A DNA stretch of 64,000 nt from assembly GCF_000348725.1 (NCBI RefSeq), contig NC_020813.1, positions 868,001-932,000 on the forward strand, given 5' to 3'. Every line of letters starts with the position of its first letter. Position 1 is the stretch's first letter. This document shows, one piece after another, positions 1 to 64,000 of this stretch. The translations under genes were made by a program, and so were the position numbers. The DNA comes from Pseudobdellovibrio exovorus JSS (GTDB lineage: Bacteria > Bdellovibrionota > Bdellovibrionia > Bdellovibrionales > Bdellovibrionaceae). Under the pieces are notes generated by a model that was given only the letters and a program-made list of their open reading frames with translations, was not told the DNA's origin and did not search any database.

Positions 1-174
1 TGCTAGCTCAACAAATAAATTGGCAGGCAAAGGATCGTTGAGATTGAGTTTTGGTAGGGGCTGTTGAGGCAAAGCGCCTTTAGTAACTGTTTGTGAGCTG
101 GCTAAGTTCGGAATAAGAAAGAAAAGGCAGCTGAAAAAAAGAGTGGTCACGAGGATAAGAGATTTTTTTTTCAT
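1..174 (-). CDS. Secreted protein of unknown function, N-terminal part only
   Basis: Reading from the ATG at 174 towards the window edge gives 58 residues with no stop, so the gene runs off the left end. It begins MKKKSLILVTTLFF, a charged start followed by a hydrophobic stretch to about residue 25, a typical Sec signal peptide with probable cleavage near LASS-QT. The mature part visible is rich in Pro, Leu and Gln. A good ribosome site, AGAAAGGA, lies 6 bases before the start. It is the gene after the DUF1844 gene on the same strand. Too little is visible to name a family. Confidence 0.7.
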   Translation of the reverse strand, partial: MKKKSLILVTTLFFSCLFFLIPNLASSQTVTKGALPQQPLPKLNLNDPLPANLFVELA

Positions 175-206
175 AGAGATCCTTTCTGAATACTTCTTGT
201 TTAAAT

Positions 207-470
207 TTATTTTAATTGAACAAACTTCATTTGAAGATCTTGTAGGATATGATCCAGCAATCCGATCTCATCTGGTGTCAGGTTGCCTTTAGTTTTTTCC
301 TTCAAAACAGAGAGAAGGTCGATATTAAATCTGGCCATATTGCGATCAGATTCAGTTTTTCCTGTCTGTGGATCTGGAGTTAACCCCATAGCCATCATCG
401 CGTTGGAAGCGATGGACATGATAAGTAAAGAAAATGAAGCCTCAAGTTTTTGTTCGTTGTTCGAGCTCAT
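207..470 (-). CDS. DUF1844 domain protein
   Basis: An 87-residue soluble protein matching the small DUF1844 family in length and pattern: an N-terminal helix with SFSLLIMSIASNAMMAMG, the short PDPQTGK segment, an ARFNIDLLSVLKEKTKGNLT helix and a C-terminal LLDHILQDLQ helix. The family is widespread in delta-proteobacteria-like lineages and has no known biochemical role. AAAGGAACGACGAA precedes the ATG. It lies 13 bases after the HtpX-like gene and 32 bases before the secreted protein on the same strand, so the three could be one transcript. Confidence 0.85.
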   Translation of the reverse strand: MSSNNEQKLEASFSLLIMSIASNAMMAMGLTPDPQTGKTESDRNMARFNIDLLSVLKEKTKGNLTPDEIGLLDHILQDLQMKFVQLK

Positions 471-483
471 TTCGTCGTTCCTT

Positions 484-1239
484 TCATTTCGATAAAGAAA
501 ATCCCATTAAGTGTTTTAATCTAGATTCTAAACTCGGGATGCCGTATTGATTAAGTGATCCATGACTTATGCTTAATACAGAAAAGTACTCTGTGCCTAA
601 GACCTTCTTGTTATGATGAAAATCAAAGTTGTGCAGCTTGTTAATAAGATACCCTGTTTCGTGATGAGAAGCATCGGACGTAAGTTTAAATTTCTTGTCA
701 GATTCTAAGATATCACGAGGAATGCGAAACAAGGTCGTTATTAAAATAGAAACAGGCAGAACAAGAATTTTTAAATTGAGTAGACTTTGGTTGATAACAG
801 ATAAAATCGGTGTGACTAAAAAGGATCTATTTTCCAAGTGAGCCAGCAGAAACAGCGCCGAGAGTCTGATCTCTTCGGTGTTTAAATTGTCTAGTAATTG
901 CTCATGCAAAAGAATATGTCCTTCATTTGCTTTGCTTTTCCAGATCAAAGGTGGGGTCTTGTGTGATGTTTTGTAGACATATATTTTACGAAAGCCAAAG
1001 TTGAGCTTGTTTTTGTTAAGCTCAGTGAGGAATCCTGATGGATCGTTCCCTGAAAACTCGTGCGCGTTGAGTTTTTTCTTGAACAGGGTAATGCCTCTTT
1101 GAAGCGTGGCATAAACTAAGATCACGCTAACTAAGAAGGCGATAAATAAACCGGCGCGTCCTGCTAAATGAAAGCCAAGTAGTAGGAATAGAAATGTCAG
1201 AGCAAGAAAGAAAAACCAGACTTGTGTCAAGGCACGCAT
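484..1239 (-). CDS. HtpX/M48-like membrane protein lacking the zinc-protease motif
   Basis: A 251-residue protein laid out like an HtpX-type M48 peptidase: two N-terminal membrane helices (about residues 8-25 and 31-46), a cytosolic-type domain, another hydrophobic pair near 145-172, and a C-terminal ESRLKHLMG that resembles the PPLEERIRRL end of HtpX. Where the family has HEXXH it reads LLAHLENRS (residues 132-139), so the catalytic Glu and second His are gone; the third-ligand Glu may survive in ILESDKKF (E179). I infer a pseudo-protease. It is divergent from moxR, with 85 bases between them. Family assignment is by eye and moderate. Confidence 0.55.
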   Translation of the reverse strand: MRALTQVWFFFLALTFLFLLLGFHLAGRAGLFIAFLVSVILVYATLQRGITLFKKKLNAHEFSGNDPSGFLTELNKNKLNFGFRKIYVYKTSHKTPPLIWKSKANEGHILLHEQLLDNLNTEEIRLSALFLLAHLENRSFLVTPILSVINQSLLNLKILVLPVSILITTLFRIPRDILESDKKFKLTSDASHHETGYLINKLHNFDFHHNKKVLGTEYFSVLSISHGSLNQYGIPSLESRLKHLMGFSLSK

Positions 1240-1324
1240 AGAGATTTATATTCTTACGACTTGAGGTTGAAATCAAGACTATTTGTGACAGAATAATAGG
1301 GCACATTCAGCGCTGGGAGACTTC

Positions 1325-2320
1325 ATGGCAGATATGGACTTATCAACACTTAATCAAACCGTTAAAGAGCAAAGTATTTTTGTTTCGCAAATGATGAGCG
1401 AAATGGGGAAAATAGTTGTTGGTCAAAAAGAAATGATCGAAGGCATCACAATGGGTTTGCTAACAGGCGGCCATATCTTGCTTGAAGGGGTTCCGGGTTT
1501 AGCGAAGACACTTACGATTTCGACGTTAGCTCAGACAATTTCGTTAGATTTTCATCGTATTCAGTTCACGCCGGATTTGTTGCCCACAGATTTAATCGGA
1601 ACGATGATTTTTAATCCTAAATCAGGAGACTTCTCGGCGAAAAAAGGACCTATCTTTTCCAATATCGTTTTAGCGGACGAGATCAATCGTGCTCCAGCCA
1701 AAGTTCAGTCGGCTCTGTTAGAGGCCATGGCCGAAAAACAAGTCACGATCGGCGAACAGTCCTACAAATTAGATCATCCCTTCTTGGTATTGGCGACGCA
1801 GAACCCGCTAGAGCAAGAGGGAACATATCCTCTGCCAGAAGCACAGATGGATCGTTTCATGTTTAAGATTGATGTGACCTATCCAACGAAGGAAGAAGAA
1901 CTCGAGATCGTATCGCGTATGGGACATAATCAACGCCCAGAAATTCAGAAGGTCATCACGAAAGAGCAGCTTTTAAACGCGGTACAAATTGTGGATCAAA
2001 TTTACGTTGATCAAAAAGTAAAAAATTACATTGTCGATTTGATTATGGCCACGCGCCAACCGGCTCAGTACGGTTTGAGTCGATTAGAAAAGCTGATCAC
2101 TGTGGGGGGATCTCCGCGTGCGAGTTTAAGTCTTATCCGTGCAGCCAAAGCCCATGCGTTTTTACGTGGCCGTGGATTTGTTACGGTTGAGGACATTAAA
2201 GCGATTGTTTACAAAGTTTTACGTCATCGTCTGATTTTATCGTATGAGGCAGAAGCAGAAAACCTAAAGGCTGATGATATCATCAAAGAGGTTTTATCTG
2301 CGATAGAAGTTTCGGGGTAA
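1325..2320 (+). CDS. moxR: MoxR-family AAA+ ATPase
   Basis: A 331-residue cytosolic AAA+ chaperone-like ATPase. Walker A is GVPGLAKT (55-62), Walker B ADEINRAP (117-124), followed by sensor 1 LATQNP and the MoxR lid domain ending near residue 325. MoxR proteins are thought to help insert metal ions into, or assemble, von Willebrand factor A (vWA) partners, and this gene heads a run that encodes such partners (DUF58, BatA, BatB). GGGAG stands 7 bases before the ATG. The next gene starts 4 bases after the stop. Confidence 0.95.
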   Translation: MADMDLSTLNQTVKEQSIFVSQMMSEMGKIVVGQKEMIEGITMGLLTGGHILLEGVPGLAKTLTISTLAQTISLDFHRIQFTPDLLPTDLIGTMIFNPKSGDFSAKKGPIFSNIVLADEINRAPAKVQSALLEAMAEKQVTIGEQSYKLDHPFLVLATQNPLEQEGTYPLPEAQMDRFMFKIDVTYPTKEEELEIVSRMGHNQRPEIQKVITKEQLLNAVQIVDQIYVDQKVKNYIVDLIMATRQPAQYGLSRLEKLITVGGSPRASLSLIRAAKAHAFLRGRGFVTVEDIKAIVYKVLRHRLILSYEAEAENLKADDIIKEVLSAIEVSG

Positions 2321-2324
2321 TCCA

Positions 2325-3203
2325 TTGACTGTTCCTGCTGAGATACTCAAAAAGGTCAAACGTATCGAGATCGACACTAGAAAAATGGTGAATAACATTT
2401 TTTCTGGCGAGTATCATACGCACTTCAAGGGTCAAGGGATGACCTTTGCGGACTTTCGTGAATATGTTGCAGGTGATGACATCCGATCTATTTCGTGGAC
2501 CTTAACGGCCCGTGCAGGTAAGCCATTTATTAAAACTTTTGAGGAAGAGCGTGAGCTGACAATGATCCTAGCGGTTGATGTCAGTGGCTCGCAAGATTAC
2601 GGCTCAAAAAATTACTTCAAAGGTGAGACATTAACTTATGTGGCCGCAACCTTAGCCTTCAGTGCCATTAAAAATAATGATCAAGTGGGTTTATTATTAT
2701 TTTCTGATGAAGTGGAATTGTATTTGCCTCCTAAAAAAGGGCGGGCGCAGGTCTATCGTATTTTGCGTGAGTTATTGTATTTTAAACCCAAAAGTCAAAA
2801 AACAAATATTGCTTCTGGATTAGATTATTTGCGTGGCGTTTTAAAAAAGCGTTCCACAGTTTTTTTACTGAGTGACTTCCGAGATCAGAATTATGAAGCT
2901 TCGCTTCGGTTGCTTGAAAGAAAGCACGAAGTGATCGCTGGTTTAGTGCAAGACGAAACAGAGTTTGTATTTCCTGATGTGGGATTGATTGAATTACAGG
3001 ATGCAGAAACGGGTGAAGTGTCTTTGATTGACACCTCTAATCCTGTATTTCGTGAAGAGATGAAGTCGAAGTTTAAAGGTGACTTTGAAAACTTTCAAAA
3101 AAAATTAAGTCGTTCAGGAGTGAGATCCTTTAGCTTTTTACCAGACGACAATTACCATCATGCATTGCTAGCTTTTTTCAAAAGAAAGGCAGGGCGTAAG
3201 TGA
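2325..3203 (+). CDS. DUF58 vWA-like protein of the MoxR-Bat operon
   Basis: A 292-residue soluble protein of the DUF58 family. The diagnostic core FREYVAGDDIRSISWTLTAR is followed by a vWA-like fold whose metal-site motif is DVSGSQD, then LLFSDEVE and LLSDFRDQ strands. These proteins are the usual partner of MoxR and are believed to be cytosolic or membrane-attached. The start is TTG at 2325, right after the moxR stop, with CGGGG just upstream; no ATG candidate precedes the conserved KVKRIEI segment. It overlaps the next gene by four bases (GTGA). Confidence 0.9.
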   Translation: MTVPAEILKKVKRIEIDTRKMVNNIFSGEYHTHFKGQGMTFADFREYVAGDDIRSISWTLTARAGKPFIKTFEEERELTMILAVDVSGSQDYGSKNYFKGETLTYVAATLAFSAIKNNDQVGLLLFSDEVELYLPPKKGRAQVYRILRELLYFKPKSQKTNIASGLDYLRGVLKKRSTVFLLSDFRDQNYEASLRLLERKHEVIAGLVQDETEFVFPDVGLIELQDAETGEVSLIDTSNPVFREEMKSKFKGDFENFQKKLSRSGVRSFSFLPDDNYHHALLAFFKRKAGRK

Positions 3204-4048
3204 GTTCTGCTAATTGTCTGATTGAAGTTCCAGCGGTTAAAGGCTTAGAAGACAATGCGGTAACGGTAGGGCGCCACGTGGTATTTAAATGCCGCATGAA
3301 TGCCGAGGCTGTGCCAGATTTGCAAAGCTATTATCTGAAGAAGCCCTTACCTGTACCCAACAGTATTCGAGTGTTTTCAGTTCAGCAGATGGATTCCGAC
3401 AGTTTTGAAGTGAACTTAACCTTTTATCAAGCCGGTGAGTATCTACCGAATCAAGTTATTCTGACTGATGGTGTGAATGAACTGAATATGATTGGTGACA
3501 GCGTTAAAGTGGCGAGTGTTATTGAAGCCTCAGCTGATGGTAAGTCTCCAGAGGCCTACAAATCTATTCTACCAATTGGTATGGGGATGCCTGTTTTGTA
3601 TTGGGTGCTGGCAGCTTTTGTTTTGATCAGCGCTGTGTATTTAATCTGGGCCTATGTCACTAGAATTAATTATTACAGACAATTAAAAGAAGGCTTGAAG
3701 AATTACTCTTCGCCACTGACTCCTGAAGATCAATTTTACAAAGCCATGAGAATGGCTGAAAAAAAAGAATTTCCTTTGGATGAGGTTGAACGCGCTTTTC
3801 GTGTTTATGTTTTGCGCCAATATTCACTGCCGATGTTTGAACTAACAGATAAGCGTATTTTAAGATACTTCAAGCACAACTTCCCTCGATACAAAAAGGT
3901 AAGACAAGAGCTGCAAAAGATTTTACAGGAATTTGAAACCTATCGAGGGCTTGCACAAACTGATTTAAATAGTGATTTGAATAGTAAAAATATATTTATT
4001 AAAAAATTATATAAATTTATTCAGTTGGCGAAAGAGGGTGTCCTGTGA
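3200..4048 (+). CDS. Single-pass membrane protein of the Bat operon (DUF4381-like position)
   Basis: A 282-residue protein with no clear signal peptide, an N-terminal all-beta domain of about 120 residues, one strong membrane helix (about 130-152, with YWVLAAFVLISAVYLIWAY) and a helical cytosolic tail of 130 residues containing RAFRVYVLRQY. In other MoxR operons the gene between DUF58 and batA encodes a DUF4381-type protein of the same topology; I assign it to that slot by position and topology, not by clear motifs. Start GTG overlaps the preceding stop (GTGA) and its own stop overlaps batA in the same way, so translation is coupled. Confidence 0.75.
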   Translation: MSSANCLIEVPAVKGLEDNAVTVGRHVVFKCRMNAEAVPDLQSYYLKKPLPVPNSIRVFSVQQMDSDSFEVNLTFYQAGEYLPNQVILTDGVNELNMIGDSVKVASVIEASADGKSPEAYKSILPIGMGMPVLYWVLAAFVLISAVYLIWAYVTRINYYRQLKEGLKNYSSPLTPEDQFYKAMRMAEKKEFPLDEVERAFRVYVLRQYSLPMFELTDKRILRYFKHNFPRYKKVRQELQKILQEFETYRGLAQTDLNSDLNSKNIFIKKLYKFIQLAKEGVL

Positions 4049-5064
4049 GTCAGTATCTCTGGGGACAACCACTGGCCTTTTTGCTTCTGCTCCCTTGGGG
4101 TGTATTAGTTTATCTATTATTGATTAGAAAAAAACAGGTGCGTGGCGCTTTGAAGATAGGCTCATTGGCTAATTTTAAGCCGTGGCAAAATCGTGGGCGT
4201 GTTGTTTTCTACAAATTGAATCAAGTCATACTTTTAATCTCTCTTCTTTGCTTTATCTTCGCACTAGCTCGCCCGCAACGGGCTGACTCTCAGGTCAAAA
4301 GAACTTTAGAGGGGCTTGATATCGTGATTGTTTTAGACGTCTCAGACAGTATGTTGATTGAAGACATGAAACCGCTGAATCGCCTCGAGTCAGCTAAAGA
4401 GACGATATCTTCATTTGTGTCCCAAAGAATGTCCGACAGGATTGGTATTGTGATTTTTGCTGGTGAAGCGTTTACGCTGGTTCCACCGACGTTAGATTAT
4501 CAGTTAATAAAAGAGCGCGTATCCAACATTACCACGGCGGCATCAGCCCGTATCAAAGATGGGACCGCGATTGGTGTTGGTATGGCCAGTGGTGCGGCAA
4601 GGCTTAAAGATTCACAGGCAAAGTCCCGTGTTATGATCTTTATGACTGACGGGGAAAACAATTCGGGAACTATTGATCCAGAAACGGGGCTAGAAGTAGC
4701 CAAAGGTTATGGCATTAAAATTTACACTATCGGTATAGGGAAAAGTGGTCCGACTCGAATCCCAGTTTATACTCAAGATCTATTTGGTAATCGTGTTAAA
4801 CGCTATCAGCCTTTTGAAAGCACGGTGAACGATGAATTGCTACAGCAAATGTCACAGGTGACAGGTGGTAAATATTTCCGTGCATCGAAAGAAGATTCTT
4901 TACAGGGTGTCTTCGATGAAATTAATAAGCTCGAGACCACAAAGATCGAAGATAATAAGTACGTGAGATATGAAGAATACTTTCAAATTTTTCTTGTGAT
5001 TGGTCTGCTTCTTTTTCTATTCAATAGAGTGTTGAATATGACTTTATTAAAGGTTGGTCCATGA
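4045..5064 (+). CDS. batA: BatA, membrane-anchored vWA protein
   Basis: A 339-residue protein with two N-terminal membrane helices (about 8-27 and 59-75), a vWA domain and a C-terminal membrane helix (317-334), the classical BatA layout. The MIDAS metal site is intact: DVSDSM (98-103), a threonine in the IKDGTAIG loop and the FMTDGENN strand. The domain is inferred to face the cytosol or periplasm between the helices and to bind a partner through a metal ion. Bat proteins are linked to stress or oxygen tolerance in Bacteroides and Leptospira, but their mechanism is not known. Start GTG in a GTGA overlap; stop overlaps batB within ATGATGA. Confidence 0.92.
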   Translation: MSQYLWGQPLAFLLLLPWGVLVYLLLIRKKQVRGALKIGSLANFKPWQNRGRVVFYKLNQVILLISLLCFIFALARPQRADSQVKRTLEGLDIVIVLDVSDSMLIEDMKPLNRLESAKETISSFVSQRMSDRIGIVIFAGEAFTLVPPTLDYQLIKERVSNITTAASARIKDGTAIGVGMASGAARLKDSQAKSRVMIFMTDGENNSGTIDPETGLEVAKGYGIKIYTIGIGKSGPTRIPVYTQDLFGNRVKRYQPFESTVNDELLQQMSQVTGGKYFRASKEDSLQGVFDEINKLETTKIEDNKYVRYEEYFQIFLVIGLLLFLFNRVLNMTLLKVGP

Positions 5065-6128
5065 TGAGTACAGGATTAATCTGGGCAGATCCGAAAGCTT
5101 TCTATCTTTTAATTATTGTAGTTTTTTATGTGGGTCTTTATTTTTTCTTCGAAAAGTACTCGCTTCAAAAACTAGAAAAGTTTTTTGGAAAAAAAGTAAC
5201 TTCGTATTTAACACAGAGTGTATCACACGTAAAAAGAAGAGGAGCTATGGCTGTGCAGGCGGTAGCTCTGGTCTTTATTGTGATTAGCCTTGCTCGTCCT
5301 CAAACGGGGGAAGCGCAGCAGGAAATTAAAAGTGAAGGTGTGGAAATCATGGTCCTTGCTGACGTATCTGAAAGTATGTTGGCAGAGGACGTAAGGCCAT
5401 CACGGCTTTCACAAATGAAGATTGAACTGTCGCGCCTATTAGAGCTCATGCCTGGTAATAAAATTGGTATTATTGCATTTGCGGGTAGTAGTGCTCTGTT
5501 ATCTCCGTTAACTACAGATCCGAATGCTTTAAAGATGTATATTGACTCTTTAGATACGGATTCGGTGAGCTCACAGGGAACTAATTTCGAGGTGGCTTTA
5601 AGTTATGCTAAAGAGGCTTTCGAGCGTGGCGGTGTGACACAAGATGCGCAGTCGCGGACAACACGTGTTATTTTGATAGTGTCAGATGGTGAAGACCAAG
5701 AAAAGGGAGCGATCGAGGCGGCTAAGGCATTAGCTGACCAAGATATCAGGATTTTTTCAATCGCTTATGGAACTGAAAAAGGTGGAGCCATTCCTGCGCG
5801 TGATAGCCGTGGGAACATGATCGGCTACAAAAAAGATTCGAATGGTCAGACAATTCTGACTCAAGTGCATGGTTCTTTTCTGAAATCATTAGCTGAGGCG
5901 GGAAAAGGGCAGTTCTATTTTGCTTACGTTAGCGGTGATCACTTGAAGAAACTGACGTCCGATATTGATGCTCTTGAAAAATCCCAATTCCAAAGTAGCA
6001 TGATGGCTCAGTACGATGAAAAATTTGGTTATCCATTAACAGTGGGGCTTATTCTTTTACTTTTAAGCTTCTTCATTTCAGATCGCAACACTCAACCAGC
6101 AGTATGGAAGGGACGTTATGAAATCTAA
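5061..6128 (+). CDS. batB: BatB, membrane-anchored vWA protein
   Basis: A 355-residue paralogue of BatA with the same topology: helices near residues 13-30 and 62-78, a vWA domain and a C-terminal helix near 325-340. MIDAS residues read DVSESM (101-106), the TNFEVAL loop and LIVSDGEDQ, all intact. It is expected to work with BatA as a pair of metal-dependent adhesion modules. Two ATGs (5061 and 5064) sit inside the batA stop; either may be used. The gene overlaps batC by 11 bases. Confidence 0.92.
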   Translation: MMSTGLIWADPKAFYLLIIVVFYVGLYFFFEKYSLQKLEKFFGKKVTSYLTQSVSHVKRRGAMAVQAVALVFIVISLARPQTGEAQQEIKSEGVEIMVLADVSESMLAEDVRPSRLSQMKIELSRLLELMPGNKIGIIAFAGSSALLSPLTTDPNALKMYIDSLDTDSVSSQGTNFEVALSYAKEAFERGGVTQDAQSRTTRVILIVSDGEDQEKGAIEAAKALADQDIRIFSIAYGTEKGGAIPARDSRGNMIGYKKDSNGQTILTQVHGSFLKSLAEAGKGQFYFAYVSGDHLKKLTSDIDALEKSQFQSSMMAQYDEKFGYPLTVGLILLLLSFFISDRNTQPAVWKGRYEI

Positions 6129-6933
6129 GCTACTGGTTTCTAATAGCTCTAAGGTCCGTACACTTTTTTTTCTTGTTATAGGTGCCCTTTTATTGTCTAG
6201 CTGTAAGCAGGACTATCCCTCTTTGAAGTCTTTGTATCTTGATTCTGTAGCGAAAAAAGAAATACAGCGTGAAGAATACGAGCAAGCTTTAACTCATTAT
6301 TATCAGATTTTAGAGTCAGCTCCTTATCAGCCCTCAGTTCATTCGAATATTGGTGTGTTGTTAGGGGGAATGCAGCAGCCAGAGGAGGAAAGAAAGTCTT
6401 TGTTGTATGCATTAGAGCTGGCTCAGAAAAATCCTGAAAATACGGAAGCCTTATTTGCCATTCAATTTAATTTGGGCGTGCACTATGGGCGTTTGAAAAA
6501 AGTAGAAGAGGCTTTAGAGCATTATCAGGCGGCTCTTGAATTAAAACCGGATTCAAAAGAAGTAAAGACGAATATTGAACTTCTTTTGCAGCAGCAAAGT
6601 AAGGGTGGGGAAAGTAGCTCCTCATCTGAAAAGCAACAGGGTTCTGATTCTCAGAATAACAATCAAGATAAAAATAAAGATGGCGATCAAGAGAAAAAAG
6701 ATCAGCAAGGAAATCAAGATCAAGACCAAAAAGACAATGGTGAAAATAAAAAAGATGATGGAAAGCGTGAAAGCTCGTCGAAGTATAAGCCGCGCCCATA
6801 TCAAGGTGACCAATTGTCTGAAGGCGACGTTAAAAAAATCTTAGGCGAACTGCGCAATCAGGAACAAAAGATACGTGCAAATTTCGATAAGAAAGAAAAA
6901 GGAAAGTCTTATAAAAATGAGAAAGATTGGTAA
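6118..6933 (+). CDS. batC: BatC-like TPR lipoprotein
   Basis: A 271-residue protein beginning with a lipoprotein signal, lipobox LLSSC (Cys29). Two to three tetratricopeptide repeats follow (about 45-160, including FNLGVHYGRLKKVEEALEHY and YQAALELKPDS). Then comes an extremely polar Gln/Lys/Asp/Asn/Ser segment (about 165-225) and a short basic tail with VKKILGELRNQEQK. This matches BatC, the TPR protein found with BatA/BatB. GGGACG lies just before the ATG, inside the end of batB. The low-complexity segment is probably disordered. Confidence 0.85.
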   Translation: MKSKLLVSNSSKVRTLFFLVIGALLLSSCKQDYPSLKSLYLDSVAKKEIQREEYEQALTHYYQILESAPYQPSVHSNIGVLLGGMQQPEEERKSLLYALELAQKNPENTEALFAIQFNLGVHYGRLKKVEEALEHYQAALELKPDSKEVKTNIELLLQQQSKGGESSSSSEKQQGSDSQNNNQDKNKDGDQEKKDQQGNQDQDQKDNGENKKDDGKRESSSKYKPRPYQGDQLSEGDVKKILGELRNQEQKIRANFDKKEKGKSYKNEKDW

Positions 6934-8896
6934 CTGGATTTCGACTTTACTTGTATTACTTTTTATCTGTCCCGTATGGGCAGCTAATATAACTGTGACA
7001 TCCACTGTTGATCGCAATCAAATGGGGATTGGAGACTCTTTTGGACTAACTGTCACTGTACAGGGAGATGAGGATTTTGAAGTAGATGCACCTCAACTGC
7101 CTCATGTAGCAGGGTTAGAGTTAATCAACACCTCGTTAGGTGGCCGCCAGTCTTCTAGCAGTATGTCTATCATTAATGGACGAGCTCAATTTCAAAAACA
7201 AGTGGTGCAGACGTATCATTTTTTAATGTCTCCACAGAAAGAGGGAAGTTTTTTAATCCCCGCTATCGAAGTTTTAGTAAATGGAAAAGTCTACCATACA
7301 AATTCGATCAAAATTGATGTGGCTGAAGAGTATAGAAATGGACAAGCCACAGGCTCAGCAGGAGCCGAACCAAGATTTCCTCCTGGCTATGGTGGATCTG
7401 GTGTCGCAGAAGATATTCCCACAAATCCCTTTGGTCAGGATGTAGAAGATTTATTTGATCAACTTTTACGTCAGCAGCAGCGCATGTTTGGCGGCGGCGG
7501 AGGTGGCGGTGCTCAACGTGGTAATCCTTCAGGGCAAATTCCATCACGTCAGTTGAATGTCGATACGAATGAAGTCTTCTTTGTCTATTTGGATGTAGAT
7601 AAAACGGAAGTTTACGAAGGTGAACAGATCACGGCAAATTGGTATATCTACACACGAGCGAATATCGAAGCTTTGGACCGAGTGAAGTTTCCTGATCTTA
7701 AAGGATTTTGGAAGGAAATCATCGAAGAGGTCCCCTCTTTGCAGTTTTCTGAAGAGATCGTAAACGGGGTGAGATATCGTAAAGCCCTTTTAGCGAGTCA
7801 TGCTCTTTTTCCAATTAATGCATCCGGAGTTTCTGTTATTGACGAATTCCGTGTAAAAGCGAAAGTACGTTTGCCGACTCAGTTTGGATGGGGGCAGCCT
7901 ACGGATATTAATCGCGCCTCTCGCCGTGTGCAAATTAAGGTACTACCTTTACCAACAGAGGGAAGAACGCAGAGTTTTTCTGGAGCGGTGGGGCAGTATC
8001 GAGTGAGCTTAAGAACAGAAGGCGTTAGTTTTCCTGCTCATCAGCCATTTTCTATTAAAGTTCGCTATGAGGGAATTGGAAATGCGAAGCTGATTGATCT
8101 GCCAACGATTAATTGGCCAGCGGGATTAGAGGTTTATGATACCAAAAGTGATGCCAAATTTTTCAGAGAGGGCAATAGCTATAAAGAGTTTGAAGTTTTA
8201 GTTATTCCTCGTCGTGAAGGTGAAATGAAAATACCTTCATTGGAATTTACTTATTTCGATCCTCAGAAAAAACAATACGTTTCTGAAGCCACTTCCGAAT
8301 TGAATTTGATGATCACAAAAGGAGTTGCAGGAGCTGGAATTCCCTCTAGCGGTACGTTGCAATCCAACACAGATGGCAGTGAATACAAAGCTCAGGCTAT
8401 TTTGGAGCTTCCAAAGGCTCAGGCCTTTAGCAGTTCATTAGCGCGTCCTCTGGTGTACGCGTTAGCGACACTGACAGGTTTGGTGGTGATGCTCATTGAG
8501 TTCTTCCGCCGCTTACGTGGTTTAGGCAAAGCGCCTGATTGGACCGAGAAGGTAAGTCAGAAGTTGAAGTTAATTGATCAGTATGCCTCGACTAACGACC
8601 ATAGACGTCTTGGTTCCGAATCGGTGAATCTTATTTATATGTTGGTGGGGTATTTGACTGGCCAAGAAAAGACCGATCGAGAGTTTCATCTTCTTATTGA
8701 TGATATTTCGGTTCAGGATCAAAAGCTCTATCTAAGTCGTGTTACACAGTTATTTGATTACTTCCAATTGGTGGGATTTTCCCCAGAGGAAATTTTAAAG
8801 GATACGCTGAATCGCACTCCAGTTGCGGAGCAGGTGAAAGCGCTGAAAATTCTAGCCAAAGAAATAGTTGCTAAATCTTCTAAAGAAGACAGATAA
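6917..8896 (+). CDS. batD: BatD family protein
   Basis: A 659-residue BatD-type protein. I place the start at the ATG at 6917, which gives a clean signal peptide (MRKIGNWISTLLVLLFICPVWA) and has AAAGGAAAG 11 bases before it; a longer reading from 6875 would bury the signal. Several Ig-like beta domains follow, with a Gly-rich linker near residue 200 (FGGGGGGG), then a membrane helix around 517-533 and a helical cytosolic tail of 120 residues. The bulk is inferred to be periplasmic, beside BatA and BatB. The gene overlaps the end of batC in another frame by 17 bases. Confidence 0.88.
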   Translation: MRKIGNWISTLLVLLFICPVWAANITVTSTVDRNQMGIGDSFGLTVTVQGDEDFEVDAPQLPHVAGLELINTSLGGRQSSSSMSIINGRAQFQKQVVQTYHFLMSPQKEGSFLIPAIEVLVNGKVYHTNSIKIDVAEEYRNGQATGSAGAEPRFPPGYGGSGVAEDIPTNPFGQDVEDLFDQLLRQQQRMFGGGGGGGAQRGNPSGQIPSRQLNVDTNEVFFVYLDVDKTEVYEGEQITANWYIYTRANIEALDRVKFPDLKGFWKEIIEEVPSLQFSEEIVNGVRYRKALLASHALFPINASGVSVIDEFRVKAKVRLPTQFGWGQPTDINRASRRVQIKVLPLPTEGRTQSFSGAVGQYRVSLRTEGVSFPAHQPFSIKVRYEGIGNAKLIDLPTINWPAGLEVYDTKSDAKFFREGNSYKEFEVLVIPRREGEMKIPSLEFTYFDPQKKQYVSEATSELNLMITKGVAGAGIPSSGTLQSNTDGSEYKAQAILELPKAQAFSSSLARPLVYALATLTGLVVMLIEFFRRLRGLGKAPDWTEKVSQKLKLIDQYASTNDHRRLGSESVNLIYMLVGYLTGQEKTDREFHLLIDDISVQDQKLYLSRVTQLFDYFQLVGFSPEEILKDTLNRTPVAEQVKALKILAKEIVAKSSKEDR

Positions 8897-8903
8897 TGGA
8901 GTG

Positions 8904-10304
8904 ATGCTAAAACATCTCACTATCGTTATTTTGTTAGCACTTTTGTCTAGCTGTTCTCATACGAATTCATCACCTCATGATGGTCAAACATCCGATCAAC
9001 TGTCTTCTGCAGATAGTATCGGCCACTTTCGTGTCAGTGAAGATGCTAAAGAAGAAAAGCAGGCGCAGAAAAGACCGGATCAGCAAGTGGAAGAGCTTGA
9101 AGATATTCCTGTCGAAATTAATGCTAATGTGAATAAATGGATCGATTACTTTCAAAATCGTGGACGCGTGCATATGGAAAGATATTTACGTCGTTCTACA
9201 CGCTATGAATCTTTAATGAAAAAGGTTCTACGTGATAATAAATTACCGGAAGATCTTTTCTACATTGCCTTAATTGAATCTGGATTCAGTGCGCAGGCGT
9301 TCAGTCATGCTTCAGCTGTAGGTTATTGGCAATTTATTCGTGGAACAGGTAAACGCTACAAATTAGACATCAATCAGTTGGTGGATGAAAGACGTGACCC
9401 TGTCTTATCAACACAAGCTGCGGCGGATTACTTCAAAGATCTTTATCAGAGATTTGACTCATGGTACTTGGCGATGGCGGCCTATAATGTAGGTGAAGGA
9501 CGCGTCGAAAGAGTTATTAAAAAATATAAAACAAAAGATTTTTGGACATTGATTAAAAATCGTAGGGCTTTACCAGCTGAAACAGCAAACTATGTCCCTA
9601 AATATATTGCAGCCAAGTTGATTGCTAAGAACCCTGATCAGTATGGGTTTGAAGGAATTGACTATATGCCGCCGATTGAGTTCGATCATGTGACATTAGA
9701 TGAGCCGGTGAACTTACGTTTGATGGCTGAAAAAATGAATATCAACTATGAAGACTTTAAAGCCCTGAATCCAAAATTCAAAGGGGAAGTGGCTCCGCTG
9801 GAAAAGGATCAAACCTTAGGGTTAAGAATTCCTCCGGGAAGTTACGAAGCGGCTGTCATTGCGGCTAAGGAAAGTACGGTAGATAAAGTAGTTTATATTG
9901 CAGACCAAAAAGAAATTCAGCCGTATCGTGTACGTAAAGGCGATACATTTTCAACTATTGCTAGAAAGTACAGAACGACTGTGGCTTACTTGCGCGACAT
10001 CAATGATTTTCCACGTAAGCGTCAGTTAAGAGCAGGGCAAAGAATTTTTGTTCCAGATAGAACTCCATTGAATGTCAAACGTCCGAGCTTGGCTAAGAAG
10101 TCCACAGCGAAAAGAGCACCTGTGGCGAGTAAACGTCAGCCAGCAAAATACCATATCGTTAAAAAAGGTGAAAATTTAGCGACAATAGCTAAGAAGTACA
10201 GTTCATCGGTGGCAGATATTAAGAAAGCTAATAATATTAAATCTAGAAGTGTCTTGAAAATTGGAACTAAGATTGTAGTCCCTGATACAAATAAAAAACT
10301 CTAA
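8904..10304 (+). CDS. mltD: MltD-like lytic transglycosylase lipoprotein with LysM repeats
   Basis: A 466-residue lipoprotein (lipobox LLSSC, Cys17 from the ATG at 8904). A goose-type/SLT lytic transglycosylase domain follows, with catalytic Glu in FYIALIESGFS and the downstream AVGYWQFI and AMAAYNVGEGRV motifs. Two LysM peptidoglycan-binding repeats at the C-terminus start YRVRKGDTFSTIARKY and YHIVKKGENLATIAKKY. It should cleave peptidoglycan glycan strands at the outer-membrane face of the periplasm. It closes the Bat operon; its start lies 7 bases after batD. A TTG 36 bases upstream in frame is possible but would add residues before the lipoprotein signal. The stop codon lies inside a hairpin. 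Confidence 0.9.
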   Translation: MLKHLTIVILLALLSSCSHTNSSPHDGQTSDQLSSADSIGHFRVSEDAKEEKQAQKRPDQQVEELEDIPVEINANVNKWIDYFQNRGRVHMERYLRRSTRYESLMKKVLRDNKLPEDLFYIALIESGFSAQAFSHASAVGYWQFIRGTGKRYKLDINQLVDERRDPVLSTQAAADYFKDLYQRFDSWYLAMAAYNVGEGRVERVIKKYKTKDFWTLIKNRRALPAETANYVPKYIAAKLIAKNPDQYGFEGIDYMPPIEFDHVTLDEPVNLRLMAEKMNINYEDFKALNPKFKGEVAPLEKDQTLGLRIPPGSYEAAVIAAKESTVDKVVYIADQKEIQPYRVRKGDTFSTIARKYRTTVAYLRDINDFPRKRQLRAGQRIFVPDRTPLNVKRPSLAKKSTAKRAPVASKRQPAKYHIVKKGENLATIAKKYSSSVADIKKANNIKSRSVLKIGTKIVVPDTNKKL

Positions 10305-10334
10305 GTCTTTAATCCGTAAAAACTTAGAGTTTAA
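10293..10334. terminator. Bidirectional hairpin terminator between mltD and the riboswitch RNA
   Basis: Arms AAACTCTAAGT (10296-10306) and ACTTAGAGTTT (10322-10332) pair over 11 bases. On the minus strand the hairpin is followed directly by a run of six T, a strong intrinsic terminator for the riboswitch RNA. On the plus strand only TTT follows, so it is a weaker stop for the mltD operon, whose stop codon is inside the left arm. Confidence 0.8.
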
Positions 10335-10427
10335 GGGGAATGAAACCAATCCATGATATAATTTTGTGTAACTTTCGTTACGCTTGATTCTACTTCCATT
10401 GCAGTTCTCACCGCAGGTCTTTTTAAC

Positions 10428-10513
10428 CCTTTGGCAGCTGGCTAGCATGTCTCCCGACAAGCCCCTCTAGCTTTGCGTCCTCAGATTTCCCTGAGTTTGC
10501 CTTGAGGCAAAGG
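10428..10513 (-). promoter_or_regulatory. c-di-GMP-I (GEMM-I) riboswitch aptamer
   Basis: Read on the minus strand, P1 is CCTTTG (10513-10508) with CAAAGG (10433-10428). P2 is a six-pair stem CTCAGG/TCTGAG closed by a GAAA tetraloop. The family's most conserved segment GACGCAAAGCTAG follows, and P3 pairs GCTAG with CTAGC around an internal GTC-GGGA-GAC hairpin, then CAGCTGCC. The GAAA loop, the GGACGCAAAGC core and the GCCAGCTGCC end are the hallmarks of the class that binds cyclic di-GMP. Confidence 0.92.
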
Positions 10514-10621
10514 AAGTACACGGTTTGACCCGTGACACAAAGTCCGCTAGTGGCCTCCTATGTATAATAAGATTAAACTCACAAACCTGTTTCCTTTGTA
10601 AAACATTTTATTGGATGCACG

Positions 10622-10903
10622 TCACTTTGGTGATTTGTCGTTGTGACTAAAGATTCTTTTTCTCACACGTCCCTCCCTTTTCCTCAACAACTGTCCTGAA
10701 TGACCTTTAAGTGAAAGGCCTAGAAACCGCAGCCCATAAGGCTCAGCCCCTGACCAATCTTCAGGCTTACGTTGATTCCTCTTGAACCTAGAATAATAAG
10801 ACCTGACGGGAATTTCCAATTTTTCAAAGCGATTATCAAAATAGTTCAAATAATGAATCATTCTGAAAAGTAAGAGGCAAAATAGGCGGTTTTTCACATT
10901 CAA
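10622..10903 (-). CDS. Possible small basic protein, unknown
   Basis: An open frame of 93 codons, or 79 from the second Met (near 10861), between the riboswitch RNA and the divergent ABC-F gene. The product is very basic, with FKRNQRKPEDWSGAEPYGLR and RKREGRVRKR, no membrane segment and no family I recognise. Codon choice looks plausible, but no Shine-Dalgarno precedes either Met. The stretch 10622-10965 otherwise shows nothing. It could be a true small gene or the DNA of an unrecognised structured RNA. Confidence 0.3.
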   Translation of the reverse strand: MNVKNRLFCLLLFRMIHYLNYFDNRFEKLEIPVRSYYSRFKRNQRKPEDWSGAEPYGLRFLGLSLKGHSGQLLRKREGRVRKRIFSHNDKSPK

Positions 10904-10965
10904 ATTGATACGAATTTAGGGGTAAAGCGCTTGATCTTCACCTACAGTTCAGAGATATTACTCGC

Positions 10966-12582
10966 ATGATTTCATTTAATGCCGTCACCAAACAACAAGG
11001 TTCGAAGATACTTTTTTCAAATGCATCTTTTCAAATTAATCCTGGCGATAAGATCGGCCTTGTAGGGCCGAATGGTGCCGGTAAGACCACTGTCTTCAGG
11101 CTGATGATGAATGAAGAATCAGTGGATCAAGGTTCTATCAGTAAACCTGAAAAAGTTCGTATTGGCTATTTTTCACAAAACATCGAAAACATGAAGGGGC
11201 GTACAGTTCTTGCTGAGGTTATGGCGGCAGGAAATCTAGATCACTTGCAAAAAGAGATCACTCGCTTAGAAGAGCGCTTACAGGATCCAAATCTTTCAGA
11301 AGATGAAATGATGTCAGTAGTTGAAACCTATGGTGATTTACAGGCTCAGTTTGAGGCTGTAGGTGGCTATGATCTAGAAGCACGCGCAAAAGAAATTCTA
11401 GGTGGCCTTGGGTTTTCCAACGAAGACATGCTGTTAGATGTAGGGCAGTACAGCGGTGGTTGGAAAATGCGTGTGAGCTTGGCGAAGATATTATTGTTGA
11501 TGCCAGATGTATTGTTGATGGATGAGCCGACGAATCACTTGGATGTTGAATCTATTATTTGGTTAGAAGAGTGGTTGAAGAATTACAAAGGCTCCTTGTT
11601 GATGACGTCACATGATCGTGAGTTTATGAATCGATTAGTGAATCGTGTTATCGAAGTGGCCAATAAAACGATGACAGTGTATTCAGGGAATTATGATTTC
11701 TATGATAAGGAAAAAAATATCCGCCGTGAGCAGTTGATTGCCGCTGCCGCTCGCCAAGAGGATATGCTAGCGAAAGAAGAAGAGTTCATCGCGCGTTTTG
11801 CAGCTCGTGCATCCCATGCAGCTCAGGTGCAGTCGCGTGTTAAAAAACTGGAAAAGATTGATCGTATTGAAATTCCACCTGAAGACAAAGTGATGAAATT
11901 TGTGTGGCCAGAAGCTCCTCGCGGAGGTGAAGAAGTGGTCAAAATCGAAGGCTTGGGCAAAACATGGAGTTTAGCTGATGGCCGAGAAAAACTTGTTTTT
12001 TCGAATGCAACAGGTCTTGTAAAACGTATGGATCGCGTGGCCGTCGTTGGTGTGAATGGTGCGGGTAAATCGACATTGTTAAAAATCATCACAGGTCAAA
12101 CAGAGTCTTCAACGGGTATCTGTAAAGTTGGCCCGAGCATTCAGATGGGTTATTTTTCACAAAACTCTTTGGACGTTTTGGATCCTAAGAAGACGATTCT
12201 GGAAGAGGTCGAAGGACGAGTTCCCAACGCTAGTATTGGGGCGATTAAATCTCTTCTAGGGGCATTCCTCTTTTCAGGTGAAGAAGTTGAAAAAAAGATT
12301 TCAGTTTTATCTGGCGGTGAAAAGTCGCGCGTGCTTTTAGCGTGTATTTTGTCTCATCCTGTGAATCTTTTGGTGCTGGATGAACCGACGAATCACTTAG
12401 ATATTAAGTCCCGCGAGGTCTTGCTAAATGCTATTAAAGAGTTTGAAGGCACTGTGATGATGGTCAGCCATGATCGCTACTTCTTAAAAGAAATCACCAC
12501 AAAAGTTTTCGAGATTGATAAAAATCAACTTCGAATTATTGAAGGGGATTATCAGTACTATCAAAGCCTAAAGCAGCCGTAA
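10966..12582 (+). CDS. ABC-F family ATPase (ribosome-associated type)
   Basis: A 538-residue protein with two ABC domains and no membrane segment, the ABC-F layout. Domain 1 has Walker A GPNGAGKTT, signature YSGGWKMRVSLAK and Walker B VLLMDEPTNHLD. The linker is helical and charged (about 235-310). Domain 2 has GVNGAGKST, LSGGEKSRV and LLVLDEPTNHLD. Such proteins bind the ribosomal E site and act in translation or antibiotic protection; subfamily (EttA, Uup, YbiT or YheS) was not resolved. The ATG has no strong Shine-Dalgarno. A hairpin AAAGCAGC/GCTGCTTT overlaps the stop but lacks a clean T run. Confidence 0.92.
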   Translation: MISFNAVTKQQGSKILFSNASFQINPGDKIGLVGPNGAGKTTVFRLMMNEESVDQGSISKPEKVRIGYFSQNIENMKGRTVLAEVMAAGNLDHLQKEITRLEERLQDPNLSEDEMMSVVETYGDLQAQFEAVGGYDLEARAKEILGGLGFSNEDMLLDVGQYSGGWKMRVSLAKILLLMPDVLLMDEPTNHLDVESIIWLEEWLKNYKGSLLMTSHDREFMNRLVNRVIEVANKTMTVYSGNYDFYDKEKNIRREQLIAAAARQEDMLAKEEEFIARFAARASHAAQVQSRVKKLEKIDRIEIPPEDKVMKFVWPEAPRGGEEVVKIEGLGKTWSLADGREKLVFSNATGLVKRMDRVAVVGVNGAGKSTLLKIITGQTESSTGICKVGPSIQMGYFSQNSLDVLDPKKTILEEVEGRVPNASIGAIKSLLGAFLFSGEEVEKKISVLSGGEKSRVLLACILSHPVNLLVLDEPTNHLDIKSREVLLNAIKEFEGTVMMVSHDRYFLKEITTKVFEIDKNQLRIIEGDYQYYQSLKQP

Positions 12583-12592
12583 GAGCTGCTTT
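12570..12592 (+). terminator. Hairpin at the end of the ABC-F gene, weak terminator
   Basis: Arms AAAGCAGC and GCTGCTTT with a seven-base loop, followed by AGATATAAATTTTAAAT rather than a pure T run. It probably reduces read-through towards the convergent mrp gene. Confidence 0.45.
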
Positions 12593-12631
12593 AGATATAA
12601 ATTTTAAATACAATTTTAATTGCAAATTTTA

Positions 12632-13414
12632 TTACAAAGCGTGAATTTTTTTGGCGATATCTTTGAAAGCTAGGGCCTCAGCGCCATCTGGGTTACTTTC
12701 AACAATTGGAATACCAGCCTCAGACCCTAAGGAAACGGAAGGGTTAAAAGGAACTTCTCCGATTTTATTAAGCTGTTTCGCTTCTAAGTAAGAGCTCAGT
12801 TCCCCTTTAGGGAAAAGCTGCATTTTTTCATTATTAGCAGGATTGATCATGTAGGCCATGTTCTCAACGATACCCGCAATGCGAACGCCAGTTCTTTCGA
12901 ACATATCAATCGCTTTTTTAGCATCAATCAATGAGATATTTTGCGGCGTTGTTACGATAACGGCTGCAGCGACAGGTACTTTTTGTACAAGTGATAACTG
13001 CACATCACCAGTTCCAGGTGGAAGATCAATAACTAGGTAGTCAAGATCGCCCCATTGGACATCGCGGAAGAATTGATCCATGGCTTTGAACAGCATAGGA
13101 CCACGCCAAACAACAGCGGCATTTTCATCGACCATGTAACCGATGCTCATCGTTTTGATATTGTAACGAGTAACTGGAGTGATTTTATTTCCTTCAGATA
13201 GAACGGGCTTCTGGTTTAGGGTTCCCATCATACGGGGTAAGCTGGGGCCATAAATATCGGCATCAAGCAAGCCCACCTGACCATATTCACGTAAAGCCAA
13301 AGCGAGGTTTGTGGAAACTGTGCTTTTTCCAACTCCACCTTTGCCGGATGCGACCGCAATGATTTTTTTTACGCCGGGAATAGCCTGTTGCTGGTCAAAA
13401 GGATTAGAAGCCAT
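12632..13414 (-). CDS. mrp: Mrp/NBP35-type P-loop ATPase lacking the CxxC cluster motif
   Basis: A 260-residue Mrp/ApbC ATPase, the family that carries and transfers Fe-S clusters. The deviant Walker A KGGVGKST sits near residue 25, with LLDADIYGPS (switch I) and DLPPGTGD. Normal Mrp proteins have a CPHC-type pair after ENMAY that holds a bridging cluster between two subunits; here that segment reads ENMAYMINPANNEKMQLF, with no Cys. The N-terminal DUF59 domain is also absent. The start chosen is ATG at 13414, with GAGG 7 bases upstream, not the TTG at 13426. Carrier function is therefore doubtful. Confidence 0.85.
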   Translation of the reverse strand: MASNPFDQQQAIPGVKKIIAVASGKGGVGKSTVSTNLALALREYGQVGLLDADIYGPSLPRMMGTLNQKPVLSEGNKITPVTRYNIKTMSIGYMVDENAAVVWRGPMLFKAMDQFFRDVQWGDLDYLVIDLPPGTGDVQLSLVQKVPVAAAVIVTTPQNISLIDAKKAIDMFERTGVRIAGIVENMAYMINPANNEKMQLFPKGELSSYLEAKQLNKIGEVPFNPSVSLGSEAGIPIVESNPDGAEALAFKDIAKKIHAL

Positions 13415-13433
13415 ATTACACCTCAATTCAGAT

Positions 13434-13931
13434 ATGCTTTACAAACTTGGCACTTCTTTTCATAATGAATTTAGCGTGAATAGCCAACAGCTTTTATTTA
13501 TTAACTTTATTATTTTCGTTTTGATCGTTTTGTTCTTTACCTTAGGTAGGTCGAAGTCAAAGCCTCCAGCTAAATTGAATCTTAAGAATTCGACACCGAA
13601 AGAGCCTTCTTCCTCAGCAAATGAAAGTGTTCTTGAAGCGGCTTCCGATGTACGAGAGGTGGGACCTCAGACGCCTCAGCCACCTGTCGAGGCGCCTAAG
13701 ATGGTGGCTCCTATGCCGCCGCCGTTAGCTTTAGGAGCTAATAAGGCAGGCAGAACTCATTTTGTTTACAATGGGCACGAGTGGGATGCTCATGAAGTCT
13801 TAGGGTTAAGCCGCGAGTGTTCTGTTAAAGAGGCCACAGCTCATTATCAGCACCTCATCAAAACATCTGATCCCAGTGTTTTTGAGTTTTACGAGTCAGC
13901 TTATTTTTCTATTCTGAAATCGAAGAAATAG
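13434..13931 (+). CDS. Membrane-anchored J-domain-like protein without HPD
   Basis: A 165-residue protein read from ATG 13434. It has one N-terminal membrane helix (about 17-38), a Pro/Ser/Ala-rich linker (about 45-105) and a C-terminal 55-residue segment HEWDAHEVLGLSRECS followed by a helix with ATAHYQHL and one with YESAYFSIL. The pattern is that of a J domain, but the HPD tripeptide that activates DnaK reads TSDPS, so it may not stimulate the chaperone. The gene is divergent from mrp, with only 19 bases between starts and no obvious Shine-Dalgarno. Function unknown. Confidence 0.6.
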   Translation: MLYKLGTSFHNEFSVNSQQLLFINFIIFVLIVLFFTLGRSKSKPPAKLNLKNSTPKEPSSSANESVLEAASDVREVGPQTPQPPVEAPKMVAPMPPPLALGANKAGRTHFVYNGHEWDAHEVLGLSRECSVKEATAHYQHLIKTSDPSVFEFYESAYFSILKSKK

Positions 13932-14123
13932 TCCATTCATAGAGTGAGTAATTATTGAGCGGAAAAGTCTTGAAATAGACTGTTGGCTTTCGGCTCTACT
14001 TTTTGAAGCTGGCGCTAGAGTGAGATAGTTGTTCTGTTTGACGCCACACAATAAGGTCCAGAGGCCGATACTGTTTTTCGTTTAAAAATGCTAAATTTTT
14101 CATTGTAAAAACGAGGAGCATTC

Positions 14124-15497
14124 ATGGCAGAAGCAGCAACAAATCAGGTGCGCCACCTGAAAGATTTAAACACATTAGTTAGCCTTTCGAAAAGACGTGG
14201 CTTTGTTTTTCAAAGTTCAGAAATTTATGGTGGGCTTGGAAGTTGTTGGGATTATGGTCCATTAGGCTCAATCCTAAAAATGAATGTTAAACGCGCATGG
14301 TGGAATGCGATGACAAGAAGAGCCGACATTGTTGGATTAGATGCGGCTATCCTCATGCATCCCACTGTTTGGAAAGCTTCAGGTCACGTGGATGGTTTTT
14401 CAGACCCTCTAGTTGATTGTAAAGATTGTAAAACACGTTTCCGTGCAGATAACACAGAGTCTTATCTGACAAAGAAACAATGTCCTACCTGCGGTTCAAA
14501 AAATCTTTCAGAAGAAAGAAACTTCAACTTGATGTTTAAAACTCACATGGGACCTGTAGAAGATTCGGGTTCTGTTGTCTACTTAAGACCCGAGACAGCA
14601 CAAGGCCACTTTGTGAATTTTCAAAACTGTCAGCAGAGTTCAAGATACAAAATTCCATTTGGTATCGCTGCAATCGGAAAATCTTTCCGTAACGAGATCA
14701 CTCCGGGGAACTTTATTTTCCGTACGCGTGAGTTTGAACAGATGGAAATGCAATACTTTGTTAAGCCAGGTACAGATGAAGGGTATTTCAATGAATGGAA
14801 AGAACGCCGTTTGAATTTTTACCTGAAGTATGGTTTGAAAAAAGAAAATCTTCAATTCAAAGACCATGATAAGTTAGCGCACTATGCACGCGCAGCTGTG
14901 GATGTGGAATATAAATTTCCAATGGGCTTTTCTGAGCTTGAGGGGATTCATAACAGATCGGACTACGATCTATCACAACATGCGAAATTCTCTGGAAAAA
15001 ATCTGGAGTATTTCGATGAAGCGAAAAAAGAAAAATATATTCCTTATGTTATCGAAACCGCTGTCGGCTGTGATCGTCTTATTTTGGCATTTATGTGTGA
15101 TGCTTATCGTGAAGAAGTGACTGTCGAAACTGATGAAACTGGAAAAACAACAGAAGATGTTCGCATCGTGATGGGTTTCCATCCGGATATTGCACCGATG
15201 AAAGTTTGTGTTTTGCCACTTTCAAAAAAAGAAGAGTTAACGGGAGTCAGCATGCAAATTCGCGATCAGTTAGCTGAAGAATTTGATGTGACATACGATG
15301 AGACGGCATCAATCGGTAAACGCTACCGCCGCCAAGACGAGATCGGCACGCCGTTCTGTGTGACAGTGGACTTTGAAACAGCTCAAGATCAATCGGTGAC
15401 AGTAAGACATCGCGATAAGATGACACAAGATCGAGTAGCGATAAGTCAGCTAAATGAATACATCCGTAATGGACTAAAAAATTTTTCGAATAAGTAA
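14124..15497 (+). CDS. glyQS: Glycyl-tRNA synthetase, dimeric type
   Basis: A 457-residue class II aminoacyl-tRNA synthetase of the alpha-2 type, charging tRNA-Gly with glycine in the cytosol. The N-terminus [16 protein letters not shown], a four-cysteine zinc site (CKDC near residue 90, CPTC near 120), motif 2 [19 protein letters not shown] and motif 3 near EELEG/GCDRL are present, with a C-terminal anticodon-binding domain (PMKVCVLPL onwards). GAGGAG lies 7 bases before the ATG. The 192 bases upstream hold no gene that I can see. Confidence 0.96.
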
Positions 15498-15522
15498 GTC
15501 AACTAATACTTAAAGAAGGGCG

Positions 15523-18195
15523 ATGGGTATGCAAACTTCAACTCAGAACAAAACAAATTTAGAAGTGCCAAAAAAATTCGTATACTATTTTGCGGCAGGT
15601 GAAGCTGAGGGCAATGCCACCATGAAAAATGTCTTAGGTGGTAAAGGCGCTAACTTGGCAGAGATGACCTCAATTGGTCTGAATGTGCCTCCGGGATTCA
15701 CGATCTCTACTGATATTTGCGCGCACTTCTACGCTGAAGGTGGAAAGTTACCGGATTGGGTTAAACCATCTGTTTTAGAAGCTTTGACTAAAATGGAAGC
15801 CAAGATCGGCAAGAAGTTCGGTGATGTGGAAAATCCATTACTTGTGAGTGTTCGTTCAGGAGCTCGCGCTTCCATGCCAGGAATGATGGATACTATTTTA
15901 AACTTAGGTCTGAATGATCAGACTGTTGAAGGTTTGGCGAAGTCTTCGAACAATCCACGATTTGCGTGGGATTCCTATCGTCGTTTCATTCAGATGTATT
16001 CTGATGTTGTTCTTGAAATGAATTCGTCGTTACTAGAAGTGACGCTAGAAGATTTAAAAGCTGAAAAAGGTGTTCACAATGACACTGAGTTGACAGCCGA
16101 AGACCTAAAGTCACTAGTTAAAAAATTTAAAGCACTCGTCCAGCAGATGACAGGAAAAAGCTTTCCTAATGACCCTTTAGAGCAATTATGGGGTGCCGTT
16201 TCTGCGGTATTTAGAAGTTGGAATACTCCACGTGCGATCACTTATCGTGAGCTACATGATATTCCAGCGGATTGGGGAACTGCAGTTAACGTACAATCTA
16301 TGGTCTTTGGTAACTTAGGTGAAGATTCAGCCACTGGGGTTGCTTTTACTCGTAACCCAAGTACAGGCGAAAGAAAATTCTATGGCGAGTTCTTGGTGAA
16401 TGCTCAAGGTGAAGACGTGGTGGCGGGGATCAGAACTCCTCAACCGATCTCACTTTTAAAAGAAGTGATGCCTCAAGCTTACAAAGAGCTAGAAGATAAT
16501 TACTTTAAACTTGAAAATTACTTCAAAGATATGCAGGACATCGAGTTTACTATCGAAAGAAATAAACTTTGGATGTTGCAAACTCGTAATGGAAAACGCA
16601 CGGCCAAAGCGGCGTTGCAGATTGCCTGCGATATGATTGATGAAAAGATGATTACCGAGGAAGAGGCAATTCTAAGAATTGATCCAGCATCTTTAGATCA
16701 GCTTTTACATCCAACACTAGATCCTCAAGCTCAAAAAACAATTTTGGCTAAGGGGCTTCCGGCTTCACCGGGCGGAGTATGTGGGCAAGTGGTGTTTACT
16801 CCTGAAGATGCCGTTGAATTGAAAGAAAAAGGACAAAAAGTAATTCTTGTCCGAGTTGAAACGTCTCCGGAAGACATTGCGGGAATGGTCGCGGCTCAGG
16901 GTATTTTGACTTCACGTGGAGGGATGACATCCCATGCGGCTGTTGTGGCCCGTGGTATGGGAAAATGTTGCGTGGCTGGTTGTTCGGAAGTGGAAGTGAA
17001 TTACACTAACGAAACATTTAAAGCTAAAGGCTATGTGATTAAAAAAGGTGATATTATTACTTTAGATGGTAGCACTGGTGAAATCTACCTAGGCGAAGTT
17101 AAAACGATCGAGCCGAAACTAGATGGGGCGTTCAGCCGCTTGATGGCTATCGCTGATCGCGTAAGACGCTTAAAAGTACGCGCAAATGCAGACACACCAA
17201 CAGATGCTAAAACAGCACGTGATTTTGGAGCGGAAGGTATTGGGCTTTGCCGTACGGAGCATATGTTCTTCGGTGAAGATCGTATTGATGCTGTTCGTGA
17301 AATGATTATTGCGGAAACTAGCAATGAAAGAGAAAAAGCATTAGTAAAGTTACTTCCGATGCAACGTGAAGACTTTTATCAACTCTTTAAGATCATGGAT
17401 GGATTCCCTGTAACGATCCGTCTGTTAGATCCACCTTTACATGAGTTTGTTCCGCATTCAGACTCTGAAATTGCAGAATTAGCTAAACGTATTAACTATG
17501 ATGAAAATCGCTTAAAACATAAAATACATTCATTACATGAGTTTAATCCAATGTTAGGTCATCGTGGTTGTCGCTTGGCGATCACGTATCCAGAGATTTA
17601 CCAAATGCAGGCGCGCGCTATCGCTGAAGCGGCAGCTCAGTTTGTTAAAGAGGGTAAAAAACTTGTACCTGAGATTATGATTCCATTGGTAGCTACCGCG
17701 AAAGAACTTGAAATCTTACGTGAACAGACAGTTGCCGTGGTTGAGCAAGTTCAAAAAGAACAGAATGTGAAATATGATTACCAAGTGGGAACAATGATCG
17801 AACTTCCACGTGCCGCAGTCACTGCGCATGAAATCGCTCGTCATGCAGACTTCTTCAGTTTTGGTACCAATGACCTTACTCAGACAACATTGGGTTTATC
17901 ACGCGATGACTCAAGCCGTTTCTTAGGTAGTTACGTTTCCCATGGTATTTTACCGAAAGACCCATTTGTGAGCATTGATCAAATCGGTGTGGGCACTTTA
18001 GTTAAAACGGGCGTTGATCTTGGTCGACAAGCCAAAGGAAATCTAAAAATCGGAGTTTGTGGAGAGCACGGTGGTGATCCAAGCTCTATTCAGTTTTTTG
18101 AAAATGTGAATTTGGATTACGTGAGCTGTTCTCCGTATCGTGTACCCATTGCGCGCTTAGCGGCAGCAAGATCGAAGTTGCAGCGAAGTCATTAA
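15523..18195 (+). CDS. ppdK: Pyruvate, phosphate dikinase
   Basis: An 890-residue enzyme that interconverts pyruvate, ATP and phosphate with phosphoenolpyruvate, AMP and pyrophosphate. The N-terminal ATP-grasp domain opens with VLGGKGANLAEMTS; the central swivelling domain carries the phosphorylated His in GGMTSHAAVVARG (His471); the C-terminal PEP-binding barrel carries the catalytic Cys in IGVCGEHGGDPSS (Cys846). Length matches bacterial PPDK. AAGAAGGG precedes the start. It lies 25 bases after glyQS and ends at a strong terminator. Confidence 0.97.
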   Translation: MGMQTSTQNKTNLEVPKKFVYYFAAGEAEGNATMKNVLGGKGANLAEMTSIGLNVPPGFTISTDICAHFYAEGGKLPDWVKPSVLEALTKMEAKIGKKFGDVENPLLVSVRSGARASMPGMMDTILNLGLNDQTVEGLAKSSNNPRFAWDSYRRFIQMYSDVVLEMNSSLLEVTLEDLKAEKGVHNDTELTAEDLKSLVKKFKALVQQMTGKSFPNDPLEQLWGAVSAVFRSWNTPRAITYRELHDIPADWGTAVNVQSMVFGNLGEDSATGVAFTRNPSTGERKFYGEFLVNAQGEDVVAGIRTPQPISLLKEVMPQAYKELEDNYFKLENYFKDMQDIEFTIERNKLWMLQTRNGKRTAKAALQIACDMIDEKMITEEEAILRIDPASLDQLLHPTLDPQAQKTILAKGLPASPGGVCGQVVFTPEDAVELKEKGQKVILVRVETSPEDIAGMVAAQGILTSRGGMTSHAAVVARGMGKCCVAGCSEVEVNYTNETFKAKGYVIKKGDIITLDGSTGEIYLGEVKTIEPKLDGAFSRLMAIADRVRRLKVRANADTPTDAKTARDFGAEGIGLCRTEHMFFGEDRIDAVREMIIAETSNEREKALVKLLPMQREDFYQLFKIMDGFPVTIRLLDPPLHEFVPHSDSEIAELAKRINYDENRLKHKIHSLHEFNPMLGHRGCRLAITYPEIYQMQARAIAEAAAQFVKEGKKLVPEIMIPLVATAKELEILREQTVAVVEQVQKEQNVKYDYQVGTMIELPRAAVTAHEIARHADFFSFGTNDLTQTTLGLSRDDSSRFLGSYVSHGILPKDPFVSIDQIGVGTLVKTGVDLGRQAKGNLKIGVCGEHGGDPSSIQFFENVNLDYVSCSPYRVPIARLAAARSKLQRSH

Positions 18196-18205
18196 GCCCA
18201 AGACC

Positions 18206-18233
18206 AAAAGAGCCCTTATCGGGCTCTTTTTTT
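18206..18233 (+). terminator. Intrinsic terminator after ppdK
   Basis: Arms AAAAGAGCCC and GGGCTCTTTT with loop TTATC, continuing into a run of seven T. A textbook Rho-independent terminator for the glyQS-ppdK unit. Confidence 0.93.
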
Positions 18234-18246
18234 AGAAAAAGGTGAT

Positions 18247-20082
18247 ATGAAATCAAAGAACTCAAGCGAATTTAAAGCAAGTCTTGTTACCCCGTTGATC
18301 GATGTAAAGTCGCATCGACGTGTTGAGTGTCTTTGGTTTTTTGATCTTCCGGTAAGCCCTTCAGAAATATGGCCTTTTATGGCTGACACCTCACGTATGA
18401 ATCGTGATCTGGGATTGCCCGCGTGGAATGAAAGCACCGTGAATGGCGAGATGCATGTCGAATCTGTCAGTTTAGGTCGCCTACAAAAGTGGATTGAAAA
18501 ACCGTGGATTTGGCTAGAGCCCACTGAGATTCAAAATCATCGGGTATTTAGTCAGGGCTGGATGACAGAACAAAGAGGTGTTTTTAAGATTTATCCAACA
18601 TCGAGCGGCTGTCGTGTGGCTGTGTATTTTCAGTGGGGATTTAAATCTGTTTTCTCTCAAGCCTTATTTCAATTGGCTTCAAATGTTTTAAAAAATAAAT
18701 TTTCCGTATTTTTCGACCACACTGTGCAAAAAATAAAACTGATAAGTCATTCTAAAAAGCAAAGCTCGTTAGAGACTGTCCAAAATTCAAGTGATGCCAG
18801 TGTACAAACTCCATCTAGAGTTGATCAGATCAGCCAAGAGTTTATTGTCGAAAAAAAATGGAATGATTCGAAAAGAAAGATGTTCACATATTTTTTAAGT
18901 GAAGATGAGCTGAGCTTAGATCGTGTTCATCCCAAACAGGTCGCTTCGAAAATGAATTTATCAGTGTCGCAGTTTTTATTTGAGGCGCGTGACCTATTAA
19001 ATAAGGGGTTTCTATATTTAACATGGGATGTGATTTGCCCACACTGTAGAGGAGCTGTCGCTTCTGAAAAGTATTTATCAGCCATATCTAATCAAAATAA
19101 ATGTGAAGCTTGTGAAATTGAATTTGCTTTAGACCAAGAAGAGTCTGTTGAAGTTGTATTCAAGTTAACAGATAAATTGCGTGCGATTCAGTTACAGCAG
19201 TACTGTGCTGCTGAGCCGGCAAAGAAAAGGCATATTAAGCTTTGCCAAATAGTGAGCGCTGCTCAAACACGCAGTTTTTCTTTACATTTACCAGAGGGCC
19301 GCTATCGCTTACGTGGTGCGGGATTCTCGGATATGTTATTTACTGTGGACAAAGCGTCGGATGTGATTGAGCTGGTGTGGGACTCAGCTTCCGAGATAGA
19401 GAAAATTCAAAATATAAATTCTGATTTTTTATTAACGATACATAATAATTCCAACGTCGAATCTGAAATTATTTTAGAAGAGACGTGGTGGTTGAAAGAT
19501 AAATTATTACCCGGTGAAATTTTATCGATGCCTCAGTTCCGTGATTTATTTTCTACGGACTATTTAGGTAGTGGGGTGAAACTTTATTTGGGCCAACAGG
19601 TCTTACTCTTTACGGATATCGTAGGTTCGACGCCTCTGTATAAGGATCTAGGCGATGCCAAAGCTTTTGAGGCCGTCAGACGTCACTATGAAAAAATTGA
19701 GCGTTTGGTCTTAGAGGACAAGGGCGTATTGGTGAAGTTTATTGGCGACGCTGTGATGGCGGCCTATCTGGATTTGGCTGATGCTGTTCGCTCATCTGTG
19801 CGTATTCAGAAAGAATTTTCTGATAGTGATGAACCTATTAAAATTCGCGTGTCGCTCAATCATGGCCCTGTACTTTGTGCCAATCTGAATGTGGGGCTGG
19901 ATTACTTTGGGGCCACGGTGAACACAGCGGCTAAGATTCAAAAGTGGGGCGGGGCTCATCAGATTGTGATGACTCAAGAAATATGGGAGCAAACCAAAAG
20001 CGCCATAGAGGACGAGATTTTGAAAGTAGAGACCCATTACGACGAAAAGCTAGACCTGAATCTAGTCGTTTTGAGCGTCTAA
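18247..20082 (+). CDS. Class III adenylate/guanylate cyclase with START-like and zinc-ribbon regions
   Basis: A 611-residue soluble protein. The N-terminal 150 residues look like a START/polyketide-cyclase fold (FFDLPVSPSEIWPFMAD). A middle part carries two Cys pairs, CPHC and CEAC about 30 residues apart, a probable zinc ribbon. The C-terminal class III cyclase domain (about 455-611) has the first metal Asp in LLFTDIVGST, the base-binding Lys and second Asp in VKFIGDAVMAAY and the Asp of DYFGATVN. The usual transition-state Arg four residues after that Asn is Lys (NTAAK), so activity is uncertain. AAAAAGGTGAT precedes the ATG, directly after the ppdK terminator. Confidence 0.85.
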   Translation: MKSKNSSEFKASLVTPLIDVKSHRRVECLWFFDLPVSPSEIWPFMADTSRMNRDLGLPAWNESTVNGEMHVESVSLGRLQKWIEKPWIWLEPTEIQNHRVFSQGWMTEQRGVFKIYPTSSGCRVAVYFQWGFKSVFSQALFQLASNVLKNKFSVFFDHTVQKIKLISHSKKQSSLETVQNSSDASVQTPSRVDQISQEFIVEKKWNDSKRKMFTYFLSEDELSLDRVHPKQVASKMNLSVSQFLFEARDLLNKGFLYLTWDVICPHCRGAVASEKYLSAISNQNKCEACEIEFALDQEESVEVVFKLTDKLRAIQLQQYCAAEPAKKRHIKLCQIVSAAQTRSFSLHLPEGRYRLRGAGFSDMLFTVDKASDVIELVWDSASEIEKIQNINSDFLLTIHNNSNVESEIILEETWWLKDKLLPGEILSMPQFRDLFSTDYLGSGVKLYLGQQVLLFTDIVGSTPLYKDLGDAKAFEAVRRHYEKIERLVLEDKGVLVKFIGDAVMAAYLDLADAVRSSVRIQKEFSDSDEPIKIRVSLNHGPVLCANLNVGLDYFGATVNTAAKIQKWGGAHQIVMTQEIWEQTKSAIEDEILKVETHYDEKLDLNLVVLSV

Positions 20083-20137
20083 AGCCCCAAGCGAGCTTAA
20101 GTCTTTAGGTCGTATCAGAACCAACCGAAAAGACACT

Positions 20138-20473
20138 ATGAACAGATTATCCGAAGCCGCAAAAAGACGATACCCGCGTAAAGCGTTCAGAAAGAAGCTG
20201 AGCTTTATGTTTGGGGGGAAAGCCAATATGGCCTTCGGAGTTGAAATTGGTGAGGGTGGTATGTCTATTAAGACGAATGAAACCCTTGCTGTGGATCAGA
20301 AGCTAATTTTAAATTTCTTTTTATCAGAGAAAGATTTCTTTTCGATCCGAGCGACACTTAGAAATGTGGCGAGCTTGGCGAATACTACGGAAACAATCTA
20401 TGGGGTGAGTTTTGACGACGTCCCCATAGCCCTAAGACGACAAATCCGAACCTATGTGGCTCGGACTATCTAG
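20138..20473 (+). CDS. PilZ domain protein
   Basis: A 111-residue single PilZ domain, the c-di-GMP receptor module. The first ligand motif is present as RRYPRKAFR; the second, normally D/NxSxxG, reads EIGEGGMS, so the Ser position is altered and binding is plausible but not certain. The rest is the expected beta barrel and C-terminal helix. It lies 55 bases after the cyclase gene on the same strand and may be cotranscribed with it. No strong Shine-Dalgarno. Confidence 0.75.
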   Translation: MNRLSEAAKRRYPRKAFRKKLSFMFGGKANMAFGVEIGEGGMSIKTNETLAVDQKLILNFFLSEKDFFSIRATLRNVASLANTTETIYGVSFDDVPIALRRQIRTYVARTI

Positions 20474-20512
20474 AAACTACAAGAGTTAATAAAAAACTAA
20501 ATTAAGAGCAAA

Positions 20513-20785
20513 TTACTTTGCGCTTAAAGCTTTTTGAACTTGAGCAGATAAACGCGCAATTTTACGAGAAGCAGTAGCTTTGCTGAAAACGCCTTTTTGA
20601 GCAGCTTTCATCATTTGGCTAGTGTAGTAAGATAATAATTGCGGAATACTTGCAGCGTCTTTCTTTTTCAAAGCAGATGCTAAGCTTTTTTCGCCAGTAC
20701 GCACTTTTGATTTGCGATCAGAATTAACTTTGTTTTTGCGAACCGCTTGACGTGCTCTTTTAGCTGCTGACTTGTGTTGTGCCAA
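20513..20785 (-). CDS. rpsT: 30S ribosomal protein S20
   Basis: A 90-residue, Lys/Arg/Ala-rich protein starting MAQHKSAAKRARQAVRKN, with the family helices and the KGVFSKATASRKIARL segment that binds 16S rRNA. It is a primary-binding small-subunit protein. GGAGGTT sits 6 bases before the ATG. It is divergent from murJ and convergent with the PilZ gene. Confidence 0.97.
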   Translation of the reverse strand: MAQHKSAAKRARQAVRKNKVNSDRKSKVRTGEKSLASALKKKDAASIPQLLSYYTSQMMKAAQKGVFSKATASRKIARLSAQVQKALSAK

Positions 20786-20871
20786 GGTATAACCTCCATT
20801 ATAAATAAATACGCTAATTAAAACGAATTTAAGGAGTTAACATAGAGCATCCAGACAGGCAAGACCATTCT

Positions 20872-22416
20872 GTGCTAAAGAACGCTTTAAAGATGGCTTT
20901 TGGCACTATGACCAGTCGCGTGCTCGGGCAATTGAGAGAAAGTCTCTTAGCCTATTACTTCGATAAACGGGTCACAGATGCTTGGGCGGCGGCTTTTAGG
21001 CTTCCAAATATGTTCAGACGGCTTTTGGGCGAAGGTTCCCTGTCTGTCAGTTTTATCCCTGTTTTTGTTGAGGCCCAACAAGATAACCACCTCAGAGCTC
21101 AAAATTTAGTCAATTCTGTTTATAGCCTGCTTTTATTGATTTTGGGCTGTTTGTCGGCCTTTGGTATTTTATACCCTCAGCCCTTGTTAAATATGGTGCT
21201 GGATGCCTCTTATTTGGCAGATACAGAAAAGTATCTGATGACCCTTAGAATGACCAAGATCATGTTCGGCTTTGTCTTCTTCATCAGTTCCTACGCTTTT
21301 ATGATGGGGATCCTGAATGCCCTTGGCCAGTTCGCTTTACCGGCTATGGCTCCGACTTTCTGGAATCTCTGCATGATTATTTCTACCGTGCTGCCACAGA
21401 GGTATTTTGAGCATACCGGTGACCAGCTGGCTTGGGGTGTCCTTATCGGTGGAGCCGTGCAGGCGGCTATTTTGATTCCCGCTTTGGTGAAGTCAGGATT
21501 TTTACCACGGCTTACAATGAATTTTCGCAATCCCGATTTTTTACGTGTTTTAAGGAATATGGCTCCTGGCTTATTGGGTATGGGGCTTTTGCAATTCACC
21601 ACCATCATCAATCTAAGATTTTCATCGTCGTTACAAGAGGGCACGATCTCTTATATCAATTACGTAGATCGTCTTATTGAACTGCCGCTATCATTGATTT
21701 CTGTGAGCCTTGGAACAGCTCTGTTGCCAGCGTTATCGGGCTTTGTGGCACGCAACGAAAAGAAAAAGCTCAGTCAGACGGCTCGTCACTATTTAGAGTT
21801 CAACTTTCTTTTAACAGCCGCAGCGGCCATTGGTTTGTACGTACTGGCACATCCTGTAGTGAAACTTTTATTTGGTCGCGGACGATTTTTAGATAGTGAC
21901 GTTTTCATGACGGCCGAGATCCTGCGGACTTATTGTTGGATTATGGTGTTTTCAAGTGGCGTTCGTGTTTTAACTCCGGCTTACTATGCTGTGAAGAACA
22001 CATGGTTTCCGGCATTGGTTTCATGTGCCTGTTTAGGGGTTCATATTCTGGTAGCCCCGCAGTTGATGGCTGTTTATCAAGTGCATGGCTTAATGCTGTC
22101 GACTATTATCAGCGCCTCTTTGAACCTGAGCTTATTACTTCTTTTCTTTAAATTACTTGTTGGGGATTTTGAATACTTACATTTTTTCAAAAATGTAGTG
22201 GGCTACTCATTGTTGGCATTAACAGCAGGAGTCGGTGCTAGTATTTTCTTTGTCATACAACCGCGTTTGCCAGAGGGATTTTGGTTTTTATTGCCAAACC
22301 TTGTCTTGAGTATTGTTTGCGGCATTGCACTTTTTGTAGTGGCTGGTTATGTATTCCGTGTCACAGCTGTCAGTGAAGTCCTAAATAAAGTTTTAAGACG
22401 TTTAAAAAGACGCTAA
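20872..22416 (+). CDS. murJ: Lipid II flippase MurJ
   Basis: A 514-residue polytopic inner-membrane protein of the MviN/MurJ family with about 14 membrane helices. It moves lipid II across the membrane for peptidoglycan synthesis. Family signatures are visible: GTMTSRVLGQLRE near the start, FRLPNMFRRLLGEGSLSVSF (about 43-62), and the KLLFGRGRF loop after helix 9. The start read is GTG at 20872; AAGGAG occurs too far upstream to define it, and a Met eight codons in is an alternative. Convergent with the dioxygenase gene. Confidence 0.95.
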   Translation: MLKNALKMAFGTMTSRVLGQLRESLLAYYFDKRVTDAWAAAFRLPNMFRRLLGEGSLSVSFIPVFVEAQQDNHLRAQNLVNSVYSLLLLILGCLSAFGILYPQPLLNMVLDASYLADTEKYLMTLRMTKIMFGFVFFISSYAFMMGILNALGQFALPAMAPTFWNLCMIISTVLPQRYFEHTGDQLAWGVLIGGAVQAAILIPALVKSGFLPRLTMNFRNPDFLRVLRNMAPGLLGMGLLQFTTIINLRFSSSLQEGTISYINYVDRLIELPLSLISVSLGTALLPALSGFVARNEKKKLSQTARHYLEFNFLLTAAAAIGLYVLAHPVVKLLFGRGRFLDSDVFMTAEILRTYCWIMVFSSGVRVLTPAYYAVKNTWFPALVSCACLGVHILVAPQLMAVYQVHGLMLSTIISASLNLSLLLLFFKLLVGDFEYLHFFKNVVGYSLLALTAGVGASIFFVIQPRLPEGFWFLLPNLVLSIVCGIALFVVAGYVFRVTAVSEVLNKVLRRLKRR

Positions 22417-22464
22417 AACGACGACGCTAAAAAACGATTCAAGAAATAATTCAAATGAAAGCAA

Positions 22465-23256
22465 TTAGCCAAAGGTAAAACTGCGCATGGCAATCGACGA
22501 GTTTTGAATTTCGTCGTAGACCCAGTTTAAAGAATCATTGGGAGTGCTAGCACCTAAGATATAAAGCATAGGCAAGTAGTGATCTAGGCTTGGCACTGCT
22601 AATTGGCCCGAGAGAGTTTTGTTATAATCCGTAGCTAAAGCCTGAAAGTCACGCTGTTCGATTTTTTCTTTAGACCAAATATCGAATTCAACTGCCCAAT
22701 CATAAGCAGGTGCATGCAAATCACGTGAGTAATTACGTAAGTTGTGAACGATATTGCCGCTTCCTAAAATCAGAACGCCTTCTTTTCTTAAAGACTGTAG
22801 CATCTGACCGATCTGCAGATGTTCACTTGGAGGCAAGCTCATATCAAGACTCAGTTGAAGCACGGGTATATCCGCATTGGGATAAATGTGAGTTAAAACA
22901 CTCCATGTTCCATGATCAAGTCCCCATTGTTCTTGGTCAGAGCGAATATGAATGTTAGGAAAAGCTGTTATTAATTTAATGGCCAATTCAGGTAAACCAT
23001 CGGCAGGGTACTGAACTTGGTACAGAGCCTCTGGGAAACCATAGAAGTCATGAATGGTCTTTGGCTTACGAGCAACAGTGACATAGCTTCCGTTCGTCAT
23101 CCAATGTGCCGAGACACAAAGAATGGCAGTGGGTTTAGGTAAATTCTGTCCCAATAAGTTTAGTGTTTGGCTGTATTGATCTTTTGCCAGAGCATTCATC
23201 GGAGAGCCGTGTCCGATAAAAGCAACAGGCATTATAGACTGATTAGTATTAGACAT
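22465..23256 (-). CDS. ygiD: Extradiol ring-cleavage dioxygenase, 4,5-DOPA dioxygenase (YgiD) family
   Basis: A 263-residue class III extradiol dioxygenase. The metal-binding His residues are in FIGHGSPMNA near the start and HDFYGFPEALY, with GSGNIVHNLR further on, all in family positions. Relatives open DOPA or other catechols with non-haem iron or zinc; the natural substrate in such bacteria is unknown. ATG at 23256 is chosen because AAAGGAG stands 6 bases before it; a longer frame begins at 23271. It follows yceI by 32 bases on the same strand, forming a two-gene unit divergent from lysR. Confidence 0.88.
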   Translation of the reverse strand: MSNTNQSIMPVAFIGHGSPMNALAKDQYSQTLNLLGQNLPKPTAILCVSAHWMTNGSYVTVARKPKTIHDFYGFPEALYQVQYPADGLPELAIKLITAFPNIHIRSDQEQWGLDHGTWSVLTHIYPNADIPVLQLSLDMSLPPSEHLQIGQMLQSLRKEGVLILGSGNIVHNLRNYSRDLHAPAYDWAVEFDIWSKEKIEQRDFQALATDYNKTLSGQLAVPSLDHYLPMLYILGASTPNDSLNWVYDEIQNSSIAMRSFTFG

Positions 23257-23288
23257 AGGCTCTCCTTTCAATGAATCAAATATTCAAA

Positions 23289-23891
23289 CTATTTTTTAGC
23301 AACTTCTTTAGCAGCTTGGATTTTTAAAGTGATTGTCACTTCATCACCAACTACAGGACCAGCTTCAACAGCTTTGCTCCATGTTAAACCGAACTCTTGA
23401 CGATTGATTTTTGTAGAAGCTACGAAAGCAGCTTTTGTGTTGCCGTAAGCATCTGCAACAGTTCCTTTGTACTGACCATCAAAAGTTACTTTTTTAGTTT
23501 TACCTTTGATTGTTAAATCACCAGTAACTTTAAATGACTCTGGAGTTCCAGTGATAGAGGTGCTTTTGAAAGTCATTTTAGGGTGCTTAGCTGCATCGAA
23601 GAAATCTGGGCTCTTCAAGTGATTATCACGATCAGTTACACCAGTGTCGATTGAACCGATTTCTGCTTCTGCAGTTAATGTCGATTTATCGAACTTTTCG
23701 TTGATTGTTAAAACGCCCGAGAAAGTTTTAAACTTACCTTCAACAGAAGAGATAACTAAGTGAGGGATTTCGAATCCTACGCTTGAGTGCATGCCGTCTA
23801 CATTGTATTTGCCAGCTTGCAATTTTGTGTTAGCCCATGCAGTTGTTGTTAGTGCCAAAGTTAAAAGCGCGGTTGTCATTAATTGTTTCAT
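23289..23891 (-). CDS. yceI: YceI family periplasmic protein
   Basis: A 200-residue protein with a clear signal peptide (MKQLMTTALLTLALTTTAWA) and a YceI-type lipocalin-like barrel: YNVDGMHSSVGFEIPHL, the ITDRDNHLKSPDFFD-like segment (here VTDRDNHLKSPDFFDAAKHP) and VTGDLTIKGKTKKVTF. YceI proteins are periplasmic and bind polyisoprenoid-type molecules. AAGGAGACC precedes the ATG. It is the first gene of the unit divergent from the LysR gene. Confidence 0.95.
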   Translation of the reverse strand: MKQLMTTALLTLALTTTAWANTKLQAGKYNVDGMHSSVGFEIPHLVISSVEGKFKTFSGVLTINEKFDKSTLTAEAEIGSIDTGVTDRDNHLKSPDFFDAAKHPKMTFKSTSITGTPESFKVTGDLTIKGKTKKVTFDGQYKGTVADAYGNTKAAFVASTKINRQEFGLTWSKAVEAGPVVGDEVTITLKIQAAKEVAKK

Positions 23892-23914
23892 AGTGGTCTC
23901 CTTATTTGTTAGTA

Positions 23915-23942
23915 AACAAAGTATGGCAGAATGACCTTTGTT
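23915..23942. promoter_or_regulatory. Candidate LysR operator between yceI and lysR
   Basis: An inverted repeat AACAAAG (23915-23921) / CTTTGTT (23936-23942) with 14 bases between its arms lies in the 102-base gap between the divergent yceI and lysR starts. Spacing and place suit a LysR-type activator site. This is a pattern call only. Confidence 0.4.
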
Positions 23943-23993
23943 CTAAAAGTCATTGAAAATATAACTCATTGTTGCTATATTGGAACAATCAAT

Positions 23994-24899
23994 ATGGACT
24001 ATAATCGTGTTGCTCTGTTTATAAGCGTCGTCGAAGCGGGAAGCCTCTCAGAGGCAGCTCGTCGTTTGAATGTGGCAAAATCGAACCTAAGTCGCTCGTT
24101 GTCATCCTTAGAACAAGAGCTTGGAATTCAATTGATATACCGCAACACACGCAACTTTCGTCCAACGGAAGCTGGACTTAATTTTTACAATCAATGTCGG
24201 GGGCCGTTTTTCGATATTAAAATGGCCGCCGAAAGTATGAAACAAAATGATAAAGAGCTAAAGGGTAACTTTGTTATTACAGCAGCCGTTGATTTAGCAC
24301 ATACGATTTTGCCGTCGATTGTTGCGGACTTTTCGAAAGCGTATCCGAGCTTACAAGTCGAAATCAGAGCCGAAGATCGCTTTGTCAATCTTGTTAAAGA
24401 GGGTGTGGATTTAGCATTAAGAATGGGAACCTTAAGCGATTCTGATTTAAAGGCGACTAAGATTAGTGATATTTCTTTGATTCTAGTTTCGACGGCTCAG
24501 TATTTGAATTCACATCCACGCATTCGTACGTTGGAACAGTTAAAGGAACATACGTATGTATCGTTCAATCGCCGATTCGATAAGAACATCACGTTGATCA
24601 AACGTGGAGGCAGTTCCTACCGCATCAAGATGAGCTCACAGTTGATTGCGAATAATCCTATTATCGCGAAGACTTTAACCTTATTAGGTAAAGGCATTGC
24701 TTTGCTACCGGATTTTATTTGTTATGACGAGTTGAAAACAGGGCAGTTGGTAAGAGTGCTTCCTGATTTTGCTTCTGAAGCCAGTCCGGTTCATTTTGTC
24801 TGGCCAGCGCGGGGGGCCGAGTCTCCGAAAGTGCGCGCCTTTGTCGATTTCAGTCGCGACACGCTAAGAAAATATTTTATCACCAGTGCGATTGACTAA
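23994..24899 (+). CDS. LysR-type transcriptional regulator
   Basis: A 301-residue LysR regulator from ATG 23994. The N-terminal winged helix-turn-helix reads ALFISVVEAGSLSEAARRL and SNLSRSLSSLEQELGIQL; the remainder is a periplasmic-binding-protein-like effector domain (from about residue 90), of the CrgA/YafC-like subgroup by its FRPTEAG and LRMGTLSDSDLKA pattern. Divergence from yceI-ygiD implies it controls that pair. GGAA is the only Shine-Dalgarno-like element. The stop overlaps the convergent PilZ gene by four bases. Confidence 0.92.
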   Translation: MDYNRVALFISVVEAGSLSEAARRLNVAKSNLSRSLSSLEQELGIQLIYRNTRNFRPTEAGLNFYNQCRGPFFDIKMAAESMKQNDKELKGNFVITAAVDLAHTILPSIVADFSKAYPSLQVEIRAEDRFVNLVKEGVDLALRMGTLSDSDLKATKISDISLILVSTAQYLNSHPRIRTLEQLKEHTYVSFNRRFDKNITLIKRGGSSYRIKMSSQLIANNPIIAKTLTLLGKGIALLPDFICYDELKTGQLVRVLPDFASEASPVHFVWPARGAESPKVRAFVDFSRDTLRKYFITSAID

Positions 24900-25453
24900 G
24901 CGGCCTGACTCCACACACGAATTTGTTCTAAAAGTTGAGATGAAATTTCGTGGAATTTAACAGCGTAGTAAAGACCACTGTTGTTCTTGAGCATTTGTAC
25001 GGAGTAATTTTTGCGTAGGATAATACCTTCTGCCGTTAATTTTTCCTGTGTGGCAGTTGTTAGCTCTAAATGGAGCTTGAGATGTTCGCCGATCTCAATG
25101 TTAGGGGAATCAAGCAAGCAAAGACCGCCCCCTTCGGAAATAGAGACAAACTCACCTGCGAAAAACTTAGTAGAATTGTGGCCAATCACAGGAATTTTTA
25201 CACTTACACGTTTATACTGACGAGAAATAAAGGTCGAAGCATACTCGGGCTCTTTTTTTAAAAGATAATCCAAGTGTTGCTTACTGAACTCTTCAAGTTG
25301 ATAAATGGGAGTCCAATCTTTTAGATGCTCGGCCCAAACATAATTGAAATCCATCAGTTGTTTTGACTGAAGAAGATGTATTATTTTTTTATATTTATAA
25401 GGGCCGTATTTTTGTTCCCCTATCAATACATACCATGCCGATGCGTCTTTCAT
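24896..25453 (-). CDS. GYF_2 (DUF4339) plus PilZ domain protein
   Basis: A 185-residue soluble protein with two modules. Residues 6-55 form a GYF_2/DUF4339 domain (WYVLIGEQKYGPY, then a W-A-E-H-L-K-D-W run), usually a peptide or membrane-protein contact module. Residues 75-183 form a PilZ domain with RQYKRVSV and a VSISEGGGLCLL motif in place of D/NxSxxG. It is likely a c-di-GMP-responsive adaptor. It stands alone between lysR and mazG. Confidence 0.75.
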   Translation of the reverse strand: MKDASAWYVLIGEQKYGPYKYKKIIHLLQSKQLMDFNYVWAEHLKDWTPIYQLEEFSKQHLDYLLKKEPEYASTFISRQYKRVSVKIPVIGHNSTKFFAGEFVSISEGGGLCLLDSPNIEIGEHLKLHLELTTATQEKLTAEGIILRKNYSVQMLKNNSGLYYAVKFHEISSQLLEQIRVWSQAA

Positions 25454-25529
25454 AGATTACTTATCGACAAAACAAGTAGAATTCTGAGTCTCTACGGAGT
25501 GAGCTGGACTTTTTTGTTAAGAGTTTGTC

Positions 25530-25562
25530 AAAAAAAAGGCGCTGTCTTATTTTGAGACAGTT
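25530..25562 (-). terminator. Intrinsic terminator after mazG
   Basis: On the minus strand CTGTCT pairs with AGACAG around CAAAATA, followed by CGCC and a run of eight T. The stem overlaps the mazG stop codon. Confidence 0.75.
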
Positions 25563-26353
25563 TGTTTCGCCTTTTTCCAAAGCTGTTCTTTTTCCTCGGG
25601 ACTGGTCGCAATGAAGGCCTCAAGCCCATTTTTTTGATGAACCATATTTTCAAAACGTTGAATGAAGCGACGATTAGCTTCACGAAGTGCAGATTCAGGA
25701 TCTACTTGTAAGTGTCGTGCTACTTGCGCGGCCGAAAATAAGACATCACCTAATTCGTGCTCAATGTTTTTTTGTTGTTCTGCTGTTGCGTCTTCCAAAG
25801 CTTCTTCTAGTTCGACAATTTCTGCGCGCAGTTGCTGTAGAACTTGTCGGGCATTGGACCAATCGAATTGGTACTTTTGTGTTTTATCTCCGATACTGTA
25901 GGCGCGTTGCAGTGCAGGCAAAGATGGGGGGATATCGAAAGAGCTTTCTTTTTTTGGTTTGTTCTTCTTTTCAGCCTTTTTGATTTCTTGCCAGTTGCTA
26001 ATGACTTCTTTTGCATCTTGAACTTTAACATCGGAAAAGACGTGGGGATGGCGTCGCACAATTTTTGAGGCGATCGATTCGATAACATTGGATATATCAA
26101 ATGCTTGGCGCTCTTTTGCTAACTGAGCATGTAGGATTACCTGAAAGAGGACGTCTCCGAGTTCTTCGCAAATATGTGGATCGGTTGCGGACTCTAGGGC
26201 TTCAACTAACTCGTGAACTTCCTCGATGGCATAGCGGGCTAGTGATTGGTGGCTTTGCTGTTTATCCCATGGACAGCCGTCTGGGCCGCGTAGGTCTGCG
26301 ATAACTTGAAGCAGAGATTCAAATGTATTGAGTGTTTTTGGTGGTTGAGGCAT
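25547..26353 (-). CDS. mazG: Nucleoside triphosphate pyrophosphohydrolase MazG
   Basis: A 268-residue two-domain MazG. Domain 1 has GCPWDKQQSHQSL, the metal-binding AIEEVHELVEAL and EELGDVLFQV; domain 2 has RAEIVELEEAL and HELGDVLFSAAQVARHL. It hydrolyses (d)NTPs to monophosphates and pyrophosphate, a house-cleaning and alarmone-lowering role in the cytosol. It is divergent from ybeY, the two start codons being only 14 bases apart, so their promoters must lie within each other's coding sequence. Confidence 0.95.
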   Translation of the reverse strand: MPQPPKTLNTFESLLQVIADLRGPDGCPWDKQQSHQSLARYAIEEVHELVEALESATDPHICEELGDVLFQVILHAQLAKERQAFDISNVIESIASKIVRRHPHVFSDVKVQDAKEVISNWQEIKKAEKKNKPKKESSFDIPPSLPALQRAYSIGDKTQKYQFDWSNARQVLQQLRAEIVELEEALEDATAEQQKNIEHELGDVLFSAAQVARHLQVDPESALREANRRFIQRFENMVHQKNGLEAFIATSPEEKEQLWKKAKQTVSK

Positions 26354-26367
26354 ATTCAGATTGTTGC

Positions 26368-26844
26368 ATGAAAGTGAATATAGTCAATGAACCAGAAAAG
26401 TTATTGTCCGCGCCGCAGTTGAAAAAACTGGTTCAGCGTATTTGTCGTTACTTTGCTGTTAAGAAGATACGCAATCGTCAAATGCTATTAAAGAAAAAAG
26501 AACTAACAGTTGTATTTTTATCTCGCGCCGAGATGAAGACGATTAATTATCAATTTCGTAAAAAAAATAAACCTACGGATATTTTAAGCTTTGCAAGTGG
26601 AGATCCTGAATCGTTAGGGGAGCTCCTCTTATGCCTTCCAGTATTAGAAGAGCAGGCCAAACGACAGCAGCATTCACTTCAACATGAAACAGCCTACATG
26701 CTGATCCATGGGATATTACATTTATTGGGATATGATCACGAATTGTCCAAAGCGGAAGAGCAGTTGATGTTCAGATTGCAAGATAGATGTTTTGAGGAAA
26801 TAAGTAGATTATTTAGAAGTAATATTCAATCTAATAGTACTTAA
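26368..26844 (+). CDS. ybeY: Endoribonuclease YbeY
   Basis: A 158-residue YbeY metalloprotein acting in 16S rRNA 3' maturation and ribosome quality control. The zinc motif HGILHLLGYDHE (family H-x3-H-x5-H) is intact near residue 115, and KKNKPTDILSFAS is the usual preceding strand. ATG at 26368 starts the conserved region; a longer frame from 26332 would overlap the mazG start. The stop overlaps that of the convergent histidine kinase gene by four bases and marks the left edge of the accessory block. Confidence 0.94.
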   Translation: MKVNIVNEPEKLLSAPQLKKLVQRICRYFAVKKIRNRQMLLKKKELTVVFLSRAEMKTINYQFRKKNKPTDILSFASGDPESLGELLLCLPVLEEQAKRQQHSLQHETAYMLIHGILHLLGYDHELSKAEEQLMFRLQDRCFEEISRLFRSNIQSNST

Positions 26845-27950
26845 CTTATAGGTATAATAATTAAGACTTGAGTTCCTTCACCTAAATTTGAGATTATGCG
26901 TATTGAAGCGCCTATTCGGTGAGCTTCTTGGTGCATTGTGTAGAGAGCTATACCATGACCTGAATATGTATTTTCTGAGTTAGTTTTTCCAAAAGATAGA
27001 GGCTTTTCCCCTAGAACTTTCAGTATATGAGGTGGGATTCCGCGGCCATGATCTGTGATGGTCACCTGCAGATGGTTGTTTATTACAGAAAAATGAATTT
27101 GAACGAGATCGTCATTTTGCGATGCCTCTTGAGAGTTCTGAACACAGTTATTAATAGATCTGTATAGGAATAATGCCGCCGTATTTGTGATGGAAAAATT
27201 TTGAAGATCTGATTCGGTGCTGAATTGAGCTTTGTTTTTTAAAGATATATTTCGAATTACATATTCTTTTTGTAAACGTTCAAAGATATTCAGAATATTG
27301 TCTGTCGTTGGAGGAGTAGTGAGTGGTAAAGAGAGAGGGGCATTTGCAGAGGTTTCTTTTTTACTGGGTCGAGTATAAAGTAGTAGCTGATTTGCTATAT
27401 CTTCAATTCGATTAATCGTATCGATTTGAATTTTCTGAATCTCTTGCTGGTTTATTTTGCTAGTTATAAGTTTTAACGTAGAGAGTGGCGAACGAATATC
27501 ATGAGCAACCGCTTGCATCAGATTTGCCAACTCAATTTTAAATTCAATGTTTCTCATGAGAGAACGGTAAATAAAAAATATAAGAGCTCCCATTAGAAGA
27601 CCTATTAGTAGATATTGAGCTAAAAGAGAATTCTTGTACACAACAACTATTTTATAAGATTGATTATTACTCTCTATAATTCTGTTAAAGGTTAGTAGAT
27701 CATAGGATTTCTTTTTAGAACTTACTTCAAAAATCAGATGAGCGTTTGAGAAAATTGACATTTTCTTTACTGAAATACTCAGTAAAGGTGTCATGATGAT
27801 CTTAAGATTTGCATAATCTTGTCGTTGCAATAATGGAAGGATAGAGTTGCTAATTATGTTAGTTTGATTTGTAAGATTGAAAAAGAGAGCTACCTGTATC
27901 AGCGTAGAAAAAACAGTAAGTGATATTAAAAGAAAAATATATTTTTTCAT
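26841..27950 (-). CDS. Orphan sensor histidine kinase of the YcaO-peptide operon
   Basis: A 369-residue membrane kinase. Membrane helices at about 4-24 and 111-128 bracket an 85-residue extracytoplasmic sensor region of no recognised family. The dimerisation/phosphoacceptor motif is AVAHDIRSPLSTLK (His150). The ATP-binding domain has the N box near NNCVQNSQEAS, G1 DHGRGIP and G2 GHGIALY. No response regulator gene lies nearby. The start codon overlaps the stop of the YcaO gene (ATGA), so the two are translationally coupled. I infer that it senses the product, or the binding protein, of this operon. Confidence 0.88.
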   Translation of the reverse strand: MKKYIFLLISLTVFSTLIQVALFFNLTNQTNIISNSILPLLQRQDYANLKIIMTPLLSISVKKMSIFSNAHLIFEVSSKKKSYDLLTFNRIIESNNQSYKIVVVYKNSLLAQYLLIGLLMGALIFFIYRSLMRNIEFKIELANLMQAVAHDIRSPLSTLKLITSKINQQEIQKIQIDTINRIEDIANQLLLYTRPSKKETSANAPLSLPLTTPPTTDNILNIFERLQKEYVIRNISLKNKAQFSTESDLQNFSITNTAALFLYRSINNCVQNSQEASQNDDLVQIHFSVINNHLQVTITDHGRGIPPHILKVLGEKPLSFGKTNSENTYSGHGIALYTMHQEAHRIGASIRIISNLGEGTQVLIIIPIS

Positions 27951-28879
27951 CTAATAGGATGGGGGAATGTGTTAATAGAATTTAACAAAGAGGATGAGAT
28001 CTTAAGACGTTTATAGATTTTATCAATGTCAGGAAAACCACGATAAAGATCGAGCATATTGGGATTACTGGCCCGTACAAAGACAAGAGGTATGTCTTTT
28101 AAGACGTGAGATTTGTATTCGACAAAAGATGTTGTGCTACTTGTATCTTCATAGACCCATTTTCCTGAAAATTGAAATATAAAATTTTTAAAAAAATCAG
28201 AAAATTTCGGATCGAATAATAAGTTCCCATGCTCGTTGTAAGAATATTTTTTTATTTGAGAAAATTGATCTATTGTTGTTGGCGTAGAAATACGCCTATT
28301 CTTAAAATATAATAATTGTCTAAAAGCTTCTATATGTGAGGTTAATGCCGCTTGGTATTTTGAGATATGTAGCCCCATGCCTATAAAGCACATACTCTCT
28401 AGTTGTAAGAAACAGAGACTGAAGACTTTGTTAGCGAGATCGTTTTGAAATATTCGGCAGCTAATATTTTCTTTTCTATGAAATCTGTCAAATGGCTCTT
28501 CCAAGTCAAAGCAACGAAAGCTTTTTAAAAATCCGCCATGATAATTAAGAAGAAAGAAGTCTCGTTCTTGAAGCTCACACAAGGCTTTTTCTTGAGCAGT
28601 TAAAATATCTGTGAAGACAGCACATCCATTGCTAGAAGGTATGTTATTTTCTAAAATGATTAAGCGCTCATATGCTTCAGCGAAGGCGATTTGAAGGGCC
28701 TTATCAGCATTTGTTGCAGTTCCTCTTCCAGTTGTTTTGAAAGAATCTATCGAGAGATCTACATGGTAATCATAAATAAGATTGTGAAAGTCTTGCGGCC
28801 AAATAATTTTTGAGACTTTTAACACATTCCGCTTGGTTAAGTTATAAATGGATGTGTTTAATTTTTTTTGAAGTTCCAT
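27947..28879 (-). CDS. YcaO-domain enzyme
   Basis: A 310-residue protein with the YcaO pattern in order: GRGTATNADKALQIAFAEAY followed by ER (51-72, ATP/Mg-binding Glu68 and Glu71), NGCAVF (84-89), a Glu helix CELQERD (101-107), GMGLHISKYQAALTSHIEAF (157-176) and a late strand DIPLVFVRASNP. It ends FPHPIR, reminiscent of the Pro-rich C-terminus of azoline-forming members. YcaO enzymes use ATP to activate peptide backbone amides, making azolines, thioamides or amidines. The domain is shorter than most (about 310 against about 400 residues). No partner E1-like or TfuA gene is present. Cytosolic; coupled to genes on both sides. Confidence 0.8.
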   Translation of the reverse strand: MELQKKLNTSIYNLTKRNVLKVSKIIWPQDFHNLIYDYHVDLSIDSFKTTGRGTATNADKALQIAFAEAYERLIILENNIPSSNGCAVFTDILTAQEKALCELQERDFFLLNYHGGFLKSFRCFDLEEPFDRFHRKENISCRIFQNDLANKVFSLCFLQLESMCFIGMGLHISKYQAALTSHIEAFRQLLYFKNRRISTPTTIDQFSQIKKYSYNEHGNLLFDPKFSDFFKNFIFQFSGKWVYEDTSSTTSFVEYKSHVLKDIPLVFVRASNPNMLDLYRGFPDIDKIYKRLKISSSLLNSINTFPHPIR

Positions 28880-30342
28880 ACCAAAGTGCGTGAATTATAT
28901 TTTGAGATGTCTCCTTTAATGTTGTGAGACATGGCGGTTGTGTAGGGGGCAGCAAAAATAGGAACTACTTTTGCTGCCAAGAGCGATTCATAGTGGAGTT
29001 GGTTGATATATTGAGCTTGTTCAGCTGAATTACGCTGAAGAGTGAATTCTAATAGCAATTGTTCAGTTTTTTTATTCTTTGCAACTAAAAGTCCATGTTT
29101 AACTGCAAAAGCAAAAAAAGAGAAACTATTGTCAAAACTAACATCATTTGTCAGGAGCATAATGTCAGGGGATCTTTTAACGCCATTTAATATACTATTT
29201 GGATTATGTTTTTCAATCTTTAGATTTGGTATATCTTGTTTTAAATGTTCCCACTTTTGAGGATTAGATACGCCTAAAGTAAATACGTACTGAGGTACAG
29301 AGGTCGATTGTAAACGGTTTATTCGTACGTTCTCTTGTTGTTCTTTTGTAAGGTAGCCCTGCCCAAAAAACTGAATAAATTCGTCAGTTTTTTGGGCTCC
29401 ATATATCTGAAGTTTATTAACTTCATCAGAGATTTTTTTTGCTACAAAAAAACGTTCGCTAATCTGTGACTCTTGTGCCGCTTTATCGGAAAAAACGACC
29501 AGTCCTACGCTAATAGGATATGTTTCAAGTTTACTCCAGTTTTTATTACGAAGAGACATGTCAATATCTGCAGTTAATGGAACTGTCGAGCTGATGATAT
29601 CAATTTTATTTTCTGCAAGTAACGATTCCACCGTATGAGAGTTTGAATTGATGATTTCAATAGTATCTGGTGCTTGAGGGTGGTGTTGATATAATTTCGC
29701 GTTGGCATGCAGACGACTGAAATCATTATTTTTGATATGGTAATATCCAGACGTTATTGAATAGTCTATTATTTTAGACTCAGAAAGCGGCACTGCTTGG
29801 TCAAGAGCTTTGGCTGGGATGATTTTGAAGTTTATTGAGGATAAAAGAGACAGGAGCAGAGGTTTCTTCTGCTCCTCGGATATCTTGATTATTAGTTGGT
29901 TTTTGCGAACAAATATTTTCTGAAGACAACTGTTGGAGTTTTCTTCAGAGGAACAAAGAAGATATTTAATATTTGCATGATCGTTCTGTTGATGAAGTAT
30001 AGAGCGGTGAAGGCTTATCAGAGCATCATTGGCTGTCACTGTAGTATTATCTTCAAAATGACAAATGAATTCATCCTCGCTCCATTCATAGAAAGTGCAA
30101 AGGTCTGGATGAAGCTGTCCATCTAAACCTTCATTTATGAGGCCACGGTAAAGATGATTTGTAAAAAATGCGTTTGTTAAAGTTGTATTTTGAATGGGAT
30201 CAACAGGAAGCTTAAGATTATCTAGATTGACTGCGACACGGAGAGAGTACGACATATGAAGAGTCCTTGTAGTTGAAGCAGTTATAAGAGTGATCAAAGT
30301 TACAAATACAACTAAGCAGTATGAGGGCTTTATCAGTATCAA
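28858..30342 (-). CDS. Oligopeptide-type solute-binding protein (family 5)
   Basis: A 494-residue protein with an N-terminal hydrophobic export segment (about 8-22) and a family 5 (SBP_bac_5/DppA-OppA) fold: LTNAFFTNHLYRGLINEGLD and DGQLHPDLCTFYEWSEDEF, then FEDNTTVTANDALISLHRSI, the usual order at the start of these proteins. The family binds peptides or other large solutes in the periplasm. No permease or ATPase gene accompanies it, so it may serve as a receptor rather than a transporter. The TTG start overlaps the stop of the small peptide gene (TTGA) and its end overlaps the YcaO gene by 22 bases. Confidence 0.8.
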   Translation of the reverse strand: MILIKPSYCLVVFVTLITLITASTTRTLHMSYSLRVAVNLDNLKLPVDPIQNTTLTNAFFTNHLYRGLINEGLDGQLHPDLCTFYEWSEDEFICHFEDNTTVTANDALISLHRSILHQQNDHANIKYLLCSSEENSNSCLQKIFVRKNQLIIKISEEQKKPLLLSLLSSINFKIIPAKALDQAVPLSESKIIDYSITSGYYHIKNNDFSRLHANAKLYQHHPQAPDTIEIINSNSHTVESLLAENKIDIISSTVPLTADIDMSLRNKNWSKLETYPISVGLVVFSDKAAQESQISERFFVAKKISDEVNKLQIYGAQKTDEFIQFFGQGYLTKEQQENVRINRLQSTSVPQYVFTLGVSNPQKWEHLKQDIPNLKIEKHNPNSILNGVKRSPDIMLLTNDVSFDNSFSFFAFAVKHGLLVAKNKKTEQLLLEFTLQRNSAEQAQYINQLHYESLLAAKVVPIFAAPYTTAMSHNIKGDISKYNSRTLVWNFKKN

Positions 30343-30530
30343 TCAGTCAAAGTTCCTATACAGTTCGCTGGTTCACTAGATTCCGTAATATTTAGAGTTT
30401 GGATTAAGTTTTCGGATTGAAGCTTTTGAACTAAAGATGAAGAGGGCTCTTTAGCCTTATAATTATGAGCAAATGAAAAAAGACTTATAAACATCGTAGT
30501 GATAAAAGAGATACTTCTTTTTATAGACAT
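30339..30530 (-). CDS. Small secreted peptide, candidate precursor for the YcaO enzyme
   Basis: A 63-residue product: signal peptide MSIKRSISFITTMFISLFSFA, then a polar 40-residue tail whose last 15 residues (TESSEPANCIGTLTD) are rich in Ser, Thr and contain the only Cys. It is not similar to anything I recognise. It has the strongest Shine-Dalgarno in the region, GAGGAGGATCT directly before the ATG, and is the first gene of the four-gene coupled operon. I infer that it is the substrate or signal of the system; a plain secreted protein is the alternative. Confidence 0.65.
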   Translation of the reverse strand: MSIKRSISFITTMFISLFSFAHNYKAKEPSSSLVQKLQSENLIQTLNITESSEPANCIGTLTD

Positions 30531-30722
30531 AGATCCTCCTCAATCTTTTTATTCTAAAAGGCCGATGGCGGTAAATATATATATGTTTTGTTGTAAATAT
30601 TACTGAGGTGAGAGTTGAAAGCTGACTCTGTCTATGTGTTAATAGACCTAATAGAGTCTATTCCGCAGTGAAGTGGAATAAGAAATTAAATCTGTTAATC
30701 TAAAGTAATCTTCTCCGCCTCT
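30531..30722. other. AT-rich gap between the peptide operon and the CRISPR array
   Basis: No gene. Two adjacent inverted repeats, AATAGAC/GTCTATT (30641-30662) and TATTCC/GGAATA (30659-30680), lie in the middle. The peptide-operon promoter must be here; TTTACA and TATATATAT runs occur near 30575-30600 but with poor spacing, so no promoter is called. The right part is next to the first repeat and may serve as CRISPR leader. Confidence 0.5.
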
Positions 30723-33700
30723 GTTCTGATTGGCTCACAGATTCCCATCTGTTATTCTTGTTGTATTTGTTTTTTTCCTTGGTCCACAGTTCTGATTGGC
30801 TCACAGATTCCCATCTGTTATTCTTTCATTGATGAACTGTATGAATACTTTGGAGTTCTGATTGGCTCACAGATTCCCATCTGTTATTCTTCGTCGGTAG
30901 CGACGGTGTTCATGGTTTCAGTTCTGATTGGCTCACAGATTCCCATCTGTTATTCTTTGCAAGGGTCGGGGGATCGGGGGTTAAACGTTCTGATTGGCTC
31001 ACAGATTCCCATCTGTTATTCTCAAACTCAGTAAAACATTTGCAATACATCAGTTCTGATTGGCTCACAGATTCCCATCTGTTATTCTACAAATTTCAGC
31101 GAACATCGACAAGGTTGTGTTCTGATTGGCTCACAGATTCCCATCTGTTATTCTCGTCAATGAAGACAGTTGTCACAGCCGTAGGTTCTGATTGGCTCAC
31201 AGATTCCCATCTGTTATTCTAAGCATTTAAAAAGAATCATTGAGCGAAAGTTCTGATTGGCTCACAGATTCCCATCTGTTATTCTAAGCATTTAAAAAGA
31301 ATCATTGAGCGAAAGTTCTGATTGGCTCACAGATTCCCATCTGTTATTCTCTGCTGCGACCATGTTGAAAGTTTCACTCAGTTCTGATTGGCTCACAGAT
31401 TCCCATCTGTTATTCTTTACACAATTCAACTATATGCCAGTTCCAAGTTCTGATTGGCTCACAGATTCCCATCTGTTATTCTAGCTGTTGCAAAATCAGT
31501 CAAAATGAAAACGTTCTGATTGGCTCACAGATTCCCATCTGTTATTCTTGATCGCAGTATTAAAGGGTTTAGAGATGTGTTCTGATTGGCTCACAGATTC
31601 CCATCTGTTATTCTCGTGATCTTCTGGCCCGTTTCTTTTAAATAGTTCTGATTGGCTCACAGATTCCCATCTGTTATTCTTATATTGAACATGGCAAAAA
31701 ATACCGCCAGTTCTGATTGGCTCACAGATTCCCATCTGTTATTCTACGGTTCCGTTTTTGAGGGGACGAAAGTTAGTTCTGATTGGCTCACAGATTCCCA
31801 TCTGTTATTCTGAGATCACGGATCATCCTGATTTGGATCTGGTTCTGATTGGCTCACAGATTCCCATCTGTTATTCTAAATAGGCACAGATGGCTTTGGC
31901 GTTCTCTGTTCTGATTGGCTCACAGATTCCCATCTGTTATTCTGCTTCTCAAGCGAATCAGCGAGCCGCTTGCGTTCTGATTGGCTCACAGATTCCCATC
32001 TGTTATTCTCGAGCTCGCTAAACTATTAGATCATCAGATGTTCTGATTGGCTCACAGATTCCCATCTGTTATTCTTGACTTTTTTTGTAAGCCTACTTAG
32101 TTTCCGTTCTGATTGGCTCACAGATTCCCATCTGTTATTCTGAGAGACCAGAGAGGTCTAATCTAGGGGTAGTTCTGATTGGCTCACAGATTCCCATCTG
32201 TTATTCTATATGGAAAAAGAATGTGCATCATGCGGCGGTTCTGATTGGCTCACAGATTCCCATCTGTTATTCTCTTAGAGGGTCACGAGATGCTCGATCT
32301 ACTGTTCTGATTGGCTCACAGATTCCCATCTGTTATTCTCAACAGAGATCGCCTCTCTGATGTGGCTGAGTTCTGATTGGCTCACAGATTCCCATCTGTT
32401 ATTCTAGAGGAAAAAGAAATACAGGACATAATGAGGTTCTGATTGGCTCACAGATTCCCATCTGTTATTCTAATGGGCTTACAAAGCTCATTACACCGCC
32501 GGTTCTGATTGGCTCACAGATTCCCATCTGTTATTCTGGCCGTCTCGAGGGTGATGAATATGTTGCTGTTCTGATTGGCTCACAGATTCCCATCTGTTAT
32601 TCTGCGCCGGTCCAATGGTCCAAACATTTTGTCGTTCTGATTGGCTCACAGATTCCCATCTGTTATTCTTGATTCCCAAACACAAAAAAAGTATTTTTGT
32701 TCTGATTGGCTCACAGATTCCCATCTGTTATTCTAAGGAGTCTCCGTGAAAACATACATCAAAGGTTCTGATTGGCTCACAGATTCCCATCTGTTATTCT
32801 CCAGCTTAAAATTGTAATAAACCCGCCCTTGTTCTGATTGGCTCACAGATTCCCATCTGTTATTCTTTAGATTGGCTTCATATCTCACCTCCACAAGTTC
32901 TGATTGGCTCACAGATTCCCATCTGTTATTCTTTGGACCTTTAGCCTTGGCGTTTATAAGCCAGTTCTGATTGGCTCACAGATTCCCATCTGTTATTCTT
33001 GCACAGAATCGATGGCCCCGGCCATTTAGTTCTGATTGGCTCACAGATTCCCATCTGTTATTCTTAAAAGGTGAGACGTGGTTCTTGAATGGATGTTCTG
33101 ATTGGCTCACAGATTCCCATCTGTTATTCTTTGCGCGAGTTACCAAGAGCAGCCGTGTCGGTTCTGATTGGCTCACAGATTCCCATCTGTTATTCTAATT
33201 ATACACAGGTTGTTCACCTAAGTGAGGTTCTGATTGGCTCACAGATTCCCATCTGTTATTCTTTGTGCAAGCCGCTTGCTTAAAAGTAACATGTTCTGAT
33301 TGGCTCACAGATTCCCATCTGTTATTCTCCACCAGAACTTCTTACCCTCTGATGACCGGTTCTGATTGGCTCACAGATTCCCATCTGTTATTCTGTTTCT
33401 CGTTGTCCTAAATAAGACAAGCCAGTTCTGATTGGCTCACAGATTCCCATCTGTTATTCTGACTTTTAGCTGGTTGTGGTTGTTGCATACGTTCTGATTG
33501 GCTCACAGATTCCCATCTGTTATTCTGGCCTTTAGCGGTATCGCCTGCAATCCCTTGTTCTGATTGGCTCACAGATTCCCATCTGTTATTCTCCATTTTC
33601 AAAGAAGTCTCGTCGTAATTCAGTTCTGATTGGCTCACAGATTCCCATCTGTTATTCTAAAAATCGACTTGAGTGAAAGGTTATATGCGTTCTGATTGGC

Positions 33701-35504
33701 TCACAGATTCCCATCTGTTATTCTAGCTCGCTACAGTTTAAAAAAATTAGTACAGTTCTGATTGGCTCACAGATTCCCATCTGTTATTCTGTTAATTATG
33801 TGATTAATGATAGATAATTGGTTCTGATTGGCTCACAGATTCCCATCTGTTATTCTCAGACGTTTACACGCCAGAGGGCGAAGACAGTTCTGATTGGCTC
33901 ACAGATTCCCATCTGTTATTCTTGAAAAAAAATTTATATGCAATCCGTGACAGTTCTGATTGGCTCACAGATTCCCATCTGTTATTCTATTGCGAGTATT
34001 ACGGCGGCAAGCTAGCCCGTTCTGATTGGCTCACAGATTCCCATCTGTTATTCTAAACATTCAGCTTAGCAAGAAGTTTTCTGTGTTCTGATTGGCTCAC
34101 AGATTCCCATCTGTTATTCTAGTATTTTGAAAAAACAGAAGAGTTTAACAGTTCTGATTGGCTCACAGATTCCCATCTGTTATTCTCATCTATCCCATCA
34201 GGAAAGTACTTTCTACGTTCTGATTGGCTCACAGATTCCCATCTGTTATTCTAGCGCTTCATCAAAATGAACTCAAGCCAGAGTTCTGATTGGCTCACAG
34301 ATTCCCATCTGTTATTCTTTTTCGCCTTCAGCAGTTTGAACCACCTCAGTTCTGATTGGCTCACAGATTCCCATCTGTTATTCTTTCGTTTTAATCATAG
34401 AATTCTCCTTTTAGTTCTGATTGGCTCACAGATTCCCATCTGTTATTCTGAAGATGGACGACGCGATCAAAGAGTTTTCGTTCTGATTGGCTCACAGATT
34501 CCCATCTGTTATTCTTCGAGTGTCGGTCTTCGATCTATGCCAGCAGTTCTGATTGGCTCACAGATTCCCATCTGTTATTCTATTGACAATAAATACATAA
34601 AACGATGAGCAGTTCTGATTGGCTCACAGATTCCCATCTGTTATTCTGCCTTGATGAAAACACCGATGCCGCCAAGAGTTCTGATTGGCTCACAGATTCC
34701 CATCTGTTATTCTGGCTCAGGCATAATATATGCCAGAGTAATAGTTCTGATTGGCTCACAGATTCCCATCTGTTATTCTCAGCGATCGAGCCAGTATCGC
34801 TAACTGAAGGTTCTGATTGGCTCACAGATTCCCATCTGTTATTCTTCGATCAACACAGTTGAAAATGGTGCGACAGTTCTGATTGGCTCACAGATTCCCA
34901 TCTGTTATTCTCTTATTTAAATTTTACAAAGGAGATTGCATGTTCTGATTGGCTCACAGATTCCCATCTGTTATTCTTGTCTTGCCTGGTTGGATAAAAT
35001 TTTTCATGTTCTGATTGGCTCACAGATTCCCATCTGTTATTCTAAGTAGGACGTTTAAACAAATCTGATTACGTTCTGATTGGCTCACAGATTCCCATCT
35101 GTTATTCTTTTATTACGCGAATCGTGCGAAGGCTAACAGTTCTGATTGGCTCACAGATTCCCATCTGTTATTCTCCCTAGTCGCAACCCTCGCAAGCAAG
35201 GATCGTTCTGATTGGCTCACAGATTCCCATCTGTTATTCTGATAAAGTAATGTTTTTGGCTGACGATAATGTTCTGATTGGCTCACAGATTCCCATCTGT
35301 TATTCTTTTTATGTATTTATTGCACAGACAGTAAATGTTCTGATTGGCTCACAGATTCCCATCTGTTATTCTATTTGTCCGCATTGGTTGCAGGCGGTCA
35401 TAGTTCTGATTGGCTCACAGATTCCCATCTGTTATTCTAGAGGGGGCTGCGCATCGTTGGTATGGAGCGTTCTGATTGGCTCACAGATTCCCATCTGTTA
35501 TTCT
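30723..35504 (+). CRISPR. Type II-C CRISPR array, 73 repeats and 72 spacers
   Basis: Walking the array by eye gives 73 copies of one 36-base repeat, beginning GTTCTGATTGGCTCACAGAT and ending TCCCATCTGTTATTCT, with no variant seen even at the ends. Of 72 spacers 64 are 30 bases, seven are 29 and one (32933-32963) is 31. Spacers 8 and 9 are identical. Orientation is set to plus because tracrRNA (39944 onwards) is complementary to repeat positions 4-24, which become the crRNA handle, and because a terminator follows the last repeat. Each repeat ends with TGTTATTCT, an extended -10 motif. Repeat-wide reading frames on both strands are artefacts. Confidence 0.98.
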
Positions 35505-35510
35505 TCACGC

Positions 35511-35550
35511 CCCATAAACCCTTGATAATAAAAGGGTTTATGGGTTTTTG
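35511..35550 (+). terminator. Intrinsic terminator ending the CRISPR array
   Basis: Arms CCCATAAACCCTT (35511-35523) and AAGGGTTTATGGG (35532-35544) pair over 13 bases and are followed by TTTTTG. It starts six bases after the last repeat and would stop plus-strand array transcripts before they run into cas2, which is convergent. Confidence 0.92.
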
Positions 35551-35574
35551 TGGGGTTGAAAAATACCTAAAAAA

Positions 35575-35901
35575 TTAGAAAAGTAAGAGTTGATCGGGGC
35601 TTTTTAAACGGCTTTTGGTGCCACAATAAAAGGTTTTTATGCTCTCATATTGCTTATCTGTGATGACTAACATATGAACAGTTCCTTGATCGGGCATGTA
35701 TTTTTCGATCTTTTTGATGAAGGTTTCAGCTTCTTCACGCCCTTTGCAATGACGCATATAAACAGAGAATTGCGCCATGGAAAAACCCAGATCAAGCAAA
35801 TTATTGCGAAAGTCGCTGGCCCTTTTTCTTTGTTCTTTATTTACTACCGGTAAGTCAAAAAGCACCTGTAACCACAAAAGTCTATACCCACTATATTGCA
35901 T
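35575..35901 (-). CDS. cas2: CRISPR-associated protein Cas2
   Basis: A 108-residue Cas2 of the type II group. It opens with [17 protein letters not shown], the beta strand carrying the family Asp, followed by the NKEQRKRASDFRN helix. Cas2 forms the dimer bridging two Cas1 dimers in the spacer-integration complex. Its start overlaps the end of cas1 by 11 bases. It is the last gene of the cas operon and faces the array. Confidence 0.95.
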   Translation of the reverse strand: MQYSGYRLLWLQVLFDLPVVNKEQRKRASDFRNNLLDLGFSMAQFSVYMRHCKGREEAETFIKKIEKYMPDQGTVHMLVITDKQYESIKTFYCGTKSRLKSPDQLLLF

Positions 35902-36784
35902 AAAAGTTTAAATTTATGGATGTATCAAATAACTTATAATCTGCATTTAGAATCGCATTGGTGAAAGAGTGACAGTACTCGTGAATGGCAGAGCTTAGAG
36001 GTTTCTTCTCATTTCTATAAATAACTTCGTGTTCTAGAATAATCGAAAGCTTTCTTTTATTTTGTGGGCTTAGATCAGATTCATCTTGAAGTGTATAACA
36101 GTAGCTATCAACAAGGGGGCGGAATGGTTCCATCAAATCATCAACTAGGCAGAAGGGATTTTCAAAGTTGCTGTGGTGAATACCAATCGTGGGGTTTAGG
36201 CCGCTAGACGCGACAGAGCGGGCGACAGCACTTCTAAGAATTGCATAGCCGTAATTTAAAAATGAATTGGTTCCAGATAATACGGGGTCGCGTCTGAAGT
36301 TGTCTCCAAAGAGTGTTTTCCAGTAAAGGCGTGCCGCTTGTGCTTCTAGGTTTGTTTCATCATGTATTTCAACCTCATGGAAGAATTTATCCATAAGTAT
36401 CTGTTCTTTTTTTAAGTGCTTAAGAAGCTGATGTTGTTGCCAAATCTTTTGTTTGACGGCTTTTTGCCAAAGTCGTCCCTTTTGAATATCTGAAAGTGAT
36501 ATCTGGGCGGCTTGACGTTTTTGTGTAAGCGAATGACCTTGATATCCGAGCATACTGGCAAGGGGAGTGTATTTGCTGTCACAGAAGATAATAGGAATAT
36601 TTCGTTCTATCATCGAGGTCACAACATTGGTGCTAATCAGTACATCTTCCGAAAGGATCAAAGCTGTGAATATGTCATCCAAAGGTATTTCGGACTCACC
36701 TTTGGATGACAATACAACTAAATGGCCTCTCGATTTGGTAATTTTTAAACCTGGAGAAAGAAACTCTAAAACGTGGTTTTTCAT
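35891..36784 (-). CDS. cas1: CRISPR integrase Cas1, type II
   Basis: A 297-residue Cas1. Metal ligands are visible as Glu in [14 protein letters not shown], His in TIGIHHSN and Asp in [15 protein letters not shown]. It catalyses insertion of new spacers together with Cas2. The start overlaps the cas9 stop by four bases. No cas4 or csn2 is present, which, with the short Cas9, defines subtype II-C. Confidence 0.97.
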
Positions 36785-39700
36785 TTTAGAAGGGGTCCAT
36801 TATCGGTAATGACTCCAGTTGGAGAAACTGATACTTTTCGAAATTTATAGTCAACTAATTTAGTATAGGCTGGTATAAATTGCGTTTCATTTGCTAGTTC
36901 AGATGATTGATTTATTTTAAGGAAGTATAGCTTTTTATTGGCGGCCCTTATCGACTTAACAATATAATAATTTAATTGATTATTTACTTCAAGAGCAACA
37001 GTGTCACCTTTGTAAACTTTTGTTACCAATTTCGCTGCTGGGTGTGGTCTTAAGTCATTCGGGTTCTTAGAGTTAAGATCGAACGTTTTAATCGCTGTAA
37101 AAATGTAATCTGTTTTTCTCTTTTTATGATTATCTGATTTTAATGTTATATTCTGTGGAAGACACCAAATAGCTAAATAGTTGATATCGCCTTTTTGATA
37201 GTGTTTAACGTGCTGCTTGTCCTTACCATGAGTGATCTTGGCAAGACCACTTTCAATTAGACCAATATCGGCAGGATTTTCTTTTGTAACATCATAGACT
37301 CTTAGTTTTTTAACCCCGCTTTTTGCAAGAGAGATTACGCCACTTTTTTCTGCGAGATTCTGTAAAGATTGACTTCGTATTGTGGATGGATCTTTAACTG
37401 AATCAAGAGATTTGGTTGTGATAAGTTTGAAATCGTTCTCTTCCTCATATTTATTTGGATTTTTAATCAATCCAAAACAAGTCTCCTCCATAAACGGCCC
37501 ATTTTTCCCATGATCTACCTTGTGAGAAACAATGATCTCATTAAACTTTACATCAGCATCTTTGATGAAACCTTTCCAAGGCTCTGGAATAGGTATTCTA
37601 TTCGGGTCTTGATTGCGTGCGGAAGCATCGGAAATACGTTTAAGGTAACTGCGGGAAGTTAGGGCTACAGTTAGGGCGTCGATAGCGTGATGGCGATGGT
37701 CTTCACGATTTTTAGTACCATCCGGCTTTTGAATGAACTGATTGAGTCCAAGTTTTCCCCGAATGATACTTGTCATTTGCCCACGGCTGGCAACAATCTT
37801 GTAAGGATCAGTTATGGAGCCTAGGTATTTTTTCGCAATTTTAGATATGTAACGAGTGTCATTTAGGTGACGTTGTAAAAACTGATCCTTTTCTTCAAAT
37901 TTTTTAATAGCGTCCTCAGCAAATCTCCATTGTTTATGGTAGGGTAGTCTTTTTGCGAGTTCTTGAATTGACGCCCATTTTTCAGTATCTTGCCCGAAAG
38001 CCTCATAAGGGGTGCGATTACGTTTTTTCACGTTTTCTGAAGCTAATACCAAGACTTTATTGGCAAGGCTATCATCAAGAGTTCGTGAAAAAGGTAAAAT
38101 ATGATCCACCTGTACTTCATCAGAAAGAACCATCCGAGCTGAAATCGTTTTGCCTGAATAAGCACAAACTTGATTGTTCATAGCATCTAGTTCAAACCAC
38201 AGCTTGACTCGTTCAAAATTAAAAGCGCTAGGCTTTTGATTATGTTTTTCAATAAAGTCCCGAACCTGTTCGTTCAGTTCCTCATTCTTTTTTTTCTTAC
38301 GGTTGTCAAAATCACGTTCCTCTTTAGACTTTTTTAAATCACGGGCGAACTCAATATGAATATTGGTGGGTTTTCCATATTGCTCAATCAAGTCATTTAC
38401 AACCTGCCTGATTTGGTTAAGTGCTGCATGTACTGTAGGATTAGCTATTTTACCATAGCGTTTCTCGTCTTCATTTAGAGTTAGGTTGTTGTCTTTAATA
38501 TGTTGGGGAATTGGCTGCATAGAGTCGGGGATGCTGGCGCCGTAATAATCAAGTCTGTCTATTAAGGAAGTCTCTTCTTTTTCATTTTTAAATAAATCGT
38601 CAACAATTAAAGTTGGGTGGCGTTCCTCTTCTAAGATAAGAGAAACGATTTTCTGCAAGGCTTCTTTAGAATATGAACAGGTGGCCTCTTGAACATTAGG
38701 AACTTTTTCTTCTAATAAGTTTTCGATTATTTCAGAGTCTATTTTAAGTTGCAGAAGTCCTTTCTTAATTTCTTCCACAGACATGTCAGAGAAGTAGATT
38801 TCAGCAACTTCATCTTTGAGTTTTAAATCTAGAGAAGCCCACTCCTCGGCAAACAGTAAAGATTTGCTGAAGAAGTGGTTTGTAGTCGAAATTTTAATTT
38901 TATCTTTTGATTTAGATCTTTCTATAGAAAAGCTTAAATCAGATGGGAGTTTTAGAAGTTTTTTGATTTTTGTGTAAGTCGCTTCTCTGGTGTTTTTCAG
39001 CTCATGGAAAACTTTAAAAATTTGTTCGGAACTTAAAGAATGAGAATGAAAGTTCTCATCTTGATAGCTCAGATTAAAAAGCTCTGTTAAGAAACGATAC
39101 TCTTCAAAAGAAGGCATATACTTATAGGTTCTTTTTTTGTCCTCGAATAAAGAGCACGTTCCGGTTTCTACTGGCTTCAGAGGTCTTTGATGGAACATTC
39201 TATTTCTTAGAGTATTCCATTGTTCGTCGGAGATCTCGGGAAAAAATTTACTTTGGGTTTCAACGATAAAGTCAAATTCATCCTCTATCAACTGACGCAA
39301 TAAATGAAAGTCATTTTCGATAGTGGCTTTAGTAGATAAACCTTTTATATATCGGTCATGTAAATATTGGCCGACAGTTTTAAAGTCATTCTCTTTTAAC
39401 TGTTCTTGTAGCTTTTTGATACGTTCTGATATTTTATTGGCTTTGTCTTCTTCGGAGCCGCCTTTGCGATTAGATTTAAACCCTCTTTTTAAATTTAAAT
39501 AATAAAATACGCGTCCGAGTTCGTACGCGGAAAGTTGCTTTGATACTCCGTTGGCCCGTAGAGTCAGAACATCTAAAGACTTTAAGTCCTGTTGTTCTTG
39601 TTCACTTTGAGGAAAGAGACCCATGCTAACTAATTGATTGAGAACTAATTTTTTTCTTTGATGTAATCTATCACGTCGTCTGCGTTCATGACGTTTTTGA

Positions 39701-39864
39701 CGTCTTTTCGAAGCTAATGTTGTTCCATCTTTCGGATGGCGTCCATCTGTGAAAATTCGGCTACCGAGCTTTTCAATTCTTTGAGGCTCTCCATTTGTAT
39801 TCAATTCGAGAACGGCCCAACCAATAGAATTAGTGCCTACATCTAAACCAAGAGTGTATTTCAT
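36781..39864 (-). CDS. cas9: Type II-C Cas9 nuclease
   Basis: A 1027-residue Cas9, close to the size of Neisseria and Campylobacter II-C enzymes. Ruv[18 protein letters not shown] (Asp8), an Arg-rich bridge helix (about 53-72), Ruv[13 protein letters not shown] (Glu505), [18 protein letters not shown] (Asp587, His588) with Asn602/Asn611, and Ruv[14 protein letters not shown] (His726, Asp729) are all intact, so both strands of target DNA should be cut. The C-terminal 250 residues are the PAM-reading part. AGGGGA precedes the ATG. First gene of the cas9-cas1-cas2 operon, divergent from tracrRNA. Confidence 0.97.
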
Positions 39865-39920
39865 AAAAGGTCCCCTAAATTTTTTTGAGTTTATAGTTGA
39901 CTACTTTCCCAAAATAATTT

Positions 39921-39953
39921 CAACTACATTTGTTACTGTTTTGTTTGTAGTTG
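39921..39953. repeat. Inverted repeat at the tracrRNA/cas9 divergent promoter region
   Basis: CAACTACA (39921-39928) and TGTAGTTG (39946-39953) are perfect inverted copies 17 bases apart. They span the inferred -10 and start of tracrRNA and the upstream side of cas9, a place where an operator or an RNA stem could act on both. Confidence 0.55.
39932..39939 (+). promoter_or_regulatory. Candidate extended -10 promoter of tracrRNA
   Basis: TGTTACTGT (39931-39939 region) fits the TGn plus -10 pattern seen also at the end of every CRISPR repeat (TGTTATTCT). Transcription from about 39944 would give an RNA that begins just before the anti-repeat. No good -35 is present, as is usual for extended -10 promoters. 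Confidence 0.45.
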
Positions 39954-40051
39954 GGAATCTGTGAGCCAATCAGTAACAAGTGCTACTGAGCTGTCAAAGG
40001 CTCAGTATGCGCACAAAATTGAAGAGGGGGCTACGGCCCCTTCTTTTTTTA
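39944..40051 (+). ncRNA. tracrRNA
   Basis: About 105 bases on the plus strand. The anti-repeat (39953-39973) is perfectly complementary to 21 bases of the CRISPR repeat (positions 4-24); the next bases GTAAC differ from full complementarity by one inserted T. Then follow a stem ACTGAGC/GCTCAGT (39985-40006), an outer GTGC/GCAC pairing, and a terminator hairpin GAAGAGGGGGC-TACG-GCCCC... (40021-40046) with a TACG loop and a T run. This is the normal II-C order: anti-repeat, stem, terminator. The start is estimated. Confidence 0.92.
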
Positions 40052-40126
40052 TTTCAATGATTTTTTAGGAAACAATAACGGAACAAAAAAATTGACCCAC
40101 CGAATAGAAACCGCCACACTTACCCC

Positions 40127-41279
40127 ATGTCACTCATTGCTGAATTATCAGAAGTTAAAAAAGAGATCGTAGAGCTGGAACAAGTTTCGGCGGACCTTCG
40201 GGGGTATCTTTGACCTCGATCGCAAAAAGAAACGCCTAGAAGAACTCAATATGTCGGCGGAAAATCCCGCCATCTGGGGTAAACCTCAGGAAATGCAAAA
40301 AATAAATAAAGAGCGTGCGATTCTGGAAAGAGCCATCGGCGAATGGAGTGCTTTTAATTCTCGCATCGAAGATGTAACGGTTCTTCTTGAAATGGCCGTG
40401 GAAGCGCAGGACGAGGGAACGTTTCAAGAGGTCAAACATGAATTGGAACAAATTCAAAAGACCGGAGAGGCCCTTGAGTTGCAACGTGTATTGAGTGGTG
40501 AGCTCGATGCAAACAGCGCGTATCTTTCTATTAACTCGGGTGCCGGTGGAACTGAAAGTTGTGACTGGGCTTCGATGTTACTACGTATGTACACTCGCTA
40601 TGCAGATAAGCATGGTTATAAATGTGAAATTTTAGATATGACCGAAGGGGAAGAGGCGGGGATTAAATCCTGTACACTTTTGATTTCGGGTGAATATGCC
40701 TATGGTTATTTAAAAGCAGAGTCAGGAGTTCACCGCTTGGTGCGTATCTCTCCGTTTGACTCGAATGCTCGTCGCCATACATCGTTTGCCTCTGTATTTG
40801 TGTGGGCAGAAGTCGATGATGATATTCAGATTGATATTAGGCCGGATGATATCGAAGTCGAAACTTACAGATCTAGCGGGGCCGGTGGACAGCACGTTAA
40901 TAAAACAGATTCGGCTGTGCGTATGCGCCATAAACCATCTGGTATCGTGGTGTCATCACAGACACAAAGATCACAAATACAAAATCGTGATAAAGCCATG
41001 AAGATGTTGAAAGCGGCTTTGTATGAAAAAGAGATCGAAAGAAAAAATAAAGAAAAAGATGAAATGAACTCTCAGAAAAAAGCCAACGAGTGGGGGTCGC
41101 AAATTCGATCTTATGTGATGCATCCCTATCAGATGGTAAAAGACCATAGAACTGCATTCCAGACGAATCAAGTGAATGCGGTTATGGACGGAGAGTTAGA
41201 CGAGTACATCATGTCTTATTTGAAAGCTCAGTTAGCGGGAACACTGGGACAAAACACTGATGCGGGTGATTTAGAATGA
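40127..41279 (+). CDS. prfB: Peptide chain release factor 2, with programmed +1 frameshift
   Basis: RF2 recognises UGA and UAA stop codons and releases the peptide on the ribosome. Translation starts at ATG 40127; frame 1 stops at TGA 40211-40213 after 28 codons, and the +1 frame from 40212 to 41279 encodes the remaining 355 residues. Family motifs are intact: the stop-codon tripeptide SPF in VRISPFDSNARRH and the hydrolysis motif in SSGAGGQHVNKTDSAVR. The gene is not broken: the frameshift is the known autoregulatory one. The next gene overlaps by four bases (ATGA). No strong Shine-Dalgarno precedes the start. Confidence 0.96.
40200..40214 (+). other. prfB programmed +1 frameshift site
   Basis: The site reads GGGGG TAT CTT TGA C, with a Shine-Dalgarno-like G run three bases before the slippery CTT and an in-frame TGA. 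At low RF2 the ribosome slips from CTT to TTT and continues in the +1 frame. Confidence 0.95.
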
Positions 41280-42490
41280 AGTTGAACTTCTGGATAGCTT
41301 CAAAACTACTTTTTTCAAGAAAAGTCCTTTTTGGGGGTTCAGCACCACTTTCATTTTTGGGATTAGTTTTAGGTGTAGCGGCCTTAGTTGCGTCTATGGC
41401 GGTGATGAGTGGCTATGTAGAAACACTCAAAATGGCGATGACCGATGTGACCGGCGATTTGCAGGTTGTGCGTCGTGGACGTCTAGTAGATGACTGGAAC
41501 AGTTTTTCACAAAAGATTAAAGAAAGTGAACCACGCGTTGTTTCGATGATGAGATTTGCTTACGCCGAAGCTGTGCTGGCCAGAAAAGGACAGGTTTCTG
41601 GAGTCTTACTACAGGGTATCGATGCGGCGGCCATGGGCGGAGTTCTAAATCTAGAGAAGCGGGTCAAGCAGGGACAACTAAAATTAGAGGCGGATCATAT
41701 TGCTGTCGGTGCGGGCTTAGCTAAGAAATACGATTTGAAAATTGACGATAAAATTTATTTAGTCGTACCTTTAGCAACACCATTCGAGACAACGGCTTTT
41801 AGAAGACAATCAAAAGAATTTACAGTTTCGGCGGTAGTGGATTTTGGAAAAAATGATTGGAACGAGCGACTGGTTTTGAGCAATCTGTCGGCGTTACAGG
41901 CGCTAACTGAAATCGGCGATCGTTATACCGGAGTCTTTGTTAAGCTGGAAAATAGAGACGATGCTCCGCAAGCGGGATCGCGTCTGCTAGAGAGCTTAGG
42001 TCCCAATTTTTCGGTGATGACGTGGTACGATGTGAACCGAAATGTCTTTGAGGCTGTGGTGATTGAGCGGGCTGTTATTTTCTTTGTGGTGTTACTGATC
42101 GTCATTGTGGCGGCGTTTAATATCTCGAGCACGCTTTATGTATTTATTCGTCAAAGATATTCTGACATTGCTATTTTGAAAACTCTTGGCCTCAGTCAGC
42201 GTCAAGTCAGGTTGATTTTCATGAGTCAGGGAGTGATTGTCGGCTTGATGGGGACGATTATTGGAATTGTGATTGGCTATGATCTCTGTTTTGCTTTCAT
42301 GTATTTACAAGATCATTACTCGCTGATTTCTGGATCTGTCTATCGTATTGATAAAATATATACGGAAGTGCGGTTTATTGATCTTGCAGTTATTTTCTTG
42401 GCCACACAGGTTATATGTTTGATTGCAACTTATTTCCCTGCATACAAAGGAAGTCAGTTACAAGTAGTTGAGGGGTTGAAAAATGGTTAA
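41276..42490 (+). CDS. lolC: Lipoprotein-releasing ABC transporter permease (LolC/LolE family)
   Basis: A 404-residue inner-membrane protein with the LolC/E layout: one N-terminal helix (about 22-45, LGLVLGVAALVASMAVMSGY), a periplasmic domain of about 220 residues, then three helices in an FtsX domain with LKTLGLSQRQVRLIFMSQG. With LolD it extracts lipoproteins from the inner membrane for delivery to the outer membrane. Only one permease gene is present, so it may form a homodimer as in LolF-type systems. ATGA overlap with prfB and an eight-base overlap with lolD. Confidence 0.9.
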   Translation: MKLNFWIASKLLFSRKVLFGGSAPLSFLGLVLGVAALVASMAVMSGYVETLKMAMTDVTGDLQVVRRGRLVDDWNSFSQKIKESEPRVVSMMRFAYAEAVLARKGQVSGVLLQGIDAAAMGGVLNLEKRVKQGQLKLEADHIAVGAGLAKKYDLKIDDKIYLVVPLATPFETTAFRRQSKEFTVSAVVDFGKNDWNERLVLSNLSALQALTEIGDRYTGVFVKLENRDDAPQAGSRLLESLGPNFSVMTWYDVNRNVFEAVVIERAVIFFVVLLIVIVAAFNISSTLYVFIRQRYSDIAILKTLGLSQRQVRLIFMSQGVIVGLMGTIIGIVIGYDLCFAFMYLQDHYSLISGSVYRIDKIYTEVRFIDLAVIFLATQVICLIATYFPAYKGSQLQVVEGLKNG

Positions 42491-43169
42491 TGATTCAAGT
42501 GCCTGTATGATTGAAGTTAAAAATGTAGTGAAGAACTATGTGACAGGTTCTTCAGAGTTGGAAGTTTTGAAAGATGTGAGCTTTGGCATTAATGCGGGTG
42601 AAGCTGTTTGTCTTTTAGGAGCTTCCGGAGCTGGTAAATCGACGTTGCTGCAAATCATGGGAACTTTAGATCGACCAACCTCAGGGCAGGTTTTGTATCG
42701 TGGTGATGATGTCTTTGCTTTAAATGATGAAAAATTATCCTTATTTCGTAACCAAAAAATGGGCTTCGTTTTTCAGTTCCATCACTTGATCCAAGAGATG
42801 ACAGCACTAGAGAACATCATGTTGCCCTCACTTATAGCAGGTGATGACACGAGTTCGAGCCGTGCCGAAGCTTTAAAGTGGCTTGAGTTTATGGGATTGG
42901 GTGATCGAGCCGAGCATTTTCCACACCAGTTAAGCGGTGGTGAGTTACAGAGAGTGGCTATTGCACGTGCTTTAATCAAAAAACCTGAAGTTTTGTTTGC
43001 TGATGAGCCCACGGGGAACTTAGATTCTGAAAACTCGCGTAAAATTCAGGATCTTTTTTTTCAGCTCCGAGATCAATTGGGTTTAACTCTAATTGTGGTG
43101 ACTCATGACATGGCATTTGCCGAAAAATTTCCACGTGTCTTTAAAGTCAAAGATGGACGACTTGCGTAA
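42483..43169 (+). CDS. lolD: Lipoprotein-releasing ABC transporter ATPase LolD
   Basis: A 228-residue ABC ATPase of the LolD/MacB group. Walker A is GASGAGKST, Q loop FVFQFHHLIQEMTALENIMLP, signature LSGGELQRVAIARAL, Walker B VLFADEPTGNLD and switch His VVTHD. It powers the permease encoded just upstream. The FQFHHLI segment after the Q loop is typical of LolD. Confidence 0.94.
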   Translation: MVNDSSACMIEVKNVVKNYVTGSSELEVLKDVSFGINAGEAVCLLGASGAGKSTLLQIMGTLDRPTSGQVLYRGDDVFALNDEKLSLFRNQKMGFVFQFHHLIQEMTALENIMLPSLIAGDDTSSSRAEALKWLEFMGLGDRAEHFPHQLSGGELQRVAIARALIKKPEVLFADEPTGNLDSENSRKIQDLFFQLRDQLGLTLIVVTHDMAFAEKFPRVFKVKDGRLA

Positions 43170-43224
43170 TCGAAAATGAACGTACTTTGACAAGGTCCAG
43201 TACCCTCGCTAGCCTTGGGCTGTT

Positions 43225-45618
43225 GTGCATAATAAGTTATTAAAAAAATTAAGCTTTTTGATCCTTTTCCATTTTTTGATATGGGCTTTTACGTCCTCAT
43301 TTTCGTACGCGCAAAGTGAAGCAAAAAATAAAACAGCTAAGCCAGTTTCGGGTGTAGTTAAAAGTATCGAGATCACAGGAAATAAAAAAATTGAAGCCGA
43401 AGCGGTTTTGGCTCGTTTGATTACAAAAACGGGTGATGTGTATTCAGAACAAAATATTGCTGAGGATATCAAAGAAGTTTTTAAAATGGGCTTCTTCGTG
43501 CAAATCGAAGTTTTGAAAGAGGCTCAATCGGATGGCTTGCATCTGGAATACAAAATTATTGAAAAGGCCTCTGTTACTGAAATCGTATTCGAGGGAAATT
43601 CAGATGTGAAATCTGAAGATCTTGAATCGCAGATATCAATCAAGCCCTACGAGATATTGAATCACAGTAAAATTGCGGACTCTATCATCAAGCTTGAAAA
43701 GTACTATGAAGAAAAAGGCTTTTATCTGGTCAAGATCAGTTCTTCTGTTGAAGAATTAGTGGCTGGCGAAAGTGTTCGTCTTAAGTTCAATATTCAAGAA
43801 AATGATAAAGTTAAAGTTCAAAAAATTACTTTCATCGGTAACGAAAAACTAAAAGATTCTTATTTGAAATCCCGCCTTGCTATTCAAGAAGCGGGCTTCT
43901 TTACTGGACTCAGTGGTTCTGGTTCCTACAGACAAGAGGCCTTTGAACGTGATTTGATGGCTTTGAAATATATGTACTGGAACGAAGGGTACATCAAAGT
44001 AAAAGTGGATCGTCCTTTAGTAACAGTGACTCCCGATAAAAAATCAATCTATGTGACATACCACATTGAAGAGGGTGAACAGTACTCTATCGGACAGGTG
44101 GATTTCACCGGGGATTTATTATTCAGTAAGGAAGAATTATCCCAGTCTGTAAAAATTAAGGACAATGGTGTTTTCTCTTTAGAGGTCATGCAGAAAGATA
44201 TCGCTGACTTACAAGCTAAATACGGTGATGAAGGATATGCTTTCACCAACGTTATTCCCGTTTACGATTTCAACGATCGTGACCGCATCGTGGATTTAGT
44301 TTTCGAATTTGAAAAAGGCAATAAAGTTTATTTTGGTACATTCAATGTGGTGAATAACTCGAAAACTCGCGACAAAGTTGTTCGTCGTGAATTGAAAATT
44401 TTCGAGGGCGAGCTTTACAATGAAACAAGACGTCGCCAGTCTTTAGAAAACATCAAGCGTTTAGGATTCTTTGAGGAAGTTAACTTTAAAACAAGCACTC
44501 CTCCAGATAAACCAGATCAAATGAACATTGATATTATGCTGAAAGAGCGTAATACAGGACAGCTTCAATTGACGGCGGGTTATGGTAACGTTCAAGGTTT
44601 AAGCCTAGGTGGATCGGTTCAACAGAATAACTTCCGCGGATTGGGACAGACGCTTGGTGCACGTATTGAAGCGACAAAGAATCGTCAAGATTACTCGGTC
44701 AGTTTAACCGAGCCGTATCTGTACGACACAAAATGGTCTTCGGGATTCACAATCTTCTATGTCGAAAACAAAGAAAGAATCAACTACGACAATCGTCAGA
44801 CAGGTGCTTCGTTACGATTTGGTCATCCGATCTGGAATGATAATCTACGCGCTTATGTTGGTTATAAAATTGAAAAGACAGCTCTATTCGAAAATGATTA
44901 TACAGATCCACTTCTTTTCCCGTTAGAGACAGCCCGTGGTGTGGCGAGTTCGTTGACGGGAACGTTAGAGTACGACACGCGTGATGACCGCTTCAGTCCA
45001 TCTAATGGTATTCTTGCGACATTGTCATACGAGTATGCAGGTGTAGGTGGAGACCTTAAATATCAAGAGAGCTATGCCTCGTTTAAGTTTTTCAAAAATG
45101 TCTTTATGGATGTTGTTTGGAGAAATAACATCGCTTTCAGCTTGTTGCAGTCATTGAACGATGAAGAGTTGCCATTTACTAAGCGCTATCAATTAGGTGG
45201 TGCTTATTCTCTTAGAGGTTTTGGCTCGAACACTGTTGGTCGCCGTATTTTTTCTCAGCTCAGATATAATCAGTTAGTTACAAATGATGGAAATCCTTTC
45301 TACACACCAGGGATCAGTCAAAGTGATCGTGAAAAACGTTCCAACTTGATCTTCGGTGGTACGCAACAATTGATTTTCCAAACAGAGCTTCAATTCCCGT
45401 TGATCAAAGAGGCGGGATTAAATGGTGTATTCTTCTATGATATGGGGCAGGCAGATGATGCTATTGTCTCTGATAAATTTGTAAGTGACTTTGGTATCGG
45501 CTTTAGATGGCAGTCTCCGTTAGGGCTTCTACGCTTTGAGTGGGGATGGCCATTACAATCAGATGATATGGACCGTGACGCGGTAAACTTTGAGTTTTCG
45601 ATCGGCCCACCATTCTAA
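43225..45618 (+). CDS. bamA: Outer-membrane protein assembly factor BamA
   Basis: A 797-residue Omp85 protein. After a signal peptide (hydrophobic to about residue 30, ending FSYAQ) come five POTRA domains (about 45-430; first strand VVKSIEITGNKKIEAEAVL) and a 16-strand barrel with the lid-loop motif YQLGGAYSLRGFGSN (the family VRGF reads LRGF) and a C-terminal aromatic FEFSIGPPF. It inserts barrel proteins into the outer membrane. The GTG start at 43225 is the best in frame but has only GGGC upstream. Confidence 0.96.
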   Translation: MHNKLLKKLSFLILFHFLIWAFTSSFSYAQSEAKNKTAKPVSGVVKSIEITGNKKIEAEAVLARLITKTGDVYSEQNIAEDIKEVFKMGFFVQIEVLKEAQSDGLHLEYKIIEKASVTEIVFEGNSDVKSEDLESQISIKPYEILNHSKIADSIIKLEKYYEEKGFYLVKISSSVEELVAGESVRLKFNIQENDKVKVQKITFIGNEKLKDSYLKSRLAIQEAGFFTGLSGSGSYRQEAFERDLMALKYMYWNEGYIKVKVDRPLVTVTPDKKSIYVTYHIEEGEQYSIGQVDFTGDLLFSKEELSQSVKIKDNGVFSLEVMQKDIADLQAKYGDEGYAFTNVIPVYDFNDRDRIVDLVFEFEKGNKVYFGTFNVVNNSKTRDKVVRRELKIFEGELYNETRRRQSLENIKRLGFFEEVNFKTSTPPDKPDQMNIDIMLKERNTGQLQLTAGYGNVQGLSLGGSVQQNNFRGLGQTLGARIEATKNRQDYSVSLTEPYLYDTKWSSGFTIFYVENKERINYDNRQTGASLRFGHPIWNDNLRAYVGYKIEKTALFENDYTDPLLFPLETARGVASSLTGTLEYDTRDDRFSPSNGILATLSYEYAGVGGDLKYQESYASFKFFKNVFMDVVWRNNIAFSLLQSLNDEELPFTKRYQLGGAYSLRGFGSNTVGRRIFSQLRYNQLVTNDGNPFYTPGISQSDREKRSNLIFGGTQQLIFQTELQFPLIKEAGLNGVFFYDMGQADDAIVSDKFVSDFGIGFRWQSPLGLLRFEWGWPLQSDDMDRDAVNFEFSIGPPF

Positions 45619-45644
45619 ATTTAATAATAAAAGGAGTAACAACT

Positions 45645-46154
45645 ATGAAAACATTATTATCAGTTTTATTGATCACATTGGGCGCAAGCTTGGCTTCTGC
45701 TGATGCTAAAATTGGCTATGTTGATGTACAAAGAGCGATTGAGCAATCTAGCATCGGCAAAAAAGCTAAAGATGAGATGAAGAAAGAAGCGGATAAGCGT
45801 AACAAGGATCTTGAAAAAAGAAAAACAGATATCGATAAAATGCGTGAAGATATCGAAAAGAAGCGTGCGGTCTTAACAGAAGAAGCATTCACAAAACGTG
45901 CGCAAGAGTTGCAAGAAGAAATGCAAAAATTCAACCAGTTAGCTGCTAAAGCACAAGGTGAATTACAAAAGAAAGAATCTGATTTGCTAGAACCAATCGT
46001 TAAAAAAATGCGCACAGTGATTGAAAAAATCGCTAAAGATAAAGGATTCTCTATGGTTCTTCAAAGTAATCCGAACGCTCAAATCGTATTATTTTCTACA
46101 GCTGATTCTGACTTAACAGAAGATGTGATTAAAGCGGTAGATAAAGAAAAGTAA
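45645..46154 (+). CDS. skp: Periplasmic chaperone Skp (OmpH)
   Basis: A 169-residue protein with signal peptide MKTLLSVLLITLGASLASA, an IGYVDVQRAIEQSSIGK strand-helix and a long Lys/Glu-rich coiled coil (about 45-115) forming the Skp tentacle, ending with a GFSMVLQSN strand and LTEDVIKAVD. It holds unfolded outer-membrane proteins in the periplasm. AAAGGAGT precedes the ATG, 26 bases after bamA. Directly followed by lpxA. Confidence 0.95.
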   Translation: MKTLLSVLLITLGASLASADAKIGYVDVQRAIEQSSIGKKAKDEMKKEADKRNKDLEKRKTDIDKMREDIEKKRAVLTEEAFTKRAQELQEEMQKFNQLAAKAQGELQKKESDLLEPIVKKMRTVIEKIAKDKGFSMVLQSNPNAQIVLFSTADSDLTEDVIKAVDKEK

Positions 46155-46156
46155 TT

Positions 46157-46966
46157 ATGAAAGTTCATCCAACCAGCGTTCTATCGTCAGATGTAGTTCT
46201 GGCTGACGGCGTAGAAATTGGCCCTTACTGTAATATCCAAGGGCGTGTGTTTATAGGTGAAGGAACTTATATTGAAGGTCATGTAACTATTGGTTCACGT
46301 CATGGCATAGTTGAGATTGGTAAAAACAATCACATATCACCGGGCGCTGTCATTGGTGGTCCGCCACAGGACATCAGTTATAAAGCTGAGCCGACAAAAT
46401 TGATTATCGGAGACAATAACGTCATTCGTGAATTTGCTACGCTGAATATTGCGACTAGCAAAGGTGATGGTGCAACTGTCGTGGGTAACAATGGTTATTT
46501 TATGGCGTATTCGCACGTTGGGCATGATTGTAAGATCGGTAACAATGTGGTGATTGCCAATAACTCTCACTTTGCTGGACATTGTGTAGTTGAAGATAAT
46601 GTCGTTGTCGGTGGAGTTTGTGCTTTTAATCAGTTCTGCCGTATTGGAAAGAATGCCTTTGTTGCCGGATCAAGTATTGTTAATAAAGATATTTTGCCAT
46701 TTTCAAGAGCTCAAGGAAATTGGGCCTTGGTGAGAGCAACTAATAAGATGGGGCTATTAAGAAAAGGTTTCGCTAAAGAAGAAGTGGCCAATATTCACAA
46801 AGCTATTCGCATTGTTATTATGGGCTCTAGCACTTTAGAAGAAGCTTATACTCGCATCGATGCTGAGTGCGCTCCATCGGAAAATATCACTTACCTTGTG
46901 GATTTTATTAAAAACTCTAAACGAGGTATTGCTATCGCACGTGGTGCAGGAGCAGCTGAAGAGTGA
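46157..46966 (+). CDS. lpxA: Acyl-ACP--UDP-amino-sugar O/N-acyltransferase LpxA
   Basis: A 269-residue left-handed beta-helix protein with hexapeptide repeats from residue 1 to about 190 and a C-terminal helical part. The catalytic His lies in YSHVGHDCKIGNNVVIANN, and GGPPQDISYK is an LpxA signature. It makes the first acyl transfer of lipid A. Because a GnnA-like oxidoreductase follows, the acceptor may be UDP-GlcNAc3N, giving an amide. Normal neighbours lpxD and fabZ are missing here. Starts 2 bases after skp and overlaps the next gene by four. Confidence 0.95.
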   Translation: MKVHPTSVLSSDVVLADGVEIGPYCNIQGRVFIGEGTYIEGHVTIGSRHGIVEIGKNNHISPGAVIGGPPQDISYKAEPTKLIIGDNNVIREFATLNIATSKGDGATVVGNNGYFMAYSHVGHDCKIGNNVVIANNSHFAGHCVVEDNVVVGGVCAFNQFCRIGKNAFVAGSSIVNKDILPFSRAQGNWALVRATNKMGLLRKGFAKEEVANIHKAIRIVIMGSSTLEEAYTRIDAECAPSENITYLVDFIKNSKRGIAIARGAGAAEE

Positions 46967-47895
46967 GCCAGAAGTTAAAAGCAGCAGTGGTGGGTGTAGG
47001 TTATCTGGGGACTTTTCATGCTCAGAAGCTGAAGGCTCACCCAGCGGTAGATCTTGTAGGTGTCTGTGATTTCTCTTATGAGCAGGCTAAAAAAGTGGCT
47101 GCCGATCTACAGACGCAGGCCTATGAAAAACCTCAGGATTTACTTAAGCACGTGGACTACGTCCACATTGCAGCTTCGACTCAGTCCCACTACGACCTAG
47201 CAGCATTATTTCTAGAAAATAAAATTCCTGTTCTGGTGGAAAAGCCGATTGCGGCGACAGCAGACTTGGCCGAAAAACTAACAGAGCTATCAGAAAAAAA
47301 CAAAACACTACTGAGTGTGGGCCATATCGAAAGATTAAACCCTGCTTTCCGTTTACTGAAAGAGTCCACTGATAAAATTCAATACCTTGAAATTAATCGC
47401 TTAGCACCATTTAGAACTCGAGGCAGCGATGTCAGTGTACTGCATGATTTAACTATTCATGATATTGATTTAGTAAATTGGATTCTAAATAGCGAAATCG
47501 TGGATTATCAAGTGGCAGGAAAGAAAATTATTAAGCCGACCTATGATGATGTCTCGTTACGTCTAAAGTTTGCTAGTGGAGCACAGGTGACGATTAATAA
47601 TTCTCGTGTGACACCTCAGATTATACGTAACTATCGCGCTGTTTTTGAAAATAAAGTGATTTTTACGAATACGGCAACGCTAGAGTCTGAAGTTTTAACA
47701 GCTGAGTCACAGGACCCTTTTCATAAGGTAGAAAAAATTCAATTAGATAAAGTAGATGCTTTAGCCTTAGAGGCTGATCGTTTTGTGCAATGTGTTTTAG
47801 GGAAGCAAGAACCACTTATTACAGCGGTAGAAGCCACTAAAGCTTTAAGACAAGTGGAACAGTTTATTGCCCACATGGATAAGGAACTCTCTTAA
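46963..47895 (+). CDS. gnnA: Gfo/Idh/MocA oxidoreductase, candidate UDP-GlcNAc 3-dehydrogenase GnnA
   Basis: A 310-residue NAD-dependent oxidoreductase: Rossmann start VGVGYLGTFHAQKLKAHP, then the family EKPIA motif (about residue 90) and HDLTIHDIDLVNWIL with the catalytic-type His/Asp. In Acidithiobacillus and Leptospira the gene between lpxA and lpxB is gnnA, whose enzyme oxidises UDP-GlcNAc at C3 before transamination by GnnB; the resulting diamino sugar is built into amide-linked lipid A, the type reported for Bdellovibrio. Position and family support GnnA. The aminotransferase gnnB is not in the window. Overlaps lpxA and abuts lpxB. Confidence 0.7.
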   Translation: MSQKLKAAVVGVGYLGTFHAQKLKAHPAVDLVGVCDFSYEQAKKVAADLQTQAYEKPQDLLKHVDYVHIAASTQSHYDLAALFLENKIPVLVEKPIAATADLAEKLTELSEKNKTLLSVGHIERLNPAFRLLKESTDKIQYLEINRLAPFRTRGSDVSVLHDLTIHDIDLVNWILNSEIVDYQVAGKKIIKPTYDDVSLRLKFASGAQVTINNSRVTPQIIRNYRAVFENKVIFTNTATLESEVLTAESQDPFHKVEKIQLDKVDALALEADRFVQCVLGKQEPLITAVEATKALRQVEQFIAHMDKELS

Positions 47896-49046
47896 TGGAG
47901 CAGGCAAAGCCACAGATCATGATCATTGCTGCCGAAGCTTCCAGTGCTCATTACGCTTTGAAGTTAATGCAGTATTGGAAAGATAACGGCAAAGACTACA
48001 CCTATTTTGGTGTGGGCTCTGATGCGATGGAGGCTTTTGGTTTCGAGCGCCTAGGAAAATCAGAAGAGATGGCCGTGGTCGGTGCTGCCGAAATATTTGC
48101 TCATTACTCAGAGTTAAAAGCGATTTTTAATAATCTGGTCGAGCAAGCGCGTGTACGTCGTCCTAATGTCGTTGTCCTGATGGACTATCCTGAGTTCAAT
48201 TTGATGTTAGCGAAGAAGCTGCACGCGATGGGGATTAAGTCTGTATATTATATTTCTCCGCAAGTGTGGGCGTGGCGCAAAGGTCGTGTGAATACGATCA
48301 AAAAGTATTGTGATAAAGCTTTCTTACTTTTTCCATTTGAAGCTGATTTTTATAAATCCCGTGGAGTTCCTTATGAGTTCATCGGGCATCCTCTGCTGGA
48401 CGAGTTTGACGAAAATCTTCTGAACGAAGAAAAAAATAGATTTAATAAAGAAAAGTACGGCATTAAAAGCACGGAAAGAGTGCTGGGGCTTATGCCGGGA
48501 TCTCGTCGTGGAGAGCTGAATCAGCACTTAGATATTCAGCTTGAAGTGGCTCGTCGACTTATAAATAAACATGACCATCTACGTTTGGCGATCCTTGTGG
48601 CTCCGACAGTGAAAAAAGAGGAAATTATTGATCGCCTCGAGAACTTCAAATCACCTTATATTTTATTCCAAGATGATCCTAATAAAATGATCAGTATGAC
48701 GGACTATGTTTTAGTGGCCTCTGGAACTGCGACATTAATGGTTGGCTTGCTACAGAAGCCAATGGTGATTATGTACAGATTAAAGTGGCTAACAGGATTG
48801 TTTGGGAAACTGTTTATTAAGATCAAGTTTTTTGGTCTAGTAAATTTAATCCTAGATAAAGAAGTGGTGCCAGAAAGAAAACAAGAAGAAGCTAACCCTG
48901 ATGAGCTTTTTCGCTTGATGGATCGTTACATAGTCGACCCTGAATATACAGCCTCTGTTATTGAAGAGTTGAAAAAACTACCGCAGTATCTAGGTGAAAA
49001 AGGAGCCACAGCTCGTGTGGCTAAAAGTTTAGAAACCTATTTATGA
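47895..49046 (+). CDS. lpxB: Lipid-A-disaccharide synthase LpxB
   Basis: A 383-residue GT19 glycosyltransferase that joins UDP-diacyl sugar and lipid X. Family motifs: IAAEASSAHYALKLM at the N-terminus (usually GEASGD), YYISPQVWAWRKGRV near residue 120, FIGHPLLDE, LMPGSRRGE and VASGTATLM. It is peripheral to the inner membrane. The G of GEASGD is replaced, a small oddity. Start overlaps the previous stop by one base. Confidence 0.95.
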   Translation: MEQAKPQIMIIAAEASSAHYALKLMQYWKDNGKDYTYFGVGSDAMEAFGFERLGKSEEMAVVGAAEIFAHYSELKAIFNNLVEQARVRRPNVVVLMDYPEFNLMLAKKLHAMGIKSVYYISPQVWAWRKGRVNTIKKYCDKAFLLFPFEADFYKSRGVPYEFIGHPLLDEFDENLLNEEKNRFNKEKYGIKSTERVLGLMPGSRRGELNQHLDIQLEVARRLINKHDHLRLAILVAPTVKKEEIIDRLENFKSPYILFQDDPNKMISMTDYVLVASGTATLMVGLLQKPMVIMYRLKWLTGLFGKLFIKIKFFGLVNLILDKEVVPERKQEEANPDELFRLMDRYIVDPEYTASVIEELKKLPQYLGEKGATARVAKSLETYL

Positions 49047-50020
49047 AGGTTTTAAAGCCTCTCGAGAAAATTTATCATTTCGTAACAGGTGTTAAGAACC
49101 TGTTATATGAAACCAATGTCGTTCAACAAACTAAATTGAATTCGAAGGTACTGTCGGTCGGGAATCTGTCTTTTGGTGGAGTTGGAAAAACTCCATGTGT
49201 TATCTACTTAGGTGAAATCTTTCAGAATGAAATGAAGACAGTGATTGTCTGCAAAAGTTATAAAGCTTCGATAAAGCAAGCCGCACGAGTGGATTTATCG
49301 GTGCCCCAAGCGGCTCATATCTATGGGGATGAAGCCTGCTTGATTCAGTCTCAACTGCAAACCTGTGAAGTTTGGTCTGGACCTATAAAACTAGAAACCG
49401 CACAAGCTAGTTTGAACTCTGCTCCACAGTTGATCATCGTGGATGATGGCTTTAGTCATCGTCAACTCGCTAGAGATTTTGATTTAGTACTGGTAGATGC
49501 CAGCAAAGGGCTTGCGGGGGATTATTTTCGTGAATCTTGGTCTAACTTAAAAAGAGCCCATGCGGTTATTTTAACGAAAACGAATTTATCTGATACCAAT
49601 AAAGTTAAAGACTTAAAAAATAAAATGGAAACTGATTTTCCTCATCTAAGTGGAAAGATTTTTAGTTCCTCAGTGCAGATAGAGCTTTCTGTAGAAATAC
49701 AAAAACCGTTATTTGTCTTCTGTGCACTCGCGAAACCAGATGACTTTGTCCTGCAACTACGTGAGATGGGATACAATGTGGTGCAAACGCAGTTTTTCCC
49801 AGATCATCATATGTATTCAGCTGCAGATGAAAAAGAAGTTCTAGATGTTTATCGGGGCTTGCAAAATCAGTATTCGGATTTATGTCTTGTTACTACTGAA
49901 AAAGATGCCATTAAACTCAGTCCATCCTTAAAATCTACAGTTAGAACACCAAAGCACTTTATGACAATGCAGCCTGAAGAAAGAAAGGTTTTAGTTGAGG
50001 AAATTAGGAAAACTTTTTAG
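49043..50020 (+). CDS. lpxK: Tetraacyldisaccharide 4'-kinase LpxK
   Basis: A 325-residue membrane-attached P-loop kinase adding the 4' phosphate to the lipid A disaccharide. Walker A is SVGNLSFGGVGKTP (about 38-51), with IIVDDGFSHRQLARDFDLVLVDA as the second conserved region. Bdellovibrio lipid A has been reported to carry mannose in place of phosphate, so a later dephosphorylation step would be expected. ATGA overlap with lpxB; 26-base overlap with the next gene. Confidence 0.94.
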   Translation: MKVLKPLEKIYHFVTGVKNLLYETNVVQQTKLNSKVLSVGNLSFGGVGKTPCVIYLGEIFQNEMKTVIVCKSYKASIKQAARVDLSVPQAAHIYGDEACLIQSQLQTCEVWSGPIKLETAQASLNSAPQLIIVDDGFSHRQLARDFDLVLVDASKGLAGDYFRESWSNLKRAHAVILTKTNLSDTNKVKDLKNKMETDFPHLSGKIFSSSVQIELSVEIQKPLFVFCALAKPDDFVLQLREMGYNVVQTQFFPDHHMYSAADEKEVLDVYRGLQNQYSDLCLVTTEKDAIKLSPSLKSTVRTPKHFMTMQPEERKVLVEEIRKTF

Positions 50021-50867
50021 TCGAATCACTGCGCTGTTTTGGTGCCTAGTCCCTTGGTCCTTTAATAGGTTAGCGGGTAAGGCTTTAGCTTTTCTTTGGC
50101 TAGATGTTTTAAATCTACGTCGACAAGTTATTTACGATAATTTGCAGACGGCCTTTCCGAATATTTCAGAAGCAGAAAAAAAACGTATTGCGAAGAAGTC
50201 CGTACAGGTTTTATGTCAAAGCTTTTTCGATGTGATGAAAGTTCCCTACCTAAATTCGAAGTGGGTCGAAAAAAATGTTATCTTTGATGGGCAGGAAAAT
50301 ATCAAGTCGCTGGCTCAGTATGGAGAGGGTGTTTTTTTTCTTACTCTTCATATGGGAAGTGGAGACTTAGCCGCGGCCATTGTGAGTGAACATCTGAAGC
50401 CGGTGACATTGATCAGTAAAAGATTTGCCAATCAGTTTTTAGATGCATTTTGGTTCGGACTACGTGAAAGATCCAAAACTAATTTCATAGATGCGCATGC
50501 TAAAAATAATGCTTTCGAGATTTTATCTGCACTCAAAAAAAAACGTGGAGTGGTCTTCGTTTTAGATCAATTTATGGGAAAACCATACGGAGTCGAAAGC
50601 CAGTTCTTCGGAGTGACAACGGGGACCGCCTATGGTCTAGCTCTTTTGGCAAAGAAAACTCAGCGCCCTGTATTTCCTCTGTACACCTATTGGGACGAGC
50701 AGAATAAACTACACATTTGTTTAGAGCCGGCCGTTGATTTGACCACTGAAGTGGGTCAAACTAACGAAGAGATTACAAATATATTTAATCGGTCCCTTGA
50801 GGGGATCATCACTCGTCATCCAGAGCATTGGATGTGGGTGCATAAACGCTGGAAGACATTTGAATGA
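49995..50867 (+). CDS. lpxL: Lipid A late acyltransferase (LpxL/HtrB family)
   Basis: A 290-residue LpxL-type acyltransferase with one N-terminal membrane segment (about 9-35). The catalytic H-x4-D is LHMGSGD near residue 115, and PEHWMWVHKRW is the C-terminal family signature. It adds secondary acyl chains to lipid A or its precursor. The start is TTG at 49995, with AAAGG upstream inside lpxK. Which chain it adds cannot be told. Confidence 0.9.
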   Translation: MRKLGKLFSRITALFWCLVPWSFNRLAGKALAFLWLDVLNLRRQVIYDNLQTAFPNISEAEKKRIAKKSVQVLCQSFFDVMKVPYLNSKWVEKNVIFDGQENIKSLAQYGEGVFFLTLHMGSGDLAAAIVSEHLKPVTLISKRFANQFLDAFWFGLRERSKTNFIDAHAKNNAFEILSALKKKRGVVFVLDQFMGKPYGVESQFFGVTTGTAYGLALLAKKTQRPVFPLYTYWDEQNKLHICLEPAVDLTTEVGQTNEEITNIFNRSLEGIITRHPEHWMWVHKRWKTFE

Positions 50868-52042
50868 AAAAAGTGACGATTGCGATTTTAACTTCGAGCT
50901 TTCTACTGGTGTCGTGTTCAAGTTTATTAAAATACGACTTTGATAAAGCGTTTTCTCGAAATAAAGAGTTTGAACAACAAGTCGTTATTGTGGCTCCCGA
51001 AGAAAGTAGTCCTGCCTCATCAACTTCAGATGAAGTTAAAGCAGAGCCGCCAGCAGTGGTGACTCCACACACGCCACCGACACGTGCTAGAAACGAAGCC
51101 CTTTCGAAAGAAGAGGCCGCCATGCTTTTCTATGAGCAGTCTAAGGCGGCTAAGGCGAAGTCAACGACAGTAAAACCTAAGGAGACAGCGGCTCCAACAA
51201 AGGTGGCCACAGTAAATAAAACAGCGACTAAAGCGGTGGCTAAGGCAGAAAAAAGTACAGAAGACAAAACTACTAAGCCGAAAAAGCGCGAGCCTGATAT
51301 CGAAGACTCTGAGGGATTTGATAATCAACGCCGTCCCTTAGTTGATCCTTTCCGTGTGGGTGAAGTGGTGACCCACGATGTGAGTTACTTAGGAGCAAAA
51401 GCTGGGGTTTTACGATTAGAAGTGAAACCTTTTGCTATGGTGAATAATCGCAAATCCTACAATTTTTTTATCGATGTTAAGTCGACCTCATTTTTTTCAA
51501 AGGTCTACGCAGTTGATGATCAAGTGCAAACCTATGTGGATTACGAAGAATTAGTGCCGTGGGTTTTTAAATTGAATATTCGCGATTCTGGTCAGGTTAA
51601 GGAAGCACAATCGTTTTTTAATTTTAAAACATTAAAAGCGAATTATTGGGAAAGACGTTATACTGAAAAAGACGGGCAAGAAGAAAAAAAGCTCGAGTGG
51701 GATATACTGCCGTATTCTCAGAATGCTTTTAGTGCCGTTTTTTACATGCGTGTTTTCCAGTGGACAGTGGGTAAGGAACACCAATTCCGTGTAGCTGATG
51801 ATGAAAAAAATATTAACTTCACGGGACGTGCCATTGAAAAAACTAAGTTGAAAACTGAGGCGGGTACTTTTGATGCTATTAAAATTAAGGCTGAAATTGT
51901 ATCTAGAGGAAACTTAGCTAAAGCGACCGACTTCTATCTATGGGTGTCGGATGATGATCGTAAATATATTTTAAGAATTGAAGTCAAGTTACCAATAGGG
52001 TCTTTAGTATCTGAGGTCTCTAGTATCAAAGCAGGTAAGTGA
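50864..52042 (+). CDS. DUF3108 lipoprotein
   Basis: A 392-residue lipoprotein (lipobox LLVSC, Cys18). Residues 40-150 are a Lys/Ala/Thr/Pro-rich disordered linker. The C-terminal 230 residues match DUF3108: FRVGEVVTHDVSYLGAKAG, then a FFSKVYAVDDQVQTYVD strand pair and a closing TEAGTFDAIKIKAE. DUF3108 proteins are periplasmic beta-rich proteins of unknown role, often near envelope genes. ATGA overlap with lpxL. Confidence 0.85.
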   Translation: MKKVTIAILTSSFLLVSCSSLLKYDFDKAFSRNKEFEQQVVIVAPEESSPASSTSDEVKAEPPAVVTPHTPPTRARNEALSKEEAAMLFYEQSKAAKAKSTTVKPKETAAPTKVATVNKTATKAVAKAEKSTEDKTTKPKKREPDIEDSEGFDNQRRPLVDPFRVGEVVTHDVSYLGAKAGVLRLEVKPFAMVNNRKSYNFFIDVKSTSFFSKVYAVDDQVQTYVDYEELVPWVFKLNIRDSGQVKEAQSFFNFKTLKANYWERRYTEKDGQEEKKLEWDILPYSQNAFSAVFYMRVFQWTVGKEHQFRVADDEKNINFTGRAIEKTKLKTEAGTFDAIKIKAEIVSRGNLAKATDFYLWVSDDDRKYILRIEVKLPIGSLVSEVSSIKAGK

Positions 52043-53103
52043 TGCCCAGTGCGAATCTCGTTATTCAGACAGCTTTTTTGGGCGATCTGATCCTTTCTGT
52101 TCCTGTGCTCAAAAGAATTAAGCATCTTTTCCCACAGGATAGACTTATCGTGGTTTGCAAAAAAGGTATTGGTGAATTCTTAGTTAAAAATCATATTGTC
52201 GATCAAATTATTGAAATTGAAAAATCGAACTCTGCGACTTACAGGCAGGCCTTAAAGGCTCTTGAGCCTTATCATGTAAACCATCTGTTCTGTTTACACC
52301 GATCTGTCAGAAGCCAATTATTTTCCGCAAGAGTAAAAGCTCGTCGGAAAATAGGATTTTATTCATTTTTAGGGTTTTGGATTTTTGATGAAATGGTGGA
52401 ACATGTATCTGAAAATCCAGAGGTCTTACGGCAGTTCAGAATACTGCAACCAATAGATCCAGAAACGGATATGAACTTTACGAGAAGTTCATTCGAGTAT
52501 TTAAATGAAGTGGCTGTTGATGGATCTATGCCCACAGTTCCAGGCTTTTTTGCATTTCCCAGAGTATCAGAGGTAAAGAAATCTCTTTCTGAAAAAACTC
52601 GTATTGCCATCTTTCCAGGAAGTGTTTGGGCCACTAAGCAGTGGACGAAGGAAGGCTTTGTCGCTTTGGTTCAACACTTCATTAGTATGGGGTATGAGGT
52701 GGATTTGATGGGTGGCCCTGCAGAAAAGCCTCTGTGCGATGAAATTGCTGATTTAAGTGGTGTTACTGTCAATGTCCTCGCCGGAAAGTTATCTGTGGCG
52801 GATTCGATAGAAGCTTTAAAACATTATGATTTAATTGTTTCGAATGACAGTGCCTCCACACACATGGCTTCTTTGAATGCTCGTCCCGTTGTCAGTATCT
52901 TTGGCCCAACGGTGCTGAGTATGGGTTTCCGTCCGTGGTCATCACGATTAAGAATTGTTGAGAATCTTGAGATGAACTGTCGTCCCTGTGGACGTCATGG
53001 GCACAGACAATGTCCTCTCAAACATCATTTGTGTATGAAACTGATAGAGGCTCCTCAGGTATTCGCAAAAGCCCAAGAGCTTTTGCGTGAAGTCTCTAGC
53101 TAA
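52042..53103 (+). CDS. Glycosyltransferase family 9 (heptosyltransferase type)
   Basis: A 353-residue GT9 protein of the WaaF/WaaC kind: IQTAFLGDLILSVPVLKRIK at the N-terminus, the central IAIFPGSVWATKQW and KPL nucleotide-sugar loop, and VSNDSASTHMASLNARPVVSIFGPT near the C-terminus. It adds heptose to the LPS inner core or a related saccharide. ATG 52042 overlaps the preceding stop (TGATG); GTG 52039 is also possible. The C-terminal Cys-rich CRPCGRHGHRQCPLKHHLC resembles WaaF relatives. Its end overlaps the convergent regulator by eight bases. Confidence 0.9.
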   Translation: MPSANLVIQTAFLGDLILSVPVLKRIKHLFPQDRLIVVCKKGIGEFLVKNHIVDQIIEIEKSNSATYRQALKALEPYHVNHLFCLHRSVRSQLFSARVKARRKIGFYSFLGFWIFDEMVEHVSENPEVLRQFRILQPIDPETDMNFTRSSFEYLNEVAVDGSMPTVPGFFAFPRVSEVKKSLSEKTRIAIFPGSVWATKQWTKEGFVALVQHFISMGYEVDLMGGPAEKPLCDEIADLSGVTVNVLAGKLSVADSIEALKHYDLIVSNDSASTHMASLNARPVVSIFGPTVLSMGFRPWSSRLRIVENLEMNCRPCGRHGHRQCPLKHHLCMKLIEAPQVFAKAQELLREVSS

Positions 53104-54514
53104 AATCTTTCACATTGATATTGTACTTACGAATCTTACGCAAAAGGGTATTTTTCGGAATATTCGCTTGTGCCACAGTTTGGTTGATTTTTCCTTTGTT
53201 GGCTTTCAAAGCGCTGACGATAAATTCTTTTTCAGCTTGCTCTTTAAAAACCTCAAAATTCAAAGCACCAGCAGTCGTGTTGTCTACGGGCTGAGGCTGA
53301 GTCGAGATATCTTTTTGTTGTTGAGTCACATCTGACTTGATCTGATCTGGTAAACTCGCCTTCGTCATAATAGAAGAAGATTCCACAATAAAGGCACGCT
53401 CAATAATATTTTCTAGCTCACGGATATTGCCGGGCCAGCGATATTTTTTCATCAGGTCAAGGCACTCTGGCTCAATAGCGGTGATGTTTTTTCCATGCTC
53501 TCTAGAAAATTTTTGCAAGAAGCTCATGGCAAGTGCCGGAATGTCATCAGCTCTTTCACGAAGAGGAGGTAAAAAGATCGGCATGACATTTAGACGATAG
53601 AAAAGATCCTCTCTGAATTCAGAAGTTTCCATCATTTTTTCAAGGTTACGATTCGTTGCTGCAATGATGCGAGCATTTGTCTTCACTTCGCGGTTGCTAC
53701 CAACAGGAGTAAATTTTTTCTCTTGCAGAGCGCGTAAGATCTTTACTTGCATCTCGGGTTTTAATTCACCGATTTCATCGAGGAACAAGGTTCCATTATT
53801 AGCCAGCTGAAACTTTCCGATCTTTCTTTCAACGGCGCCTGTGAAAGCCCCTTTTTCGTGACCAAAAAATTCAGACTCCATCAAGTTTTCCGGAATAGCA
53901 CCACAGTTGATGGCGACAAAAGCCCCTGATTTTCTTGGGGAGTTAAAGTGAATAGCGCGGGCGACAAGTTCTTTACCGGTTCCATTTTCTCCGCGAATCA
54001 GAACAGTGGTTTCCACTTTACAAAGCTTGTAAATCAGGTTGAAGACCTCTTTCATTTTCGTGTTGTGGCCGACGATTTCACTTTCAATATCGTCATCAAA
54101 GATAGGGTTAGAGGCTGTAAGATTGGTGATCATGTCATGGGCTTCTAAACTTTTGCGTACGATCTCAGTCAGGCGGTCAGGGCTGACAGGTTTTTCAACG
54201 TAATCATAGGCGCCATCTTTAATCGCCACGACAGCATCATTCAAATTGGAGTGCGCTGTCATAATGACAACAAATGTACGCGGGTCGTGTTCTTTGATCT
54301 CTTTCAGAGCTTCTAAGCCATTCATCTCAGGCATGCGGACGTCCATCAGAATAAGTCCGTAGGGCTGAGACTTAACTTTTTCTAAAGCTTCTAAACCATT
54401 ACTAGCTTCTTCAATCTCAAATTCAACCTGAAGATTGGTATTTTTAAGGATAGAGGCAACTGATTTTCTAAGCTCGCTTTCGTCATCTACGATCAGTGTT
54501 CTTAATTTTGTCAT
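53096..54514 (-). CDS. NtrC-family sigma-54 response regulator
   Basis: A 472-residue regulator: receiver domain 1-125 (phosphoacceptor Asp in LILMDVRMPEMNGLEAL), AAA+ domain with Walker A GENGTGKE, the sigma-54 loop GAFTGA and LFLDEIGEL, and a C-terminal Fis-type helix-turn-helix (NQTVAQANIPKNTLLRKIRK). It activates sigma-54 promoters when phosphorylated. It lies 15 bases downstream of the CHASE2 kinase gene, its probable partner. Confidence 0.94.
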   Translation of the reverse strand: MTKLRTLIVDDESELRKSVASILKNTNLQVEFEIEEASNGLEALEKVKSQPYGLILMDVRMPEMNGLEALKEIKEHDPRTFVVIMTAHSNLNDAVVAIKDGAYDYVEKPVSPDRLTEIVRKSLEAHDMITNLTASNPIFDDDIESEIVGHNTKMKEVFNLIYKLCKVETTVLIRGENGTGKELVARAIHFNSPRKSGAFVAINCGAIPENLMESEFFGHEKGAFTGAVERKIGKFQLANNGTLFLDEIGELKPEMQVKILRALQEKKFTPVGSNREVKTNARIIAATNRNLEKMMETSEFREDLFYRLNVMPIFLPPLRERADDIPALAMSFLQKFSREHGKNITAIEPECLDLMKKYRWPGNIRELENIIERAFIVESSSIMTKASLPDQIKSDVTQQQKDISTQPQPVDNTTAGALNFEVFKEQAEKEFIVSALKANKGKINQTVAQANIPKNTLLRKIRKYNINVKDFS

Positions 54515-54529
54515 ATCCTGTCTCCTTAA

Positions 54530-56356
54530 TTAGCTTATATCCGTATCATGAGTTTCAATAGGTAACTGAACAAGGAAGCTCGTTCCTTTTTGTAGTTCAG
54601 ACTGCATAGAAATACGTCCACCATGTAATTCGATAAAGTATTTCACCAAATAGAGTCCTAGTCCAGTGCCCTTAGTTTTATAATCTTGTGTCTTACCGCG
54701 TACAAATTTTTGCCAAATGAGTTCCTGATCTTCAGGTGCAATGCCTTCCCCGCTGTCTTTGATTTCGATACAGACATCAGAGTCAGTTTCATAAGAGTGA
54801 ATAGTGACGTGCCCGTTGGCAGGCGTGTATTTGATCGCATTTTCCACGATATTAAGAAAAACCTCAGTCATCAATGTGACATCAATTTCAATTAAAAACA
54901 TGGGTTCTAAATTAAGATTGAGTGCGATATTTTTTGATTTAGCTAATGGGCTCAGTCGCTGGATGACATTTTCAATGACACCATTGATATCAGCAGTTTC
55001 TTTTATGATTTTAAAATCGCGCGATTCGACTCGTAATAGTTTCAGAATAGATTGAATGTAGCGATTCAATTCCTCAGAGTAGTCCTTAAGGCTTACAAAG
55101 TCAGATCTAAGCTCTGTCGGTAAATCATTTTGTGTCATAACACGATCTAAAACCCCCTGAATTTTTGCAATGGGCGTTTTTAAGTCATGACTGATCAAAC
55201 TGACGAAGTTGGTTTTGAGCTGTTCTAACTCCGCTAAGTAATTTTGCTGTTGTTGTAGTCGCGCATGGGCTTGCTCGATTTTTAGGGCTTGGTATCCAAT
55301 GAACAGAACCCAGATGAAAATAAACAAGCTGACCGGGCTGACGATGGGAATCCAATAATAAAAACTATCAAAGACCCATGCCGAAAAAGCGGAGGTCAGC
55401 GTTGCAAGCCAAGCCAAAAAGAAAAGCGCAACGGCCTGAGGATAGCGAGTTAAAATAACAATAGCTAAAAAGGTGAGTGCTAACAGAAACCCAGCATAAA
55501 TGAGACTGGAGAATTTTTTGATGAAACTATCGGTTAAAATGTTTTCTGTGGCCATGGCCCAAAATTCATGGCGAGAGAAAACGCCCAGAGGTGTTTGTAC
55601 CTGCGAATACGAAGATTTCTCTGTTCCGATCAAGACGATTTTGTTTTTAAAGAAATCTTTTGGAAGATCTGAACTGAGGACATCAGCCAGAGAGACCTCT
55701 GTGAAAAGACTTTTTCCCTTGTAGTTAATCACCGATATCCCTGACAAAACAGATGCTGCTGGATCGGGTTGAAGACGTTCGGCTAAGCTCGCGACGCCAT
55801 CGGAGGAAAAGATTAAGCGACGTACGATACCATCATCGTCTTTAAGGGTGTCGATGTTGGCAATATTCGAGCGGTTAGCTCTACTGGCTATTGGCAAAGA
55901 GAGTTTTTCCGGTTGATTTGAATTGGTAGCCCAAACAACTCTTTGATCACGGAAGATGTGCCCTTCATTAGGGGAAAGACGAACCTGACCAATATTTCCA
56001 CCGAAGTATAAAGTCACACCAACTTTTTTTGGTTTTTGTTCAAGAATTTTAGAAAGTAAGTTCTTCCAAATTTCGCGATCCCAAAAGAAGCTGTCGCTGA
56101 GGTCTGAAAACTCATTGGCATAAATTAGACTACTGGTGCGAAAATCATACATTTTGCTGAATTCAGATACTTTTAGGGTAACGAGTACGACCTCACTTGA
56201 GACCTTTTTATCGCCACGAAGCTGAAAACGGATGTCATAGTTGCCATTTTCATCGAATTTTAAAAAAAATAGCGAAAAGACCCAGCAAATGAGGGCTCTC
56301 ATCAGAAAACCGCGCCTTTTATACAGCCAGCGCCACCAGATTGAGATTCGGGTCAT
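54530..56356 (-). CDS. CHASE2-domain sensor histidine kinase
   Basis: A 608-residue kinase from ATG 56356. An N-terminal helix precedes an extracytoplasmic CHASE2 domain (about 45-265, with FFKNKIVLIGTEKSS near its end), then three membrane helices (about 270-350), a coiled coil with RLQQQQNYLAELEQL, the phosphoacceptor motif LISHDLKTPIAKIQG and an ATPase domain with NAIKYTPANG, DSGEGI and GTGLGLYLV. The signal sensed by CHASE2 is unknown. A TTG start 21 bases upstream is possible. Confidence 0.92.
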   Translation of the reverse strand: MTRISIWWRWLYKRRGFLMRALICWVFSLFFLKFDENGNYDIRFQLRGDKKVSSEVVLVTLKVSEFSKMYDFRTSSLIYANEFSDLSDSFFWDREIWKNLLSKILEQKPKKVGVTLYFGGNIGQVRLSPNEGHIFRDQRVVWATNSNQPEKLSLPIASRANRSNIANIDTLKDDDGIVRRLIFSSDGVASLAERLQPDPAASVLSGISVINYKGKSLFTEVSLADVLSSDLPKDFFKNKIVLIGTEKSSYSQVQTPLGVFSRHEFWAMATENILTDSFIKKFSSLIYAGFLLALTFLAIVILTRYPQAVALFFLAWLATLTSAFSAWVFDSFYYWIPIVSPVSLFIFIWVLFIGYQALKIEQAHARLQQQQNYLAELEQLKTNFVSLISHDLKTPIAKIQGVLDRVMTQNDLPTELRSDFVSLKDYSEELNRYIQSILKLLRVESRDFKIIKETADINGVIENVIQRLSPLAKSKNIALNLNLEPMFLIEIDVTLMTEVFLNIVENAIKYTPANGHVTIHSYETDSDVCIEIKDSGEGIAPEDQELIWQKFVRGKTQDYKTKGTGLGLYLVKYFIELHGGRISMQSELQKGTSFLVQLPIETHDTDIS

Positions 56357-56429
56357 GGTCTTTTTCACGCAACGCAAAAATAGCGAATTTCTGTCGTTAT
56401 TTCAACTGGTTAATAGATAAAATAGCTCT

Positions 56430-57365
56430 ATGAAATGGATACGTTCGCAAGAGGAATCAATACCTCCTTTTAAATCATCGGTATTAACAATTGGCAGCTT
56501 TGATGGGGTTCATTTAGGCCATCAGAAGCTTTTGACGGCTCTTGTACAGAAGGCTTTGGAAAATAATACAGAGTCAGTGGCCTTAACTTTCAAACCTCAT
56601 CCGCGTACGGTGTTACGTCCGGATATCCCACATCATCGCCTTTTTGACTATAAAGATCAGGTCGAGATGATGACCCAAATCGGTGTGAACTACTTAGTCG
56701 AAGAAAAGTTCAGTAAAGATTTTTCTTTGATGACAGCCGAAGAGTTCTTATCAACGTATGTCGAAAAGATATTTAATCCAGTTCATATTGTTGTTGGTTA
56801 TGATTTTAATTTTGGTAAATCACGCGACGGCAATATTGATTTCCTACGTGAGTACTGTCGCCAGAAAAATATAGGACTCACAGTTGTAGAGGCTTACGAT
56901 AAAAATGGATTGATTGTTTCGTCATCTCAAATCAGAACCTTTTTAGAGCATGGGGAAGTTAAAAAAGCTGAAGAGCTTTTGGGACGACCTTATTATCTAA
57001 GAGGACCTGTGCGTGTCGGTTATAAAAGAGGTCGTACTTTAGGTGTGCCGACGGCGAATATCAGTCCTGAGATCGAATTTATACCAAGAAAAGGTGTCTA
57101 TTTAACTTGGGCTTACTTAAAAGATAAAAAATATCCTTCCATCACCAATATCGGAGATAATCCGACATTTGAACATTCGGAATCTTATTTAAAAGTCGAA
57201 ACTCATATATTTGATTTTGATGAAGATATTTATGGTGAGCATTTAAAAGTAGAAATTATCAGCTTCCATCGTGATGAAATGAAATTTAATTCAGTAGATT
57301 CTTTGAAGGCACAGATTTTCAGTGATCTAGAGTTTGCACGTTCTTATTTTGGGATTAAGAAATGA
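56430..57365 (+). CDS. ribF: Bifunctional riboflavin kinase / FAD synthetase RibF
   Basis: A 311-residue two-domain enzyme turning riboflavin into FMN and FAD. The adenylyltransferase half has GSFDGVHLGHQKLL and VVGYDFNFGKSRDG; the kinase half has KRGRTLGVPTANI and YPSITNIGDNPTF. No FMN riboswitch is seen upstream, where only 53-64 bases separate it from the divergent kinase gene. ATGA overlap with the next gene. Confidence 0.95.
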   Translation: MKWIRSQEESIPPFKSSVLTIGSFDGVHLGHQKLLTALVQKALENNTESVALTFKPHPRTVLRPDIPHHRLFDYKDQVEMMTQIGVNYLVEEKFSKDFSLMTAEEFLSTYVEKIFNPVHIVVGYDFNFGKSRDGNIDFLREYCRQKNIGLTVVEAYDKNGLIVSSSQIRTFLEHGEVKKAEELLGRPYYLRGPVRVGYKRGRTLGVPTANISPEIEFIPRKGVYLTWAYLKDKKYPSITNIGDNPTFEHSESYLKVETHIFDFDEDIYGEHLKVEIISFHRDEMKFNSVDSLKAQIFSDLEFARSYFGIKK

Positions 57366-58126
57366 AGAAGAAGCTTTTGATTTTTTCTGGGATAGGACCT
57401 GAAAATCAATTAGAGCTTCAAGCGGCTCAAAGTTATTTCGATGTCACCCAGAAGACAGAGGAGTCTCCTCAAAGTATTTTACAGCAGGCGCAGCATGATG
57501 TTGTGATTATAGATGAATCTGACTATGTGCAATTTGAGCCCTATCTGCCAGTTCTTGATTGGCAAGTGAGTCAGTTGCGAGTTGCGGACTGCCTAGTCTT
57601 GCAAGATCAGTATTATCGTCCTCTTCACTGCGAAGCCGAAGCGATCCTAAGAGTGATTCGGGCGAATTCACATAGGATCAACTCGCAGGAACCAGTGATT
57701 GTGATCGGCGAGGTTGGGTTTGTGTCTGCGGTGGTTATGAAGTTAGCGATGGGTGGGTTTAACGATATCATGGCGGCTTTTGTTGGAGCTCAAGATGAAG
57801 AGTTGGAAGCGATCCGTAAAAAGTTTCAAGGATTGGTTTTTAATCTGAACTTGAAAGTGATAACGGCGATGCAGTTGGTATCTATCGATTACTCGGCATC
57901 CTTAATGATTTCAAAGTTTAAAAAAGAGATGAATAAAGAAGCGTACGAGCTGATGACATACTTTAATTTCTTATCTTCGACAGCTTTATTGATTGATTGT
58001 CACTCGTGTTCTAACAACTATCTTGTTGAGGAAGCACGTCGTGCTGAGGTCGGGGTGATTGAAGAAGAGGCGGTCACTAGCATGAAATACACCTATCTTT
58101 CCGAAATAATGAAAAACTCTCCCTAA
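57362..58126 (+). CDS. Unknown protein, distant shikimate-dehydrogenase-like Rossmann pattern
   Basis: A 254-residue soluble protein I do not recognise with certainty. Residues about 110-150 (VIVIGEVGFVSAVVMKLAMG, then NDIMAAF) resemble the nucleotide-binding turn of shikimate/quinate dehydrogenases, and LVEEARRAEVGVIEEEAVTS near the end resembles their closing helix, but the Gly-rich loop is degenerate (GEVGF) and no catalytic Lys-Asp pair is evident in the N-terminal half. If related, it is probably not an active dehydrogenase. It is coupled to ribF (ATGA) and lies 40 bases before pilB. Confidence 0.6.
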   Translation: MKKKLLIFSGIGPENQLELQAAQSYFDVTQKTEESPQSILQQAQHDVVIIDESDYVQFEPYLPVLDWQVSQLRVADCLVLQDQYYRPLHCEAEAILRVIRANSHRINSQEPVIVIGEVGFVSAVVMKLAMGGFNDIMAAFVGAQDEELEAIRKKFQGLVFNLNLKVITAMQLVSIDYSASLMISKFKKEMNKEAYELMTYFNFLSSTALLIDCHSCSNNYLVEEARRAEVGVIEEEAVTSMKYTYLSEIMKNSP

Positions 58127-58166
58127 GTCTAGTTACAAAAAACGTCACGCTCTTTAAAATAATGTG

Positions 58167-59864
58167 ATGGCTTTAAATAAATTGGGCGAAATTTTAGTTA
58201 AGCAAGGTATGCTACGGCCTGATCAGTTGCAAGCCGTCCTTGTTGAAAGCCAAAGAACTAAGGCTAGGTTGGGGCCGACCATTGTTGCCGCAGGCCTGTT
58301 AAAAGACAGTCAAATTTTACGTGCTTTAGAAAAACAATATGCACTTCCCGGTGTTGATGTTTCGCAATTTGAAATAGATCAAGCTGTTATCAGTTTGGTG
58401 AATCGTGAGTTTTGTGAAAAGCATTGCGTGATACCCTTGTCCAAAGCGGGAACTACACTCGTAGTCGCATTTTCTGATCCAAGTAATTTGCAAGTACGTG
58501 ATGACTTACGCTATATCAGTAAGTGCAAAATACAACCTGTAGTTGCGACAGAGAGCACAATTCTACAGGCGATTGAAAAGTATTATTCGATTTCCACAGA
58601 CGACCTCATTGCAAAAGGTGATGCGGCAGAAGCGGATATTCAACTTTCTACGCAGACCTCAACAGTTGAGGTGGGAAGTGCGGCAGATGATGCTCCGGTT
58701 GTTAAGTTTGTGAATGGAATTTTATTGGAAGCTGTACGCAGAAGAGCTTCCGATATTCACTTTGAAATTTACGAAAAAAAATATCGTGTTCGTTTCCGTA
58801 TTGATGGTAGTTTGGTGGAAGCCGCAACGCCTCCAGCTTCTTCTGGGCCAGCGATTAGCTCTCGTATTAAAATCATGTCTAAGATGGATATCGCTGAGAA
58901 GCGACGCCCACAGGATGGTCGTTTGAAAATCATCTTAAATAAAGAAAATCGCGAAATGGATTTTCGTGTGAACTCGATTCCAACGATGTGGGGCGAAAAG
59001 ATCGTGATGCGTCTTCTAGACAAATCGAATCTTCAGCGTGATATGACTAAGCTGGGATTTGAAGAAGAAGATTTGAAATTATTCAAAAATACCATCAATT
59101 TGCCCCAAGGAATGGTGTTGATTACTGGGCCAACAGGTTCTGGTAAAACGACGACTATTTATTCGGCCTTAGCCGAACTCAATAAGCTGGATGTTAATAT
59201 CAGTACAGCCGAAGACCCGATCGAATTTAACCTTGATGGGATCAATCAAGTGCAAGCTAATGCTGATATTGATCTGACATTTGTGAATATTCTAAGAGCT
59301 TTTTTACGTCAAGATCCTGATATCATTATGGTGGGTGAGATTCGTGACTTAGAAACGGCCGAGATCGCCTTTAAGGCAGCATCAACAGGTCACATGGTTG
59401 TTAGTACGTTGCATACCAATGATGCTCCAACAACGGTAACCCGTTTAACAGAAATGGGCGTGGCGCCGTATTTGATTACTTCGACATTAAATTTAGTTGT
59501 GGCTCAGCGTCTTTTGGGAAAGATCTGTGAATCGTGTAAAGAGCCAAATAAAATCCCAGATAGTACATTGCTGAACTTGGGTGTCTCACGCGAAGAAATT
59601 CCGAACTTCCAAGTTTTTAAAGCCAAGGGTTGCGGTGCTTGTAATAACACAGGTATTCGCGGTCGTATGGCAATTTATGAACTGATGCCTTTAACTGAAC
59701 AGGTTAAGGATTTAATTCTACGTGGCGCTAGCAGTAATGAGCTAAGAGCTGCTTGTCGTAGCATGGGGATGAGAACACTTCGAAGAAGTGCTCTTTTAAA
59801 ATTGGCCCGTGGATTGACGACGATTGAAGAAGTAATTAATTCATCAGTAAGGGATGAGCTATGA
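58167..59864 (+). CDS. pilB: Type IV pilus assembly ATPase PilB
   Basis: A 565-residue GspE/PulE-type hexameric ATPase that powers pilus extension. An N-terminal MshEN domain (1-150) precedes the ATPase: Walker A GPTGSGKTT (about 321-329), Asp box STAEDPIEF, Walker B IIMVGEIRDLETAEIA and His box STGHMVVSTLHTNDA. A zinc site follows (CESC about residue 455, CGAC about 490). ATG 58167 is chosen; GTG 58164 is adjacent. ATGA overlap with the next gene. Confidence 0.95.
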   Translation: MALNKLGEILVKQGMLRPDQLQAVLVESQRTKARLGPTIVAAGLLKDSQILRALEKQYALPGVDVSQFEIDQAVISLVNREFCEKHCVIPLSKAGTTLVVAFSDPSNLQVRDDLRYISKCKIQPVVATESTILQAIEKYYSISTDDLIAKGDAAEADIQLSTQTSTVEVGSAADDAPVVKFVNGILLEAVRRRASDIHFEIYEKKYRVRFRIDGSLVEAATPPASSGPAISSRIKIMSKMDIAEKRRPQDGRLKIILNKENREMDFRVNSIPTMWGEKIVMRLLDKSNLQRDMTKLGFEEEDLKLFKNTINLPQGMVLITGPTGSGKTTTIYSALAELNKLDVNISTAEDPIEFNLDGINQVQANADIDLTFVNILRAFLRQDPDIIMVGEIRDLETAEIAFKAASTGHMVVSTLHTNDAPTTVTRLTEMGVAPYLITSTLNLVVAQRLLGKICESCKEPNKIPDSTLLNLGVSREEIPNFQVFKAKGCGACNNTGIRGRMAIYELMPLTEQVKDLILRGASSNELRAACRSMGMRTLRRSALLKLARGLTTIEEVINSSVRDEL

Positions 59865-60883
59865 TAGAAAATTTATTGGCCCAATCTGTTTTTAAAAATG
59901 GACATGAAGTGTCTTTTATATTGGGACATAAAATTTTATCTAAATCGGGCCGAGACTGGAATGACATCAAAGGCGACGTGTTAACGATTTCCGATTGGGA
60001 GGATCTAAAAGATCTTTGTCTTTCGGGGAACGAAAAAGTACAGCTAGAGACAAAAGGTTATGTTGTTGGGATCTATGAATCTGAAAAGCACAAATGGAAA
60101 TTCGCATTTGTTGAACGAAAAGATTGTTTCAGAGCCCATCTCAGCTTAATAAAAGATGCAACAGAAATTCAATCACACATTGATAATCCACTTTTCTGGG
60201 ATGCCATTAAAAAAGACAAGGGTTTATTCATAGTTGCTGGCGAAAGACGTCAGGGAAAAAGTGCGTTACTCCATGAAATTATCGCAAATGAGCAGCGTAC
60301 AAAATTATCATTAATTGGGATGCACTCTCCGTTACAAACACAAAGTTCTGAACAGCCCATTGAGTCAGTGGTGCAGTTAGGGATTGATACCATAGATTAC
60401 GATTTCAACCACACTTTGTATGAAGGAATTGAAAGAGTTTTCGTCGATACAAATACGATTAAAAATTGGAAGAAATGGATTGAAGTGGCTGAACAAGGAC
60501 AAAGTGTTGTCCTAACATTGAGTTCTAATTCGATTGGTACAATTTTAAACAAATTAGCTTCCGAGTTAGATGTAAATACATGTTTAAGACTTTTTAATGT
60601 TCTGAATGGCGTGATTGTACAAAAGTTAGTGGGAGCGAATTACTTTCCTTGTAGTGAAATCCTAATCCTGAAAGCAAATCAAAAAGTGGCTTTGCATCGT
60701 CATTTGACGGCACACACGATCGCACAGGTGGATTTAAGCGCAGAATTTAAAGAGTCCTATCAGTCGTTGAATCAATCTATTATTCAGCGTTTAGTTAGAA
60801 GAAAAATTGATGTGCCTGCAGCATTTGAAGCCAGTGATGATCCAGATAAATTAGATGCGACTTTGAAAAAAATGGGACTATAG
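59861..60883 (+). CDS. PilT-like pseudo-ATPase between pilB and pilC
   Basis: A 340-residue protein that follows the PilT layout: an N-terminal domain, GLFIVAGERRQGKSALLHEI (Walker A G127-S134, P-loop consensus kept), and a C-terminal helical domain with IIQRLVRRKIDVPAAFEAS like the end of PilT. The Walker B/catalytic Glu stretch VGEIRDLET is replaced by FVDTNTIKNW, the TGHLVFSTLHT His box by QGQSVVLTLSSNS and the Asp box is missing. Hydrolysis is therefore unlikely; a regulator or structural subunit for PilB is my inference. It overlaps pilB by four bases and abuts pilC. Confidence 0.65.
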   Translation: MIENLLAQSVFKNGHEVSFILGHKILSKSGRDWNDIKGDVLTISDWEDLKDLCLSGNEKVQLETKGYVVGIYESEKHKWKFAFVERKDCFRAHLSLIKDATEIQSHIDNPLFWDAIKKDKGLFIVAGERRQGKSALLHEIIANEQRTKLSLIGMHSPLQTQSSEQPIESVVQLGIDTIDYDFNHTLYEGIERVFVDTNTIKNWKKWIEVAEQGQSVVLTLSSNSIGTILNKLASELDVNTCLRLFNVLNGVIVQKLVGANYFPCSEILILKANQKVALHRHLTAHTIAQVDLSAEFKESYQSLNQSIIQRLVRRKIDVPAAFEASDDPDKLDATLKKMGL

Positions 60884-62119
60884 ATGGCATTTTTCATTTA
60901 TCAAGCTCGTACAATTAATGGTAATGCAGTAAAAGGGAAGATCGAAGCTCGCGATGAAGCTGATGCTAAGATACGTCTACGTGCGAAGCAATTGATACCG
61001 ACAAAACTCACTTTATTGAATACACAGGAAGCTAAGGGTAGTGAGCTGGAAGAGGCGATTAAGCGCCTCTTAGCACCTAAAATTGAAGTCAAAGAATTAA
61101 AGATTTTCACTCGTCAGTTTTCTACTCTTATCAATTCGGGTATTCCTATTGCGGATGCCCTCAGAATTTTATCTGAAGGCAGTGGATCGAGTCGTCTATT
61201 AAAAGATGCCTTATTACAGATCCGTTCTTCTATTGATGTGGGTAAAAGATTATCTGAGTCTATGGCCGTACATGATCGTATTTTCGATCGTTTTTACTGT
61301 AATATGATACAAGCAGGTGAAGAGGCCGGTATCTTAGATACGATCTTACTAAGGTTGTCTCAGTACATTGAAAAGAATGAAAAAATTAAAGGCCAAGTTA
61401 AGGGGGCATTAGTTATGCCCGCCGTGATCACTGTTGTCGCGATTATCGTGATCACAGGTATCATTACCTTTATCATTCCTAAATTCCAAGAGTTCTATCA
61501 GGGCTCAGGAAAGGAATTACCTTTACCTACGCAAATGCTAGTCGATTTGTCTGCTAATTTGCGTGAAAATTGGTTTATCTATATTGTCATTGTCATATCG
61601 GTCGTAGCCAGTTTTGTCTATTATATCAATACACCAGAAGGTAAAAAACAGCTGGATAAGACTCTGATCACAGCACCTGTTATCGGAGATGTAGTTCAAA
61701 AATCCAGTGTGGCTCGTATGACACGTACCTTGTCGACATTATTGTCTTCAGGGATTGGGCTTATTGAGGCTATCGACATTTCCGCAAAAACTGCCGGTAA
61801 CTATGTGGTAGAAAATGCTTTAACAGAGTGTAAAAACTCAGTTGTCGTGGGTAAGCCGTTCCATGTGCCGCTGTCTCGACAAAAAGAAATTCCAGCAATG
61901 GTATCGCAAATGGTGGCGATTGGTGAGCAATCGGGTTCCTTAGATACGATGTTAGGTAAAATTGCCGACTTCTATGAAGAGGAAGTGGAAACTTCAGTGA
62001 AAGCCATGACCTCATTGATCGAGCCGATCATGATGGTTGTGTTGGGTGGAGCTATCGCGGTGATCCTAGTGGCGATGTACTTACCAGTATTCAGTATGGG
62101 AGACACTATTGGCGTCTAA
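60884..62119 (+). CDS. pilC: Type IV pilus inner-membrane platform protein PilC
   Basis: A 411-residue GspF/PilC protein with three membrane helices (about 180-205, 230-247 and 385-405) and two homologous cytosolic domains: FTRQFSTLINSGIPIADALR and MTRTLSTLLSSGIGLIEAI, each followed by a MIQAGEEAGILD or MVAIGEQSGSLD element. It forms the base on which PilB acts. Its start follows the pseudo-ATPase stop directly; it overlaps pilS by 11 bases. Confidence 0.95.
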   Translation: MAFFIYQARTINGNAVKGKIEARDEADAKIRLRAKQLIPTKLTLLNTQEAKGSELEEAIKRLLAPKIEVKELKIFTRQFSTLINSGIPIADALRILSEGSGSSRLLKDALLQIRSSIDVGKRLSESMAVHDRIFDRFYCNMIQAGEEAGILDTILLRLSQYIEKNEKIKGQVKGALVMPAVITVVAIIVITGIITFIIPKFQEFYQGSGKELPLPTQMLVDLSANLRENWFIYIVIVISVVASFVYYINTPEGKKQLDKTLITAPVIGDVVQKSSVARMTRTLSTLLSSGIGLIEAIDISAKTAGNYVVENALTECKNSVVVGKPFHVPLSRQKEIPAMVSQMVAIGEQSGSLDTMLGKIADFYEEEVETSVKAMTSLIEPIMMVVLGGAIAVILVAMYLPVFSMGDTIGV

Positions 62120-63677
62120 GAGCGACGGGTTCTCTTTTTTAACTACGCCAGATATTCGTCGTCATGTGCGCATGGCGGCGGTGTTTCTGTATTTTGTTTT
62201 ATTTCAGTCTTTAGTTTTTTTACAAAAACCCTTTTTGCAACTTGAGTTTGCCGTTGTGTTTTATCTATCGTTCGGTGTTTTGTTCACATCACGCCTTTGG
62301 GAAGGTTTTCTTTGGCACGATAAAGAAAACAGTAAAAGTGGGTTTTGGTCATACTTCTTAGACATAGCTGTATTGATTGTTTTTATGAGGTACTTTCCTC
62401 ATCTATCGAGTTTTATTTTAGTTCTACAGTTATTTTTACTTTTCTTAGCCAGCTTTGATTTGGATTTAGCAGAGTTATCGATACTGGGGTTTGTCTGCTC
62501 TTTAGGAACGTCGCTGATGAATTTAACAGCTTACCAAGCTGGAACTATTCAGAGTGTTTTGTCATTGGCTCTTTTTAATTTGTCTTATTTGTCGGTTATT
62601 GTCATTTCACGACAGTTGAATGTAGAGTTTTCAAGTTTACGCACGGACCTCAGTAAAACACGTAAGAAGTGGAAGTCACAGGAACAATTCCTCAATTCAT
62701 TGATTGAAAAACTTCCATTCGGATTAGTGGTGATAGATCAAAATCGTGAAGCGGTATTAAAGAATTCGTATTTGAATAAGACGATTCAGCTGTCACAAGA
62801 CAAACTGAATGATCTTATCAGCCGTTACAACAGTGTATCGTCTTCAGGAAATGCTGATATTGCTTATTTACCAGAAGGTGCAACAGATAAGCGTCTTATC
62901 AACTTGGATTATAGCAGTTACTACGACGAAGAGGTGGACGAGAACTTAGGATTATACTTAGTCCGTGATGTTACGGATATTCGCCGTTTAGAAGCACAGG
63001 TTCGCCAGAATGAAAAGCTAGCGGCTATAGGACAGTTGGCAGCAGGTATTGCCCATGAAATACGAAACCCATTGGCAGGAATCAGTGGCAGTATTCAACT
63101 TTTATCGCAGGATTTTTCAGATCCTACAGAACAAAAGTTAATGAATATTATTTTAAAAGAAATTGATCGCCTGAATGTGCTGATCACAGAATTCTTAGAC
63201 TACGCCAAGCCAGAGAAAGTTCCTGATGCTGAAATCAGTCTAACTCAAGTGGTTGAAGATGTTGTTTTAAATGTTAAAAAGCGGCCTGATATTCCTCAGG
63301 GATTTGAATGGGTTGTTGAAATCCAAGAGGTTTCGATTCTTGGGTTTTCTGAAAAATTAAAGCAGGCTGTTTTGAATATTGTCATCAATGCGGTTCAGGC
63401 TGTGAAAGCTGATAATCCGCAGCGTATTGAAATTCGTCTAAAACGTGATGGCAGTGATGCTGTTTTAAGTATTCGTGATCACGGTGTCGGCATGACAGAA
63501 GAAACCAAAAAGAAGATGTTTGAACCTTTTCATACAACGAAAGTGAAAGGGACCGGACTAGGACTAGCGGTTACTCATAAAATACTAGAGCTTCACAAAG
63601 CGCGTATTGAAATTGAGACGGAATTAAATAAAGGAACTGAATTTATTATTAAAATTCCCATTGCGAAGGGGAGATAG
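62109..63677 (+). CDS. pilS: Sensor histidine kinase PilS
   Basis: A 522-residue kinase with six hydrophobic helices in the first 170 residues, a coiled coil, a PAS domain (about 200-290, LPFGLVVIDQNREAVLKN) and a kinase core: phosphoacceptor GIAHEIRNPLAGISGSIQLL, N box NIVINAVQAV, DHGVGM and GTGLGLAVTHKIL. In Pseudomonas PilS-PilR controls pilin transcription through sigma-54. TTG start with GGGAG upstream, inside pilC; followed 9 bases later by pilR. Confidence 0.92.
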   Translation: MASKSDGFSFLTTPDIRRHVRMAAVFLYFVLFQSLVFLQKPFLQLEFAVVFYLSFGVLFTSRLWEGFLWHDKENSKSGFWSYFLDIAVLIVFMRYFPHLSSFILVLQLFLLFLASFDLDLAELSILGFVCSLGTSLMNLTAYQAGTIQSVLSLALFNLSYLSVIVISRQLNVEFSSLRTDLSKTRKKWKSQEQFLNSLIEKLPFGLVVIDQNREAVLKNSYLNKTIQLSQDKLNDLISRYNSVSSSGNADIAYLPEGATDKRLINLDYSSYYDEEVDENLGLYLVRDVTDIRRLEAQVRQNEKLAAIGQLAAGIAHEIRNPLAGISGSIQLLSQDFSDPTEQKLMNIILKEIDRLNVLITEFLDYAKPEKVPDAEISLTQVVEDVVLNVKKRPDIPQGFEWVVEIQEVSILGFSEKLKQAVLNIVINAVQAVKADNPQRIEIRLKRDGSDAVLSIRDHGVGMTEETKKKMFEPFHTTKVKGTGLGLAVTHKILELHKARIEIETELNKGTEFIIKIPIAKGR

Positions 63678-63686
63678 GGAGAAGTT

Positions 63687-64000
63687 ATGAAGTCACGTAT
63701 TCTAGTAGTGGATGACGAGGAATCAATCCGCGAGTTTCTAGAAATCATGTTAAAAAAAGAAAACTACGAGGTGACTACGGCAGAGGATGGTTTGCGTGCC
63801 AAAGAAATCCTTTCTAAAAAAACCTTCGACATGGTGATCTCGGACATGCAGATGCCAAACATGACGGGTATTGAGTTACTGAAACATGTTAAGGAAACGT
63901 ATCCGGATATGGTTTTCATGATCATCACAGCCTTTGGAACAACTGAGTCTGCGGTGGATGCGATGAAAATGGGTGCTTATGACTATGTGACTAAGCCATT
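63687..64000 (+). CDS. pilR: NtrC-family response regulator PilR, N-terminal part
   Basis: The first 104 residues of a regulator are visible before the window ends: receiver domain with ILVVDDEESIREFLEIML, phosphoacceptor Asp in MVISDMQMPNMTGIELL and the ITAFGTTESAVDAMKMGAYD switch region with following TKP Lys, all NtrC-like. GGGAGAAG precedes the ATG. Adjacent to pilS, it is the expected PilR; the AAA+ and DNA-binding parts are outside the window. Confidence 0.9.
   Translation, partial: MKSRILVVDDEESIREFLEIMLKKENYEVTTAEDGLRAKEILSKKTFDMVISDMQMPNMTGIELLKHVKETYPDMVFMIITAFGTTESAVDAMKMGAYDYVTKP

Follow-up and report, generated by a model that had tools for sequence, protein, structure and literature searches.

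What could four overlapping genes, coding for a small secreted protein, an OppA-like binding protein, a YcaO enzyme and a sensor histidine kinase, be doing together in Pseudobdellovibrio exovorus JSS? The window, i.e. the whole stretch of DNA that we analysed, is 64,000 nt long and spans positions 868001-932000 of a genome that consists of one contig of 2,657,893 bp. Its four ORFs lie in tandem on the minus strand, each overlapping the next. The best-supported reading is that they make, modify, capture and sense a peptide: the cassette is probably a peptide-pheromone (auto-signalling) circuit, with the YcaO-modified tail of the small protein as its ligand.

The first gene (30339-30530, minus strand, 63 aa, ATG start) encodes the putative signal precursor, assigned from the ORF call and the C-terminal profile match presented below. 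A strong Shine-Dalgarno sequence had been predicted in front of it and an AGGAGG is indeed read there, on the minus strand at 30540-30535, 4 bases ahead of the ATG. It is followed, on the same strand, by the genes for the OppA-like (family 5) binding protein (28858-30342, 494 aa, TTG start), the stand-alone YcaO enzyme (27947-28879, 310 aa) and the membrane sensor histidine kinase (26841-27950, 369 aa, H-box AHDIRSP). From the ORF coordinates, the binding-protein and YcaO genes overlap by 22 bases (28858-28879) and the YcaO and kinase genes by 4 (ATGA), as stated in the original prediction; the overlap between the small ORF and the binding-protein gene (TTGA), however, is of 4 bases and not 3. 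The TTG start gives the binding protein an N-terminal hydrophobic segment, either anchor or signal, which is also present in relatives. Directly upstream of the cassette is a large CRISPR array (window 30730-35530), the repeat of which contains AATAACAGATGGGAATCTGTGAGCCAATCAGAAC; after it, at 35575-39864, come minus-strand genes for proteins of 108, 297 and 1027 aa. By length, order and sequence these look like Cas2, Cas1 and Cas9, i.e. a type II CRISPR system.

A Pfam scan of the four products found domains only in the YcaO protein (PF02624, E = 4e-9) and in the kinase (HATPase_c and HisKA), in agreement with the identities proposed at the outset; no receiver domain was found in the window kinase. 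The YcaO protein keeps the invariant residues E68, R72, E102, E105, R106 and E184 of the conserved ExxxR and ExxER sets. Its AlphaFold model (pLDDT 89.6) has YcaO enzymes as top PDB matches, those of M. kandleri and M. jannaschii, McbD and LynD being among the fold matches. It is the only YcaO that the window query found in its own genome. Neither a ThiF/E1-like or ocin-ThiF partner nor a dehydrogenase was found in the window operon, and the cassettes of relatives add only a regulator. Judged by its sequence, the enzyme is a member of the YcaO superfamily but not of the classical azole-peptide clusters. The modification of the precursor would be an azoline, an amidine or a thioamide, between which the sequence does not discriminate.

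Taken alone, the window binding protein matched no Pfam family. Its predicted membership of family 5 was borne out by its homologues, 21 of 23 of which match SBP_bac_5 (PF00496, best E = 1.5e-19), and by its AlphaFold model (pLDDT 87.4), whose best match is an OppA-peptide complex (E = 3.5e-21). Four proteins of the genome score above the cut-off for SBP_bac_5 and three of these have permease neighbours; the set does not include the cassette protein. The operon had been described as devoid of a transporter, and this holds more generally: no PF00528 permease was found near any cassette in nine genomes, which argues for a putative receptor rather than an importer.

The product of the small ORF carries a Sec signal peptide with a probable cleavage site at SFA/HNYKAKEP; its mature part is short, has one Cys and ends in ESSEPANCIGTLTD. 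A small signal-peptide ORF is found directly before the binding-protein gene in almost every cassette. Among close relatives (the L040-L053 group and L095) its pN/pS ratio is 0.15-0.35, which indicates purifying selection on a translated protein in those loci. These small ORFs share a C-terminal motif resembling L..xG.[IL]...[ST][IV]C: a Cys is present in the last 14 residues of 44 out of 47, versus 12% of the ORFs of at least 200 aa in the same loci. YcaO cyclodehydratases act on Cys, Ser and Thr residues; in L132, L106 and the pair L112/L145, each of which has Cys-bearing relatives in the tree, the aligned residue is Ser instead of Cys. When a C-terminal profile of 42 relatives, window excluded, was applied to the 463 window ORFs, the small ORF ranked first (E = 5.6e-5), and on this profile match it is a genuine member of the precursor family. 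It is short, at 63 aa, and is without the Ser/Thr that many relatives have close before the Cys. Linked precursors with no Cys near the C-terminus were found in L188-L191, L193 and L194; their tails are Ser/Thr-rich.

To see how constant the association is, relatives of YcaO were sought in the family, the order and the phylum, and the surrounding DNA was then read. This gave 87 loci, many of them in draft assemblies, 53 of which scored at least 150 bits and are called strong here. YcaO homologues consistently occurring without their partners had been named beforehand as an observation that would tell against the circuit, and this is not the pattern seen: the kinase adjoins YcaO in 53 out of 53 strong loci and the binding protein and kinase both do so in 52, the lone locus without a binding protein being cut off by the contig end (it begins at base 3). 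Nine further loci with a weak YcaO (32-53 bits) have binding protein, kinase and regulator, with conjugation genes adjacent. YcaO matches without a binding protein (L134-L138, L143, L144 and L158) lie in other contexts and were set aside. Overlaps of 22 bases between the binding-protein and YcaO genes recur in 26 loci and overlaps of 4 bases ahead of the kinase gene in 28, these being the commonest values; since most of the encoded proteins share only 14-29% identity with their window counterparts, such an arrangement is not a matter of chance. The same divergence of the YcaO family explains why searching GTDB contigs by nucleotide pattern, starting from the window YcaO, retrieved no relative, whereas the whole-genome search did; on plasmids, neither the two YcaO queries nor the one binding-protein query gave a match.

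Two layouts were distinguished: [regulator]-peptide-binding protein-YcaO-kinase (layout A) and YcaO-peptide-binding protein-kinase-regulator (layout B). In a tree built from the binding protein plus YcaO, the window cassette falls in a regulator-less branch of layout A, together with about 10 other divergent cassettes. A very divergent one (L159) was found in a genome of the same genus (a single contig of 3,348,710 bp), with a YcaO of 45 bits, a binding protein and a kinase; its small ORF is without the Cys motif. Another locus, L101, carries beside its cassette (at 2463-3574) a short secreted ORF rich in Cys, together with a protein of 281 aa, which we take to resemble an MNIO (DUF692) enzyme and to form with the ORF a bufferin-like pair.

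The absence of a response regulator, also part of the original prediction, is true of the window's branch but not of the relatives at large: an NtrC-type regulator is encoded in 32 of the 53 strong loci (~60%) and in 47 of the 77 loci with a binding protein, and a sigma-54 activation domain was present in all three regulators tested. A strict sigma-54 -24/-12 pattern, for which ~2% is expected, stands at the head of the operon in 13 of 18 layout B loci (p = 6e-19), in only 9 of 33 layout A loci with the regulator first (p = 1e-8) and in 5 of 26 regulator-less loci, all p-values here and below being optimistic because the loci share ancestry and are not phylogenetically independent. In L123, L127 and L131 similar sites precede the gene that opens the divergent conjugation operon; one precedes the like gene in L125, and one is present on the conjugation-operon side of L157. 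Sites at the heads of both cassettes and conjugation operons point to autoinduction and, in some elements, to control of the transfer operon. Before the window operon no sigma-54 site was found, and sigma-70-like sites were no commoner across it than in shuffles. NtrC-type genes exist elsewhere in the genome; the best match, at window 53096-54514, adjoins its own kinase, and none could be assigned as the cognate regulator.

The regulator-bearing loci are also those linked to conjugation. F-type conjugation genes, forming a type IV secretion system, were present within the stretch read in 21 of 47 regulator-bearing loci versus none of 30 regulator-less ones (p = 3.5e-6), and longer flanks add conjugation genes for L051, L094, L098, L123, L127 and L131. 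Pfam matches in these clusters were to TrbC pilin, TraC, TrbI, TraK and an FtsK-like ATPase, with weak ones to Replic_Relax and TraU. Conversely, 28 of the 65 TraC-type genes in the family lie at most 20 kb from a YcaO gene, about 0.01 being expected per gene. The genome of the window itself gave no match for a TraC-type conjugation ATPase. Four conjugation clusters (L197, L200, L203 and L204) have a binding protein and a kinase, plus a regulator in L203 and L204, with no YcaO found. Because of such clusters, and of the precursors without a C-terminal Cys, modification is perhaps dispensable in some branches, where the system may exist in an unmodified-peptide form. The first gene of several conjugation operons (L131, 12633-13112; L123, 12588-13229; L176, 15550-16035) codes for a small protein that contains a domain like sigma-70 region 4, tested with Pfam in L131; it is probably a second-tier regulator.

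The analysis establishes, by computation, the genes and how they are linked, the precursor family, the protein folds, the sigma-54 sites and the association with conjugation. From these we infer the chemistry, the ligand, the contact between receptor and kinase, and the output as follows. The small ORF product would be made in the cytoplasm, where YcaO would modify it towards the C-terminus, the conserved Cys/Ser and the residues next to it being the most likely targets. The modified precursor would be exported by Sec via its signal peptide, and signal peptidase, probably with further proteases, would free a short, modified C-terminal peptide. In the periplasm, the OppA-like protein, devoid of a permease, would bind this peptide and engage the membrane kinase encoded alongside. 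The kinase would then phosphorylate a response regulator. For most relatives this would be the NtrC-type sigma-54 activator of the same cluster, which would fire the sigma-54 promoters before the cassette (a positive feedback) and, in some elements, those before the conjugation operon; the output would often be conjugation. The window copy, belonging to a branch with neither regulator nor conjugation genes, would have to signal to an unlinked regulator.

Another way to read the same genes is that the binding protein and the kinase sense foreign peptides, for instance those of prey, the small protein being an inhibitor or a co-receptor, or YcaO modifying the receptor or the kinase. P. exovorus JSS is a predator, OppA folds bind peptides of many sequences, and some of the systems just described keep binding protein and kinase with no detectable YcaO. 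Against this, the binding protein is almost always accompanied by the small ORF, in which a C-terminal Cys/Ser is conserved; moreover, the linkage to conjugation fits a kin signal better than the sensing of prey. We regard foreign-peptide sensing as unlikely. Slightly less likely still is that what YcaO makes acts mainly as an antimicrobial of mobile elements, with binding protein, kinase and regulator serving self-sensing or the control of immunity. YcaO enzymes commonly make azole/azoline antibiotics, and the multiple distinct cassettes that a genome can contain (five were found in G058) could reflect competition; but the operon has no exporter, dehydrogenase, ThiF-like partner or immunity gene, and each cassette comes with a binding protein and a kinase of its own. 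Finally, it is very improbable that the window cassette is the decaying relic of a conjugative element, in spite of its lack of a regulator and of a sigma-54 site, its short precursor and a genome without a TraC-type ATPase, since all four frames are intact, the conserved overlaps are kept and the ~10 other intact divergent cassettes of the regulator-less branch imply long maintenance.

The pheromone circuit that we favour has likenesses to several known systems. In the Vibrio LuxP-LuxQ pair, a periplasmic binding protein presents AI-2, which is not a peptide, to a membrane kinase. The pairing of binding protein and membrane kinase is the same as in the cassette; however, LuxP is not a family 5 protein, and there is neither a ribosomal precursor nor a YcaO. 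ComX-ComP and AgrD-AgrC rely on gene-encoded, enzymatically modified peptides that induce their own production and are perceived by a kinase and a regulator encoded next to them, all of which would apply to the cassette. They differ from it by their enzymes (prenylation or thiolactone formation), by the direct binding of the peptide to the kinase, by the lack of a binding-protein receptor and by their Gram-positive hosts. RiPPs made by a stand-alone YcaO, such as an amidine peptide (PMC8442711) and ItfB (PMC10352776), share with the cassette a YcaO without its usual partner and a short precursor, but in the literature searched they have no cassette of binding protein, kinase and regulator. Bufferins, which are modified ribosomal peptides made by MNIO enzymes and bind copper (PMC12452194), were likewise studied along with precursors that bear signal peptides; they differ by the type of enzyme and by a role in copper binding rather than in signalling. 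A literature search combining YcaO with Bdellovibrio, pheromone or kinase, in which subscription journals were sparsely covered, returned no system of this kind.

A close parallel for the transfer-linked relatives is the enterococcal pheromone-responsive plasmid pCF10, with its peptide cCF10 and the proteins PrgZ and PrgX (PMC7117660). Both have a peptide signal and a dedicated OppA-family receptor beside conjugation genes, and control of transfer, as is proposed for the cassettes; the link between receptor and conjugation genes is found in the regulator-bearing relatives, not in the window. In pCF10, however, Opp takes up the peptides, which then act on cytoplasmic PrgX (PMC7117660); these defining features are absent from the cassettes, which combine YcaO, no permease, a membrane kinase and a sigma-54 activator.

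Pheromone-controlled conjugation is known in Gram-positive enterococci and, in the literature searched, no Gram-negative counterpart is described, nor is a YcaO product acting as a signal sensed via a binding protein and a kinase. The wider proposal is that, throughout the phylum, Gram-negative conjugative elements control their transfer by a Sec-exported, YcaO-modified pheromone, an OppA-like receptor, a kinase and an autoinducing sigma-54 activator, and that predators like P. exovorus keep stand-alone versions for cell-cell signalling; to us the chances for and against it appear evenly balanced. If true, it would give a new role to YcaO enzymes and to orphan OppA-like proteins, open conjugation control in this phylum to direct tests and point to a specific system by which predatory bacteria may signal from cell to cell.
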